A stretch of 64,000 nt of DNA from Enchytraeus crypticus (lineage: Eukaryota; Annelida; Clitellata; Enchytraeida; Enchytraeidae), in contig CAJHZI010000696.1 in assembly GCA_905160935.1 (NCBI GenBank), positions 452,501-516,500 on the forward strand. Direction: 5' to 3'. The notes under the pieces are model-generated. The model was not told the DNA's origin, made no database searches, and saw only the letters and a list, made by a program, of their open reading frames with translations. Numbering within the stretch: position 1 is the stretch's first letter; the number at the start of each line of letters is the position of its first letter. A program made the position numbers and the translations under genes. This document shows positions 1 through 64,000 of the stretch, piece after piece.

Positions 1-138
1 ATCACCGAACTAGGTTCTTTAATTAGCTTGATTATTGACCTCTACAAAGGTACAGTTGCAGTTCTATAGCTCCAGCATGTCCAGAGAAAATTTACATTTA
101 ATGACACAACCCAAGCTGATCCACTTTGCCCCAACGCC

Positions 139-1075
139 GGGGCAAAGTGGATCAACCCTATGGGGCAAAGTGGATCAGTTTCGTTCCGGAGGTTTTTATT
201 CCTGTCTCGTCTTCATTGTAATTGCCATTGGATGTCAGACCGTGGGATTGATATATTTCACCGCACAGAGCAAGGAATCTCTCAACCTGTGGTCTGTTTA
301 GAGCTCGATCAAGACTTGTCAGTTCTGGCGAGCGAAATGAAATTTTAGGATGGCGCTTTAGGAATCCTTTAGACCTTAACTCATCATTATTTCAGGTGTC
401 ATAGAAAGTTCCAAATGGAATCAAGTATTTCTCACAAGCATCCCTTAAAGAAGCACCATTGAACTTGACCTGCTTAATATCTTCCTTTAAATCAGCCTCA
501 GACCACGAACCTTGCGTAGTGTTACGCTTGTAATTCCTTACCATCTACGAAGAGCAGTGAAACTGTTACTTAAGTACATTTTAATGGACTCGTGATTATT
601 TATGTAGGCTTATACATAAAATTTATTCAAACAAATGTTTTTCTTTGACGTAGAAAAACAATAAACTTTAGTATATCTGAACTGAAGAGTATAGTTGCTC
701 ATACTGAGCCACTTTGCCCCATTATACCATACCCTAAAAAACTTGTCGCATAACTTAAAACTATAGAATTTATCAAAAAGTTACTCCACTCCTCGAATAT
801 AGCTCATATGTAGTTGTCAATTGAATATAAGCACAATATATAGTAGATACAAGTGCATCTGCTAGCACAATGTGACTGATTCATAAAATATTTAAGCAAT
901 TAACATAAAAATACATTTTTAAGAATAATCAATTTGCAGACATTTTTAGTTGAATTGTTTACACAAACATGTAACCGGAATCAGTTGATATCATGATGCT
1001 CAAATACGAGCCACAGCATTAACAACTTGCATAAAAATTGACTTGATCCGCTTTGCCCCGCGATCCGCTTTGCCC
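139..1075. mobile_element. Decayed pogo/Tigger-like DNA transposon
   Basis: Both ends carry paired copies of a GGGGCAAAGTGGATC-like motif in opposite orientation: 139-153 and about 162-176 on the left, and GATCCGCTTTGCCC at about 1045-1075 on the right. A further inverted copy lies near 118-132 and an internal copy near 705-721. The interior, on the minus strand, has a Psq-type helix-turn-helix of the kind found at the N-terminus of pogo/Tigger/Jerky transposases. The DDE catalytic part is absent, so this is an internally deleted relic. I could not define a clean TA target duplication, so the outer limits are approximate. Confidence 0.6.
392..544 (-). pseudogene. Psq/CENP-B-type HTH of a pogo-like transposase, truncated
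   Basis: Read on the minus strand from an ATG at 544, this encodes about 50 residues beginning MVRNYKRNTT and continuing through GSWSEADLKEDI and SLRDACEKY to FGTFYD. That matches the usual spacing of the Psq helix-turn-helix that binds transposon ends in pogo-family transposases. A stop (392-394) ends it. Just beyond, around 330-385, a few residues (FLKRHP, then SFRSP) look like the continuation of the same domain. No DDE domain follows, so the gene is dead. Confidence 0.6.
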
Positions 1076-1344
1076 GCCTTTCCCTAATTATTATGAATTA
1101 GAGGTGTCATGTCATTGCGATAAGTACAAGCAGTATTACGTTTAGAAAAGGTAGCTATCTGATTGTTTTATATAAGTAACTTGATCAACTTAATCTAGTA
1201 AGGTAATTGGAATAATTAAAGTCGAATATTTTTACTAAAACTTTAGATGATCAGGTTCTCTGTTATCGACATCAGTTTGGCTGAACAATGTTTTTGTGGA
1301 GCAAACGAATAGTTAAAGTATTGTATAAACATGAAGGTGCTTAA

Positions 1345-1470
1345 TGTCAGTAAAATGTCACAAAAGGCTTTCGACACTGTCCCTCATAAAATGTTGTTAA
1401 AATGTAATTCTATGGAAAATGTGATGAAGTATGTACATTTAAATGGATATTGGCATCGTGTCTAGAGCAT
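1345..1470 (+). pseudogene. LINE reverse-transcriptase fragment (AFDTVPH motif)
   Basis: One frame encodes QKAFDTVPHKMLLK, which matches RT motif A of non-LTR retrotransposons (typically KAFDTVPH-LLL). Only about 30-40 residues are recognisable before the frame decays. It is an isolated fossil with no neighbouring RT motifs. Confidence 0.55.
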
Positions 1471-1733
1471 TGGTATAGGGTTTCTTTGAGAGAATACAGA
1501 CCTGATTGAATAGATAGTCGAAGATAGATAGACAGAGGAGCACACATATATAAAATATATAAAAGAGATTATACGAGAGATGTACAAAAAAGCTGAAGGA
1601 TTAACGGATTGATTGAATGATTGAGAGTGATACTTGACCGAGCGAGTTAGTGATCGGTTGATTTATTCATTTAGTGAGTGTTTTATTGATTAATTAATTG
1701 AATGATGGATTGATTGATTGGCTTATTCAACAG

Positions 1734-1877
1734 ACGGTAATATATCTGATATCAGTGATAGTGCTCGCTGTGTTGACACTGATTGGTGCGATTGTACATG
1801 CAAGCGATTGGAACCCAGAGCAAGAGAGAGCCCATGACACTAACTCCGCTGAGTGCAGGGATGGTGACTGTACTGCG
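1734..1877 (+). pseudogene. Putative exon A of a duplicated transmembrane-protein gene, copy 1
   Basis: An acceptor-like CAACAG precedes the segment and a strong donor (GCG|GTAAGT) follows it. The 48 open codons have phase 0 at both ends. They encode a hydrophobic helix (VIYLISVIVLAVLTLIGAIV) and then an acidic/polar tail with two cysteines (ECRDGDC). The paralogous segment at 25499-25621 keeps the acceptor, the helix and the GDC-donor end but has an in-frame stop. I do not recognise the family. It could be an internal exon of a small membrane protein or a decayed copy; no upstream start exon is visible. Confidence 0.35.
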
Positions 1878-3160
1878 GTAAGTTGCGTTAAAGTAATCAG
1901 TAGGCCTAATCATCATTTTCCCTTAAATCACACTTAACTAGGGTCGGGGTTAAAATTTTCATTCCTTTTAGAAAATTATGTAGCAATTTCTAGAGCCTAG
2001 GTTTTCACCAATCGAATGCCCTTCCTTGCCTTGGTTTGAATTTGAGTGCTTTGTCACCTTTTACGACACGTGCAGTCCACGGTTGGTCTATTCTTACGCA
2101 ACTCGGACATAACACGGGTACTGTATAATAATAAGTTATAATCCTAAATATTAAAGGTATAACGTCGAATTTCTCATCAACGAATAAGGTCAATAAAGTT
2201 AAAATTCGGGTTTTGACATGATAGGCTCTAATTCGCAAAATAGCTTATTGCTACAGGCTTTAGATAAAAAAGAAAACACCATTTTGCTTTCACTTTGTTT
2301 TATACAACACTGATTCGTCGTTGATAGATTTGGTAAAAAGCTACCTTAGATGTCTTAACAAAATTTGCGAGGGGAGTTCAAAAAGTTTTGCAAATGATAT
2401 ATGCATTGAATGAATGAATCACGCATAGACATGTATATAATTTGCTTGATGATATTGCTACAACTGCTAAACTGCTACAACATATATTGCTTCAGTAGTA
2501 CAGCTCATCATTCAAGTGTTCAATATTGTTTCTCAACAAACTTATAGCTGGCTTATGTCGATTGATTCCAAATCCAATAATTTTGTAAAAATATTAATAT
2601 GCACTCTTAGCATAATTTAGATCAACGATGAAGAGATTTCTGGGACGACTCCAGTAAAATTAAGTAGTAAAATGTAGGCATACCTAGCCATCAGAATTAA
2701 TTTTTAGATTTTGATCTACTAGGGCCGTCTCCGTTGTATTCCGTATCATACCCAACCGGTTATTCTATGTAAATATTTCCTTTCAATTCACAGTAAATTC
2801 TCGCTTATTTTTTAACTCCAAATTGTCGCCCGAACTTGAGTAAATATCGTCACACTGGAGAAACAATTCTTACAAGCAATGTTGACTAATACATTGATAC
2901 TGTTGTAGATTTAAACCTCTTTTAAAAACGAGTTCTAAGAATCTCCAATGACAGGTAAATCAATCAAAGCAATTGACCCAAAACGTTTCGTATCAGCATC
3001 GCATTCGAGTTACGACCAGTGAAGTAGTCATCATCACAATTAGAGCTGAGCAAATATTACTTCGAGACCAATGTGAAAGCTTATGCTGATATTACTTAAT
3101 GGCTACTGAACTAAGTACTTAAATAATTGTATTCGCCACTGTAAAGAGTAGATATATAGA
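1878..3160. other. Putative intron or spacer of duplicated module copy 1; no gene recognised
   Basis: The sequence is AT-rich with no convincing coding frame. Two stretches (about 2290-2410 and 2940-3150) are similar to 26970-27110 and 27800-28050 in copy 2, which shows that introns as well as exons were duplicated. Confidence 0.5.
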
Positions 3161-3163
3161 GTA

Positions 3164-3165
3164 TA

Positions 3166-3241
<76 letters not shown>

Positions 3242-3259
3242 TGTACTTATATATATATA

Positions 3260-3305
<46 letters not shown>

Positions 3306-3345
3306 TGTACTTATATATATACCATATATATATATATATATATAC

Positions 3346-3405
<60 letters not shown>
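3164..3405. repeat. Compound (CT)n-(TA)n microsatellite
   Basis: About 45 bases of CT repeat run directly into about 190 bases of TA repeat. Two short interruptions (CTGTACTTATATATATACCA-like) are themselves repeated. It abuts a tRNA-like SINE fragment at 3406. Confidence 0.95.
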
Positions 3406-3412
<7 letters not shown>

Positions 3413-3490
3413 GCGGGGTTCAATCCTAGGCTCGCCCGTCACTAACCTCGCATTCGTGTGAGGAAACTGACGTTAACCTGAGGTTTGCTT
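3406..3490 (+). mobile_element. SINE-A fragment (tRNA-like head and conserved centre)
   Basis: The fragment contains a box-B-like GGTTCAATCC, then CTCGCCCGTCACT, a TTCG-GTGAGGAAACTGACG core and GTTAACCT. This order recurs in more than ten places in the window and defines a tRNA-derived SINE family (called SINE-A here). The 5' A-box part is missing. Confidence 0.7.
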
Positions 3491-3517
3491 GTTATATTAT
3501 TTAGTTTTACTTTATAG

Positions 3518-3568
3518 GTGTCCATGAAGGCGCCACTTGAAATTATCAAGGATACTGCTGGATCCTAA
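3518..3568 (+). pseudogene. Putative terminal exon B of the duplicated gene, copy 1
   Basis: Following an acceptor (TTTACTTTATAG), the phase-0 frame reads VSMKAPLEIIKDTAGS and then a stop. The paralogue at 28079 reads VPMKATFEIIKDSVESS and on to a stop, also after a conserved acceptor. Joined in phase to exon A this would be a short cytoplasmic tail. Conservation of acceptor, frame and residues between two diverged copies supports a real former exon. The function is unknown. Confidence 0.35.
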
Positions 3569-3680
3569 ATTGTGTAGCAGTTGTAGGAAAATAGCGGCTG
3601 ATTGACTTAATTATTTAATTAATTGCTGAGTGATTGAGTGATTGATTGATATAGTAATTTATATTAATTGATGCATTCAG

Positions 3681-3791
3681 TTTGTAGTCATATTTATACT
3701 GTCGATCGTTCTCGTGGTTGTCATCCTTCTTGGCTCTTTCATCCTGGCGGTATGGGGGATTGTACTTGCAGCCAATGGACTGAAAAGCTAG
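3681..3791 (+). pseudogene. Putative exon C: single transmembrane helix, copy 1
   Basis: After an acceptor-like TGCATTCAG the open frame encodes 36 residues, almost all hydrophobic (FVVIFILSIVLVVVILLGSF and so on to AVWGIV), then AANGLKS and a stop. The paralogue at 28236-28358 shares GSFI-AVWGIV almost base for base. Layout and composition resemble exon A, so C may be exon A of a further tandem copy. No known family is recognised. Confidence 0.35.
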
Positions 3792-3861
3792 CCTGTTAAA
3801 GAAGTGGCGGCTTGAATGGGTTAGCAAACAGTTACATATTGACTTTGTACACGTATTTCTT

Positions 3862-3940
3862 ATAATCAAATCCTGGGCTCGCCCGTCACCGACATCGTTT
3901 TCGAGTGAGGAAAAACTGACGTTAACCTAAGCTTTAGCTT
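3862..3940 (+). mobile_element. SINE-A fragment
   Basis: Contains AATCCTGGGCTCGCCCGTCA, then a TCGAGTGAGGAAAAACTGACG core and GTTAACCTAAGCTTTAGCTTT. It is the 3' two-thirds of the same SINE as at 3406. Confidence 0.7.
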
Positions 3941-4930
3941 TCTAATTCGAATAAATCGAATGCAATTAGGCCTAATAAGTAAAACAAATAATGATAATTT
4001 TGTATATAAATTGCAAAATTAATAACTAATATTAATTATATTATTAAACTACATCGTAAAAATTATAATACACTAAGATAATAATTAAAATATTTTCAGT
4101 ATAAAAATTATTCATAATATTGGAATTTTAAAAAAATATTTTATAATAGAATAAATCTAAGTGATAATTGGTTAAATAATATGATTCCTTTGAATTAAGC
4201 CGCATCAGCTTTTGCATCGATTTTCATTTTTAGAGTCGGCAAAGTTAATTAGGACATTAAGCAATATACACAAGTAATAATGTAGTAGATTAAAAGTAAG
4301 GTATACAAAAATACAACTAATTAAAACTGGAACCATTGAAACATAAAATAATGTAGTAAGCCTTAGCTACACTGTAACTGAAATATTACATTACATGTAG
4401 ATAATAATCAGTGACAGACAATCCAACGAAAATATGAATTGGTTACAATTTTTGAAAGGTTTACAGGTTCCTTTAGGCTAGTACTTTTAGTTAAAAAATG
4501 AAATCAGCAAGCAAGCTTTGTTTGCTGGCGTCCTATTTTGGGACCCTGGTATGAACCTTGGATTAGCTAGGACTGTAGGACTCTTTCAAGACTCAAACTA
4601 TCCGTTATCCGGTTCGCACATTGTGGCGATATATTTAAGGTTCTCATATATCTCTCTTTGTATGGGTCATATACTTAAACATCTCTCCATCTTATTTAAC
4701 AGAATGACGGACAGAATATGAGGAGGGTTTGTACGATTATGCTAAAATATAAAAAGCTGAAAATCTAAAATTTTCAGAAGAATTAGTGATAGAAGACGAC
4801 AGAAAGGGCCTGGTACATTGAAAGAATATATTTATAATATAAAGCTATTAAAGAAACAAAGAGGAGCTTATCGGTTATAACCATAGCCAACCTGTTTCTG
4901 ACGGTACCTACAGTGATACTGAAATAGACT
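3941..4930. other. AT-rich spacer; no gene recognised
   Basis: Very AT-rich with only short open frames. I see no domain, splice pattern or repeat that I can name. Confidence 0.5.
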
Positions 4931-5084
4931 TTTTACTTATCTTTGTAGTTTCATTAGTATATTAGCGATCAGCCTGCCTTCATCAAAATAAAATGCATTG
5001 TTTATTATGTGCTTATTAGATTCGATCGATTTGAAGGCGAGAAAAGAAGCTAAGGAATTGAAATACATCAGTAGGCTGAAATAC

Positions 5085-5290
5085 TTCTGTGAGCTGCAAT
5101 TCATCTGTAGGCTGAAATACTTCTGTGAGCTGCAATACATCTGTAGACTGAAATACTTCTGCGAGCTGCAATAAATTTGTAGGCTGAAATACTTCTGTGA
5201 ACTGCAATACATCTGTATGCTGCTATACTTCTGTGAGCCGCAATACTTCTGTCAGCTGCAATACATCTGTAGCCTGCAATATATGCAAAA
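5085..5290. repeat. 36-bp minisatellite (TAGGCTGAAATACTTCTG / CTGCAATACATCTG)
   Basis: About five to six diverged units of about 36 bp alternate a GGCTGAAATACTTCTGTGAG half with a CTGCAATACATCTGTA half. Because 36 is a multiple of three, a spurious open frame of 12-residue repeats runs through it on the minus strand. A related, shorter array lies at about 29800-29900 in the second copy of the duplicated block. Confidence 0.8.
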
Positions 5291-6180
5291 GCTTAAATAT
5301 TTGCACAATTGTTTTAACGATTTTAGATATAAATATATGTATATCCACAGGGGGTGCAATACCTCAATATACAGTAATACATGAGAATGAGAAAATGCAG
5401 TACATAATCATGTAGATTCTATAATATATCTATAACATGCAAATCTGCAATATATCTATAGTCTATAATGCAGCTATAAACTGCATTACGTCTACATGTA
5501 TAGGTAGTTATATGTCTATAAACTTGCAATATATCAATAGGCTAAAATACATGTGGGCCGCGTTACATACAAAATGCATAGGTAGAACCAAATACCAAGC
5601 CATTAAAATAAAAAACTTAAAGTCCGACTCATCTCCCGAAGGAAATGTCATAGATTTAATAGAATTCTGTTGCTCCATTGTGTAAATTTCCACAAAAAGT
5701 TAATTGCGTCCATATTCCGCATAGGCTGAAGGTCTGCAGAGACTTTTTAAATGCATGTACATTTAGTATAGAATATTTCCAATAATCTGACTTCATATAC
5801 TTTCATGTCGCAGTCAGTAGTTACCTATTGAGATGCTGCATAATTAACAAATAGGTTATATTGGCATAATTATATGAAGTATTGTTTTGCATTGCATTTC
5901 CCGTCAGCACTGTTGAAATTTGCTGAAGAAAATCATATAAACTTACTTTGTAAGAGTAATTACATAAACAATCAATTGATCAAGTTTTACTCAACCACAG
6001 ACCTCTACGCCTAATGGTGGAAAAGTTATACAGTATGTTTTTTTGTATGGTCATATTTGTTTTGTTTTTCATTTGATCCCTTACACTTTCAATGAAATCG
6101 TAGAAGTTTAAATGTTCTCTTTAATAAAAAGAAAGGTTACTTTTCAAGATTTGTAATTGTTTGTAATTTTTTATTGTCAG
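5291..6180. other. Distal part of duplicated block copy 1; no gene recognised
   Basis: TGCAATATATC-like degenerate repeats continue to about 5540, followed by unremarkable AT-rich sequence. Stretches near 5700 and 5890-6030 have counterparts at 31140 and 31285-31420. Confidence 0.5.
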
Positions 6181-6214
6181 ATCTCTATTTTCTATTTTGC
6201 TTGTATTTTCCTTC

Positions 6215-6380
6215 ATATATATATATATATATATATATGATATATATATATATATATGTATGTATGGCTTCTTGAAGCCACATTCTAAATTACAGTATTA
6301 AATTAAAATTTTAAATTGTTGTATTTAACGAGTAAGCAGTATGTATAAATCATAAGTCACTCTCTCAATTTCTCTCTCAA

Positions 6381-6412
<32 letters not shown>
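6215..6412. repeat. (TA)n and (CT)n microsatellites
   Basis: TA repeat at about 6215-6257 and CT repeat at about 6360-6412, separated by about 100 bases of unique sequence. Confidence 0.9.
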
Positions 6413-6413
<1 letters not shown>

Positions 6414-6968
6414 TTTTCTAGTGCTAGTTGCCTGTTCGCATAAAGAAGACCAACTTCTTACGACAGTTTACAGATTTGCTCTCTAAAGAGCTCACGATTA
6501 TGAACTGATTAAGATAATCCACCCAACAAACGCCTAGTCTTTATCATAAATGTTATGCCCTCTGCTATCATTTTAAATTCTTCTGTGGAAATTTTCCTTT
6601 CCTTCTTCTACATTTGTACTCGTCTCTTACGATCATGAGCATTTTAGTTGTGTTGTTTTTTCAGTCACACCAAACCAACTTTACTTAAACTTCTAAACGT
6701 GCATCATGATGAACAGCTTTTCTCAACGTAGCCTACATGTGAAGAACACGATTTGAGATTGCATTTGCGCGTGGGGAACCTATCCAATTCTTTTTGTCTG
6801 AGATTTGACGAGAGGCAGCCCAATTATGAGGAAACCCTTTGAGCTGAGTATCTCACCTTTCAGGATCCATCTCATTTCGTCGGCTCATTCAGCTACTTCA
6901 CCAAACACATGATCATCTAGAATGATCATCATTTAATTTTGACGCCTAGGGGTAACTGTGATAGGACG

Positions 6969-7478
6969 TTGACATTCTTGCCTTTTAAATGCGTTGTTTC
7001 GTTTGACTCCTCTAGGACTTACGCCTCGGTGATTGGCCCACCATCTCCATCAGCCCAATCCTGGGCTGACTCCGCTCAGTCTACCCAGCTCATCGCCACC
7101 TCAATAAACCCTGCTGTTAAAACTAACCAGTATTCAGCAATATCAAATTAAAAGGTCAGGCGAGTCATTTCAGGTAAAAAATCGTCGATCTCAACTCTTA
7201 AAGTGGTGCCAAAAAAATCAACCATTTTCGTTGGTTGCTTAGCCAAGGAAACTACTGTAGAAGTGGTCACGGAATATGTCACTGCGGCAGGGGCTTTTGT
7301 AAACTCCTGTAAAAAATTATCTGGTGTTACCAAAAATGGTCGGGAGTTTAACTCCGCTGCTTTTATGATTACTTGTGACGCATGTTATGAAAACATCCTT
7401 TTCGATGCCGACACATGGCCCATCGACTGCATTATTCGTGAGTGGGTGTTTACTACGCCATCTTCTAAGTCATCATGA
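6969..7478 (+). pseudogene. LINE ORF1-like protein, interrupted
   Basis: The first part has a Ser/Pro-rich segment (SRTYASVIGPPSPSAQSW). After a stop near 7150, the same general frame continues with KKSTIFVGCLAKETTVEVV and then FMITCDACYENILFDADTWP and IREWVF. This resembles the C-terminal RNA-binding part of ORF1 proteins of jockey/CR1-type LINEs, where an (I/V)FVGRL-like strand starts the fold and a DxxxWP motif lies near the end. Its place directly before the endonuclease supports this. Homology is by pattern only. Confidence 0.5.
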
Positions 7479-7576
7479 GTAATCATATAACTTTGGACGG
7501 TATAATTGACAATGATCTCGTTACAAACTCTTGTATTGGATTATACACTCCGGATTCATCCAATTCTGTATAAAAA

Positions 7577-8340
7577 AATTTCATTCTCAATGTAATTTAT
7601 CTATTGTTCACGTTAACATCAGAAGCATTAATGCAAACTATTTAAAATTTTTAAATTTTTAAAGTTTATACGATCATAACTTTGATATCATTTTATTGTC
7701 TGAAATCTGATCTACTAATCTAAATTATTTCGATAATGTCTTTCCTGATTATAAATTTATCTCCTGCCCTCCTGCTTCTCAAAGGGCAGGTGGTGTCGGT
7801 CTACTTATTCATAACTCTACAGCCTTCAAACTTATTGCCACTTCTACAGATGTCAATTTCTTCAATGATGCAGCTGAATTTATTGTAATTGACTTTATTA
7901 ATTATAACATTAAACTTCCAATTTATCTGTTTTACAGACATCCAAGTAAACCAATTTATGAATTTATTGATGCATTCTCAAATTTACTTAGTAGGTATAA
8001 GCCCACTAAGCGCATTGCTATATGTGGTGATATGAACATCGATCTGCTTAAATTTAACTCAAATAGTTCTATTGAAAAATATGTAAATGAATTATGTAAC
8101 TTGAACTTTACTCCTTTCTCTATCATACCTACGCATTATGCTAATAACTCTTGTAGTATTATTGACCTAATTTTCTGAAACTTTGGATCTGAATGTTCTA
8201 ATATTAATGTGCATAGCGTGAAGTCATTAACCGTTTCTTGTGATATAAGTGATCATTTTGCTAATATAGTCCTGACAGTTTCTAATAAAAAAGAGTTATA
8301 TATATTCCGATCGACCGAAGGTGCGCATATTCTCTAATAA
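7577..8340 (+). pseudogene. LINE ORF2, apurinic-like endonuclease domain
   Basis: Endonuclease motifs occur in order in one main frame: HVNIRSIN near 7600, ILLSE near 7695, QRAGGVGLLIHNS near 7780-7815, YRHPSK near 7935, GDMNIDLLKF near 8030, NSCSIIDLIF near 8145-8178 and SDHFA near 8250. These correspond to the exonuclease/endonuclease/phosphatase fold used for target nicking. A TGA replaces the tryptophan expected after LLSE and another stop follows LIF, so this copy is inactive. Confidence 0.75.
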
Positions 8341-8944
8341 AAATGTTGCCAATTTTAATTCTCGGCTCTCGCTCATAGACTGGGCCTATATTAACAGTTC
8401 TCTTAATATCGATGACTCAATTGCTTTTGTGACTGAAAAAATAGTCAGTGCAGCTGAACAAGCCTTGCCACTATTTCAATGTTCGCGAAAGAGCTTTAAA
8501 GATAAACCATGGTTAACTAGTGAAATTAAAAAACAAATTAAAATAAAAAATAAATTATAATTTAACTTTATTGTAACTAAAAGCAAAGATATTGAATTAA
8601 AATATAAAGCATATCGCAAACTGTTGGAAAAAGAAATTGAGAAATATCGGAAAATTTATTTCAAAAATAAACTGAACAAAAATATTAATTCGATTAGAAA
8701 TATTTGGAAATCATTAAATAATATTACTAACCATAATAATAAAACAAAAAGTTCCATTGTAGAGCGCATTCACATAAATAATCGTACTATTACTAACAAG
8801 CATGAAATCGCAAATGAGTTTAATAGCTACTTTGTCAATATTGGTAATAATTTAGCCTCTGCAATTCCTAAAAGCGATACTGACTTTAAAATATTTTTCC
8901 GTGAAAATATCCCCCATTCTATTTCCTTGCCCTACCTCAGCTAA
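8321..8944 (+). pseudogene. LINE ORF2, region between endonuclease and RT
   Basis: Two open stretches (8321-8560, 8624-8944) are separated by a stop. They carry features typical of this ORF2 linker: FKDKPWLTSEIKKQIK, then a Lys/Asn-rich helix with YRKIYFKNKL, NIWKSLNNI, and IANEFNSYFVNIGNNLA. The final phrase is a hallmark of the region just before the RT in CR1/jockey-like elements. Confidence 0.7.
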
Positions 8945-8959
8945 TGAAATCTTCAGTGT

Positions 8960-10028
8960 GATTCTATAAACTAAATAACTGCAGAATTAGAGGTAGAGCA
9001 TATGACCTATTTAAATCATATCTATCAGATAGACATCAATACACTCTTATTGGCGATACTACCTCTAGTATTAAACATATCTCAATTGGCGTACCTCAAG
9101 GCTCAATTTTAGGTCCTCTTTTATTTCTAATTTATGTAAATGATATTCAATATGCTTGTTCTAATGCGTCTTTTGCCTTGTTTGTTGATGATTCCAATTT
9201 ATTTGTATCTGGTAAAAATCTAACGGATCTGTTTCAATCTGCCAATCTGGCCTGCTCCAAATAAGCCTTTGGTTCAAGTGCAATCGCCTAACGGTAAATT
9301 GTTCTAAATCGGCATTTATGTTATTTATTCCTAAGAAAGACGATGATGATATTATTACATCTAATGATCTTTACATTAAACTAGATATGTGCTTAATTAA
9401 CAGGATTCATGTCGTCAAATTTCTTGGCATTCTACTTGACGACACTCTTTCGTTTAGAGAGCACATCAATTTCTTAGTCTCAAAATTTAATAGTCTCAAT
9501 GGCATGCTTTTCAGACGAAGAGACTATATCCCTGATATCTGTCGCAGAGATCTCTATTTTGCCCTTATTCATTCAAGAATTCAGTATGGTATTGAAATTT
9601 ATGGCAAATCATCTCTTAGGCTCCTACGTCCACTTCATATCTCTTGCAATTGAGTTTTAAGAACATTGCAAGGTCGAAATAAATATTACCATGTGAATAA
9701 ACTATATTTAAAGTATAAAACTTTACCAAATCAACTACTCTATAAACTATCTATTTGTAAACTAGTTTATAAGTGTCTAAATTATGATGGTTTAATGTCA
9801 ATGGTTGTCAGAGATATATTCAATACTCTACAGTTATCTCACCCCTATAATACCTGGCTGTCAAATACAAACTATAGATATTCTAATGCCAACTCTGCTT
9901 ATTTTAAATCTTATATTTGTGACTGTGTCTTCGAATGGAACAAAATTCCTATTGATATTCTTAACTCTCGCTCACTAAAATTGTTTATAACTAACTTCAA
10001 AAAATATCTTAGTTTATTGCTTGAGTAG
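8960..10028 (+). pseudogene. LINE ORF2, reverse transcriptase (partial) and C-terminal domain
   Basis: The RT begins mid-domain with YDLFKSYLSDRHQY, then GVPQGSILGPLLFLIYVNDI (about 9085-9145), the catalytic FVDD box near 9182, and KFLGILLDDTLSFREHI near 9415-9470. The C-terminal region has FALIHSRIQYGIEIYG and, after a stop at about 9653, a Lys/Tyr-rich tail that ends at 10028. The fingers segment with AFD is missing and several frame breaks are present. Confidence 0.75.
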
Positions 10029-10409
10029 TGTTTGTTAGAGGTAATTTTGTTTTTTCCATATCTTTGTTGGTATGTCTTATAATTTCATGCCTAAACGTTT
10101 AACTTTTGAGTATACGAAAATTTCTACTTAGTACTAGGTGCATATGAGATTATTTGAATATGTATTTCTGTTTATGTTTATGTACATATGTTTATTTGCA
10201 TGTATGTGCATTTTTATGCATATTTATGTGCACACTGCTTCTATTCTTCGAGTTGATTTGCTTTGTTCTTTTTTAGTTTAATATTCATTTTTGAGTCGAT
10301 TTGCTTTTTCAGTTTTAATTAGCATATTCATGTTTAGTTTGTACTTTTGTGCATGCATGATGGGTGATCAACTAGATAGGTTTTTTAGACCTCTTTGACG
10401 GCCTAATGT

Positions 10410-10790
10410 GTGTGCATATTTGAGTGTATTTTTGAAATAAAACATAGTTCTCTTTCTCTTACTATTAATTATGAACCCTGCCCTGAACTATCCATAATTT
10501 GTGTTGTGTCCCAAGGATCTGTACTTGGACCCTTACGTTTTCCTCTCTATACTACCTCATTGAGTTATGTTTTAGATAACGCTTCAATAAAGTTTAACTA
10601 TGCTGATGACACGCAGCAGTACATCTCATCTTCAAGCTTCGATTCGGATCTGAAAATACGACACCTCTCAAGTGTTCTTGACAAAGTTTATTCGTGGTTC
10701 TGCTTCAATCATCTCTCAGGCAATCCTTCTGAAAACGCCTCTAAGAATATAGATAGTTTTCGTTGGCCATTGAAACCATGGGTACGATGA
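10410..10790 (+). pseudogene. Second LINE RT fragment (different family)
   Basis: The open frame contains QGSVLGPLRF and LYTTSLSYVL, the catalytic NYADDTQQYIS box and SDLKIRHLSSVLDKVYSWF, then NHLSGNPSEN. This is motif B through motif D of a CR1/jockey-type RT. It differs from the element just upstream (YADD here vs FVDD there), so it is a separate insertion and is truncated at both ends. Confidence 0.7.
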
Positions 10791-10799
10791 ATACCGAAG

Positions 10800-10990
10800 G
10801 AGTTGAATTCATTAATGGCTTAGGCAGAGACTTATTGCCGAGCAAACCGGCGATATGCCGATAGATGACCTCGAGTAGCCGGGCGGCGATTCAGCACGTA
10901 TTTCTTTAGTCGTGCTTATCAAACCTCGTGTTCTTTATACAACGGTATAAAACTAATAATACTGCTACTAATAAAAATAACAGCAACAAC
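10800..10990 (+). repeat. Unclassified interspersed repeat E, copy 1
   Basis: The core GCCGATAGATGACCTCGAG, then TAGCC(G/C)GGC-GCGATTCA and CTTATCAAACCTCG, recurs at about 25955-26035. Both copies end in an ATA/AAT-rich stretch, as expected of a retroposed short element. The family is unknown. Confidence 0.5.
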
Positions 10991-11100
10991 CACAACTACT
11001 ACTGCTACTGCTACTGCTACTGCTACTGCCACTGCTACTCCTACCACTACCACTATCACTTCCACTACCACTACTACCACTACTACTAATACTTCTCAAT
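10983..11100. repeat. (ACT/GCT)n trinucleotide repeat
   Basis: Interrupted runs of CTACTG, CTACTA and CCACTA trinucleotides follow the A/T-rich end of repeat E. Confidence 0.85.
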
Positions 11101-11388
11101 TGAAGCTATGACGTCATCATTTTTTAGTAATTTAAACAATGAAAATAGTGTTCTTTTTGCTTTGCAATTGCGATTTATAATAGCTTTTAGTCTCAGATTA
11201 ATTATTTTTCAAGTCAATAAAATCTTTTCTTCAAATAATTACTTTTAATATTTAATTTCTTTCTCTGCGACAGCTTTCGACAATTTTCTTTAGTTAGTTG
11301 TCGGTATTTTCAAGAAAACGTTCTTCAGTGTCTTACTATATTATATAATATGATTATCTTAATTATTCAATATTAATATTATCCTAAA

Positions 11389-11675
11389 TGAAGAAGTCCT
11401 GGAGAGAGTTGGCACAGATAGACAGTTGATAAATGTATTAAGAAATAGGAAGAAGAGTTGAATAGGACACATTCTAAGGGGGGAAGGTCTATTAAAAGAG
11501 GTCATGGAAGGTAGAATGGAAGGAAAAAGAGATTAGGGCAGGCCGAGACTAGGTATGTTAAATGATTTAAAGACCCATTCATATATGGAAATGAAGAGGA
11601 AGGCCGAAGACAGAGAAGAATGGAGGCGTTATGTATCATGGACCTGCCAGTAGGCAGTGCACTAAGAGAGATATA
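11389..11675 (+). pseudogene. LINE ORF2 C-terminal fragment ending in a (GA/TA) tract
   Basis: The frame reads GHILRGEGLLKEVMEG, then GRPRLGML, DDLKTHSY-like and EDREEWRRYV residues and a stop next to CCTGCCAGTAGGCAGTGCAC. It matches the zinc-finger-less C-terminus of RTs from an arthropod/mollusc-type LINE (GRPR and WRR motifs). The same sequence recurs at 43334-43605, 50840-50995 (minus) and 51100-51268. It ends in TAAGAGAGA and passes directly into microsatellite DNA. Confidence 0.65.
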
Positions 11676-11732
11676 ATGTATATATATATGATATATATAT
11701 ATATATATATATTGAGAGATATAATGTATATA

Positions 11733-11782
<50 letters not shown>

Positions 11783-11895
11783 AGAGATATAATGTATATA
11801 TATATATATATAATACATATTATATATATATATATATATATATACCGTATATGTATATATATATATTGAGAGATATAATGTATATATATAGGCTA
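11676..11895. repeat. (TA)n with TTGAGAGATATAATG spacer repeats
   Basis: Four TA blocks are separated by nearly identical GAGAGATATAATGTATATA spacers, giving a higher-order array whose seed is the GAGAGATATAATG immediately after the LINE tail. Confidence 0.9.
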
Positions 11896-11924
11896 TACAT
11901 TATATCTCACTTAGTGCAGTGGCG

Positions 11925-12010
11925 AAGTGGCTGGAGCCAGTGGCGAAGTCGGTAAGATACTCGACCGCGGATCAGATGATTAAATAGTAGGTGTTCGTGT
12001 TTCACTAATT
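11925..12010 (+). mobile_element. SINE-A head (A-box region)
   Basis: AGTGGCGAAGTCGGTAAGAT-like sequence, then ACTCGACCGCGGATCAG, is the tRNA-like 5' part of SINE-A and contains the box-A-like segment. The matching 3' core (TTCGCTTTCAAGTTAGGAAA, then CTAACG and GCTTTAG) appears at about 12243-12295, separated by microsatellite. Confidence 0.6.
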
Positions 12011-12049
12011 TGATTAGATTTTAAAAAAAGAAAGTTGACACAGTTTTCC

Positions 12050-12110
12050 TGGATATCAGAATTCTTTCGACGCTATCCATTGTAAATTATTGCTACTAAA
12101 CCAGATTCTG
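12050..12110 (+). pseudogene. LINE RT motif-A fragment
   Basis: One frame reads SFDAIHCKLLLLNQ, a decayed version of the KAFDTIHHKLLL motif A of LINE reverse transcriptases. Confidence 0.4.
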
Positions 12111-12174
12111 ATTATTTAACGATGTATTTATATATGTATAATGTAGGCCTATGCATATGTGTTTATGTGCATAT

Positions 12175-12199
12175 GTATATACGTATATATATATATATG

Positions 12200-12245
<46 letters not shown>

Positions 12246-12327
12246 TTCGCTTTCAAGTTAGGAAACTAACGTTTACATTAGCTTTAGCTTTAGTTTTTTT
12301 GTATATAAATATATATTTATGTGTGTA

Positions 12328-12371
<44 letters not shown>

Positions 12372-12440
12372 ATAATGTATTTATACCATATATGTATGTA
12401 TATATTATATATATATATATATTAATGTATATATATATAT
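12175..12440. repeat. (TA)n arrays flanking a SINE-A tail
   Basis: TA-rich arrays at about 12180-12242 and 12325-12443 sandwich about 55 bases of SINE-A tail. Confidence 0.85.
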
Positions 12441-12443
12441 ATA

Positions 12444-12635
12444 CAGGGTGAGTAAAAAAAGATTACACCTGCAAAAAGTTTGAATATCTCAGGCTATTGT
12501 TAATATTTTCCAATAAAACTTTTACCAATTACTAAAGGACTAATTTCTGATAGGGTGGCCAATTTTCATCCATTTTGGTACCAACATTGGCCAGTTATGC
12601 AAGTTGCAGCAGAGCAACCCCCCATTTTTTATGTA
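12444..12635 (+). repeat. Mariner left terminal inverted repeat
   Basis: About 190 bp. By eye it matches the reverse complement of 13195-13347 plus 24787-24831 with scattered mismatches, including the shared GCTATTGTTAATATTTTCCA and GCAGAGCAACCCCCCATTTT blocks. Confidence 0.85.
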
Positions 12636-12663
12636 CTGTAAATATAAATTTTATTTTATTTTA

Positions 12664-13165
12664 TTATTACTTTGGCCCTGAAAAGGGCTGTTGTAGTGGT
12701 TCAGAAAGAACAAGTTATATTGGCTAGCATTGCTAACTATTCGATATGCTTTCCTCCTGCTGCTACGCAGGACTGCAGTCGCTTTCGGAACGCTAGGACA
12801 GCCTTGTTGATTCCAGCTTGGGGCACTCTCTCCCAGATTGATTGTAGCACTTCCTGCAGTTCTGTCTTGTATTTAGGCTTCGGCTGGTGTTTCTGTTAGA
12901 GATGCAGCATGGTTCTCCAGACATAGTAATCCAGAGGATTTAGATCGGGAGAGTTTGGAGGCTATTCATTCTTCTTAATGAAATCCGGGTTTCTCTCGCT
13001 GATCCATTCCGGTGCATGACAAGATGCATGAGCCGGAGTATCATTCTGCTGAAAGATGAAATCAATTGGTAGAAGAGCATAGCAATCATCAAACAGCTCC
13101 GGAAGCAAAGTATAGACGTAATACTGAGAGTTCACCTTTACCTTCTCGTCAATGAAGTGCAATAT
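12664..13165 (-). pseudogene. Mariner-family transposase, C-terminal half, inactive
   Basis: Read on the minus strand: KVNSQYYVYTLLPELFDD, then DFIFQQNDTPAHAS, then PPNSPDLNPLDYYVWR and finally IWERVPQAGINKAV before a stop near 12664. This is the second and third catalytic region of an IS630/Tc1/mariner DDD transposase. The second catalytic Asp (normally QQD) reads Asn and a TAG replaces the Trp usually before PPNSPD (near 12968). The N-terminal half is deleted. Confidence 0.8.
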
Positions 13166-13347
13166 GCCCTTACCGTTGTAGCAAACGCTATTTTTAGGTA
13201 AAAATGGGGGGTTGCTCTGCTGAAACTTTCATATCTGGCCAATCTATGTATCAAAAGAGATGAAAATTGGTCACTCCATTAGAAATTAGTCCCTTAGTAA
13301 TTGGTAAAAGTTTTATTGGAAAATATTAACAATAGCGTACGATATTC

Positions 13348-14189
13348 TAACGGTAATGGAATTGAATATCTGAAATCGACGCGAAGGCCTTAAACGTTAC
13401 ACGATTAAGTGCTGGGTTGTCCCTGCTAAGGCGGGAAGCTAGGGCTGTTAGGTTACTTCTATACTTTAAGAACTCGAGACCTTAATAACATTTCATATTA
13501 TATTACAACATTCACACACACATGCATACATGACACTGTCTCTAAATCATTAATGGCTTGTTACAGTACCGTTCATTTAGTAAAATGTAACTTCTAAAAG
13601 TTAATACTTAGAAATATAGCTAGACCACATTACCCAGATAGAAGCTGCCGTGCACGGAAGACAACCCTATAGAAAAGACTAAGTAAAACTCAGTTGCCAT
13701 CTACAGACATGACTACACTTCTATCTCAGAAACTAACTAAGAACTGAGCATACTAGAGATAGAGCGCATACTAGAGATCTAGAATAAGAAGGAAAGACTA
13801 GAGAGAGAGAGAGAGAGAGACAGAGAGAGAGAGAGTGTGTGTGTACTGGAGATTGAGAGAGGGCGTATTAGAGAAGAGTGGGCACAAGACTAGAGATACA
13901 TAGAGAACTGCAACAAGTAGGAAACCCGTTTATATAGTATCCTACAAGAAGAAGAGCGACGCATGCGCACTGAACAGTATCTGAATCCATGAACAACTAT
14001 ATGCCAATGACGCATATAATTGATGTTCCAGTGAAGAAAGATATAAGGTTTAAGTGTCATTAATTAACTGTAGAATAGGAAAGGTAAATAAGATTGGATT
14101 AAACTAGTCAAAGGATACCAAGATATAGGACAGGAAAATAACCATTAATAGTAGTGAATGAAAGACAAGGATGCTCTCATTCCACTATA
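13348..14189 (-). repeat. LTR (3' LTR of the minus-strand element)
   Basis: 842 bp, nearly identical to 24006-24786 apart from an extra segment of about 60 bp near 13510-13575 (CA-repeat and TGACACTGTCTC region), GA-tract length and about 2% substitutions by eye. Read in element orientation it begins TATAGTGGAATG and ends CCATTACCGTTA, so the canonical TG...CA ends are not obvious. Confidence 0.9.
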
Positions 14190-17100
14190 CTACACACCCT
14201 TAACTTTCGAAAATTTTGAGAAGCAAAATTTTTGAGTGAAAACTTACTAATCCGTCATACGAACAAGCCAACACAGAACTAACAACAAGCAAACAAGCAA
14301 CGCCAGCTTTCAAACACAGAAAGTTCAACACGCGAACAGTTCTTCAGAAGACGGACGATGACGATGATCAGACTGAACCAGGACGAAGAAAAACGCTGTC
14401 CTGAGATCCCACAGAACGCCTGAAACTTGACCACTCGTCACGTCCCAGCTCATGCAATACAATCAAATATTATACGTTTAGCTCCTGTTTATAACACCTT
14501 ATCGATACATCGTCAGTACGCGGTGTATCGAAGAAAATGATATATAATATCGTAAGTGATCCTTTCACGCAAAATAATACATTCTGTCGACTGAAGACTT
14601 ACAGCGCGTCGTAAGAAATTTCAAGTCTCTTCTCATAACGTTAATTCAACAAAGCGAATTTGTGAATTGAACCATTACGATACATCATAATACAATACTT
14701 GCGAAACGTAATCAAACCTTAACTAAGCATTATCAGCATAGTCTCCAGCCAAAAAACAATGGTCGAGTGAACAAATGAAAATTCTCAAATATTATGACCA
14801 TGAAAATTATAGATCATAGAGTAAACTTAATCTCATCTACCGTATCATAATAGATTTCAACTCAGTAGATTTATGTGCCTCATTTATATGTCTACGCATA
14901 CTTAACGTACATAACATACTTGATAACTGTGCCAGTTATACAAAAATATAACGAACTCATCGTCATTAGCTGCTCGTAATCATGTAATAGTGTGCTCATA
15001 GCATCAATAATATGCAACGTATAACGCTCAATATACAACTTTATGAATAACATTTCGCAGTTGACCCCTGCTGACTTATCATATACAAATTCACACAATA
15101 GAACGAAAAACGGTCGAGTCAACAACTCAAAATAATGACTCTTAGAACTCAAGTAGTTTTCACTTGCTCTAATACCTTGTGTTTTTGGGGAAGATTTTTG
15201 CATGATAATGTACACACATCAAAGCAGCAAAATGAAATCTCACGACTTTTTGATTCAAGTCACATGATGTTTCCCATCTTTTAGCAAATTATAAACAAAA
15301 GCATGAAACACGACTGATTCTAAATCCATTAGTCGACAGGGATCTAGACATACAAATATGACATGAAATCTCAAACTAGAGTGTTCTTTTTCATAGAATC
15401 ACTTGCTTAAATCGCCTCAGAAATCATCAATGAATAGACGAAATATCGTTGCTGGAAATTAAATCTCATTGAAGATGTGAAAAATCTAAATAAAATTGTG
15501 CCAAGAATATAACTAATCAACTTTTCACAACATAACTTCAAAATTCTTGTTCACTTTTGGCCTCGTCATCTCCAGTACAATTAAATTTTTAATACTGAAA
15601 CAAACGCACCGTTATAACTTCCAAGCTCCGGAAAGAAAGAAACGTCAGAAACTGACTCCACAAGATCTTCCATCTCCCTCAACTCCTCCAGAGATCTACA
15701 CGTCTCGGACAACTGAACTGCACAGTTTGGTTGGAACCTAACCTAATCAATCAAACAATATCAATTACATTGATTTGTTAATAATGAGTTAATTTCCTAG
15801 TTAATTTTCTACTCCTCTACTATCTCTGTAGCATATTCTCATCTATATAATATATTCTCTGTAATAAATTCTCCTCATCTCATTTACTTAATGTATTCTC
15901 TGTAATTTATTCTCCTCATCTCATCTCCATACAACTCTGCGTATTTATCTATAATTAATCACTGAATTAGTCTCACCTTTGAACTAATTATTCGCTCACT
16001 TGGCTTATAATTCAATAGCTTACGTAATCATTAGTTTCAATTGCTTCCTCATTAAATTCGCTATTTAACGTTCGTTTCCTCGATTCACTGAGTTCTCAAT
16101 AACTCGCGAGCTAATATAATCTAAGCTCTCACGAACACCGTTAATCTTAGTACTTTGTCTAGTACACTTAAATCTCAAGTAGTTTTCCGTTAGTATAGCG
16201 TATACATGTACATCACTGTATACTCGTTCACTAATAAATCTACTAACTGTGCTTCGTATTTACTAACGACCGAATTCCGTAAATTCTGATTTCAAAGAAT
16301 CAATTTAATACCTCTCACTTGCCTTAGCTCATCTCGCAAGAGTTTACGTCTTGAATTCCGCTCATACAGAATATTGCTCTTATAGCAAATATATTTAATA
16401 TAGTCTCGCTAGTTTTAATTTAACTACTTGCTTTTATTAGCCTATATACTCTCAACTCAATAGGTTGTAAATTTGTATTTACTCACACATAGCCTATTGG
16501 TTAACGCGTTTGACTCATAGTCAATAGGTCCTGAGTTCAAATCCCCGCTCAGTCTGTAAATATAATCTCGTTTAAATTTTCACCCTTCACCGCTCGCGCT
16601 TATTCATATAACTGAAGTCAACAATCCTGACTTAAATCTGCATTAATACTATGCGATAAATTTAATCTCTGATCTAAAATACTTGAAGTCGTCCATATGA
16701 CTTAAATTCATAAGTCTTAAGTCGTCCATATGCATAACTCTATGCTTTACACGCTAATTTTAAATACATTTATTTCTCGTCTCGTAATCTAGCTTTCACA
16801 TCGCTTAATCATTACTAGTTTAATCACCAGTAAATATAATCTTAATCGATCAGATTCATCTAATTAATTATAATCCAGCTCCATAGTACTCGCTCTTTAC
16901 TATATCAGTTTCATTCACTCTATATTCTGCCCTTTAATTTCATATACGATTTATCTTCACCCTACAAAAAGGTATTTAATTCCTTTATCAATCTTGCTAG
17001 ATTATATTCAAATCACGCTTCTAGTACATTCTTATCTCTAGTACTATCATTTACTCACTGCACTTACTGTACTTAAAACATTACGCTTCTAATCGCGTTT

Positions 17101-17605
17101 ATTTTTTTATCTCTTTTGCTAGAAAATTTTTCTGACAAATTACATTAACTCAAATCTCAATTCTGTTTGCTAACTGCTTCTACTACTATCGCAGTATACT
17201 CTATTAATCGCTAATCTCATTACTGATCACTGTATAGTCACTAATCACTTTATTAATTACTTAGTACTTGAAAACAAAATTTAAATTAATCAATCAATGA
17301 GAGATTTTTCTCTTATTTTAATACTCACCTTTATAGATTCTTTATACTTACGCAAAAACTCCAACTTCGTTGCTTGCGTATCTACAAAATACTAACACAT
17401 ATTACATTAGTATTTGTTCAATTAAATTGTCATCACGACATCTATTTCAAAATTATGCATATTTCATTGTGTAAGACCAGTCACAATGGTATATCGTTTA
17501 ATACTATCGTAATACTGTCTATGAATATACACTCTTACGTACTTTAGCTAACTCACAGTTACATTGCGCTACTCGCTGTACTTCTCACAGTACGTAACTA
17601 ATTCG
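14190..17605 (-). other. Long non-coding tail of the LTR element (no integrase or env recognised)
   Basis: Between RNase H and the 3' LTR lie about 3.4 kb of AT-rich DNA with stops in every frame. I searched by eye for HHCC, DDE and chromodomain patterns and for a hydrophobic env-like frame and found none. The last bases before the LTR on the minus strand (AAGTTAAGGGTGTGTAG) could be a weak polypurine tract. A tRNA-Met-like sequence sits at 16490-16550. Confidence 0.55.
16483..16557 (+). tRNA. tRNA-Met(CAT)-like sequence, probably a pseudo-tRNA
   Basis: A box-A-like TAGCCTATTGGTTAACGCG leads into an anticodon arm whose loop CTCATAG has T33 and anticodon CAT (16516-16518). It is followed by AGGTC and a box-B-like AGTTCAAATCC (16534-16544). 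Order and spacing fit an elongator tRNA-Met. The acceptor stem does not pair and the T stem has only about three of five pairs, so it is unlikely to be functional. It lies antisense inside the LTR element. Confidence 0.5.
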
Positions 17606-17608
17606 CTA

Positions 17609-18530
17609 TCACAACGATTTTCCCCTTTTAGCGCTTCTATTTCTATCCTTCTTACCGTAACCTCCGACGAAGATATCTATTCCTATCTGTTCTGCTATTT
17701 CCACTAACTTATGCACTAGGTTAACTTGCTCTTCACTTGCTCTCTTTATCATTATTTGTATTTCATTGTTCTCTACCCATGATGCCTCTATCATATCTCT
17801 CAATATCCATTTATTTGCTAACTCCTCAATATCTGATATTGTTTTAATCTGTGACATTTCCTTTTCTGTGCTCAGCTCAGTTTCGCCTACCTCGTCAATC
17901 TCCAGTAGCCTATCTGTTTGGCATAATCCTAGAAACGCAAAGAAGATATCGTCTCCGATAATATCCAGCTCTTGCTCAGTTATCGGCTCGTCATCAGCAT
18001 ATACCTGACGCGACAAGCAATCTGCCAGAATGTTGTCCTTACCGCGGATATGCCGAAAATGGACACGATCGCTGTTCGTAATCTCACCGAGGTATATGGC
18101 CCGTCGCTGCAATCTCAGAGTTCGCTTTTCCGACAGTGTGGTTAGGTATCTTGCTGACTGTGAATCCGTCTCGATTATGAGTGGTTTGCCAACAATCAGA
18201 TACCTATATTTTTCTAAGGCAATTATTATGGCTAGAATTTCTAATTCATTTGCATACCACCGCGTTTCCGCTCCCTGTAACTTTCGGCCGAAACATGCAA
18301 TTAACTGTCTGGACTTACCATCCTCCGACATCTGAAAAATGCATCCCGCAGCTGCTAGCCTAGACGCATCAGTCGTTATTATAAATGGCCTAGTTCCGCT
18401 TTCAGCAGGGTATGTCAACAATGCCATATCGATTAGGCTCTTTTTGATACTCTCAAACGCTTCCGTGTGCTTTTGTTCCCATCTAAAAACACTCTTAGGA
18501 CCAGTCAATTCCTGCAACACCGCTGCAATT
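17609..18530 (-). pseudogene. LTR element pol: RNase H region
   Basis: A 303-codon open frame follows the RT after a frameshift near 18510-18530. The connection domain starts with FRWEQKHTEAFESIKKSL. RNase H motifs follow: ITTDASRLAAAGCIF, WYANELEILAIIIAL, IIETDSQSARYL and IRGKDNILADCLSR. This is the gypsy-type RNase H fold with the expected D-E-D residues. After DCLSR the protein continues about 110 residues (acidic, then Lys/Arg-rich to GKKDRNRSAKRGKSL) with no zinc finger or integrase, and stops at 17609. Confidence 0.85.
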
Positions 18531-19345
18531 GGGCATACCCCACGACATAGTTTCCGTAGAATGCAAAGAAACCTAAGACTGACATAAATTCTTTCTTAGT
18601 CTTTGGTATATTTAAATTTCTCAAGACCTCGACCTTTTTCCAACTGGGCTTCATTCCGTCCTTGGAGAACTCGTGCCCTAAGAAAAATACTTCCGAACAC
18701 AATAGTCTAGTCTTTTCTGGAGAAAAATGCAGACTAACCTCCCTCAATCTGTGAAATAGACGCTCCATGACCTGCAAATGCTTCTCTAAGTCCGGCGTAT
18801 GCAGAAGAACGTTATCAACAAAATAGACTACGTGCTCACTCAATATTGAATCTACTTCAATGGTCTGATTTATCGCTTGGCACATGAACGCTAGGGACAC
18901 CTTCAATCCAAATGGTAGTCTCTTATGGACATAAGAAGTTCCTGCTACAGTAAACCCTAACAAATGTCTGTTCTCTTCACATACCTCGAGCTACGAGAAG
19001 CCAGACCTCATGTCCCAGACACTAAACCACCTCGATTTGGTCTTGGCTACCTTTTGAACTGCTTCTTGCAATGTACCGGGCGCAAAAACCTCATCTTCTA
19101 ATAATGCGTTGATCGGCCTCATGTCGTAGACCAACAGCTTTTGACCATTGGCCTTTTTAACTAGAAAAGCGGTCGATGTAAAGTCACTTCTACTTTGTTC
19201 GATTAAACCATGTTCTACCATTTCTCTAGCCTGTCTATCCATTTCAGCCCTTTCTTCATTGCTTTGTATGAAGACTCTTGCCCGCACTGGCTTAACGTTT
19301 GGAATCTTAAGTTTTAATTTGGCCTTAAATCCTCTAAACGGAGTT
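18505..19345 (-). pseudogene. LTR element pol: reverse transcriptase
   Basis: Pre-RT sequence (FRGFKAKLKLKIPNVKPVRA) leads to STAFLVKKANGQKLLVYDMR and RWFSVWDMRSGFS. A TAG (18991-18993) then interrupts, followed by VHKRLPFGLKVSLAFMCQAI, the catalytic-box region VVYFVDNVLLHTPDLEKHL and FLGHEFSKDGMKPSWKK. This is Ty3/gypsy RT order. The catalytic box reads VDN rather than (Y/F)VDD or LDD, so the second Asp appears lost. Frame breaks lie near 19350 and 18510. Confidence 0.85.
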
Positions 19346-19646
19346 AAATCCGCGTTGCTTCTAGCGTAAACGTCCGCGTACTTTCCTGCAGTAACTTACA
19401 TCGCTCAGCAAACTCCCTTGGAACATCCTGACTTTCTATTCGTAAGCCTAGTTCATCAAACAATCTCTTTTCTACTGGCTTAGCCTGTGAAACCATGCTA
19501 CTCATTACCTTATGCTTTGAAATGGTTGGATTAGAAGTAGATGCTAAACATCTACTTTCACACATGATTGTCCTATTTGATCTAAGCTCGCACACCTTAC
19601 TAAAGTATTTACACGGTATTATTCCATTTGCATTACCCTGGGACAA
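19344..19646 (-). pseudogene. Tpt1 C-terminus and Tpt1-RT linker
   Basis: This frame starts with the last strands of Tpt1 (LSQGNANGIIPCKYFSKV), then a linker of about 60 residues of low complexity. Next comes LFDELGLRIESQDVPREFAE and CKLLQE, which looks like the gypsy segment just before RT. A frameshift near 19350 separates it from YARSNADLTPFRGF of the RT. This continuity argues that Tpt1 and RT belonged to one polyprotein. Confidence 0.7.
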
Positions 19647-20175
19647 TATGACGTCATTTTCCGATCTAAAAAAACCTCATTCCATCCTTCATAGCTTTTT
19701 CTATGTTAATGTGAATCATTAAATCACAATCTTTTCTCCTTCCGGAAAGAACTTCTTTTCTACCTGTCTCTTTAGGCGCCAAATGTATATGTAATCTTCG
19801 CATCTTACTTAAACCATGATTTTGAATACTTGGCCAAAACTTCTTATAAGTACCGTGGATCACTACAGGTACTTGTCTTGGGTCTTTTATTTCTTCAAGA
19901 TCTATCTGGATATCTTTCATAGTATGACCTTGATTCGCTCTCACCGTTAACAGTCCATTATGATCAGTTATGAGTTTAAACCTCCTTTTAACGTCATTAA
20001 CCCATCTTACATCGTTTTCATTATACATTCCATGAAAATCATTATAGTGAAGTAGCACATGCACAAACATGTACCCGTCTCCCCTAATATTTAATCTGTT
20101 TTCTATTGCTGAATGTCTCAGTATCTCGCACATTTTCTTTCCTAGATAGTTCAAATCCCTATGCTTCTGCCATTG
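19560..20175 (-). pseudogene. RNA 2'-phosphotransferase (Tpt1/KptA/TRPT1-like) domain embedded in pol
   Basis: Tpt1 transfers the splice-junction 2'-phosphate of tRNA to NAD, and some family members ADP-ribosylate RNA ends. Read on the minus strand, numbering from the TTG at 20154: KKMCEILRHSAIE (R13, H14), NIRGDGYMFV, LLTVRANQGHT (R72), DPRQVPVVIHGTYKKFW, MRRLHIHLAPKE, VLSGRRKDCDLMIHINIEKA (R139/R140), MKDGMRFF. After a one-base slip in an A7 run (19668-19674) it continues RSENDVILSQGNANGIIP and CKYFSKV. That is the whole family core in order, with the Arg-His-Arg-Arg positions kept. No introns. The RT begins about 100 residues later, so the domain appears fused in pol. Confidence 0.88.
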
Positions 20176-20963
20176 TCAAGCTTAGGCCTGTACGTTAAAT
20201 TCTTATTTGCCCTAACTACCTGTTTACTATTATTATTTTTCACTCTCATGCTGCTTACTCGGTTACATGTCCTTAAGCTATGTCCACGCTCAGTGCTACT
20301 AGCTACTATCGCCTGATATGCTCTATTAGTATATGTGCTTCTTCTAGCTAGCATCTCTCGCTCATCAATTTATTAACTACTGGAATTACGCGTTAAATTA
20401 TAATCACCAGATGTCTCGCTATTTAACTTCTTAAAGCACTTCTCATTAACTGATTGATCATGAATTACTATCTCAGTTTTATTCACTAAATTGCTATTTA
20501 AATTTTCGAGTTCATTTACTTCGTACGACTTAATTGACTCGCTTGAATTATTCTTAGCCTCATTATCGCTTTCTATTGTCTGAGTGCTCGCATGACTACT
20601 GCACGCTCGACTGGTTACAACTCTATCAGTTTTAATCTCACGACTAATATCTGACTTGGTCGCCTCATTGACTAACATATCGCTATTCGAAATTTTAGTT
20701 CTATTCCTATGCACAGTCTCGATTGTCTGACTATCTATATCGATAGATTTGCCTAACTTATTATTTCGAAACGCTTCGCTTTGACTGTCTAAATTAAATT
20801 TGCAAACCGAACTAATCGATAAATTAGCATCAGTACAAACATTTTTATCAACACATTTCACCGATAATGTCTGACAAGAAGATGACATAGTTTTACATTT
20901 ACTATGCAACTTTTCATTTCTAACAACAGAATTATTTGAATCATTTCTTTCACGAAAATTCAC
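20151..20963 (-). pseudogene. Ser/Asn-rich linker between protease and Tpt1
   Basis: Two frames (20373-20963, 20151-20354) encode hydrophilic sequence rich in Ser, Asn, Lys and Glu, with a SSCQTLSVKCVDKNVCTD cysteine patch and repeated TQTIE-like phrases. No known domain. It appears to be a disordered spacer, and a small frame break near 20170 joins it to the Tpt1 start. Confidence 0.5.
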
Positions 20964-21025
20964 CCTAGATTTCTAGATCTGTTCATGCCTTGGTCTATAT
21001 AAATTGCTATGATATGCTCTCGCAT

Positions 21026-22075
21026 TTAAACTTTGTCTATCGGATAGCACACTTGGTTGATGATTTGCAATTCCTGCTTGTGTACACCTGCCATTGGAAT
21101 TATTATTACAACTCTATAATAATTAACTCCGTTACATTTCGATATGAACTTATTACTACTGACTGATCTACGATAATTACTGTTATTCATCGACTTTAGT
21201 TCTCCGCCTTTAATAGATGTCTTACCTCTATTGTATTCAATGAACCTATTGTTAGACGACGAGCGTACTTGACCATGATTATTATATTCACTGGAATGAT
21301 TGCGACGCTGAAAAGAACTATTATGGCTTTTAACCATATTTGAAGGTTCAAATCCTAAATTTCTGTTACTTCTAGCATACGAAATCATCATGCAATTTCT
21401 GCTACTGTTAGTCAGCTGTCCAATGGGACCATTGCTTTGCAAAGTAAACGTCTTAAAGTTCGAATTAAATACTTCGACACGCTGCACATTCTGATTTAAA
21501 TTAATTTTATCAGTGCACAGAATCACATGGTTTGGTGGATTTGTAAGAGGTTTCAGATTCGAAATTACATTACACTTTTTCTGCGAATAAACCAATATCG
21601 ATGTTACACATCTCGGCCTAAGAATAGTTTTATTTCTAACTGGCAAAAGACCAATGAATTCGTTCGATGGAATTAACTTTAATTTAACACTTCCGTTAAA
21701 TAGACTAACAATTCCATTTGTATAGTCAGTAATAATGTCATATTTCTTGTACGCATTTACACAAAGAATACAAGGAATAGCTAAATTATCGATGACAAAG
21801 AACAATTGCTCTACAATTCTATTGTCAAATTTAATTGACAGAACAACTTTTCCTAGCAATTTTATGGCAACGTTATTAGCACTCCGTTAATATCGGAGTT
21901 AGAATCATCTTTAAGGTCTAACATCCGATGTGGAATACGCTTTAAGAATTTTGCGTCTATAACACGAATTGCACTTCCACTGTCTAATAAGGTTTGTGTG
22001 TACGTTCCTGCCACTTGTATGCGTATTAAGCTAGAGGAATTTGTCGATCCTCCATTAGCTACATTAACATTATCT
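21026..22075 (-). pseudogene. LTR element aspartic protease region
   Basis: The catalytic motif TLLDSGSAIRVID is encoded at about 21960-21995 (DSGSA codons 21970-21984), the retroviral-type aspartic protease active site. After a frame break near 21870, the next open frame (21026-21859) continues with VVLSIKFDNRIVEQLFFVID and IPCILCVNAYKKYDIITDY, giving the second half of the fold. It then runs into an Asn/Ser/Arg-rich tail. Confidence 0.7.
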
Positions 22076-22153
22076 ATCGCCGACTTATGCCTTTCCCTTC
22101 CGTCTGGCTTGTATGTATTTTTTTATCGGCTCATGAAGACGGAATGGGGAGTG

Positions 22154-23110
22154 TCAATGCGAAGTAGATTTGACTCTACAGACACTTTTAAAATGGTTCG
22201 GCTTTTTACAGTAATGATATAACTTGCCTAACGCTATACACGTTTGAAAAGGTTGATGACTACGACCACACCTATGACAGATATTAGTAGAATTTGTACT
22301 ACTTCTAGACGATTGCGCATGTAAAGATTGCGATTGAGATCCAACGTTAAATCGGCTGTTGTGATGGACAACGCTGTTATTTCGTATATACTGACTAGAA
22401 TTACGTTCTCTGTTATTCTGCACAGGTAACCTACATTCATCTTTAGGATGTGTCAAGGTACACGGGATTGGACCTAATCCTTCCAGCCTATTTAACCTCA
22501 TGGTTAATTCTTCCTGCCTCGCTATTAATTCATCAGCACTTAAATTTGGCACGCTCGGCTCCAAGTATGATACTCTATAATTTTGCTCCATAATTTGGCG
22601 CACGGTTTCGCGCATCATTTAGTTCACTATCTGGTACCTCTTCACAGAGTTTGGAATAACGCAATATATCTTCGAGATCATTTATTTCGTGATGCAGAAC
22701 TGTCCTGCGGACTGCGTCGTTCACCCCTGCCAAAGCAGCTTCAAGCACTTAACACTGTCGGCTTTAGCCATTTCTTCAATTAATCTAATCTCAGAAATAA
22801 AGCTGACCGTTGATTGACCGTCCTTTTGGCAGCAACGATATAGCTGCGCCACCTTGAGATACTTATTGTCCTTCGAGACCATATATCTCTCGATGAAAGC
22901 TGTTTTAAACTGTTCGAAAGTTGTAACTTTCGGATTCTGCCCGCTGGAACTTGTTACTAAAGATCTAAAGAAATCGAAAGCACCAGAAGTAAGGAAAGAA
23001 GATGTGATGGCAAGCTTATATTTCTCAGTTAAAGCTTTCATAGTATCCAAGTGGAATGACAATCTTTCCAAAATTATATTGGGTTCTCATTATTCTCCCC
23101 CGAAAAGGGT
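22154..23110 (-). pseudogene. LTR element gag (capsid-like and zinc-knuckle region)
   Basis: The upstream frame (22721-23071) encodes a capsid-like segment: GAFDFFRSLV, FEQFKTAFIERYM, LYRCCQKDGQSTVSFISEIR. The next frame (22154-22618) has RQEELTMRLNRLEGLG, a Ser/Asn-rich stretch, then ICHRCGRSHQPFQTC and YHYCKKPNHFKSVC. The last is a CCHC knuckle whose first Cys reads Tyr. Frame breaks occur near 22650-22720 and 23075-23105. The N-terminal gag region up to about 23285 is present but out of frame. Confidence 0.75.
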
Positions 23111-23285
23111 TTAAATTTGGCACAAGCAGCCATTTGTGGATAGAAAAAATCGCAACCGGAATCCACAGAATTAATAATTTCGCTTTCCTGAAGGTTATCA
23201 GCGCGGTCCTAACCACTAGTAGTAGGTGCCGTCTCTGATGCTTGATCCTGACTAAGCCTCCTGTCCGCTTCCTCTGACCTCTCAA

Positions 23286-24005
23286 CCGACGTCATACAGC
23301 TCCGTTCAGATTTAAATGAACTGGATACAAATAGCTAACTATTTTTCTGTAACAGAAATACACTCGCGAAAGAACACGGTACACAATAAATTAATCTAAA
23401 TGCTATTCAGCCTTACTCGTATTAATATTTGCTGCTTAAATTTCAGCTCTCTTCCCATAAATTAAATTAAAGCTTCGCCACCGTTTCGCTTTGTCCACGG
23501 CTATTCAGTCAACGTGAATCTACTAACTTTAATTCAAGCACACAGCTTAATTTCCATAACGAGCAATTATTCTACGCGACAAATCACTATAACTTTAATA
23601 CGCTGTCTTCGCAGCAATTTGCATACTTTTAAACTCTAATTTCTTCTATAATCTCTATAGTTTCAACGCTCATTTTACACGTTTTATTTCACTTAAATCA
23701 GTGTTACTCTTACACTTATATTACGTTAAATATCTCCGTGTTTCAAATATATCACACTGCAGCTTAATGCTCGTTCACAGCAACAACTCGACTGCAATAC
23801 GAATTCGTTACAAACATTAGCACGGTTGACTAGTTTTCTTGTTGTCGACCCTACAGCACTGGTCAACTCAAAGTTCACAGCATGCACAAAATTTAATACA
23901 CATATCTCCTATTGCAATACATTTCTAAATTTTTTGTCTCGTAAAATTTTAATTTCTCCGTAACCTGCCCTACCTCTCCCGGCTCAGCACAACAGAGCCA
24001 CCATC
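23286..24005 (-). other. 5' leader of the LTR element with a possible primer-binding site
   Basis: AT-rich leader without a coding frame. Directly inside the 5' LTR on the minus strand, two bases past its end, is TGGTGGCTCTGTTGTGC (24003 down to 23987). It starts with TGG as expected for pairing with a tRNA 3' CCA end. I cannot assign the tRNA. Confidence 0.55.
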
Positions 24006-24392
24006 TAACGGTAATGGGAGGGAATATCATCGACGCGAAGGCCTTAAACGTTACACAATTAAGTGCTGGGTTGTCCCTGCTAAGGCGGGAAGCTAGGGCT
24101 GTTAGGTTACTTTTATACTTTAAGAACTCGAGACCTTAATAACATTTCATATTATATTACAACGTTCATTTAATAAAATGTAACTTCTAAAAGTTAATAC
24201 TTAGAAATATAGCTAGACCACATTACCCAGATAGAAGCTGCCGTCCACGGAAGACAACCCTATAGAAAAGACTAAGTAAAACTCAGTTGCTATCTACAGA
24301 CATGACTACACTTCTATCTCAGAAACTAACTAAGAACTGAGCATACTAGAGATAGAGCGCATACTAGAGATCTAGAATAAGAAGGAAAGACT

Positions 24393-24425
<33 letters not shown>

Positions 24426-24786
24426 GAGAGAGTGTGTGTGCACTGGAGATTGAGAGAGGGCGTATTAGAGAAGAGTGGGCACAAGACTAGAGATACATAG
24501 AGAACTGCAACAAGTAGGAAACCCGTTTATATAGTATCCTACAAGAAGAAGAGCGACGCATGCGCACTGAACAGGATTTGAATCCATGAACAACTATATG
24601 CCAATGACGCATATAATTGATATTCCAGTGAAGAAAGATATAAGGTTTAAGTGTCATTAATTAACTGTAGAGTAGAAAAGGTAAATAAGAGTGGATTAAA
24701 CTAGTCAAAGGATACCGAGATATAGGACAGGAAAATAACCATTAATAATAGCGAATGAAAGACAAGAATGCTTTCATTCCACTATA
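24006..24786 (-). repeat. LTR (5' LTR of the minus-strand element)
   Basis: 781 bp, the partner of 13348-14189. It contains a (GA)n tract near 24390-24435. The ATATTC immediately outside (24787-24792) is the target duplication. Confidence 0.9.
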
Positions 24787-24831
24787 ATATTCAAACTTTT
24801 TTCAGGTGTAATCTCTTTTTTGCTCACCCTG
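24787..24831 (-). repeat. Outer 45 bp of the mariner right TIR
   Basis: Ends CACCCTG next to TA. It is the inverted match of 12444-12488 and continues the right TIR broken at 13347 by the LTR element. Confidence 0.85.
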
Positions 24832-24869
24832 TATATATACTCTATGTATATCGTATATACTGTATTTAC

Positions 24870-24870
<1 letters not shown>

Positions 24871-24928
<58 letters not shown>
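24871..24928. repeat. (TA)n microsatellite
   Basis: About 58 bases of TA repeat. Confidence 0.95.
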
Positions 24929-24932
<4 letters not shown>

Positions 24933-25014
24933 TACATACAAGGTTTCCAGAGCATAGATAACAGTCACTTTGAGGCACTACAGGTCTGACTTTACGAAGA
25001 ATCAAAAATAGATA

Positions 25015-25310
25015 AACAGAGGGGCAGGCAGGCGGATAGACTGATAGACGGAAGGGCAGGCAGGTGGATAGACTGATAGACCGAGGGGTAAGCAGGTGGA
25101 TAGACTGATGGACGGAGGGGCAGGCAGGTGGATATACTGATAGACGGAGGGGCAGGCAGGTGGATAGACTGATAGACGGAGGGGCACACAGGTGGGTAGA
25201 CTGATAGACGGAGGGGCAAACAGGTGGATAGACTGATAGACGGAGGGGCAGGCAGGCGGATAGACTGATGGACGGGGAAACGGACAGAAAGATAGACAGG
25301 CGGACGGACC
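25015..25310. repeat. 32-bp minisatellite (GGATAGACTGATAGACGGAG)
   Basis: About nine units of 32 bp (GGATAGACTGATAGACGGAG plus GGGCAGGCAGGT) with few substitutions. It is followed by GATT-rich DNA that opens copy 2 of the duplicated module. Open frames through it are artefacts of the repeat. Confidence 0.92.
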
Positions 25311-25498
25311 AAAAGACTGATTGAGCGATTGAGTGATTGATTGTTTGACTGAGTTATTAAGAGATCATTTATTAATTTGGATATTGTTTATTGATTGATT
25401 GATTGAGTGCTTAATTAATTGTGCGATTGAGAGATTAATTAAATTATTAATTAATTAATTGATTATTTAACTGATGGATTGATTGGCTTACTGAACAG

Positions 25499-25621
25499 AC
25501 GGTTGTATATCTCATTTCGGTGATAGTGCTCACATTGGTGATGCTGATTGTTTCGATTAGGACAGGAGCAGACTAAGGCTACTCTACTAGATGGCGTTAT
25601 TGTGAAGGTGACTGTGCTAGG
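25499..25621 (+). pseudogene. Putative exon A of the duplicated gene, copy 2 (stop-interrupted)
   Basis: After the acceptor CTGAACAG the frame encodes TVVYLISVIVLTLVMLIVSI, then a TAA and, in the same frame, RWRYCEGDCAR ending at a GTAAGT donor. Compared with 1734-1877 it is 21 bases shorter and carries a stop. The retained splice sites and GDC ending show common ancestry; the stop suggests decay. Confidence 0.4.
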
Positions 25622-25639
25622 GTAAGTTTCAATATAGCA

Positions 25640-25855
25640 TTCAATAATACTAATAATAATAATAATAACAATAATAATAGTATTATTATTAATAATAATA
25701 AAAATAAAAATAATACTAATATTAATGATAATAATAATAATAATATTAATAATAGTAATAATGTATTATATAGTAATACAATAATAACGATAATAATAAT
25801 AATATTAATAATAATAATAATAATAACAATAGTGATCATAATAATAATAATAAGC
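25640..25855. repeat. (AAT)n trinucleotide repeat
   Basis: Over 200 bases of interrupted AAT/AAC trinucleotides on the + strand. A Leu/Ile-rich open frame on the minus strand is only a translation of this repeat. Confidence 0.92.
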
Positions 25856-25859
25856 GATA

Positions 25860-26070
25860 AGCGATCTGCTATAAGCCAGAGACCTCGTTTCTTTGGCAAA
25901 GGCTTTCTATGCCTTTGCAAAGACTTATTGCAGTCTGATTCAGCAATTCTTTTAAGCCGATAGATGACCTCGAGTAGCCCGGCTGCGATTCATCACATAT
26001 TGCTTGAATCGCTTTTATCAAACCTCGAGCTATTTACACCGGGGTAAAAATAAATTAAAAATTATAATAA
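25860..26070 (+). repeat. Interspersed repeat E, copy 2
   Basis: Shares GCCGATAGATGACCTCGAG, TAGCCCGGC-GCGATTCA and TTTATCAAACCTCG with about 10850-10935, and ends in AAATTATAATAATA. Confidence 0.5.
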
Positions 26071-26074
26071 TAGG

Positions 26075-26505
26075 TCAAGCCTCGGGGGGCTCGCCCCTAC
26101 TGTCTCAGCTTCCCCCCCCCCCGCCTCCCCAGGCTGATTTCATCCTGACATAGCGAGTAGGCGTTGCAAGTTGTAACAGGGATCCGCAAGTAGCGGGCAA
26201 AAGAAAGTCAGCATTGACCTCTACAGACGATGAAATAGGCGGTCAGAAATCATTCAGCGCTGCTGAGTACAGCCGTCAATCAAGTAGCCTAAAGACCGTC
26301 TCCTCCACTAACACTAGCACAGAAGTGGGCGGGGCTAGAAATCAGATTAGAGTCACTATTAGGGATACAGGCGTGGCCAGTGTTAGACCACAGGCTCCTC
26401 CCATATCTCTCTATACACTGACGGGGATTACGTGCGGGGGGGTAGAGACACGGTGGTGAGGGTGCCAGTCCTGGGCTGATTGACGCACTCCTCGAGGCTG
26501 GAAAA
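26075..26505. other. GC-rich unclassified sequence
   Basis: Clearly GC-richer than the surroundings, with a C12 run near 26110 and CTCGGGGGGCTCGCCCC just before it. An 81-codon open frame (26214-26459, Thr/Ser-rich) has no recognisable domain. It may be the 5' end of an unidentified retroelement. Confidence 0.3.
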
Positions 26506-26510
26506 AAAGC

Positions 26511-26648
26511 TTTTTAAGCTAATGTTAACGTCAGTTTCTTCACTCGAAAGCGATGTCAATGACGGGCAAGCTCAGAATTTGAATCCCGCACATACTGATC
26601 CACGGTCGAATATCTTACCGACATCGCAGCCAGTGCGAAGTCGAGAGT
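26511..26648 (-). mobile_element. SINE-A, near full-length
   Basis: On the minus strand: a tRNA-like head (CGGTAAGATATTCGACCGTGG), box B (GATTCAAATTC), a CCCGTCATTGACATCGCTTTC core, GAGTGAAGAAACTGACGTTA and a tail with AGCTTAAAAAGC. It shows the order of parts best, apart from 32190-32310 and 51815-51945. Confidence 0.75.
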
Positions 26649-26659
26649 AGGATGGCGTC

Positions 26660-26750
26660 GATTAGTAGCAGTAGCAGTAGCAGAAGTAGCAGTAGTAGTA
26701 GCAGCAGTAGCAGTAGCAGTAATGACCATAATAACAATAATAATAAATTT
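26660..26750. repeat. (AGC/AGT)n and (AAT)n trinucleotide repeat
   Basis: Interrupted AGTAGC trinucleotides pass into AATAAT at the 3' side, immediately next to SINE-A. Confidence 0.85.
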
Positions 26751-26804
26751 AGCGTGATATTTCTCATTTTGGATTGTGTTCTGGAAAGTTAAAGTAAATT
26801 AAAC

Positions 26805-26915
26805 TGCGGATCAGTATGTGAGGGGTTCAAATCCTAAGTTCGCCCGTCACTGACGTTGCTTTCGAGTGAGAAAACTGATGTTAACTTTGGCTTTACCAGC
26901 TTTTTAAGATCTCTA
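26805..26915 (+). mobile_element. SINE-A copy
   Basis: Contains GCGGATCAGTATGTGAGGGG, then TTCAAATCCTAAGTTCGCCC, GTCACTGACGTTGCTTTCGA and a GTGAG-AAACTGATGTTAAC tail. Confidence 0.75.
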
Positions 26916-27180
26916 TTTAATTGCTGTTGACGACAATTACGGTAGAAAATAGCGCCGTTCTGTTTACAATTTGTTTATGCAACACTAGTAAGTCGATGGT
27001 GAATTTCGTGAAAAAGCTGTCATAAGATTTTTTGACATAACTTGGTAAGGTAATTCAAAACGTTTTGTAAATGTAATCTGCATGTACATTGCAGTGGCAC
27101 GTATTTTGAATCTTTTCATATTGCTACAGCTGATCGATCAATCAGCCGGTTAATGCTGTTTCTCAACAGCGTATTGCTGT

Positions 27181-27440
27181 TACAATGATTACAATGATTA
27201 CAATGATTACAATGATTACAATGATTACAATGATTACAATGATTACAATGATTACAATGATTACAATGATTACAATGATTACAATGATTACAATGATTAC
27301 AATGATTACAATGATTACAATGATTACAATTATTACAATTATTACAATGATTGCAATGATTACAATGATTACAATGATTGCAATGATTACAATGATTACA
27401 ATAATTATAATGATTACAATTCTTACAGTGATTACAATGA
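27181..27440. repeat. 9-bp minisatellite (ACAATGATT)n
   Basis: About 28 units of ACAATGATT. The first 16 or so are perfect; later ones carry A-to-T and A-to-G changes. The 9-bp period keeps all frames open, giving artefact proteins (repeats of HCN, MIT or IIV). Confidence 0.95.
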
Positions 27441-28078
27441 GTGATACGAATAATTTTGCAACAAATGCGCTTTTCAATTATTTTGGATAAACAAAGAGAA
27501 ATTGCTGTGTTGTTTCTATATTGTAGGATTACTTTTTTAGAATCTGAGGAAAGGGCAATCTCATTTTTATCCAAACCGACTCTACTATGTAAATTTTATA
27601 TATTTAAAATCTAATTGAAATCAGCGGCAGACTTTCATTTTTTTATTCTGATTTGTCGGCCGATCGCAATCACATCGAAAACTGGAGCGGTCCACGGACT
27701 TACACATTAGTACCGTTTGTCCATGGACTTACATTGGTCCATGGACTTACACATTGATACCGTCCTAGGTTTAGGAATCTTTTAAATATTACAAGGATCG
27801 TACTCTAAAAGTTGCAAATGAGAGGCATATCGATCTGATCCATTGGCTCAAAAAGTTTCATATCAGGATAATTATCCTGTCAGGATATAAGTTTAGTTAC
27901 GATCGATGAAGTAATCAATATCAAAGTTAGAGCTAAGCAAATCTTACTTCGAGACCGGGCCAAAAGAAAACTGAAACTGTCATCACTGTATGTCTAATAA
28001 ACTACATGTAGATATTTAAATTAGTTTCTCTGTAACTGCAAAGAGTTGTAAACAATTTTATTTAGCTTTACTTCTTAG

Positions 28079-28147
28079 GTGCCCATGAAAGCGACATTTG
28101 AAATTATAAAGGATTCTGTTGAATCGTCATTTGACAGGCATTTATAG
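28079..28147 (+). pseudogene. Putative terminal exon B of the duplicated gene, copy 2
   Basis: After the acceptor TACTTCTTAG the phase-0 frame reads VPMKATFEIIKDSVESSFDR and HL, then a stop. Compare 3518-3568. The shared residues (MKA, EIIKD) and acceptor support descent from one exon. Confidence 0.35.
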
Positions 28148-28235
28148 CAAACTTTTAGCTGATTGATTTCAATATTTAATTATTTACTGAATGATTGATT
28201 GATGTAGTAATTGATATATCGATTGATATCTTCAG

Positions 28236-28358
28236 CTTTACGGCGCATATGTACTGTTGGTAATTCTCTTGGTCATCAGCCATGTTGGCTCTTTCATCAT
28301 GGCGGTATGGGGGATTGTAATAGGGGTCAGAGAAGTGGCTATCTGGTCGTCTTAATAA
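28236..28358 (+). pseudogene. Putative exon C: single transmembrane helix, copy 2
   Basis: After the acceptor ATATCTTCAG, 40 residues form a hydrophobic helix (YVLLVILLVISHVGSFIMAV, then WGIVIG) with a short tail VREVAIWSS and a stop. The TTGGCTCTTTCATC and GGCGGTATGGGGGATTGTA stretches are almost identical to copy 1 at 3740-3770. Confidence 0.35.
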
Positions 28359-28569
28359 GTAGCTGCTTGACTGGGTTAGTTAGCAAGATTATACACCAAG
28401 TTAAAAATTTTGTCAGACTTACAAATATTGATTTCGGTTTGTTATTTTTCAGCCACTACCAATAGCTCATTTCTATTTACTAAGCATATATGCATCAATA
28501 ATATTAGCAGAAATATACCAAAGTAAGATATATAACATATAAAAAAGAACACATATAAAATAACAGATG

Positions 28570-28615
<46 letters not shown>
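28570..28615. repeat. (TA)n microsatellite
   Basis: About 45 bases of TA repeat. Confidence 0.95.
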
Positions 28616-28616
<1 letters not shown>

Positions 28617-28934
28617 CCTAAAGATTACAGATTATGTTTGTAGATATATACAATATATCTTCTTGTATTTTTCTTGATAAGCTTGTAATTTTTATTTGTA
28701 GAGCTTTGATAACAATTTTAAAAAGTTTACATTTAATTAGAGGTCAATTTAGGTAGGTGATCACAAGTAGAATCTATAGCAAATGGATAAACTTTTCAAA
28801 GCAAGAGGCTAAGCCTTAAATTACCTGCCTTTCATTTACTCAGCAGATGACCGAATGAGCTAGTAAATTCAATTCAGCATTGCTATTCTGTGCCAAATAC
28901 GCAATATTTATTTTTTTTATACCTTATTTAAATT

Positions 28935-29340
28935 ACATTACTTCTTCATCATCATCATCATCATCTTCTTCTTCTTCTTCAGTGCACTAACAAATGGCAG
29001 GTTCAAGGTGCATATTCCTACTCAATGTCTGCTATCTCGCTCCATAAGAGCACGCCTTAGATCAACAAGTTAATCCCTTCACAAAGTCTATGCCTTATCC
29101 ATACCTTATGCAGCCTGTAGCTTGGGAAAAATATGGCTTCTGAGGTGGTTTCCCGTTGCCTTCCTCAGTTAGGTGGATTAATTACCATTTAATCCTGAGG
29201 GAAAAAATGTCATGGTGAGGTGGGTCCCCTCTTGCCATCCTCAGCTCCTGCTTTTAGTCGCCTCTTACGCAGCAGATTGTTTGCGGTTGCCCTATTCTGC
29301 AGTGGTCCAACCACACCCGAGCACAACACGGGGTTTATTT
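28935..29340 (+). repeat. Unclassified retroposon-like repeat ending in CACGGGG
   Basis: A TCATCATCATCTTCTTCTTC tract precedes a segment with TTTCCCGTTGCCTTCCTCAG, TAGTCGCCTCTTACGCAGCA and a terminal CAGTGGTCCAACCACACCCG plus AGCACAACACGGGG. A CCTTTGCCTTCAC and GCAGTGGCCC-GGACCCAACACGGG version occurs at about 53945-54042. A TCGCCTCTTACG and CACGGGG pairing is, from general knowledge, a recurrent 3' domain of retroposons. I cannot name the family. Confidence 0.45.
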
Positions 29341-29559
29341 ATTCTATTTTATAATAAATGTACTCATCACTGATTAAAAGTGTATAATTACTGATATAGG
29401 TCACTATTGTACGAATAGTAATGATTTAATGATCGCTATTTGTTTCCTAATTAATTATTTATTTGATATTTATTAAATATTAAAGTACGAGAAATAGTTC
29501 ATTTAGAGAATAAATTTTAGACCTACGTAATCGCAATAAAAAGAATTGATTATGCCATT

Positions 29560-29695
29560 TAGATAGCCACAGAGATAGCATGTTTTCTTCTGAATCAGGA
29601 GGTTATAGATTCTAGGTCTAATCATAGTCGCCCCGTCTCTGACGATATCCATTGTGCTACAGAAACAGACGTTAAACTTATCTTTATAGTTTTAT
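29560..29695 (+). mobile_element. Diverged SINE-A copy
   Basis: Contains GATAGCATGTTTTCTTCTGA, box-B-like TTATAGATTCTAGG, CGCCCCGTCTCTGACGATAT and ACAGAAACAGACGTTAAACT. The order matches SINE-A but with many changes. Confidence 0.5.
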
Positions 29696-30237
29696 TTAAA
29701 TATTAGAGATCAGACTGCCTTGATCATAATGAAATGCATTGCTTTTTATGTACTTATTAGATCGGACTGAATTGAATGCGAGATATTAAGCTGAAGGAGT
29801 GAAATACATCTATATGCTGCATTACATCTATGAGCTGCAATACATCTGAACGCTGCAATACTTCTGTGAGCTGCAATACATCTGTTGGCTGGAATGTATC
29901 TGTAATAAGCTTGAATATAATTACACTTTATTATAAGTATTTAAATTGAAATATATCGACCTGGTTGTGCTGTAATACATGTACATTTATATCTGCAATA
30001 CATCTATAGGCTATAATATATGCAATACATCTATAGGCTAAATAAACAGTAATATCGCAATACACAAAAATACAGTCACAAAATGTCTGTAAATGAGCAT
30101 TGTTTACACGTATAAAAGCATGCAATTCATCAAAAGGCTAAAACATATGTGACATTTAAGATACGTTAATGTATCTAACATAAATATTTACGAATGCATA
30201 AATGACAACAACATTTAAATAAAACGTCCGATTCTAC

Positions 30238-31088
30238 ACTGTGTTTTTTATAACTGATACCCCAAATTGTTTTAACAATAAAGTCTTAAGACGTAGACCT
30301 ATGTTCTTGAAATTTACAGCATTTGACCAGCCGCCAATTCTATAAAACATATTAGAATTTTGTTTTAATATCTTTAATAACGTGAATGTTATGATTTTAC
30401 GAATAGCAGTGGGGTGAGATAAGAAATTTCCAGTTCAGGATTACAGGCGTATTACATGCAGCGTAAAATTGTCTCTATAAAAATAATAGAGAACACGTCA
30501 CAAAATTTCAGCTAATGCTATTTTGAAGAGCAATCACTTCTTTGCAAAATGACGTAAAATATGTGCTGATATGTTCTTAATTGACAAAGTTATTAACCTT
30601 TTAATGCATGCATTGCATGTCTAGGTACCACCGCAGCCACTGCAGCGGCGTCCTCAAGCGCCAATGTTAAAATGACTTATTCATTTATTCTCTTTATGCA
30701 ATGCATGCATAAAAAGTTCAATAACTTTGTCAATTAAGAACATATCGGCACGTATTTTACGTCGTTTTGAAAAGAAATGATTGCTCTTCAAAATAGCTTT
30801 AGCAGAAGTTTTATATTGCGTGTTAGCTAGTATTTTTTATAGAGATAATCTACGCTAAATGTAACACGCCCCTTAATCCTGTATTGGAAATTTCTAATCT
30901 GACCCCACTCCTATTCGCGAAACTATAACTTTCATGTTATTAAAGATATTCAAACAAAATTTCAATATGTTTGGTTGAATTGGCTGCTGGTTAAGTACTA
31001 TAAATGTTAAGAACCTCGGTCAACTCCTTACGACTTCATTGTAAAAATAATGCGGGGTATCAGTTACAAAAACACAGCATACAACTGA
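30238..31088. repeat. Long foldback (inverted-repeat) element
   Basis: Left arm (about 30238-30640) and right arm (about 30690-31088) are imperfect reverse complements across their whole length; for example ACTGATACCCC at 30252 pairs with GGGGTATCAGT at 31056, and CTTAATTGACAAAGTTATTA at 30569 with ATAACTTTGTCAATTAAGAA near 30721. The loop is about 50 bp and GC-richer (CACCGCAGCCACTGCAGCGG). It fits a foldback/MITE-type insertion in copy 2 of the duplication. I could not define a target duplication. Confidence 0.8.
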
Positions 31089-31560
31089 TGTAGACGCTAC
31101 AGAGTTAATTGACGATTTGATCTATAGTGTGAACTATTCCTATAGAAAGATTTTCGTATTCTGCATAGGCTGAAATGAAACTGAAGAGAAATTTGAAATG
31201 CTTTCGTAACATTTACAATAATTTGCCTTCGATATCGTTCATGTTACTAAGTTATTTTCAACGTACAATAGATAAGAAATATTGTTTAGCATTGCTTTTC
31301 CCGTCAGCACTGTTGTAAATTGCTGAAGCAAATCCAATTGTCATTATAGGAGAGACTGTATAAGCAATAAATGACGAAGTTTCACTCTGCATTGGATGTC
31401 TACGCTGAATGGCGGGAAAAGTTATTTTTGCATTCTTTTATTTTTTATTTTTCATTAGATCTTTCTCAGTGACAATACTAGCCTAACTGTTAATAAGTTC
31501 CCTTTAGGCACTGATTTGCAAGATTTTTAATTTTCATCATCTGATGCACATCTTATATTT

Positions 31561-32180
31561 GGCTTATACGTCAGGTATTTGATTTCTTTGTTCTCGATGT
31601 TTCACTACATTACGGACGGTTCGCTGTTATTTTTCTATTGTTGTTGCAGTTTAATTTTAAAATAAAAATAAAATACGATTTTATCTAAATTGCATTTTCG
31701 TAAATGTCTTAGCTTACCATTTTTACCAGGCTATGTCACCATTCGTGTATGGTATAACCTTTTTGCCATAAAACTCATTTATGGCATACCTTCTCTGCCA
31801 ATTCGTAACTTCATTGACCTTCAAAACTCTCTACTTCTCAGCCACGACGTTATTTGAAAAGCAGAATAAATTTAACTTCTAGAATTTACACTGCAATCTT
31901 TATACTTAAGCTACATATAAAATTAATTGCGTCTGTAGATTTATAGACATGCAAATTGAAGCAATGCATAAAGCTGCATTTTACATTCACTCATCACTAT
32001 AATTGTACCTGCGTGAAACGCATATAACTGACTAGCTAATAAGAAACTATATAGTCACCAGGGAGAGCCACATAACACAGCTAAGTTCCCAGCAGCTGCT
32101 TTGCTTCAGAGTTGCTGTTGAGACTTAGGCTTCCTTTTATCGGAATATTGTGAAATATGCCTCCAGAAGTTTTAATCTGA
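31561..32180. other. No feature recognised
   Basis: AT-rich; no domain, splice pattern or repeat that I can name. Confidence 0.5.
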
Positions 32181-32184
32181 AAAT

Positions 32185-32312
32185 AAAGTTTAATTAACGT
32201 CACTTACCTCAGTCGAAAGCGATGTCAGTGATGGGCAAGCCTAGGATTTGAACCCCGCACTACTTATCCGCGGTCGAATATCTTACCGAAATCGCCACTG
32301 ACTGATAGCTGT
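32185..32312 (-). mobile_element. SINE-A, near full-length
   Basis: On the minus strand: GGCGATTTCGGTAAGATATT, CGACCGCGGATAAG, GGGGTTCAAATCCTAGGCTT, GCCCATCACTGACATCGCTT, then TCGACTGAGGTAAGTGACGT. Head, box B and core are all present. Confidence 0.75.
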
Positions 32313-34440
32313 TAATGTACTAGTTTCTCCTTAATGTTAGAAAAGAAAGACGTCCGTACTGCTGTCTTACCTGTCTGGTGCTGGAATATCTGCCACAGAA
32401 TTTAGAACGTTAGTCTGTTTACATTTTTAACAGTAGAGTGTCAGTGCGAGTCTAATCCCAGTGCACTGTATTATACATTTATAACTAGGCTACTTGCTCT
32501 GCAAATAATCTGACTGTCTCGCCTAGTTAAGAGAATGTATCTTGCTAAAGGCTGAACCAAAGGATCATCGCAAAATTTGTATAAAAAGACCTGTGTTAGT
32601 CAACCAGTCATCGCAGAATTCATTCTAGAAGTTGAACAGAATCTATGAATCCTATCTTCAAGGATAACTGAATTATCTCTACACCAATTTGGAGGGTTTA
32701 ATTATTGCGGACTTTTTAATATAAATACACCTGCCAATTGCAAATTTTGATAAATTCTTCCTGCCAAATTGATGTAGAGCATCCCCGGCACTTCCTCCTA
32801 TGATATAGGAGGAAAGCGATGCTTTGAAGCTGCAAATCTAACTATAACAGTAGGTAAGAGGCCAGTGGTCAGAGGTGTTATAAGTCCTCAATTTCATCAC
32901 TTGAACTGTTCTTTATGTTTTAGGAGTTTCTCTACTTTAACCAAACACCTGATAAGCAGGTTGGTTAAAGTAGGTAGTAGGCAGTGTGTTATTAAAATTA
33001 TTAACTGGGAATTAATTGATCTAACAGCCTCTAATAATATCTATCTGCTTGTTGAAATGATGGTTTACTTCTAGAATTATGTCTTGCAATTCAAATAATT
33101 AAATTATTATTCCAAGCCACACATTGCGTCTCAAACGTCGAAATGACATTTTCATCCGTAGCCCATATCTCTATCGAGACATAACTTCCTGTAACGTCGA
33201 ATTAACTGTAACAATTCCATATTCTAATCCGCAAATCTGAATTGACACAAATGTTCTTCAGTAAATTGATAACGCGAGAAGATTAAGCTTGACGAAAGTC
33301 CTGAATTTGGCCTTTTAACTGATGGACCCCCTCAACTAACAAAGAGCATAAATGCAGTCTTTTCGCCGCTCGTAGTCGGAGCTCAATGCATAAACTGAAA
33401 ATAAGACGAAGAAGATGATATCCGTATTTACTTAGCATTAATTCCCTCTTCTTGAAGGCTAACGCAAGTTTAAAGCCGGAGTAAGGAGTTAAGTTAAATT
33501 ACAGGCAGCTATTTTTATTCTGTTCAGTTCCAAAGGCCCGCATTTATTGAATTAAAATAAATATCTACGCTATATTTGTGCGATATTCTATGAGACAATG
33601 TTTAGATAATGAGTACAATTTTCATAATTGGTGAAATTCAGAAACCGAATAAATTGTTATTAAACGAATAATCGTTATTCGGGTATTTGGTATAGCCGAA
33701 TAAACGTGGACCGTGATCCACGTTTTGGATGTAAATCCTGTTAGGCTATACAGGATAGATTTCACCTCACAGCACTTCTATCGTAAGTCACATTTTTTAT
33801 TTAAATTGCTTCGCTGAGGTTTGAGAAATAAGATAAGTAATAAGAGGTTTGAATAATAAGTATTAAGAGAGTCTTTTGGCGGTGTGTTGCTCCTTAACGA
33901 TCACAAATGAAAACAGAGTGAAAAATATGTCCCTTAGACCTTCAAACGGGCAGTATGACATACTAGAATGATGTCACGCAAATCTGCGGATAAAAGGGTT
34001 GAAGACCTTGTTTGCTGTCCATGACTGCCGAGAAGCTTTTAGCTTAAGCGAAGCCATCGTTATGAGCTTAGTCTGACAGCATGTGAGACATATCAAGCAA
34101 ACCGTAGCATTGAGTCCCGTCTGATGTGTTGAGATGTGTTTTAGATAGGGGTGATAAAAGTTCCGCGGTTATTGCACACAGCATAGCTTGTGATGCTTCC
34201 CGTGTTGTACCCGAGCCACTAAAGAATAGACAAACAGTTAACTGAATGTGCCCTAAGATGACCCTAAGAAATAACTTAGGAAAGATACTGGAAACCACTT
34301 GAGCAGAAAAATTTTCCCAAATATTATAGGCTACATAAGGAATGGATAGGGCATAGTCTTTTGAGATGGGAGTAATTTGTTGATCTATGGAGTGTTCCTT
34401 TTGAAGCGTGAAAGCAGACTCTTAGTATAGATATGTATTT
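32313..34440. other. No gene recognised
   Basis: About 2.1 kb of unremarkable AT-rich DNA with only short open frames that match nothing I know. There is a short palindromic pair near 32800 (TCCTCCTATGATATAGGAGGA). Confidence 0.5.
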
Positions 34441-34444
34441 TTGA

Positions 34445-34464
34445 CTTACCACTAGGCAGAACAC

Positions 34465-34510
<46 letters not shown>

Positions 34511-34534
34511 AAGAAAGAATAAAGAAAGACAGAC

Positions 34535-34577
<43 letters not shown>

Positions 34578-34605
34578 CAGAGACAGAGAGAGAGAGCTTA
34601 TGATA
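34445..34605. repeat. (GA)n/(GAAA)n microsatellite next to a LINE-tail relic
   Basis: TTACCACTAGGCAGAACACT, a decayed version of the CTGCCAGTAGGCAGTGCACT LINE end, is followed at once by about 45 bases of GA, then GAAA repeats and GA again to about 34600. Confidence 0.9.
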
Positions 34606-34840
34606 TTTGTATGTCCGAGAAAACGGCGCTAACACTGACGACTTCAAATATACATGCAATTTTACGTTGTGGATCTGCCCCTAGGTAAAATGCACTGCCT
34701 TGAATATAACACAATCTGAAATTTAGGCTGCTGATTGTGTAAAAATGAGAAGTTTAGTGAAGGTGGAATGAGACAGCTGTCCCTTCAAATATAATTGACC
34801 CTAATTAATATAAATTAAGTTATAGTCACGAGTTTATCAC

Positions 34841-35016
34841 TTTTGTGTGACCTTTACCTTTCTCACGAGTTTGTCGTCGTTTTCTGACCTTGACCTTTCT
34901 CACGAGTTTGTCATCGTTGTCTGACCTTGACCATTCTCACGAGTTTGTCATCGTTGTCTGACCTTGACCTTTATCACGAGTTTGTCATCGTTGTTTGACT
35001 TTGACCTTTCTCACAA
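34841..35016. repeat. 37-bp minisatellite with iterated TGACCTTGACCTT
   Basis: About five units of TGACCTTGACCTTTCTCACG followed by AGTTTGTCATCGTTGTC. Each unit contains TGACCTTGA, the reverse complement of TCAAGGTCA. In known biology that is the extended half-site bound by NR5A (FTZ-F1/SF-1) and ERR nuclear receptors. Units 1 and 5 carry single changes. Confidence 0.9.
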
Positions 35017-35139
35017 CTGCTTTCAAGACAGGAAATTGCCGTTAAATTGGGATTTAGCCGATTTAAATTTTTTTATTAATTTAAATAAAGAGATTAGTGA
35101 TTCGTCCGTTAAATCCTCCAGTTTCGGAGAGTTGACCTA

Positions 35140-35345
35140 CTCAATGTCTCAGAGGCCCAGTGTGTAAGTTCGTCAGGTAACGCATGAAGTTATAAATGGA
35201 TGTTCTGAGGTCCTGGGATCAATTCACTGTGTAACTGATCAGAGAGTAAAATATCGGATATTCACTTTTTAGGGTACTCCGATCCACCTCAATTCTTGAA
35301 TAGAACTCCTCCGGGCGTCTTAGTTCGATGTTAAACTTACATTAA
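35140..35345 (+). mobile_element. SINE-B copy (tRNA-like)
   Basis: GTCAGGTAACGCATGAAGTT (box-A-like), TGTTCTGAGGTCCTGGGATC (box-B-like), then CAGAGAGTAAAATATCGGAT and a TCTTAGTTCGATGTTAAACT tail. The TAACG-CATGAAGTT and GAGAGTAAAAT-TCGGA-ATTC parts recur on the minus strand at 56215-56345 and, in part, at about 42010-42120. That defines a second SINE family. Confidence 0.6.
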
Positions 35346-35875
35346 AAGCGTTGAAGTAACTACAGTAACTTACAGTGCTTAAAACACATTAACTTATAGT
35401 TACCTTAATCTTAGTGACTGTAGCTTGCGTTTGTCGAGTCGTCTTGAAAAGAAGACTTGTGCTTCTGAACATTGACGTTAAACACACTACAACCTACCTA
35501 CCTACCTACCAAAGGTGATAAGTTTTAGGGTTGACGTGAACCTCTCTACCTCCCGTTGGGCCTCAGCTCGTCATGTCTTTGAGAAGACTGATCGCATATA
35601 AAAGCGTGGCTGCTAGGAGAGTTCTACAGAGCTGTGCTAGTAGTGCTCCAGTAATGTTCTCATTTAGAACTCAGGATTGATAAGATTTAGCAAAGCCTAA
35701 TGCAGCTTATAGGAGAAAGTTTGAGAGTATTACATGTAGGTGCCAAGATGAGTTTTAGTAGAATTATCACGATAGATTGAAATAGATGTCAGCTTCTCCC
35801 CTTTTCCTCTTCCTCTAACTCCTTCCTTCCTCTCTCTCTCTATCGCTTCTTTCTCTTTTTTTTCTCTCTCTCCCT

Positions 35876-35921
35876 ATATATATATACATGTATATATTAC
35901 ATGTATACATACATGTATATA

Positions 35922-35970
<49 letters not shown>
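35876..35970. repeat. (TA)n microsatellite with TACATG interruptions
   Basis: TA repeat preceded by a CT-rich stretch (35830-35875). Confidence 0.92.
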
Positions 35971-35971
<1 letters not shown>

Positions 35972-36011
35972 GTATGCACAGTACATGTATATGTGTATCT
36001 CTGGAGTACTA

Positions 36012-36128
36012 TCAAATGATAGCGCTAGGGTATCAAGTTTTTCTTGGGTTGATGTCCACATTTCTGATGCCTCTAGTTTCCTAATATCTTCCTTCCTTAA
36101 GGTCCATGTTTCACATCCAAATAATAGT
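36012..36128 (-). pseudogene. LINE RT C-terminal fragment (ETWTL-KLEA-EMW)
   Basis: Read on the minus strand: LFGCETWTLRKEDIRKLEAS and EMW. This matches the segment after the catalytic core in many LINE RTs (YG-E-WT--K---LEAFEMW). It fits upstream of the GHILRGEG fragments found elsewhere in the window and may belong to the same family. Confidence 0.65.
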
Positions 36129-36279
36129 TAGACATCATTAATAGTTAAATATTAACTAATAGTTAATTAATTACATAGTTAAATATAATTAATAGTTAGT
36201 AAATATTAACTGCAAGTGATGCCATAGTAGGGGAATCAGAATAACAATGGATAGTAAATAGTCCTAATAGTTATAGAAT

Positions 36280-36460
36280 TTAAAAAGAAGTCATAATAGT
36301 CATAGTTCTGAAAGAGAAGTCATAATAGTCATAGTTCTGAAAGAGAAGTCACAATATGACTATTATAATCATAGTTCTGAAAGAGAAGTCATAATAGTCA
36401 TAGTTCTGAAAGAGAAGTCATAATAGTCGTAATTCTGAAAGAGAAGTCACAGTCATAAGT
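36280..36460. repeat. 29-bp minisatellite (AGTCATAGTTCTGAAAGAGA)
   Basis: About five units of AGTCATAGTTCTGAAAGAGA plus AGTCATAAT, with one rearranged unit near 36350. Confidence 0.9.
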
Positions 36461-36489
36461 GACATGACGACATATAATGGGACATTGAA

Positions 36490-37205
36490 TGAATTGGTTT
36501 GAGTATAGTTTTAATGGACTTTTAATGGGCTGTGGTTCTAATGGGCTATAGTTTTAATGGGCCTAGGTTTTATGGTCAATGTTTTTTAATAGATTGTGGA
36601 TTTAATTGTCTGTGGATTTAATTGTCTGTGGATTTAATTGTCTGTGGTTTTAATTGTCTGTGGATTTAATGTCTGTGGTTTTAATGTGCTCTGATCTTAA
36701 TGGGCAGTGATTTGAATGCTCTCTGGTTTTAATGGGCTATAAATTTAATGAGCTTGGTCTTAATGGTTTATGGTTTTAATAGACTGTGGTTTTGCTGGCT
36801 GTGGTTTAGTGGGTTATGGTTTTAATGGACTATGGTTTAATGGGCTGTGGTTTTAATGGGCCGTGGTTTTAATGTTCTATGGCTTTAATGGACTGTGGTT
36901 TTAATTGCTTGTGGTTTTAATGGACTGTAGTTGAAATGGGTTGTGACTTTATTGAGCTGTGATTTAATGGGCTGTGGTTTTAATTGTCTGTGATTTTATT
37001 GCGCTATGGGTTGAATGGGCTGTGGTTTTAATGTGCTATGGCTTTAATGGACTGTGGTTTTAAATATTTGTGGTTTTAATGGACTGTGGTTTTAATTGTT
37101 TGTGGTTTCAATGGGCTGTATTTTTAATGGGTCATGATTTTAATGGCTGTGGTTTCAATGGGCTATAGTTTTAATGGGCTGTAGTTTTAATGGGCTTTGG
37201 TTTTT
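36490..37205. repeat. 16-17-bp minisatellite (TGTGGTTTTAATGGGC)n
   Basis: About 40 diverged units of TGTGGTTTTAATGGGC over 0.7 kb. Frequent variants replace GGGC with TGTC, GGAC or TGCT. No coding frame. Confidence 0.92.
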
Positions 37206-37394
37206 TGTAAGAGCCTCAGAGGAATCAACGGAAGAGCAACTGAAGAGAGCTGTCAGAGAACCACGGGTCATGAAAGTTTGATGAGCTATGTTGCGTGTGG
37301 ATATGGAAGGAAAGAAGAACACAGAGAATAGCGAAAACGTTAATCTTATACGTAAATTGTGCATGATTCAAACATTAGGTCGTTAATATGGAGG

Positions 37395-37438
37395 GAAAGA
37401 AATCAAGAGAGAGAGAGAGGCAGAGTGATAGATAGATT

Positions 37439-37470
<32 letters not shown>
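37395..37470. repeat. (GA)n microsatellite
   Basis: GA repeat with short interruptions. Confidence 0.9.
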
Positions 37471-37472
<2 letters not shown>

Positions 37473-37474
37473 TT

Positions 37475-37856
37475 AATTGCACTAATTGCTCACTCCATTT
37501 CTACAGTTTATGACATGTGTTAAAATATTATTTAATTATTGTGCATGTGCATTTATACTTATGAGTCTACGAGGTTCAAAGTAGGCTACTATGTATTGCA
37601 AATATACAGACAGTTATCATGTGGTCGCAGTTTCAGAATTGCATTGGTCTTGCTAAATCATTTGTAGGCTGTCTACTATGGTATAAGGCTCATTTATTGA
37701 CATGTTTAGACGATTCCCCATAAAATTTACAAGTGGATCAATTATACAAATGTTTATTACTGATCAGTGTATATTGTTGTTGAAATTATATTATGTATCC
37801 ATTAGACTCATTAGAGCCACTTCATTACTACTGTAGCGCGCTACATCGCTTAGGAC
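37475..37856. other. No feature recognised
   Basis: AT-rich unique-looking sequence immediately left of the hAT-type element. Confidence 0.5.
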
Positions 37857-37864
37857 ATTGGAGA

Positions 37865-38749
37865 CAGTGATGGGCAAAATACTTTTTAAAAATATTTGGA
37901 AAATATTAAAATAAAATACTTTTCAAAAGTATTTTGAAAATAGAAAATAAAATAGTATTTTGAAAATAGAAAATAAAGTAGTATTTTGAAAATAGAAAAT
38001 AAAATAGTATTTTGAAAATACTTTAAAAAGTACTTTCTAGATATGCTTTAAAAAATATTGTTAAGGCAATGACGTGCACAAATGACATTACAAAAATGCA
38101 TATAGTTGGTTAAAATATTAAAATAAAAAAATAAAATATAAAAAAATAAAAATATTACCATAGTATTATCTAAATTTAACGCAAATTAAAATTTACGACC
38201 TTCTTTCATATATTTATTATATTAAAAATTTTATTTATGTACATGTACTTTGAAGTCATTGCTTTTACCTAAAGACAAACGAAGTATTCCATTATTAATA
38301 TAGTTTGACCAACAGATCATGCCTTAAGATCAAACTAACTTGGAGGCAAGATGTTCCTTTAAAATTTATTTCAATTAACATAATAATTAATTACAAATAA
38401 AGTAACATTATCTAAGATTAATGAAGATGAATGTTATTTAATTAAAATATTTTAGAAATAGCCTATACGCAGAGTGCCTGCTAAACAACCAAGGACAAGA
38501 ACAAGTTCCTAGGTATTAATAATAAATCGAACTTTCGCTCGTTTGAGGTTTTCAGATTGGCTGAACAAAATTTAAGTAAACTAAATTTCAAAAAATAATT
38601 AAAGAAAAATATTTCGAAAATACTCCAAAATACTTTTTTAAAAGTATTTTTAAAATACTTTTTAAAGAATTTTGAAAATAGAAAATAAAATAGTAGTTTC
38701 TATTTTAAAATACTATACTATTTTGAAAATACTTCAGTGCCCATCACTG
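37865..38749. mobile_element. hAT-type MITE
   Basis: The ends are CAGTGATGGGCA (37865) and its inverse TGCCCATCACTG (ending 38749), the classic hAT terminal motif. The flanks ATTGGAGA (37857-37864) and CTTGGAGA (38750-38757) form an 8-bp target duplication with one mismatch. Subterminal regions contain many TATTTTGAAAATAGAAAATA repeats in both orientations. No transposase is encoded in the 885 bp, so it must have been mobilised by another hAT element. Confidence 0.85.
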
Positions 38750-39290
38750 CTTGGAGAGCACAATTGCACATAATTAAGAAATAGACTAATTTAATTAATA
38801 GTTTTATTGATATTTTGTTTCTTTAATGAGCTTGAATTGATTAGCTTTCACGTTAAACTAACCCCATTTTCTGTAAATTACCTTTAAAACATTTTTTATT
38901 GCAAAGGGAGCTGATAGACTTAATAACAACTTAACAATAATTAAAGTACTACTGTCGTCCATGGCAACGCCGAAATACTATTCCATTAGCCGTACTATTC
39001 AAATGGACAACTTAAGGTATCAAACGTTTAAAATTAATTATAGCCAGTGTTGTCACTTTCTATCAATAATAAATTTTGTGTTGCGAATCCAAAGGCAGCA
39101 CAGAATATAATGTAATGATATTATAATGATAATATTGATCTTTCATCATTCAATTCATTATTATTATTATTATATTGAGGCGACTAAACCCAATCCAAAC
39201 CAACCCACTCATGTCGCCAAATATTGGACCCAACCAAACCCAATGATCAACCCAACCCATGTCCACCTCTGCTTTTGACCCATTTTGGGG

Positions 39291-39570
39291 AGGGGGTATG
39301 GCGTAACGGTTAAAATGTTCGCCTCGGATACAAGTGGCCTGGGTTCAAAACCCATGTCAGTCAAGTAATGATGGATATCCCCAAGGACCCATGGAAGGTT
39401 AATCTTGTATCGGAGCCTGCTGCCGCTTGGCGCTATCAATAGCAAGGATATGATTAACCATGGAAAGGATTAATATTAACCTGCCAGGAACCTGTAAAGC
39501 TGTCTCGAAGACTGGACACCGGCCATGACACCGCTATAGAAATTGTCGGAGGTTATTATTATTATTATTA
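39291..39570 (+). mobile_element. SINE-C: tRNA-derived SINE with (ATT)n tail
   Basis: The head has box-A-like TATGGCGTAACGGTTAAAAT and box-B-like GGGTTCAAAACCC at the right spacing for a tRNA. It is followed by a unique body (CCATGGAAGGTTAATCTTGT, TGCCAGGAACCTGTAAAGCT, ACTGGACACCGGCCATGACA) and a TTATTATTATTATTATT tail. It looks essentially full length. Confidence 0.8.
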
Positions 39571-39740
39571 TTGCTCTCGTTCGGTTTTCATCTTTCTGCT
39601 CCACATACAATTCCTAGATTCGCTTATGCCGAACACAACCCACTGATGTTCTTTCTTAGACAGACTATCCCGCTTCACTTATGCTTTCAATTTAATTTTT
39701 TTAAAGTCAATTAAAGATTTAAAGATTTAAATGTTGTTAT

Positions 39741-39843
<103 letters not shown>

Positions 39844-39849
39844 ATTATC

Positions 39850-40845
39850 AAAGAGACCATAGAAGAAACCTTTCTTCCACTGGCTATTGCCAGTGCTATT
39901 GCCCATTTTTTGGTGTACCTCACAAAATGTAGTTTTCAGCTTTAGATTAATTTTGGATTCGCAGAATTGAGATGTAGTCATGAACGACGGTAACACACTA
40001 ATTATATTTCAACAGTTATGGGTTATTGCCTAAGGTATTGTCGTAATTCGTGTTATAATTAATCATTAAACTTGGTACGTGAAAATACTTTTAAAATACT
40101 GCTTTAAGAAACTACTGCTATACAGTGCATATAATATGCGCAGCCGTAGGCAAGTAACTTGAAGCAGATTCATTCTTAAATTTTTGTGAAGATAAGGTAC
40201 CATTCGGTGCCAACGTGCCGTTGTTTATTAATTACCTTTGGCTTTTAAGCTGTTCATAAATGGAAGCTATAATTCTACTCTGCTTTTAGCAAGAACCTCT
40301 GGTTCTTATTACTCTAGGGTTTCAACAAGGTGACCGAAGAGTTAATGTCGGGTCTTCTGTTGCAGAGTTACCTATGAAACATGCATTATGTGTCAAAAAA
40401 CAAACTTTCTTTGAAGCTTTCTGAATGAATTGATAAAAATCCATGCAATAAATCATGATCTGAGAGAGGTATTTCATTACAAGCTTTTCAAATTTTCGAA
40501 TTTAAATTACTTGACCAGAGAAGTGCTAGTCATGATAATAACTAGTATCTACGTTTTAGATATATAAATACTATGCTTGCAATTATTCCGGTGTTTGATT
40601 TCAACTCAATATTAGTCTATCTAAACATGTTTTTCTTTTCTTGATATCAACTATTTAAGAATAATAATAAATAGTAAAACATGTAGATCGAAAACAGCTG
40701 CCAAGATGCATTTAGCGTCTGTTTCTGAATCTCTTGTTACTATCGGAGTCGTATCTATAAATCCGTTATGATTTAATTCAATATTCTTTCTAAGAGGTGT
40801 TGTAATGGACTTCTGAAAGTAGGACCTTAAGATTTTATTTTCAAC
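39850..40845. other. No feature recognised
   Basis: AT-rich with no coherent reading frame or repeat that I can name. Confidence 0.5.
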
Positions 40846-40849
40846 CTCT

Positions 40850-40925
40850 CTCTATCTTTCTCCCTCTCTCTCTCATTCTCTCTTAGTGTACTGCCTACTG
40901 ACAGGTGTATGCCTTCCATCCATTA
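40850..40925 (-). repeat. LINE 3'-end relic with (CT)n
   Basis: CTCTCATTCTCTCTTAGTGT followed by ACTGCCTACTGACAGGT is the reverse complement of the (T/G)GCCAGTAGGCAGTGCACTAA plus GAGAGA end seen at 11640, 43585 and 51240. Confidence 0.7.
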
Positions 40926-41321
40926 CCATGGCGTATTGCGATACCATGGCGTATTGCGCTTCCACTATATCTTCCGTTTCCCTTTTAGTGTCCACAGTGA
41001 AAAATGAAAGACAGAGATTTAATTTATTATACGGGCTAATTCCATAAAACTTAAGTTTATAGCTCTAAATTCAAGAAATATAAGTGTGCAATGAAAATAC
41101 ATGTAATTATTCTAACTCGAAATCTGAGATTTCAAGGCACTCCTCCCTAGTTTCGCATAAGGAAAGCTTTATTTGTAAATTTTAGCTTCTAAATTTACAC
41201 AGTAGCTTTTCATAATCTCTAACTTAAACAGCGTTCTTTTACAGTAACGAATGAATGTTTCACTGTGTACACTGTGCTTTCTTTAACTTTTGGATTCAGT
41301 AACTGTGCGTACAGCTGTGCG

Positions 41322-41375
41322 TACTGCGCGTTCGCTTTCGAGTGAGGAAACTGACGTTAACATTAGCTGTAGCTG
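41322..41375 (+). mobile_element. SINE-A core fragment
   Basis: Contains CGCGTTCGCTTTCGAGTGAG and GAAACTGACGTTAACATTAG, then CTGTAGCTG. Head absent. Confidence 0.65.
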
Positions 41376-42000
41376 TATAATAAATACAACTACAGCTGTA
41401 TAAAATTGATTTGATAAAAATAAATAGAGAATTTGAAATAATTCAAAGTGGTCGAAAAGATTTCAGAAATTTTTTACTACTGAAGAATTTATCCAAATTC
41501 AGCTAAAGGAATGCTTGAGTAATGAAATTTGAGAACTCTTAGTTGAATAAGTTTCGAGAAAACTGTAGGATTGTTTTACGGATAAGAGTATATGGAAATA
41601 ACAAAAGTTTAAAATTTAAACTATGTGCAGTGTTCTACAGTGATCAGTATCTACATCTACAATACATTCTAATAGAGTCTATAGGCGGTAGCGTTCTCAT
41701 GTAACAAAACTCTGTAAACTCAAAGCGCCGAACCGAGAAATTGCAAATTTTGAGTGGATTTGTTCCGTATTGTACGATGCCGTTCTGTGTGTTTAAAGTC
41801 GACACGAGTAGAACCTGAAGGGTGTATGTAAGAAACGTATAAAAGCACATTGCCGGCGGTTGCTTGAGGCGTCGCTGATATCGTATTCAGGTGAGGGTAA
41901 AAACCTTGAATCTTCTGTGATCAACCGCTTAATTATTAAAATATATAATTTTTTTTACCAGAATTATGTGTCAGATTAGTAGAGATTACTGTGTATTGGA
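41376..42000. other. No feature recognised
   Basis: AT-rich; no coding frame beyond short chance open stretches. Confidence 0.5.
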
Positions 42001-42009
42001 CACTCCAGT

Positions 42010-42120
42010 CAATCAATTGCTGCTTTGTCATTTTACTTGACGATTCCTGAGGTTGTGGAACGCGTATCCAGTCGAGCTGATCAGCGAGTAATATCTTGGA
42101 CATTCACAGGACTGGTAAAA
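42010..42120 (+). mobile_element. SINE-B-like fragment
   Basis: TTACTTGACGATTCCTGAGG, then GAGCTGATCAGCGAGTAATA and TCTTGGACATTCACAG align with the GGT-CTGATCAGAGAGTAAAAT-TCGGATATTCAC part of the copy at 35140-35345. Confidence 0.45.
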
Positions 42121-42534
42121 TAGAGAATTATCCATAATCTGTCAAGCAGTTAAAGGTGTGATATTAAAAGTGATACTTATCATAATGGGTTCACTATAAT
42201 TCACTATAAAGTTTAACCTTTTTCAGTTTATGTTTCTTATTCAGCCCTAGTGTCTGAGAAAGAAAGGTCTGCGGTTAATGAGAGTTTATGGCATGACGTT
42301 TTTAGTTCTTTATATATTATATTACTTTTTTCTAGTATCACAATATTTTTACAAGTTACAACAGTTAAAAATTCTAAACCTGGTCATTGAACTACAAGCT
42401 GATCTTACTGTTCCGTTCCCCTCCTTAATACATAGAGAACTTTTGCCAATGAGGCACATAGATTAATCATGTGATAGACTCACAGCATCAGTTTAGGCTC
42501 ATGTTTAACCTAAATTTTAAGTCACGCTCACATC

Positions 42535-42600
42535 ATACCACGTGATTTGAAGAGCAAAAGCTTAACCACTAAGCCAATCCGTCACTGCAATTCTTAGCAT
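42535..42600 (-). mobile_element. tRNA-like SINE head fragment
   Basis: Minus-strand GTGACGGATTGGCTTAGTGG followed by TTAAGCTTTTG has a textbook Pol III box A (TGGCTTAGTGGTTAAGC). The box-B side (ATCACGTGGTATG) is decayed. Confidence 0.5.
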
Positions 42601-42764
42601 ATATAATCAAACCCATTGATATATTTTAGACATTGAAACTGGCGTTAAACTCACCTCCTCTTTTCTTGCATATACTCGTGTGTATTCTTGTTTGCTTTCA
42701 TTGTATTCTGTTCACTTTAATCTGAGCGCTATACACCCCGACATACGACGTTTGCCTGCCTAAA

Positions 42765-42985
42765 CGTAGTAGGCCTATGCACTGTAGGCCTATGCATTGT
42801 AGGCCTGTGCATTACAGGCATATGCATTGTAGGCCTATGCAATGTAGGCCTATTCACGTGATAGGCCTATGCATTGTAGGCTTATGCATTTTAGGCATAT
42901 GCATTACAGGCCTATGCATTGCAGTCCTATTCATTGTAGGTCTATGCATTGTATAGGCCTGTACATTATGTGCCTATGCATTTAC
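42765..42985. repeat. 15-18-bp minisatellite (GTAGGCCTATGCATT)
   Basis: About a dozen diverged units of GTAGGCCTATGCATT. Each contains the palindromes AGGCCT and ATGCAT, so single strands could fold extensively. The His/Met-rich open frame through it is an artefact. Confidence 0.9.
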
Positions 42986-43333
42986 TATAATTCTATGCGT
43001 CTCGATGTTACTCAATGCAGAGCCTCTCTTTTAAGAAAATTTTACTGTAGGGGGAAAATGAGATAAGTCCTTACTGAGAAGGTGGGGGGAGCAAAATGTG
43101 ACTTCTTTAATAAGGGGCACAGAAGATCTTGAAAAGGCAATTTAATCTTCCGCTGATACCTAATTTTTTCTAGTAATCCGAACTTTCCATCTGAAAGAAA
43201 CTTATGACCTTCCTTTATGGCTTAGAGTGCCGTTTTTTGTGTTGATTTTTGGCAAATTGGTTCTAAACTAAGGAGGAGGGTAGTTATCCTTTCTATGGGG
43301 GGGGGGGGCAAATCCTCCGACATTTAACAAGAT

Positions 43334-43598
43334 AACTAGGGGAGAGTTGGTACAGATATACAGCTGATAAATGTGTTAAGAAATTGGAAGAAGTGTTTGA
43401 TAAAACACATTCTAAGGGGAGAAGGTCTATTAAAAGAGGTCATAGAAGGTAGAATGGAAAGGAAAAGTGGCACGGGCAGGCCGAGATTAGGTATGTTAGA
43501 TGATTTAAAGACCCACTCATATGTGGAAATGAAGAGGAGAGCAGAAGACAGAGAAGAGTGGAGGCGTTATATACCATGGACCTGACAGTAGGCAGTGC

Positions 43599-43605
<7 letters not shown>
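43334..43605 (+). pseudogene. LINE ORF2 C-terminal fragment, best copy
   Basis: The frame encodes LIKHILRGEGLLKEVIEGRM, then GTGRPRLGML, DDLKTHSYVEMKRRAEDREE and WRRYIPWT, and stops at the TGA in CCTGACAGTAGGCAGTGCAA. This matches the C-terminus of LINE RTs of the (H)ILR-GE-GRPR-WR type. The nearby copies at 11389, 50840 (minus) and 51100 share over 80% identity by eye. The DNA then reads TAAGAGAGAGAG and becomes a GA microsatellite. Confidence 0.7.

Positions 43606-43636
<31 letters not shown>
43600..43636. repeat. (GA)n microsatellite at the LINE end
   Basis: Perfect GA repeat that begins at the LINE terminal TAAGAGAG. Confidence 0.95.
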
Positions 43637-43637
<1 letters not shown>

Positions 43638-43739
43638 ACTAATGCTGGGCCCCTAGTTAACACGTTCGAAGAGGACATGACTCTACGTGTTTACGCTTTA
43701 AATCATCGTCACTACCCGTTCTATAGGTTGCAACGGCCC

Positions 43740-43800
43740 AGCCTAAGAGCCTAACAGCCTTAGAGCCTTAGAGCCTAAGAGCCTAGGAGCCTAAGAGCCG
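43740..43800. repeat. Short (GAGCCTA)n repeat
   Basis: About eight units of GAGCCTAA, GAGCCTTA or GAGCCTAG in 60 bases. Confidence 0.85.
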
Positions 43801-44059
43801 TAGTTAAAGAAGAGCGCAGGAAAGTGCAGTGCTCAAGCAGTGATTAGATACTGTACCACGGCTCTTTAAACGCCACAACAACTTTACTAGGTTTTCTTGC
43901 TGACGAATGCTTTACATTTGTGCTTAAATTAAATACGTCTGCAGTTTGCCACCGTGGTATTGTCAAGAGCATCAAGGCCTGGATTCGAATTCACGATATC
44001 TGTCTTAACAGTCGAACGTGATATGTAGAGATTTCAGTATTCCGCCTGGGAGTTGGATT

Positions 44060-44440
44060 ATTGTAGATATTTTATTTCTAATGATCTACATATTATGCGA
44101 ATACTGTATATATTTAAAAATTAATTTGTTAATTGTTCAGCTTGCTTTGTTAAAAAAATGAACGGCGCTGTAACATCCCTCATATTAAACTGTGTTAGCC
44201 TAACTTCTCATTTGAAACAGATTTGTAGACATGCTTCAGTTTACCGTTTTTAAAATTTCTGACATTGACCTGAGATATACTGTTTAGATCTCTAAGAATT
44301 GATTTGGTACCGACTGGATCGATCGCATGATGGATTTATAATTTGATATGAAAGTTATATTTTTATCATTAATATTTATTTAATACTATATTAATATTCA
44401 TTATTTTATATAATTTATTGTAATTTCTATTATTTTATTT
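44060..44440. other. No feature recognised
   Basis: AT-rich with no named element. Confidence 0.5.
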
Positions 44441-44451
44441 TAATTGATAGA

Positions 44452-44582
44452 TAGAGAGAGGAAGAGAGAGAGAGAGAGAGAGACAGACCTTGTGAGTGTG
44501 TGTGTGTGTGAGAGAGAGAGAAGCAGACCAAAAGAGAAAGAGAGAGAGAGAGAGAGAGGGAGAGAGACAGAGAGGCAGCCCT

Positions 44583-44622
<40 letters not shown>

Positions 44623-44778
44623 TGAGAGAGACAGAACTAGAGTGTGAGAGAGGCAGACTTTGAGAGAGAGAGAGACAGAGAGACAGAGAGAGACCCAGAG
44701 AATGAGAAGAGAAAGAGACAAATAGAGAGAAAGAGAGAGACAGACTTAGAGAGCGTGAGGGAGAGAGAGAGACAGACC

Positions 44779-44814
<36 letters not shown>

Positions 44815-44830
44815 AAGAAAGAGAGAGAGG
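44452..44830. repeat. Long imperfect (GA)n tract
   Basis: About 380 bases of purine-only or nearly purine-only GA repeat on the + strand, interrupted by GACAGACC and TG(TG)n. Ser/Leu-rich frames on the minus strand are translation artefacts. Confidence 0.95.
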
Positions 44831-44839
44831 TAACAACTG

Positions 44840-45110
44840 GAATAGTTCAGATCGATTAAATCGTTTTAGAATTGTGCGTAATCTCTTGACGGAAACGTCG
44901 ATTCGGTTTATTCTCAAGAGTTCGATCAAAAACGATGAGCCAATTCAGTTCTATCGCAGCGATAACGTTTCTTGGATTGTCAAAGCCTCGTTCGATTATT
45001 TTGCAGCTTATTTTGTGGCGTTTTTGTTAAAAGCTTTGCTCACGCTGTTGAAAGCAACAATTTCTGCGTATTTTAACCCTCCCCCTGCCTCAATAGACTA
45101 ACTAGCAAGC
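44840..45110 (-). pseudogene. Possible helix-turn-helix fragment of a transposase-like protein
   Basis: On the minus strand one frame reads IELLRINRIDVSVKRLRTIL and KRFNRS, resembling the N-terminal HTH of integrase-core proteins (I-SLRTLKR-L). Its other strand has a 75-codon open frame with a hydrophobic stretch (44874-45101). The CpG-rich codons differ from the surroundings. Neither reading is secure. Confidence 0.25.
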
Positions 45111-45416
45111 CGAATTCGGGCGGAAAGTTAGCCAGTCTCAGTCGATGATATGATGCCGACTCTGATGATCACTAAAGAAAGGTAAATTAAAGTTACGTTT
45201 CCCTTCTATTTTTTACACCTTGATAGTCCACCCTGTCAATGAAGATATGATAACTGGAGATTAGTATAATCTTGAGTAAAAGATCTCAGTATGCCGATCC
45301 GAATGGCATGTCGTCTGAATGGCCGAATTCAGGATCTTAATTTTTTCATTATTATTCTGTATTTAATCTATACTTATAATTCTATAGTTCTAAATTAAAA
45401 TTTTCAGAGTTATGAA

Positions 45417-46083
<667 letters not shown>

Positions 46084-46384
46084 TGGCCTTCTAACAGCCT
46101 AACACTAACTTTTCATTGACACTTGGTATTTCGCATATATGATTTTTCCTCAGTAAATCGCTTTGTGTGATCATTGAACGATGTTTGTTTTTGTTTGACA
46201 ACACGAGGTTAATGTAGATCACTTACGTACATCATAGCTGATCGCTTAAAATTCTCTTTGTAAAAATGATTCATAATGCTGCTGCATTTATGCACACATG
46301 TAGAAAACACAGAACTGTCCTACTTTCAATTGAATGTCATTAAAGTAGACAAGTGTCATGGACCTTTGTAGACAATAAGGCATC

Positions 46385-46508
46385 GATCTCTCTCTCTATC
46401 TCTCTGTCTTTCTCTCTGTCTCTCTCTTTCTTTCTCTCTGTCTCTGTCTGTCCCCATTTCTCTTTCTCTCTCTCTCTTTCTCACTCTTTCTCTATCGCTC
46501 TTTCTCGT

Positions 46509-46548
<40 letters not shown>

Positions 46549-46560
46549 TCTCTCGCTGTA
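46385..46560. repeat. (CT)n-rich tract
   Basis: Imperfect CT repeat with TCTG interruptions, about 170 bases. Confidence 0.95.
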
Positions 46561-46624
46561 TTGCACAGGTTTTAGTTACACACTCCTATCCTGCTGTCCT
46601 ATATGCTTTCGCACACACTAAAGA

Positions 46625-46690
46625 CCTCTTTAATTAATTAATTAAAGACTCTTTAATTAATTAATTAAAGACCATATTAGTTAATTAAGC
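46625..46690. repeat. Tandem palindromic CTCTTTAATTAATTAATTAA
   Basis: Two and a half units of a self-complementary GACTCTTTAATTAATTAATT-like sequence. Confidence 0.85.
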
Positions 46691-47195
46691 GGACCTATCA
46701 GAAAGACCAAGCCTTTAACAGGCCTTAGTGTAGTCGCTAGATTGAAAAGCAAAAGCGTCCGAGATAATTTTTTCATTGCAATTTTCGGTTCGTAACTATT
46801 CTCTCAAGTTTTTTCCTTTTTAGATTCTTATTATATTTTTAAAATTATGTTTTAAGGAATTAATGGTTAAAAAGTTGACCTCAGAAATAATGCATAGTTG
46901 GGATTTTTATTGTTTTGCAATATTAATCTCTTGAAAGCTCAAACACCATAGGTTCTTATTTTTTATAAAATTTTATCTTTACTTATATTCTTTACCTTTT
47001 TATCTTCACTTTAGTTCTTCTCTTTCAACTTTCTGTATTAAGCTTAGGACTTACCTTTTCCCGCCGTAGACAAAATCGATCTACCCTGACCATTTTTGAT
47101 CACCGGGCCGGCTTTCGTTTAGGACCTTGCTTCTCTTCAGCACATTTTTTTTTCAGATTGGTTTTGAGTGAATTAATCTGTAGTTATGTGTGCTG
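46691..47195. other. No feature recognised
   Basis: AT-rich unique-looking DNA. Confidence 0.5.
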
Positions 47196-47199
47196 TGGG

Positions 47200-47265
47200 G
47201 ACGTCCCTGACATCATCCTTGGATGAGGAAACGGACGTTAAACTTTTATTATTATTATTTACTTA
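47200..47265 (+). mobile_element. SINE-A tail with (ATT)n
   Basis: GTCCCTGACATCATCCTTGG, then ATGAGGAAACGGACGTTAAA and CTTTTATTATTATTATT give a core plus an ATT tail, suggesting how the SINE terminates. Confidence 0.6.
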
Positions 47266-48072
47266 TTTATCTCTTAAACTGGTATAAAATATTATTATCC
47301 GGGGCGGTCGGTATATTAAAATTACAAGTTTTGGTCTCCAACTATGACTCGAGAAATACAATAAATTTTCAATCTTCATATTCGGCAGTAATGTAGTCAG
47401 CTTAGTATAAATTAGTGAATATTAAACAAATATAAAATATTATGCCATGAAGCAACTGCTTTTTACTCTGTTTCGTCATCTAACTTGTTTGAAGTCAGCT
47501 ATAAGATAACAGTATGGAGAACAGCGAAACTTAGGCGTAAACCAGCTTCTCACATTTCTAATATTAGTGCTTTCTGCTTGAAACTTGTTTTCGTCTAAAG
47601 TCGAATTAAGATCGACCTGGAGTGACCTTTTACTAGTCCATACGTCAGCCGCTTCCATGCTCACATTTTATATCCTCCGCTTCCATTGTTTAGTTAATCG
47701 CCCTGGCTGTTTACAGACAATCACAGTGGACCACAGGGAATGTGTATTTGACAATTTTATTTACGCTAAGCACCAATAAAAATCAACCTGAAATTGAAGA
47801 CGAATGAATAAATCACGATTCGATTCTATTGGAAAATTTTCATCTCTCTTATATCCAGAATTCGTGTTTATTTCAGAGTTCGTTCATTAGTGAAAATTAG
47901 GAATTTAGTAGCTATGAAAGTAGCTATTTTAAGTAGCTATAGATGTTCGTTTTATGCCCTTATTCCTAGCTGTACGTTTGTATTAAAAATCTTTTTATAA
48001 TTTAATCATACTAAAGATCAATTTTAAATTTTAAATCTTGTAGAACCTCTGATCACTTTGTGCGTGTGATAA

Positions 48073-48514
48073 ACACTATTTCATTATCCACATCGATTGC
48101 ACTTACCCTACAAAATGAACACATATTAGCAAGTGCAATAAATTCCTTTCCCCTATTTGAATGTTCTTCAATCGTGCGCTGCATATTCCAATGTATCTCA
48201 TCTTCAATCGATATCCGGCATTGTTTGATTCTTTCAAGCTGCGATATCTTCGACGAAGGAACAATAAGGAGAGTCTTAGCTCATCCAGGGTTGAGATTAA
48301 AGAACGGCTCCACTTGTTCAGATTTCGCGAACGCTGTTCGTAGGAGATTGTTTGCGAGCGTTGCCCTTCGAAGCTTTTGTTTGTCTTTCTGCAGTGTCTT
48401 GCGGTCCAGTTTTTTTTCCAACGGCCAACTGCTCTGACACTGTGTCAGTGCTGCATCATTAATGAAGTGGAGGTCTTGTGCAAATATTCCACGTGGAAAA
48501 CAACATGAACTCAT
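48073..48514 (-). pseudogene. Unknown ORF with a single in-frame TGA; possible exon or retrocopy
   Basis: On the minus strand an ATG at 48514 opens a frame rich in Lys/Arg/Leu (LEKKLDRKTLQKDKQKLRRA, then FAKSEQVEPFFNLNPG). A TGA near 48280 interrupts it. The same frame then continues with AKTLLIVPSSKISQLERIKQ and EDEIHWNMQRTIEEHSNRGK to ANMCSFCR, where a GGTAAGTGC donor-like site follows. Charged, helical composition over about 145 codons in AT-rich DNA is unlikely by chance, but I do not recognise the protein. Confidence 0.3.
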
Positions 48515-48726
48515 GCCGAATCTGGATAAGGCTGTTCAATAACTGGAATGGCATTAATGTTCATCGTGGTGACGTGTTTAAAACAATCTGAATTGTGGTG
48601 CGGTAGCGAAGTAGTTGCCATTAACGTTAGAGCATGAATTTAATTAATTGTGTAGAATAAAATAGCACCACAAAAATAACAATAAAATAACAGTATATTA
48701 CCGGAACGACGAGCTCCATAGTATAT

Positions 48727-48812
48727 AGTCTCTCTCTCTCTTTCTCTCTTTCTGTATCTCTATCTGTATCTCTCTCTCTCTCTCTTTCTCTCTGTATGTG
48801 TGTGTGTGTTTA
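48727..48812. repeat. (CT)n/(GT)n microsatellite
   Basis: CT-rich tract that ends in TGTGTGTGTG. Confidence 0.92.
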
Positions 48813-49254
48813 TCGGATTCTGTGTAGCTTTACGAGTGTTCATTGGTCAATCAAATAGTGATAAAGGTTGCATGAACCGGTAAACCTTCAAGCGTTCAGA
48901 GAGCTAAAGGAATAGATTTTTCCTATTTCAGTTGTGCTGTTCAGATAGCGATATAGTGGAAAAATGGAAGAATGTGGTTGAGAGGATAGAAGAGGTTTCT
49001 TGCTTAACTTTTAAAATCAGTAGTCCAACAGTCAAACTTAAGTCCAACAGTCAGTATATTGCATGTGAACTCTAGATTCTAGAGTTTTACACACTCTGTT
49101 AATAAGGTTTTAGACATCATATTAAGTTATAGACGTCAATTCAATCTACTAAGTTATTGAGGTTACTAAGGTATTATTGCATTATTCTATGTGCAAGATT
49201 CATGTATGGGTTTTTACGCCTGAAATAATGCAATAAATAAATAAATAAATAACG

Positions 49255-49345
49255 TCAGTGTAATTTAAATCCTGGGCTCGCCCGTCACTGACATCGCTTT
49301 CGAGTGAAGAAAATGACGTTAAACTTAGCTTTCTTTACCAGCTCA
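49255..49345 (+). mobile_element. SINE-A fragment
   Basis: AAATCCTGGGCTCGCCCGTC, ACTGACATCGCTTTCGAGTG, then AAGAAAATGACGTTAAACTT. Close to the family consensus. Confidence 0.75.
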
Positions 49346-50175
49346 TTTCTGGCACAGTTACGGGTTCTATTATAGCTGCATTGTTCGTGGACAACGGCGC
49401 ATAGACAGCGTGATCTGTAAATGTATATTATCAAATAATGTATCAATATTATCATAGCTTTCTATTTCCAATAAATACATCTGCGCCTTTCATGATATTT
49501 CTTAAATCGCCTTGTGGTAAGGAAACGGATTTTAAAATTCAAATTAACTTATTGATTTATAGCCAAATAGACTTTGACATTCATTGACTAATTGGCTGTT
49601 GAATGGTTGATTAAATAATACATTATCAGATTGATTATTTACTTTTTTCTGTTTGATAGATTAATTGATTTATGGATTCTTTGTTTGTTTGATTGATTGA
49701 TTAAGTGAGTGGCTGTGTGACTGAATGAGTTATTAAGCAACAAACTGCTAATGTTGTTATTTATTTAACAATTAATTGATTGATTATTCGATAGACTGAT
49801 TGTTGTAGTTTATCTCATGCGTTAAGCTTACAGGCAATTATTTATTTATTTGTCACTTCGACAAGAGCGTGTTTCAAGTGCGCATATCCGCGTGCATTTA
49901 ATAGTCGGATAAATTGCGAATTTGCGTATTAGCGAGAGTTTTAGAGCCGTAATAAGTGATAGAGATTTAGAGCTGAACGGCAATATCATTTTATTGCAGC
50001 GATGACTTTTATTGATTCACCATGGATATCATTACAGAATTGCCGAGCCGTAGATCTCTGTGAGACAAACGAAGCTTTATTGTCATCAGTGATGTTATTA
50101 CAACTCTTTCATTATTTCTCGCCTTTCTTTTATATTCATATCTGATGTATGATCAACCATATGAACAAAGCGATT
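49346..50175. other. GATT-rich spacer; no gene recognised
   Basis: Contains GATTGATT-rich runs near 49570-49800 like those heading the two duplicated modules. Next to them, GACTGATTGTTGTAGTTTAT and CTCATGCG faintly resemble the start of exon A, so a third, decayed copy is possible but weak. Confidence 0.35.
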
Positions 50176-50178
50176 GTA

Positions 50179-50186
50179 CCTAGTCG

Positions 50187-50254
<68 letters not shown>
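50179..50254. repeat. (TA)n microsatellite
   Basis: About 75 bases of uninterrupted TA. Confidence 0.95.
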
Positions 50255-50257
<3 letters not shown>

Positions 50258-50454
50258 GAATCTGCTTACGCTGTAAATTCAGAGGTCATGAATTAAACGT
50301 CCAAAGCCAAATAATTCCAAAATCATCGTAATACATTTTGTAGATTTTTTAGAAAAACAACCTGGAAGCAGATATTGTTTTATTTGAAAATATGAATTTA
50401 AGACGACAATTATTAGTAATTATGTACATATACAATATACAAGCATAAGATTGT

Positions 50455-50575
50455 CAGTTGTCGGTTAGCAAGTTGTTCGATAGAGGGTCAATAGGTGCAG
50501 GGTTCAGATCCAGTGCTCTCTCCTTCACAGACTGCTATCGAGCATGAAACTGACGTTAAACTTGGCTTTAAGTAC
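50455..50575 (+). mobile_element. Diverged SINE-A copy
   Basis: GTCGGTTAGCAAGTTGTTCG, GGTGCAGGGTTCAGATCC (box B), then GCTATCGAGCATGAAACTGA and CGTTAAACTTGGCTTTA. Confidence 0.6.
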
Positions 50576-50782
50576 TAGATAGATAGATAATTTATTTTCA
50601 CGAAAATTAAAATGATACTATACTTCGATTATCATCGTTACTTTTTCATATTGTGATGCATATGGGATTGTTTTTTGTTTGTTGGTGTGTCTATTACATG
50701 TCGTAATTTAAGCAACGTCAAATATTTCATAAATGTCTCCTTACGAACTTCCGAAGACAATGCCAAATATTTGAATATGTTG

Positions 50783-51056
50783 TTTTTAAATACTTCTATT
50801 TTAATTAAGCAATATGGTTCTTGCAAAATGTCGTACATACTCTCTCTTAATGCACTTCCTACGGGCAGGTCCATGGTATATATCGCCTCCACTCTTCTCT
50901 GTCTTCCGCCTTCCTCTTCATTTCCACATATGAATGGGTCTTTACATCATCTAACATACCTAATCTCGGCCTACCCCTGCCTCTTTTTCCTTCCAGTTGT
51001 TTTTATATACTTCTATTTTAATTAAGCGATATGGTTTTTGCAGAATGCCGTACATA
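50783..51056 (-). mobile_element. LINE 3' fragment flanked by direct repeats of about 57 bp
   Basis: The fragment (about 50838-50998) is the minus-strand version of the 43334-43605 LINE end: CTCTCTTAATGCAC, GGGCAGGTCCATGG, then the antisense of EDREEWRR and GRPR. On each side lies TACTTCTATTTTAATTAAGC and ATGG-TTTTGC--AATG-CGTACATACT (50789-50840, 51006-51056). This looks like an unusually long, now diverged target duplication. Confidence 0.65.
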
Positions 51057-51099
51057 CTATCTATCTGAAAAAATTACAAATGATATTGTAATAATGCGG

Positions 51100-51270
51100 G
51101 TACAGGTAGAATGGAAAGAAAATGAGGCAGGGGCAGGCCGAGATTAGGTATGTTAGATGATTTAAAGACCTACTCATATGTGGAAATGAAGAGGAAGGCG
51201 GAAGACAGAGAAGAGTGGAGGCGTTATGTACCATGGACCTGCCAGTAGGCAGTGCAATAAGAGAGAGATT
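51100..51270 (+). pseudogene. LINE ORF2 C-terminal fragment
   Basis: Starts within GTAGAATGGAAAGAAAATGA, includes GGCAGGCCGAGATTAGGTAT and GAAGACAGAGAAGAGTGGAG, and ends GCAGTGCAATAAGAGAGAGA. It lies tail-to-tail with the minus-strand copy at 50838-50998. Confidence 0.65.
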
Positions 51271-51805
51271 GTAATACTATTCTAAATATTATTCTGTTGG
51301 GAGAAAGCTGTAAACTTTTAAGTATCCGAATTTGCTTAGAATAATGATTTTGAACATTTAATTGGACTTTATATTCAGTATACCACAAAGAGACTGAAAA
51401 TATTTACCAGCAGATTTATATTCTTATAGTTTTCAAAAACTCAATAAATTGCTACCCCTAAATGCCTGCTATCATATTATGGCATCTGCACTAGTTTCAC
51501 TCTTTTCTGGTTTTGGCAGTCAATGTTAGTATCCCATACTATGCATGTATTTATCATCAAATTTTATCTTCATTTAACATTTTCAGGCAATCGTATCTAG
51601 GATACCTAAAATTATAGCTCTTGCATATACGGAAATGTTCATACTTCATACACGAAAATGTTTCAATTTTGCCCAATATATCTGTTACTAGTGTACTGTT
51701 TAAGATTTTGACTGATGACTTGTTTGGTCAGGCTTAAATTTAACAGGACACAAATATCCTAGGTTTCCTTTAGCATCAGTCGAGTTTATTGGAGTGGAAT
51801 ACAAT
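51271..51805. other. No feature recognised
   Basis: AT-rich sequence without named elements. Confidence 0.5.
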
Positions 51806-51809
51806 TGTA

Positions 51810-51948
51810 TATGGTAAAGGTGGTAAAGCTAGTTTTAACGTCAGGTTCCTCACTCGAAACCGATATCAGTGACGTGTGGGTCCAGGATTTGAACCACGCA
51901 CATACTGATCCGCGGTCGAGTATCTTATTGACATCGCCTCTGGCTCCA
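51810..51948 (-). mobile_element. SINE-A, near full-length
   Basis: On the minus strand: GGCGATGTCAATAAGATACT, CGACCGCGGATCAGTATGTG, GGTTCAAATCCTGG, CACGTCACTGATATCGGTTT, then CGAGTGAGGAACCTGACGTT. All parts are present. Confidence 0.75.
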
Positions 51949-51984
51949 ATCAAATTTGTGAATGTTTAAATTAACATACATGTA

Positions 51985-52090
51985 TGTAATGGTAAAGTCG
52001 AGTTTAGCGTCAGTTTCCTCTCTCAGAAGCTTGACGGAGACGTTCCGATCAGGAAACCTGCACTTGATACGCAGTTGGATATCTAAATGG
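51985..52090 (-). mobile_element. Diverged SINE-A copy
   Basis: Minus strand: GATATCCAACTGCGTATCAA head, then CTGAGAGAGGAAACTGACGC and TAAACTCGACTTTACC tail. The middle is rearranged. Confidence 0.5.
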
Positions 52091-52154
52091 TCATGACACT
52101 GGATCAGCCTAAAGTTAAGCACAGGGCAAATGTCATTTTGTAGCCTATTAAGAG

Positions 52155-52425
52155 TCATCATGTCTTAGTATGTTAGTTATGGTGTCTTTCTATGTTAGTC
52201 ATGGCGTCATAGTATGTTAGTCATGACGTTTTAGTCATGACGTTTTAGTATGTTAGTCATGACATCATATTATGTTAGTCATGACGTTTTAGTCATGACG
52301 TCTTAGTACGTTAGTCATGACGTTTTAGTATGTTAGTCATGACGTCATAGTATGTTAGTCATGACTTCCTCTTATGTTAGTCATGACGTCTTCAAATGTT
52401 AGTCATGACGTCTTAGTGTAGTAAA
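52155..52425. repeat. About 22-bp minisatellite (TATGTTAGTCATGACGTCTT)
   Basis: About 12 units of TATGTTAGTCATGACGT followed by CATAG, TTTTAG or CTTAG. Most keep TGACGT, and the unit near 52340 has the full palindrome TGACGTCA, the cAMP-response element. It lies about 2.3 kb before the PDE3 start. Confidence 0.9.
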
Positions 52426-54220
52426 AGTAAGGCAAACTCTTGAGATTACATTAGCACGATGACTTGGTTTGTACCTATCTATTTAGATCACTGCCGTGTA
52501 TTGTACTGTTAAAAAATCATAACCCAACTAACGGTGTAATGCACAGTTCTGTATGTATAAACTAGGTGCTCGTATTATTAGTTTAATCTCAGAAGTTTGC
52601 CTTACTTCTAACAAAGGGATAATTGAGTTATATCAACTGTCAAGTGAAGTTGGTATTCTGATTTTCTTTTACAATAGGAAAGAAGAGGACGTCAATTTTA
52701 TGGTATTAGCATGAATCTAGACAATCTTTTGTACTGACAAGTATGTACTGTATGTGTGTGTCTACATTGTTATACATGCCCGTATACTCACCTGTCTACT
52801 TCTTTAGGGCCTCTGTGTAAAACTGAACGTGTGTATGTGTGTATTTAACCTATCGGTTAATTCCATTTCTTACAATTATGTCATTCTTTTAATACTAATT
52901 TAATCTATGCACGTAGACTTGATGAGCTCTTTCATTAAATATATTTATTTCTGATTTTATGGTAACATTTCTATACACTCAGTTTTTCAAACTTAAAACA
53001 TTCACTCGTTTAGAACATAACAAACATCATTGAGCTACTGACAAAGAGTTGTATCGGAATAATTACTGACTATAAATAAAAGCTAAACACAGTCTGTAAA
53101 TTCCAATTTACTTGTGCACTCCGTTAGTGGCATTGAAACTAAAATGCACAATTTATGTTTTTTTTAAATTTATAATAATTTTTGATAAAATTGTGAAAGT
53201 GCTTAGTCAAGTGTAGCGAATAAAAATATTTAGTCAATCAGTGTCCTTAATTTGGTATACTTAGGTCTTCCGTATTAGTTAATTTAAAAGAGTTATTGAG
53301 TACTTTCCTGAAGACTCGACAACTAGCGTGCTTCTGAAGGGCAGTTTGACTATAGCTGCATATAGCTGCATCTGTGAGTAGAATTATTGTTAACTTATTG
53401 TTTAACGAATGGCTTAAGCATAGTTTATTCGGTGCATTTTGTTGTGAGTGATGTAATACACTGGTGAACAAATCTCTCCGTTGCATCATTAGATTCTATA
53501 TCGCCAGGTCTTAGACTCAAATCTACGAATCTATTTCAACTGAATGACTGAGAGAAATATCAATGTAATTATTCACAGGTGAGGGTGTCCAGTGTAGGAC
53601 ACGATAGATACGAACAATTTACAGAATATTACTGTTCCGTACGCTGTTTTAGTTTTAAGTCAGTAGGAACATTTCAGATTGGATAACTTGTATCCATAAT
53701 GGTCAATCTCAGTAATAACAACTACATGCTCTATAATTAAAAAGTTTGAGCTACTGGTTGTTTGCTTCTTAATTAAATTAAAATTATCTCTCTCTTTCTC
53801 TCACTACTGGTCTACTTTGGCCCATATCCCTACTTTCACGCTCAGTGAGAATAACCCTTTGACCAGCAAGTTGCTCCCGTTAAAAAACCTTGACCGTTTC
53901 TAAGCGTTTTAAGTATACGTAACAAATTTGGCGTCTGAAGTTGTTTTCCTTTGCCTTCACAGTTCTTGCTTAGTCTTTTACATCAAGTGCAGATTTCGAT
54001 TCGATCATTTGCAGTGGCCCGGACCCAACACGGGATATTGAATAAATTGTGTAATAAAGTAATATATGCAATACATAGGGTATAAATACAATTATGTGTA
54101 CAAAGTCAAGATTAATACATTAGTCTTAATTCTAATATTATTGTAATTTGATGAACTTCTTAGCCCATATGTAAGGCAACATTAGAGCTTCTGAATTAGT
54201 TTTCTCTCATAATTCCCTCT
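52426..54220. other. Upstream flank of PDE3; no gene recognised
   Basis: AT-rich. The only named piece is a decayed repeat end at about 53945-54042 (GCAGTGGCCCGGACCCAACA, CGGG) similar to 29300-29335. No clear core promoter is visible. Confidence 0.45.
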
Positions 54221-54224
54221 ATAT

Positions 54225-54335
54225 ATATTTCTCTCTTTCTCACTCTCTTTGTCTTTCTCTCCATTGGCGCTTTATCCTTCTCTCTCTCTCTCTCTCTCTC
54301 TCACTCACTTTCTCTCTCTCTTTCTCGTGCATTGA
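54225..54335. repeat. (CT)n tract
   Basis: CT-rich microsatellite with interruptions, about 400 bases upstream of the PDE3 start codon. Confidence 0.92.
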
Positions 54336-54690
54336 AATTAGCGAATACATTGAGTGATGGATGACACCGCAATTGTTGATATTATTTATGCTTGAAAATA
54401 ACTCGACTCGATCCAACGACAGAATCTGCCTCAGGCGACATTGAAGTCTTTATTTAACATTTTGTCGTCCTTTTCAGGGCTTTTCAGCAAGCACAAAGTT
54501 TATTTTGCAAAAACTTTTATACGGTTACCCTAAATATTGTATAGATTTTTACATTAGGTGCGAATTATACCTTCGTGTGACAATTAATATCATTTATAAG
54601 TATCTATATATAGATTAAATTTCATTTCTGTAAATTTCTATTTGACAACAATAAATTTCACTAAAAACATTCAACTAAATTTTATTTTCA

Positions 54691-55482
54691 GTGCGATTGC
54701 TATTTATAGAATGTAAATAGATATAAGAATATAGGACGCGAAATACTATGAAGTACTCAAACTTGGATATTGGAATAATACCAATGATGGATTACTTTCT
54801 CAAAATATATCGATCGGAATCAGCACTTGGCCAACCTGGTCACGATCACTCTGGTGAGGTTCAGCTTATCGATCTTCTATGCCGGCATCTCACGCCAATA
54901 TTCGTCGTGGCCTTCCTTAGCTACTGGCTGGCTCTATATTTTCGTCAACAATGGACAAAATTTAGCTTAGTACTTCTACTACTGGCTTGTGTCTTAGGGG
55001 AAGCCACGGCTCAGTTGCTGCTCCTCTTACCGTCCGGTTCAGCGCCAGAAGGAGGTCCGGGGTTATCTTCTCCTACTTCGTCAAGCCAGTCCACCTCTTC
55101 AGCCTCGCTACCACGGGAGCAGCCTCATACGGAGCCACCTGTTAGTAGAATACTGGACGGCTGTGCTCCAGAATCTCATATCCACGAACGACAGAGCGGA
55201 ACGGTGTTTCCACAGAGTGAGCACAACACAGACGAACGAGGATCCAGAGTTGACCATCTCTCCCTGACTCTGATCGTCTTGATATTCGCCTCTGTAGCCA
55301 GTCTGTTCTCCTCCCTCGAGGCTAAGAACAGTGGACTAGTGCTGATGCTGGTAGCCCTTACCAGAGTTTTGGCCTGCGGGTATCTGAATCTTCTACCTGC
55401 ACCTTTGCGTCCACTGGTTGGATACCTGAGCGCTGCTGCGGCAATCATGTGCGCTCGGCATACTGAATATATACTGCTACAG
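54691..55482 (+). CDS. PDE3: PDE3 cyclic-nucleotide phosphodiesterase, coding exon 1 (CDS 54748-55482)
   Basis: PDE3 hydrolyses cAMP (and cGMP); its N-terminus anchors it in membranes. The ATG at 54748 follows an in-frame TAA (54724). A likely acceptor (TTTTATTTTCAG) ends at 54690, so a 5' UTR exon may precede. The 245 residues hold hydrophobic segments at about 49-65, 72-95, 172-188, 196-213 and 221-237, with a Ser/Pro-rich loop (96-167). Motifs in the order known for vertebrate PDE3 NHR1: WLALYFR, LLACVLGEA-AQ, LVLMLVALTRV, then RPLVGYLSAAAAIMCARHTE and YILLQ. The exon ends in phase 0 at CAG|GTAAGA. The catalytic domain lies beyond the window. Confidence 0.85.
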
Positions 55483-56811
55483 GTAAGACAAAGTCTGCCT
55501 AGATTTTAAGCATCAGGCCCGCTATTTTCTATCATAATACACTAATTAATATACACTATCCTGTGTTCTGTATGATTAAGAGAATCAAGTATAATATACA
55601 CCAAGTAAGTATTCCACCAGAGTGACCAGAATATTCTTACAGTACTCGACGTATATTTTTCTATAATTGAAGCAAATGTTTACTATTTTGACGATATAAG
55701 TACATATTATTCTGCAATTGAAGCAAATGTTTACTATTTCCCCCAATATACGTAAATGTGCTCACTTTAATTTTTCCGACTCACTAATCACTGATACTAT
55801 TCGCATAAATAAAATTCACTTTAAAACCAACAATTACTTTTAAATTAAATTACTATATCTTGACGATAATGCACCATTGTTGATATCCTTTTGAATGCCT
55901 CTCAACATTGCAGTGAGATTCGGCTCGGTGTAAGCGGATAATGTAAGGTGTTAGGTGTCCATATGGCTTCATGAATAATTGAAGCCTCACTGGCTGGAAG
56001 GGGACTTTGCAAGAACTTCTCGCATATTTATAAAATCTTATTACAAACTATCTGGAAGATTTTTTTTATTATACTCAGTGCAGAAACTCCTAAATAGTAA
56101 AAGTAAAAAAGTAAAGTAAACAAGCATTATAGTGAAATGATCAACTATGTCGATATCTATCACTTTTAATTCCACATGTTTAAACCGTTAGAGAGTTAGG
56201 CGTTTAGACCATTTTTCGTATAACCAGTCTAGAGAATGTCCGAGATTTTACTCTCAGACTAGTGCGGCTGGGATTCGAACCCGCGATGGTTCAATTCACC
56301 TCAGGATCTTTCATTTAAAACTTCATGACGTTACCACTCCGCTTTTGAGGCATTCCTAGCGTTAATCTCTAACTTTAATGGTAGCAGATGTATGTTACAA
56401 TGCTAAATTAGTTTATAATTTTATATTTTTCTATGCCATAGAATGTAAGCTTTGGCTAGTAAGAGAGAGAGATATTGTAAAAATGACAATATACGCATCC
56501 TATTCTCAACATCTTCAGATCCATACCAACGTCAGAAAGGGCATTCGGTTGGCGAGCGCCTAGGCTCCAGAAATTTCTGCAAATATTTTAACGAATGGAA
56601 AAGTCTCAAATAGGGGATTGACTGGTGATATGATGTTGGACAGAGAGGATTTGAGACAGTCTACTCTTATCCTGGCCCTAGTTTATCTGGGATTCAAGGG
56701 AAGATGATGATGGTATATATTAATTATGTATAATTTCTAATGATAATAATATTAATACTAATAATCTAAATTGTGATGCTTCTTAAAAGTTTGAATTTGA
56801 ATTTTCCACAG
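55483..56811 (+). other. PDE3 intron 1
   Basis: 1.33 kb between donor CAG|GTAAGA and acceptor TTTTCCACAG, both phase 0. It contains a minus-strand SINE-B copy at 56215-56345 and otherwise AT-rich sequence with a small duplication (TGAAGCAAATGTTTACTATT at about 55669 and 55719). Confidence 0.8.
56215..56350 (-). mobile_element. SINE-B copy in PDE3 intron 1
   Basis: On the minus strand: AGCGGAGTGGTAACGTCATG (box A), GATCCTGAGGTGAATTGAAC, GCGGGTTCGAATCCCAG (perfect box B), then CTGAGAGTAAAATCTCGGAC and ATTCTCTAGACTGGTTATAC. It is the best-preserved copy of the family. Confidence 0.8.
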
Positions 56812-57129
56812 GATCTATTGGTCGAGATAACTGAAGCTGATGAAGCCGGTAACCTATCAGCTTTCTGCACCACCTCCGCTGCGGCAGGAGACCGAATGTC
56901 ATTGGATGGTAGCAATTCGGCCGTTAGGCGAGACTACAAGCCTATACTTTATAAGCGGCGACGATGCAGCCTGCAGCAGGTTGGAGGGTCAAATGTGGGG
57001 GGTGGTGGGGCATGGGGTTCGGGGGGTAAGCAGGGTGGTTACGGGTGCTCAGGAGGAGCGGCTGCTGCTGGTAATGGCTCAGCCGTTCATCGACGAATAT
57101 CACTGCCTGCGATTATACACCGACCAACG
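56812..57129 (+). CDS. PDE3: PDE3 coding exon 2
   Basis: 318 bases, phase 0 at both ends (CACAG|GAT to ACG|GTAAGT), add residues 246-351. After DLLVEITEADEAGN come two basic Ser sites: KRRRCS (293-298) and HRRISLPAI (338-346). They flank a Gly/Ala/Ser-rich linker (304-335). Vertebrate PDE3 has the same pair (KRRRRSS and HRRTSLP) between the membrane region and the catalytic domain, where they are kinase and 14-3-3 regulatory sites. Here RRRCS and RRIS suit PKA/PKB-type kinases by inference. No further PDE3 exon is seen up to 64000. Confidence 0.85.
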
Positions 57130-58980
57130 GTAAGTGAAAATTTAATTTCTAATAGTTTTAATTCCCCTTAAAAGTGTGACGATTCATTGTCAAGGTTGAA
57201 CGATGTAACTAATAGGAAATAAGTAAAGAGACACTAGAAGGTGTAGGCCGGACCCAGTTTGTTGACACACAAATGCTGTTTTTGCATAATTGATCCTTGC
57301 AGATTGATTTTAAAAACAAAATGATCGTTTTCAATGTGTTTATATCTTATTGGCAGATATAAATCGGTAATTCATCAGCTTCTATGGGGTAAATGTCAAT
57401 ATAAATATCAATTTAAGGATTTAAAAAAAAAATTTCGTGTGTTTATAATTACGATCAATACATTGTTTGTCAACAGACGACTGTCAGCTGTAGCGTCGTC
57501 GCCTGAACTATGACTTTACCGGGACAATTGCAATATATTTTTCTCAATCTTGTTAGATAAATTTCGAATAGGAAAGTAGTACATTATATTTCTTGGCTCT
57601 GGCAATGTTAGGCTTATATACCTTAATTTGAGTTCCAATATTTTATAAAGTTAATTTTAAAAATTGTCATTATTGTATCAGATTTATCTGATACTCGTTC
57701 ACCCATAAGCTCTAAATTTTTAATTGCCATTATTATATCAGAGTTAAATACCATTTGCGTATATTCTCTGAATTTTCGTAAGAGCGTCAAAAGCTGCTAG
57801 TAAAATTAGTAACATTTGCTCGATATAATTATTCAAGTTGACATTAGTCGGCACAGGCACTGGAGCATTCAGATATTATAACTAAATATAATTTTATGGC
57901 ATGGTTATTAGTTAGTGACCATCAGAGCGTTAGATCCTTCGCGCTCGAATGTGCCTTTTATTTGCCGTTACCTCGAAGACTGAATACTTTTATAATTTAT
58001 GATTTCTTATATTGCTATCCTACTTATATTTATTATGTTTCGAGGTGCTAAAAATGACTTTACGTGTAGTGCCTACATCTAAATGTTCTCACTTATGTTT
58101 GTTACATGCTCATCAATAAAATAGAAGTCAATCAATAAATTTCGTAAATATAACTATATTTAAATATTGCAAAACGTTAATTCTAAAATAGTTTAATTTA
58201 ACCGTGTTTGTGCTGTCGTTTATTATTTGATAGACTTTTCTTAGTTCTTATTAAATTTTCTTATCCAGAATTACCATAGTTTGAAACCGCTTCATCAAAA
58301 AATATGCGTTGCTTAAATTATTTTCGGTTTTTGGCTTTAAGTTAAAATATAAAACATTAAAGCGTCGCTTTAGTGAAATCAAGGCATTCGTGAATCGAAA
58401 AGAATTTCGAATAAGTAATAGGAACTAGGTATCATTCTGATTTAATCTTTGATTTAAACAATGCTGTTTCTTGCCTTTATGATATTTACTATTTAGATTT
58501 TTACTGGGCATTACATTGACAACGGAAATAGGCTCTATTTGCATTTTGTGCAGTATAACTCTGCCAACATTTAAAATCAAATGCTCTACTTTAAACCCTC
58601 ATGTTTTATGTTCTTTTACAAAAAGAATGTTTTTCTGGCTTTATCTTTCTATAATCGAGTCAAATGAAAAATAATCTCTATTTCAAATAAATCTGCTGTA
58701 AACCAATTATATTTCTTTCAAGTTGGCTGAGAATATGAATGACAATGCGGGTAGCGTTGCTCGTTTAAATTGATTTATAGTTTAAAACTAATATACTATA
58801 GGATATTTTAATACGAAAATTTCAATAATAGTCGTACGAAAAAATTAGTCTCCGTGATATCCAACTATTTTAATATTTAAAAAAATTAAAATTTCACAAT
58901 GCGATCATAACTTTGTAATTGAAACTGTCATAATAGAACATTGAATTGTAATAAGTTAGCTTTCTGAACAATAGAGCTGG
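57130..58980. other. PDE3 intron 2, proximal part; no feature recognised
   Basis: AT-rich sequence after the exon 2 donor, with no exon-like frame or repeat that I can name. Confidence 0.6.
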
Positions 58981-58989
58981 GCTTAGCAC

Positions 58990-58991
58990 AC

Positions 58992-59037
<46 letters not shown>

Positions 59038-59065
59038 GTGCATGCCTACTGGCAGGTCCATCGCA
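58990..59065 (-). repeat. LINE 3'-end relic with (CT)n
   Basis: A perfect CT repeat (about 58993-59035) runs into CTTAGTGCATGCCTACTGGC and AGGTCCATCG, the antisense of the CGATGGACCTGCCAGTAGGC LINE end. Only the last 30 bases of the LINE remain. Confidence 0.75.
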
Positions 59066-60200
59066 TTTAGTAATAATAATATATAATAATAATAGGTTAT
59101 TATTGCCTAGATAAAACTATTATTTGGATGTATTGAGACTTTTGATTTAATGTCTTTAAATGCTATCTGTTATATATCTGTACATTTTGAATCTTTTGAC
59201 TCTGATATACATGTACATGTAAGCTGTATTAAATTGCTATAATCTGCTGTTTTGTCAGATTGATCATTAATATAGGAATGGAATATTTGTGGTTAAGCTG
59301 TGCGTGAATGAGCGAAGTTCTGCTACGTCTGGATCGATTAGTACATGGATAAGGTGACCATGTAAATGTATTTTATGTATAAGTGATCTTTGTTAGTGAA
59401 CTGTTTATGTGATAGGGGTGCTTCAACGTATTTGAGGGTGTGAGGTATATATTGTTGCATGATATATACAGTCCATGGCTTGAAAAAGATGATGTATATG
59501 AATTCATTTAATTTAATTTACATTTGTAATTTGATTTGAAACATATTTTACTTCTTGTGAAAGTTTAAAAATTAAACTTTGTAAAGACAGAATTTGTTAT
59601 TGATGTGTGCGTATGAAAACCCATAAATTACAAATTCTTATGTCGTAAACGCACAGGCCTCTCATTCAGTTTTATTTTTCTCTTTATTCTTCGTTTGAGC
59701 TGAACTATAGTGATTAATCTGAAGCGTGAGTTTTAGCACGGAGATAATTTAACAGCCCTGTTATAGAATATGTGCACCGAACCTCCCGTTTGACCGACAA
59801 GTGCATCTGCGCAAACAACGCAAGAATTATATTCGACTTATTATAATATTTTGTCGCTCATTCGAGCTTGATGTCATAATTGTCGCTTTACCTGTAGGCT
59901 AAAAGCTCATTGAAACTTGCAGACACCTTACAATTCTTTGCAAGGTGACCTTCTCGAACACTCCATTCAGAGCTATATGAGTAGAACGCACAATTATAAA
60001 GCCATTTGAATGTTTTGAATTATTTGTAGATCTCTCTCTCTACAATGGACAACATGTATACACATGGACTATATTATGTATGCATCTAGTATAAACTGTA
60101 TACGTAGAATGCACATTGAATATATTGAATATGCGTATATCATAAATACATATTATACATATGTATATTAGTATCTGTACCATATGTATGCACATAGTAT
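59066..60200. other. PDE3 intron 2; no feature recognised
   Basis: AT-rich, with ATAT-rich irregular repeats towards 60200. Confidence 0.5.
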
Positions 60201-60204
60201 CCAG

Positions 60205-60214
60205 TATATATTCT

Positions 60215-60247
<33 letters not shown>

Positions 60248-60283
60248 TTATATAACATATTATATTATATATATTTATATATA

Positions 60284-60337
<54 letters not shown>

Positions 60338-60342
60338 TGTAT
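60205..60342. repeat. (TA)n microsatellite
   Basis: TA arrays separated by ATATTATATAACATATTATA-like sequence. Confidence 0.93.
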
Positions 60343-60809
60343 ATGGCATATTACTGCAATGCTTCGTCCAGAATCTATTCAGTATTTCGCTTATAACTTA
60401 CACGACTCCTGATATCAAACTTGAATGAGAGAATCTTAATTGTTAAATCTTTAATGGGCTGACTGATGAAACGACTCAGCTATGCTGGTATTTGCCTTGT
60501 TTAATTTATTTGTAACTTTTAGAATTCCTACCAACCCCTCTTTCTATAAACATACAAATCCCGCCATACGGAGCATGGGAGATAAATTACTATAGAAGGT
60601 AAATGTTTGAGAATATAACATTGGCCTATCAGACGACAGATACATTGTTAGCAATAGATGAGGCACCAATAATGTTATCTTAATATCTATTGAGTGGGCA
60701 GGGGGTTGGGGTTTCCATTGTTTTATACCACAATTTTAAAATTAAACTTTGTAGCTAGTAGCTATCACTAACCCCATCCCAAACCCTAAACCTAAAAAGT
60801 AACGCGAGT

Positions 60810-60872
60810 GGCAACCATCCTAGGACGTCAGGATCTAAAACCTTACACCTTAGCCACTGGACTACGGCTGCT
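60810..60872 (-). mobile_element. tRNA-like SINE head fragment
   Basis: Minus strand: GCAGCCGTAGTCCAGTGGCT, AAGGTGTAAGG (box A) and TTTTAGATCCTGACG (decayed box B). Confidence 0.5.
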
Positions 60873-60974
60873 TTCGATTAACTGTTGTTTAATAAAACTA
60901 TTTAATGGATTATGCATGAAATCTGTCTATTCATGCACATTCTACATTTACCTCTGTGGTATAAAATAAATACA

Positions 60975-61090
60975 CGGGGGCGGGGGTTTCCCGGTCCCCG
61001 GTGCTCCCTACCAGGCTCCCCAGCGCTTCGGGGCTTTCGCTTCAAATTAAAGCCAAAGCGGCGAGCGCTTTGCGGGGAGATTAGATCAAT
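60975..61090. other. GC-rich island with hairpins
   Basis: CACGGGGGCGGGGGTTTCCC, then CCCCAGCGCTTCGGGG (a hairpin) and AAAGCGGCGAGCGCTTTGCG. Compositionally foreign to the surrounding intron; no gene or named element. Confidence 0.4.
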
Positions 61091-61631
61091 TTCCTCGTTA
61101 CGATTTTAAGCACCTCTATTTTCAAGCCTCTTAAAATTCAACGGAACTTGATTGCGTAATGGATTGAGCCTCTCGTTATTATAATGAAAGTAAGAAAACA
61201 GGGAGGACGTAGGCTACAGTGAAGTGCACTTAACGTCTGTGGCTACTCTTGTTGACTGGTATCCAGCACATTATAAAAATCGCCGCCTAGAACTTAGCGA
61301 GATACACGTTTAAATCCTAGAATATAAATGAATTCAGCTTATTTCAAATTCTTTTAGGTATTTTAAATCGGCAGAATTAAAAATATTAATTTTATTTTAA
61401 ATAAATAATATAAATATAAATAGCATTAAGGTTTCAATCATGTTGCCTATGATGAGCAATTTCAGTCGTGATTTTTTATTAATTAAAACGCTGTGTTCCA
61501 CTGTTAATTAAAGACGTCGTATTTATTTGCGGTACTTTATCAAATTGTTATCTTCATGAATATTCTACTATGGCTTACAGTAGTGCTGTAATCATGAATA
61601 TTTAATTTATTTTCGCAAAGGAAGTAGGCCC

Positions 61632-61665
61632 TACTTCAAGATGGCGGCACATCCGGGTTTAAGAT
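61632..61665 (+). promoter_or_regulatory. YY1-like promoter motif cluster
   Basis: TTCAAGATGGCGGCACATCC followed by GGG. AAGATGGCGGC is the classic YY1 initiator-type site and ACATCCGGG resembles an ETS site. Both are typical of TATA-less promoters of broadly expressed animal genes. It may mark an alternative start within the PDE3 intron. Motif evidence only. Confidence 0.3.
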
Positions 61666-61864
61666 GGATTGGATTGAATTCAGCTTTCTGGCTTTTCGGA
61701 CAGCAGCCACCATTGCGCTCGTGCAACTGCAAACATTTTATTTAACATCTTTAGTTTGCTCTTTTGTATTTTGCTCTCTTTAAATTTACTTCAGCTGGTG
61801 CTGCTGTGTGTGTCTATCTCTGTGTTTCTGTGTGTGTGTAGTGTGTCATCTCCATCAGTCAATC

Positions 61865-62065
61865 ACCTGCATTATTACAACAATGTTAGTGATTAAAATC
61901 ACTAATATTATTATAACAATGTTAGTGTTAGTGGTAACAATCACTAACATTGTTATGACAATGTTAATGCTAGTGATAACAATCACACTAACCAACATTG
62001 TATCAATAGTAATGTTAGTGATGACAATCAATAGCATATAATGTTAATGTTAGTGATAATAGCGC
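61865..62065. repeat. Palindromic minisatellite (GTTAGTGATAACAATCACTAAC)
   Basis: Units of ATGTTAGTG-TAACAATCACT alternate in both senses, so the array can form serial hairpins. Open frames on both strands (Ile/Thr/Val-rich) are artefacts. Confidence 0.85.
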
Positions 62066-62159
62066 TAAAGTTAGTGTTAATTATATTTTTGGTTGTGCTA
62101 TTTAACACGGAAGCTGACGTCAGAGCATAATTATACTACAGTTATACTGCTGTGTGCTG

Positions 62160-62725
62160 ATTGTTGCCGTTGCTGCTTCTGAAGTTGTCGCTGCTGCTAA
62201 TGTTGTTACTATTGCTATAGTGCATATTGCTATTGCTGGGCGGGAAAGTGCTTTTACTGTAGACGGTTGATGCTGTTGTTTCTGTGTTATAATACTGTTG
62301 CCGCTGCAGTTGCTATTACTGTTGCACCGACTATTGTAGTGCTGTTACGGTTGTAACTGTTGCTGCAGTTACTGCTGTTGCTGCAATTTATGATACTGTT
62401 GTGCTGATGTTGCTGTTGTTACTGCTATTGTTACTGCTATTGTTACTATAGTGTTGATGTTGCTACTGTTGTTAATGTTGCTACTGTTGTTACTGTTGCT
62501 GATTTTGTTACTGTTGCGGCAGTTACTGCTGCTGCAGTTTCTACTACTGTTGAGCTGACGTTGCTTCCGTTGATAATATAGCAGCTGCTGTTGTTGCTGT
62601 TGCTGATGTTACTGCCGTTTTTGATGTTGTTACTGATCTGCTGATGTTGCTGCTATTGTTACTGTTTCTGCTCTTGTTACTGCTGCGGCAGTTTATCACA
62701 ACCGATAATGTTGTTGTTGCTGGGA
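62160..62725. repeat. Degenerate (TGCTGT/TGTTAC)n trinucleotide-phase array
   Basis: Over 550 bases of TGTTGCTGT, TGTTACTGC and TGCTGCAGT units with a strong three-base period but few long perfect runs, i.e. an old or recombining triplet array. Confidence 0.85.
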
Positions 62726-62729
62726 AAGC

Positions 62730-63300
62730 TGTTGTTCGGCTGTTTTATATCTGTCTATCAAATCATTTCTTTTCAAATAGCTTTTTTTAAATCTGTTAAC
62801 ATACAGTCTTATGTCATTTTCCTCTCTCTAAAGAATCATTTAGGAATGTCGTTTATGAGGCGAGCACTGAAATAGAACCCTGTACCTACTGCTGCGTAAT
62901 GGGACATCTTACTAAAATACTATTGGCTAAACCTAAAACGTTGCAAAAAATGTTTTCTTTGCCCTCCACATATTAGACTCTTTTCGTCAATCCTTTTGCT
63001 ATGGCGTATGGCGCAGCGTTTAAGACACTTGTTATGTTTATGCCCTTTTATAGCAGAATTTTTTTATATAAATTCTAATTGGATTCTCTTTGCTCTTCAT
63101 CTATGCTGCATGCATAGATGCCAAGATCCTGCTATAAAGTCATGCGCTCTTTCTCTATTTAGTGGATATAATCAACATTTTGCGTCTTCATTCCAGATTT
63201 TTTCATCATGAGTCATCAGGGCTATTTATCAGTTATAATATCCTCAATGTGAACCAGCTATAAGCTTTTACCTCGCTACGTATAATTTGTTAGTTAAGCA
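62730..63300. other. No gene recognised
   Basis: AT-rich. A TATGGCGTATGGCGCAGCGT near 63000 resembles a SINE-C head but lacks a box B. Confidence 0.4.
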
Positions 63301-63345
63301 AAACTCGGCACTTAGGCCTACCCCCTTAGGGAATACCTCGGTCGC

Positions 63346-63372
63346 GTTGCTATGGTAGCGTGACGTCATTGG
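63346..63372 (+). promoter_or_regulatory. Composite X-box / CRE / inverted CCAAT cluster
   Basis: GTTGCTATGGTAGC (63346-63359) matches the RFX X-box GTTGCC-TGG-AAC pattern. One base later comes the full CRE TGACGTCA (63361-63368), which overlaps ATTGG (63368-63372), the NF-Y site. The same order of RFX, CREB and NF-Y sites is known from the MHC class II X1-X2-Y module and some cilia-gene promoters. The CpG-bearing context (GGTCGCGTTGC) stands out in this intron. Confidence 0.5.
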
Positions 63373-63439
63373 CGTTGCTTTGACGACAGGTTTATTGTCG
63401 ATGATTATAAGACTTAATGCTGTCAGCTGTCAGCACACT

Positions 63440-63714
63440 GGTTTCTCCCTGCTCTCTCTCGGTTTCTCTCTCGATATCTCTTACCCTTTTCTCTCCTTCT
63501 CTCTCAGTATTTTTCTCATCTTCTCTTTCCATTCTCTTTATTTCTCTCTCGTGATCTTTTTCCCTCTCTCTTCTCTCTGCCTCTATTGCCCACTATCTCT
63601 CTCTCTTCTGTTTTCTCTCTTTATCTCTCTCGATATCTCTTTCTCTTCCCTCTCACTCTCTTTCTCTTCCCTCTTTCACTCTCTCTCTCTCTCTTTCTGG
63701 TGATCTCTTTCCCT

Positions 63715-63768
<54 letters not shown>

Positions 63769-63865
63769 GCTGTCGTCTCTCTCTTCTCTCTCTCTCTCTC
63801 GGTATCTTTTTCCCTTCTCTCTTCTCTCTCTCTTCTCTCTCTCCCCCTTCTCTCCACCTCTACAT
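63440..63865. repeat. Long imperfect (CT)n tract
   Basis: About 420 bases of pyrimidine-rich CT repeat on the + strand, interrupted by TCTCGATATCTC- and GTGATCTCTTTCC-like phrases. It lies just 3' of the X-box/CRE cluster. Ser/Leu-rich (+) and Arg/Glu-rich (-) frames through it are artefacts. Confidence 0.95.
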
Positions 63866-64000
63866 CTAAGTTTTGGTCTCTCTATTTATGCCTTTTATAT
63901 AAACCTTGTAGGCTGAAATGGTTTAGTTGTTTAGTTTGGTGTAAACAAGAAAAGAGATAGACAATTAGGTATATCATGAAGTCTATTTCACCGCGAAGTG

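Follow-up and report, generated by a model that had tools for sequence, protein, structure and literature searches.

A Tpt1/KptA RNA 2'-phosphotransferase domain within pol of Ty3/gypsy-like retrotransposons in the genome of Enchytraeus crypticus

A 64,000-nucleotide stretch of the Enchytraeus crypticus genome (hereafter, the window) contains an LTR retrotransposon with a Tpt1/KptA/TRPT1 domain located between the protease and the reverse transcriptase (RT). The domain is fused in frame with the N-terminal extension of the RT, occurs in several copies in the genome, and is related to the TRPT1 genes of the same genome. Very probably, a Ty3/gypsy-like lineage gained an intronless TRPT1 copy in its protease-RT spacer and kept it, translated within pol, through a split into subfamilies.

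The element is encoded on the minus strand, and was compared with the closest pol in the protein collection (P0029, 1576 aa, from a public contig), which includes a protease region, RT, RNase H, integrase, and chromodomain. Its features, in the direction of the element, are as follows.

24787-24790 and 13342-13345, no strand: possible target-site duplication ATAT at the outer flanks of both LTRs, which as four A or T letters is a weak mark of target duplication
24004-24786, minus: 5' LTR, with 97.4% identity to its 3' partner across 779 aligned columns
23988-24003, minus: primer-binding-site-like stretch, beginning with TGG and abutting the 5' LTR, assigned by position only
22721-23086, minus: gag capsid-like ORF (Ty3_capsid 8.4e-5, Retrotrans_gag 4.4e-4; both below the curated cut-off)
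22154-22618, minus: gag nucleocapsid-like ORF with Cys/His knuckles, from the translation read by eye (no Pfam match above the cut-off)
21230-22122, minus: aspartic protease region in two frames, with LLDSGSA (tblastn of P0029; RVP 0.017, below the cut-off)
20373-20972, minus: Ser/Asn-rich spacer ORF between protease and Tpt1, from the ORF list (no domain found in a Pfam search)
19666-20175, minus: Tpt1/KptA domain, main part (PF01885 profile match, E 4.8e-42)
19566-19673, minus: C-terminal part of Tpt1 (NGIIPCKYF) in a different frame (tblastn with residues 190-225 of P0001)
19344-19676, minus: fusion joint, one open stretch of 110 codons that takes in the C-terminal end of Tpt1 and the N-terminal extension of the RT (ORF list and frame check)
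18529-19383, minus: RT (P0029 residues 399-683, 52% identity, E 1.8e-95)
17930-18577, minus: RNase H (RT_RNaseH 6.9e-23; P0029 residues 668-886, 55% identity)
14190-17608, minus: 3' region without recognisable integrase or env in profile and tblastn searches
13346-14189, minus: 3' LTR, paired with the 5' LTR

The LTRs, which differ at 20 of the 779 aligned columns, flank the whole coding region, as a preliminary description of this DNA had stated. Gag, protease, RT, and RNase H are present in this order with gypsy-type sequence, the Pfam matches of gag and protease being below cut-off, and the last three are colinear with P0029 in tblastn (for the protease, P0029 residues 4-32 at 21990-21904 and residues 39-252 at 21883-21230). 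No integrase was found: neither P0029 residues 887-1576 (tblastn) nor the integrase pieces of P0029-P0032 had a match above chance in the window, and Pfam integrase was absent from all six window pieces searched; these searches gave a single chance-level match, on the opposite strand (E 2.5). The chromodomain of P0029 was likewise not found in the window by tblastn. The window element is thus related by descent to Ty3/gypsy, but may not be autonomous. Its reading frame is broken in the protease, in Tpt1, just before the RT, and where the RT meets RNase H. Decayed, and with no integrase found, the window copy is not a working example.

Several other features were observed in the window. Inverted repeats of 152 nt (88%; 12478-13351) adjoin the 3' LTR, and an ORF in this interval (12962-13228, minus strand) is mariner-like by eye and has no Pfam match. 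Decayed LINE-like ORFs are located at 7711-10790 (plus strand), with endonuclease and RT matches below cut-off, and tandem arrays with periods of 32 bp and 9 bp at 24979-25362 and 27117-27503, respectively. Two long ORFs on the plus strand (54727-55509 and 56770-57171), which resemble host coding sequence, are PDE3-like by eye and have no Pfam match.

The main Tpt1 piece consists of 169 open codons (20175-19666, minus strand) that cover positions 6-166 of the 177 in the PF01885 profile, with a score of 144.4 bits against a curated cut-off of 26. Its closest PDB relatives are mouse TRPT1 (E 2e-26) and human TRPT1 (E 3.1e-26), and the C-terminal part is 50% identical to residues 190-225 of Argonauta TRPT1 (P0001; tblastn). 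Judged by these E-values, chance is excluded as the source of the Tpt1 and pol matches in the window. The profile match and the tblastn order bear out the placement of a Tpt1 domain between protease and RT in the preliminary description. The single domain it drew over this region is complete, but a poly-T run breaks its frame once, leaving the C-terminus in another frame. The poly-T break was considered as an inherited or programmed site, and this was dropped because the window and another copy (L091, below) differ there.

The catalytic tetrad Arg-His-Arg-Arg of CthTpt1 is R18, H19, R68, and R121 (PMC6333775). All four equivalents (R20, H21, R65, and R127, read from alignments) are present in the window Tpt1, as had been claimed. 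Among the 22 further Tpt1s in the alignment, 33 positions are conserved at a level of 90% or more; the window Tpt1 keeps 32 of these, and agrees with the majority at 48 of the remaining 127 compared positions. The sole departure among the 33 is Ser to Gly at residue 12, the Ser of the LSK motif; in RslTpt1, Ala at the equivalent position is tolerated (PMC6333775). An AlphaFold model of the 169-residue piece, built with a 23-row alignment, had a mean pLDDT of 85.8 and a pTM of 0.67, and its top Foldseek match was mouse TRPT1 (7yw2; E 2.8e-11, TM 0.84 on the query).

To seek other copies, we searched the genome (524 Mb, 802 contigs) and found at least 21 PF01885 matches at at least 16 places (profile search, own grouping), 15 of which, besides the window, were examined as fetched stretches. 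At six of the 16 places, namely the window, L090, L091, L094, L097, and L103, Tpt1 has a related RT downstream of it. Two others have protease and Tpt1 only (L092 and L096), and in L098 Tpt1 is flanked on both sides by element DNA (79.5% identity to the window over 601 columns and 75% over 166). No pol was found with the Tpt1 of L089 and L095 in the 9.9 kb examined, and L089 has 0.93 kb in common with L093 at 88%. In L093, the Tpt1 match begins ~0.36 kb downstream of the end of a P0029-like chromodomain, on the same strand and in the same frame with stops between (L093:5800-4700, minus strand), possibly representing either a second arrangement, with an ORF after pol, or two neighbouring elements. 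Three places (L100, L101, and L102) are host-type, intron-bearing TRPT1 genes, and L099 is the remaining one. TRPT1 is a single gene in most animals. In the host-type genes, the domain is split into at least 4-5 pieces that extend across kilobases, and no such gaps are present in the element copies, in agreement with the earlier observation that the captured domain has no introns.

The L091 copy matches the window at 14844-16869 (88.9%) and 16949-20484 (93.7%), and thus has in common with it the parts of the 3' region at 14844-16869 and from 16949 onward; further on, the 3' LTR region of the window (13342-14843) is 85.7% identical over 1521 columns to L113, the DNA that ends the L091 copy. None of the six copies with Tpt1 and RT yielded an integrase core (~3 kb downstream of RNase H for the five fetched copies), and these may have moved in trans or lost their integrase.

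In the window, the C-terminal end of Tpt1 and the N-terminal extension of the RT, the latter matching P0029 residues 345-397 (E 4e-6), lie in one open frame (19676-19347), and this is a fusion within pol. From the last protease match to the first RT-extension match, the window has 1.6 kb, versus a gap of 68 residues in P0029. A single open stretch spans part of Tpt1 and part of the RT also in L090 (183 codons), L091 (389 codons), and L097 (367 codons), and ~210 upstream codons are in frame with Tpt1 in L092. L103 was not counted as having a shared frame, given that its Tpt1 match (5096-4887) is outside the open stretch holding the RT. The shared stretch in four copies, together with the five Tpt1-RT places outside the window, agrees with the capture of a gene into pol that the preliminary description had inferred, and speaks against a one-off event.

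Using the first RT piece, at least 26 matches at at least 25 genome places were detected (E<=1e-10; a lower bound, as 150 of the 175 candidates were scored). Six of these places carry Tpt1, and the other 19 of the 25 have no Tpt1 listed nearby, which is at odds with a single simple history. For nine of these 19, the ~2 kb upstream was checked and Tpt1 was detected in none (tblastn, E<=0.01), with a single chance-level match in a profile search of the same places (E 0.55); the other ten have no PF01885 match within 2 kb among the matches listed genome-wide. At one RT place (L105), 1.6 kb separates protease and RT, and no Tpt1 is recognisable in this spacer. In the RT tree (134-residue piece), P0029, L104, L105, and L106 fall among the Tpt1-bearing RTs, and a single clade of the latter was rejected (p-AU 2e-5, with the L103 row under half filled), which points to either repeated loss of Tpt1 or more than one gain.

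In the Tpt1 trees including host-type genes, whose forks were drawn open, all Tpt1s of this genome are separated from outside Tpt1s (91/94 and 89/94). The element Tpt1s therefore group with the TRPT1s of their own genome, and the phylogeny fits a capture from the host lineage itself, perhaps more than once. The tree without host genes gave no resolved placement for the element Tpt1s.

The strongest alternative to one capture, to which we give a little less than an even chance, is that Tpt1 was gained more than once, at least once in the protease-RT spacer and separately as an ORF 3' of integrase and chromodomain (L093). The position, strand, and frame of the L093 Tpt1 and the dispersed Tpt1-bearing RTs are in its favour, as is the N-half Tpt1 tree, in which the window, L091, L098, L090, L094, L095, L092, and L097 form one group (93/91), and L089, L093, L096, and L103 form another with host gene L100 (91/89). 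However, the pieces are short and the forks weak, the host genes are represented in this tree by one exon of some 55 residues, a joint grouping of the window, L089, L090, and L091 was not clearly rejected (p-AU 0.053), and L093 may be two adjacent elements. We consider only tentatively the wider proposal that the element lineage took host Tpt1 more than once, at one time into pol and at another 3' of the chromodomain, and that the enzyme is active and uses NAD+ to erase marks from packaged RNA or to cap it, which would provide a pol-borne RNA-repair or RNA-marking step in replication.

Being fused to pol, the Tpt1 domain would be made and packaged with the RT, and would act on RNA within the particle. 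There it may use NAD+ to remove 2'-phosphates from element RNA or primer tRNA, or to ADP-ribosylate their phosphorylated ends, and the RNA would be kept intact and readable by the RT. Tpt1 takes off internal 2'-phosphates (PMC6333775), and human TRPT1 ADP-ribosylates 5'-monophosphate RNA, which becomes XRN1-resistant and is untranslated (PMC9458441). We favour a role within the particle, where element RNA and primer tRNA would be cleared of phosphates or marked; 2'-phosphate removal, itself a tentative assignment, is slightly ahead of end ADP-ribosylation, which seems rather unlikely. Such a family of jumping genes suggests that a borrowed Tpt1 was used on the family's own RNA. The main tRNA ligation route of animals leaves no 2'-phosphate, and the role of TRPT1 in animals is unclear. 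A parasite that carried Tpt1 through several subfamilies points to the 2'-/5'-phosphate state of RNA being important in such cells, and an element-borne Tpt1 makes the question of phosphate states in animal RNA testable.

The domain may alternatively counter a host defence that cleaves or marks RNA, e.g., by clearing 2'-phosphates on cleaved and religated RNA, which we regard as unlikely, no defence of this kind being known to us from the host. The three host-type TRPT1 genes in this genome are in line with it, as are the Tpt1 homologue of hymenopteran baculoviruses (PMC3230848) and the RNA demethylase of orchid gypsy elements (PMC9289625).

Selection on the domain was evaluated by codon comparison of the main Tpt1 piece between copies, in a single frame with stop codons skipped. 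Between the window and L090, L094, L097, and L103 (six single-frame Tpt1 pieces), pS was 0.64-0.88 and pN 0.31-0.42, i.e., in distant copies the silent sites are near saturation and amino-acid change is restrained. A long constraint on Tpt1 within the element is supported but not proven, and holds only if the Tpt1s stem from one capture; otherwise it is partly the constraint on host genes. The dN/dS of Tpt1 was 0.61 for L098 (122 codons). In the young pair of the window and L091, Tpt1 reached 0.885 (167 codons) and the joint 0.535 (96 codons), compared with RT values of 0.22 and 0.34 and an RNase H value of 0.72; recent constraint on Tpt1 is therefore slight in this pair, and may have lapsed in this subfamily. 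The dN/dS comparison proposed in the preliminary description is accordingly split, with restraint among distant copies and little of it in the young pair.

That the domain was retained to bind RNA, or to serve as a spacer or a module for stability, and not for catalysis, is in our view improbable. The N-lobe of Tpt1 is a winged helix that has been compared with that of La (PMC6333775), and some copies have substitutions in the tetrad, i.e., R65K in L091 and L095, and H21Y in L096 and R65T in L103, the latter two copies being readable only in part. However, of the 10 non-host copies readable at all four positions, 8 have the whole tetrad, and H107 was kept in all 11 copies read; T109 is replaced by Ser or Leu in 4 of 11.

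Far less credible still is the chance insertion of a processed TRPT1 pseudogene, unrelated to the element, in one retrotransposon copy, which would account for the intronless domain, the decayed copy, and the pol-less Tpt1 fragments elsewhere (L089 and L095), but is ruled out, barring misassembly of those places, by the five other places with Tpt1 upstream of a related RT, by the open stretch shared in three of them, and by the lack of a poly(A) tail. The longest A-run within 19300-20400 is 5, and the end of Tpt1 runs on into the RT extension, not to a stop and 3' UTR; the window Tpt1 thus has neither the poly(A) tail and stop nor the separate frame of a processed pseudogene, and the separate insertion that an own poly(A) tail would have marked is not seen.

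Outside this genome, the search for PF01885 in pol proteins of LTR elements, also suggested at the outset, gave nothing: it is absent from the listed domains of all ten pol proteins found, including P0029. No longer protein (about 545-1732 aa) with this Tpt1 was detected at E<=0.001 among 56 candidates. In viral contigs, 151 of 161 pattern matches encode Tpt1/KptA relatives; none of the 80 loci kept (L001-L080) has a sequence matching any of the four retroelement pol proteins used as queries nearby, and the RNase H query had no match at the viral Tpt1 loci. A literature search, judged by titles and abstract openings, revealed no retrotransposon with Tpt1 or RNA 2'-phosphotransferase in pol.

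The element Tpt1 resembles Tpt1/KptA/TRPT1 (PF01885) in its full domain, catalytic tetrad, and predicted fold, and differs in that it sits in pol, is fused to the RT, and is multicopy, and in the Gly that replaces the LSK Ser in the window. P0029, unlike the window element, has integrase and chromodomain and no Tpt1. The same position in pol is occupied by another captured enzyme, a dUTPase between protease and RT, in Ty3/gypsy elements of bdelloid rotifers and basidiomycetes and in planarian Burro, as reported in PMC5408684 and PMC6431247; the substrate of dUTPase is nucleotides, whereas Tpt1 is an NAD-dependent RNA-modifying enzyme. Orchid gypsy elements are described as having captured an eraser of RNA modification as well, an AlkB-type m6A RNA demethylase active in vitro (PMC9289625), but as an additional ORF, in a plant host, and with other chemistry; Tpt1 is not among the extra domains of plant elements named in section 12 of that article. 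The cytosine methyltransferases reported in retrotransposons of dinoflagellates and charophytes (PMC5890265) are likewise host nucleic-acid-modifying enzymes taken recurrently into the coding region, and unlike Tpt1 they write DNA methylation. Gammabaculoviruses of Hymenoptera carry a Tpt1/KptA homologue (PMC3230848), so that Tpt1 is present in an animal virus, but there it is a separate gene of a DNA virus, outside pol. The capture of enzymes and other genes by LTR elements is already known, and Tpt1 in pol is, by the titles and abstracts searched, a newly described cargo.
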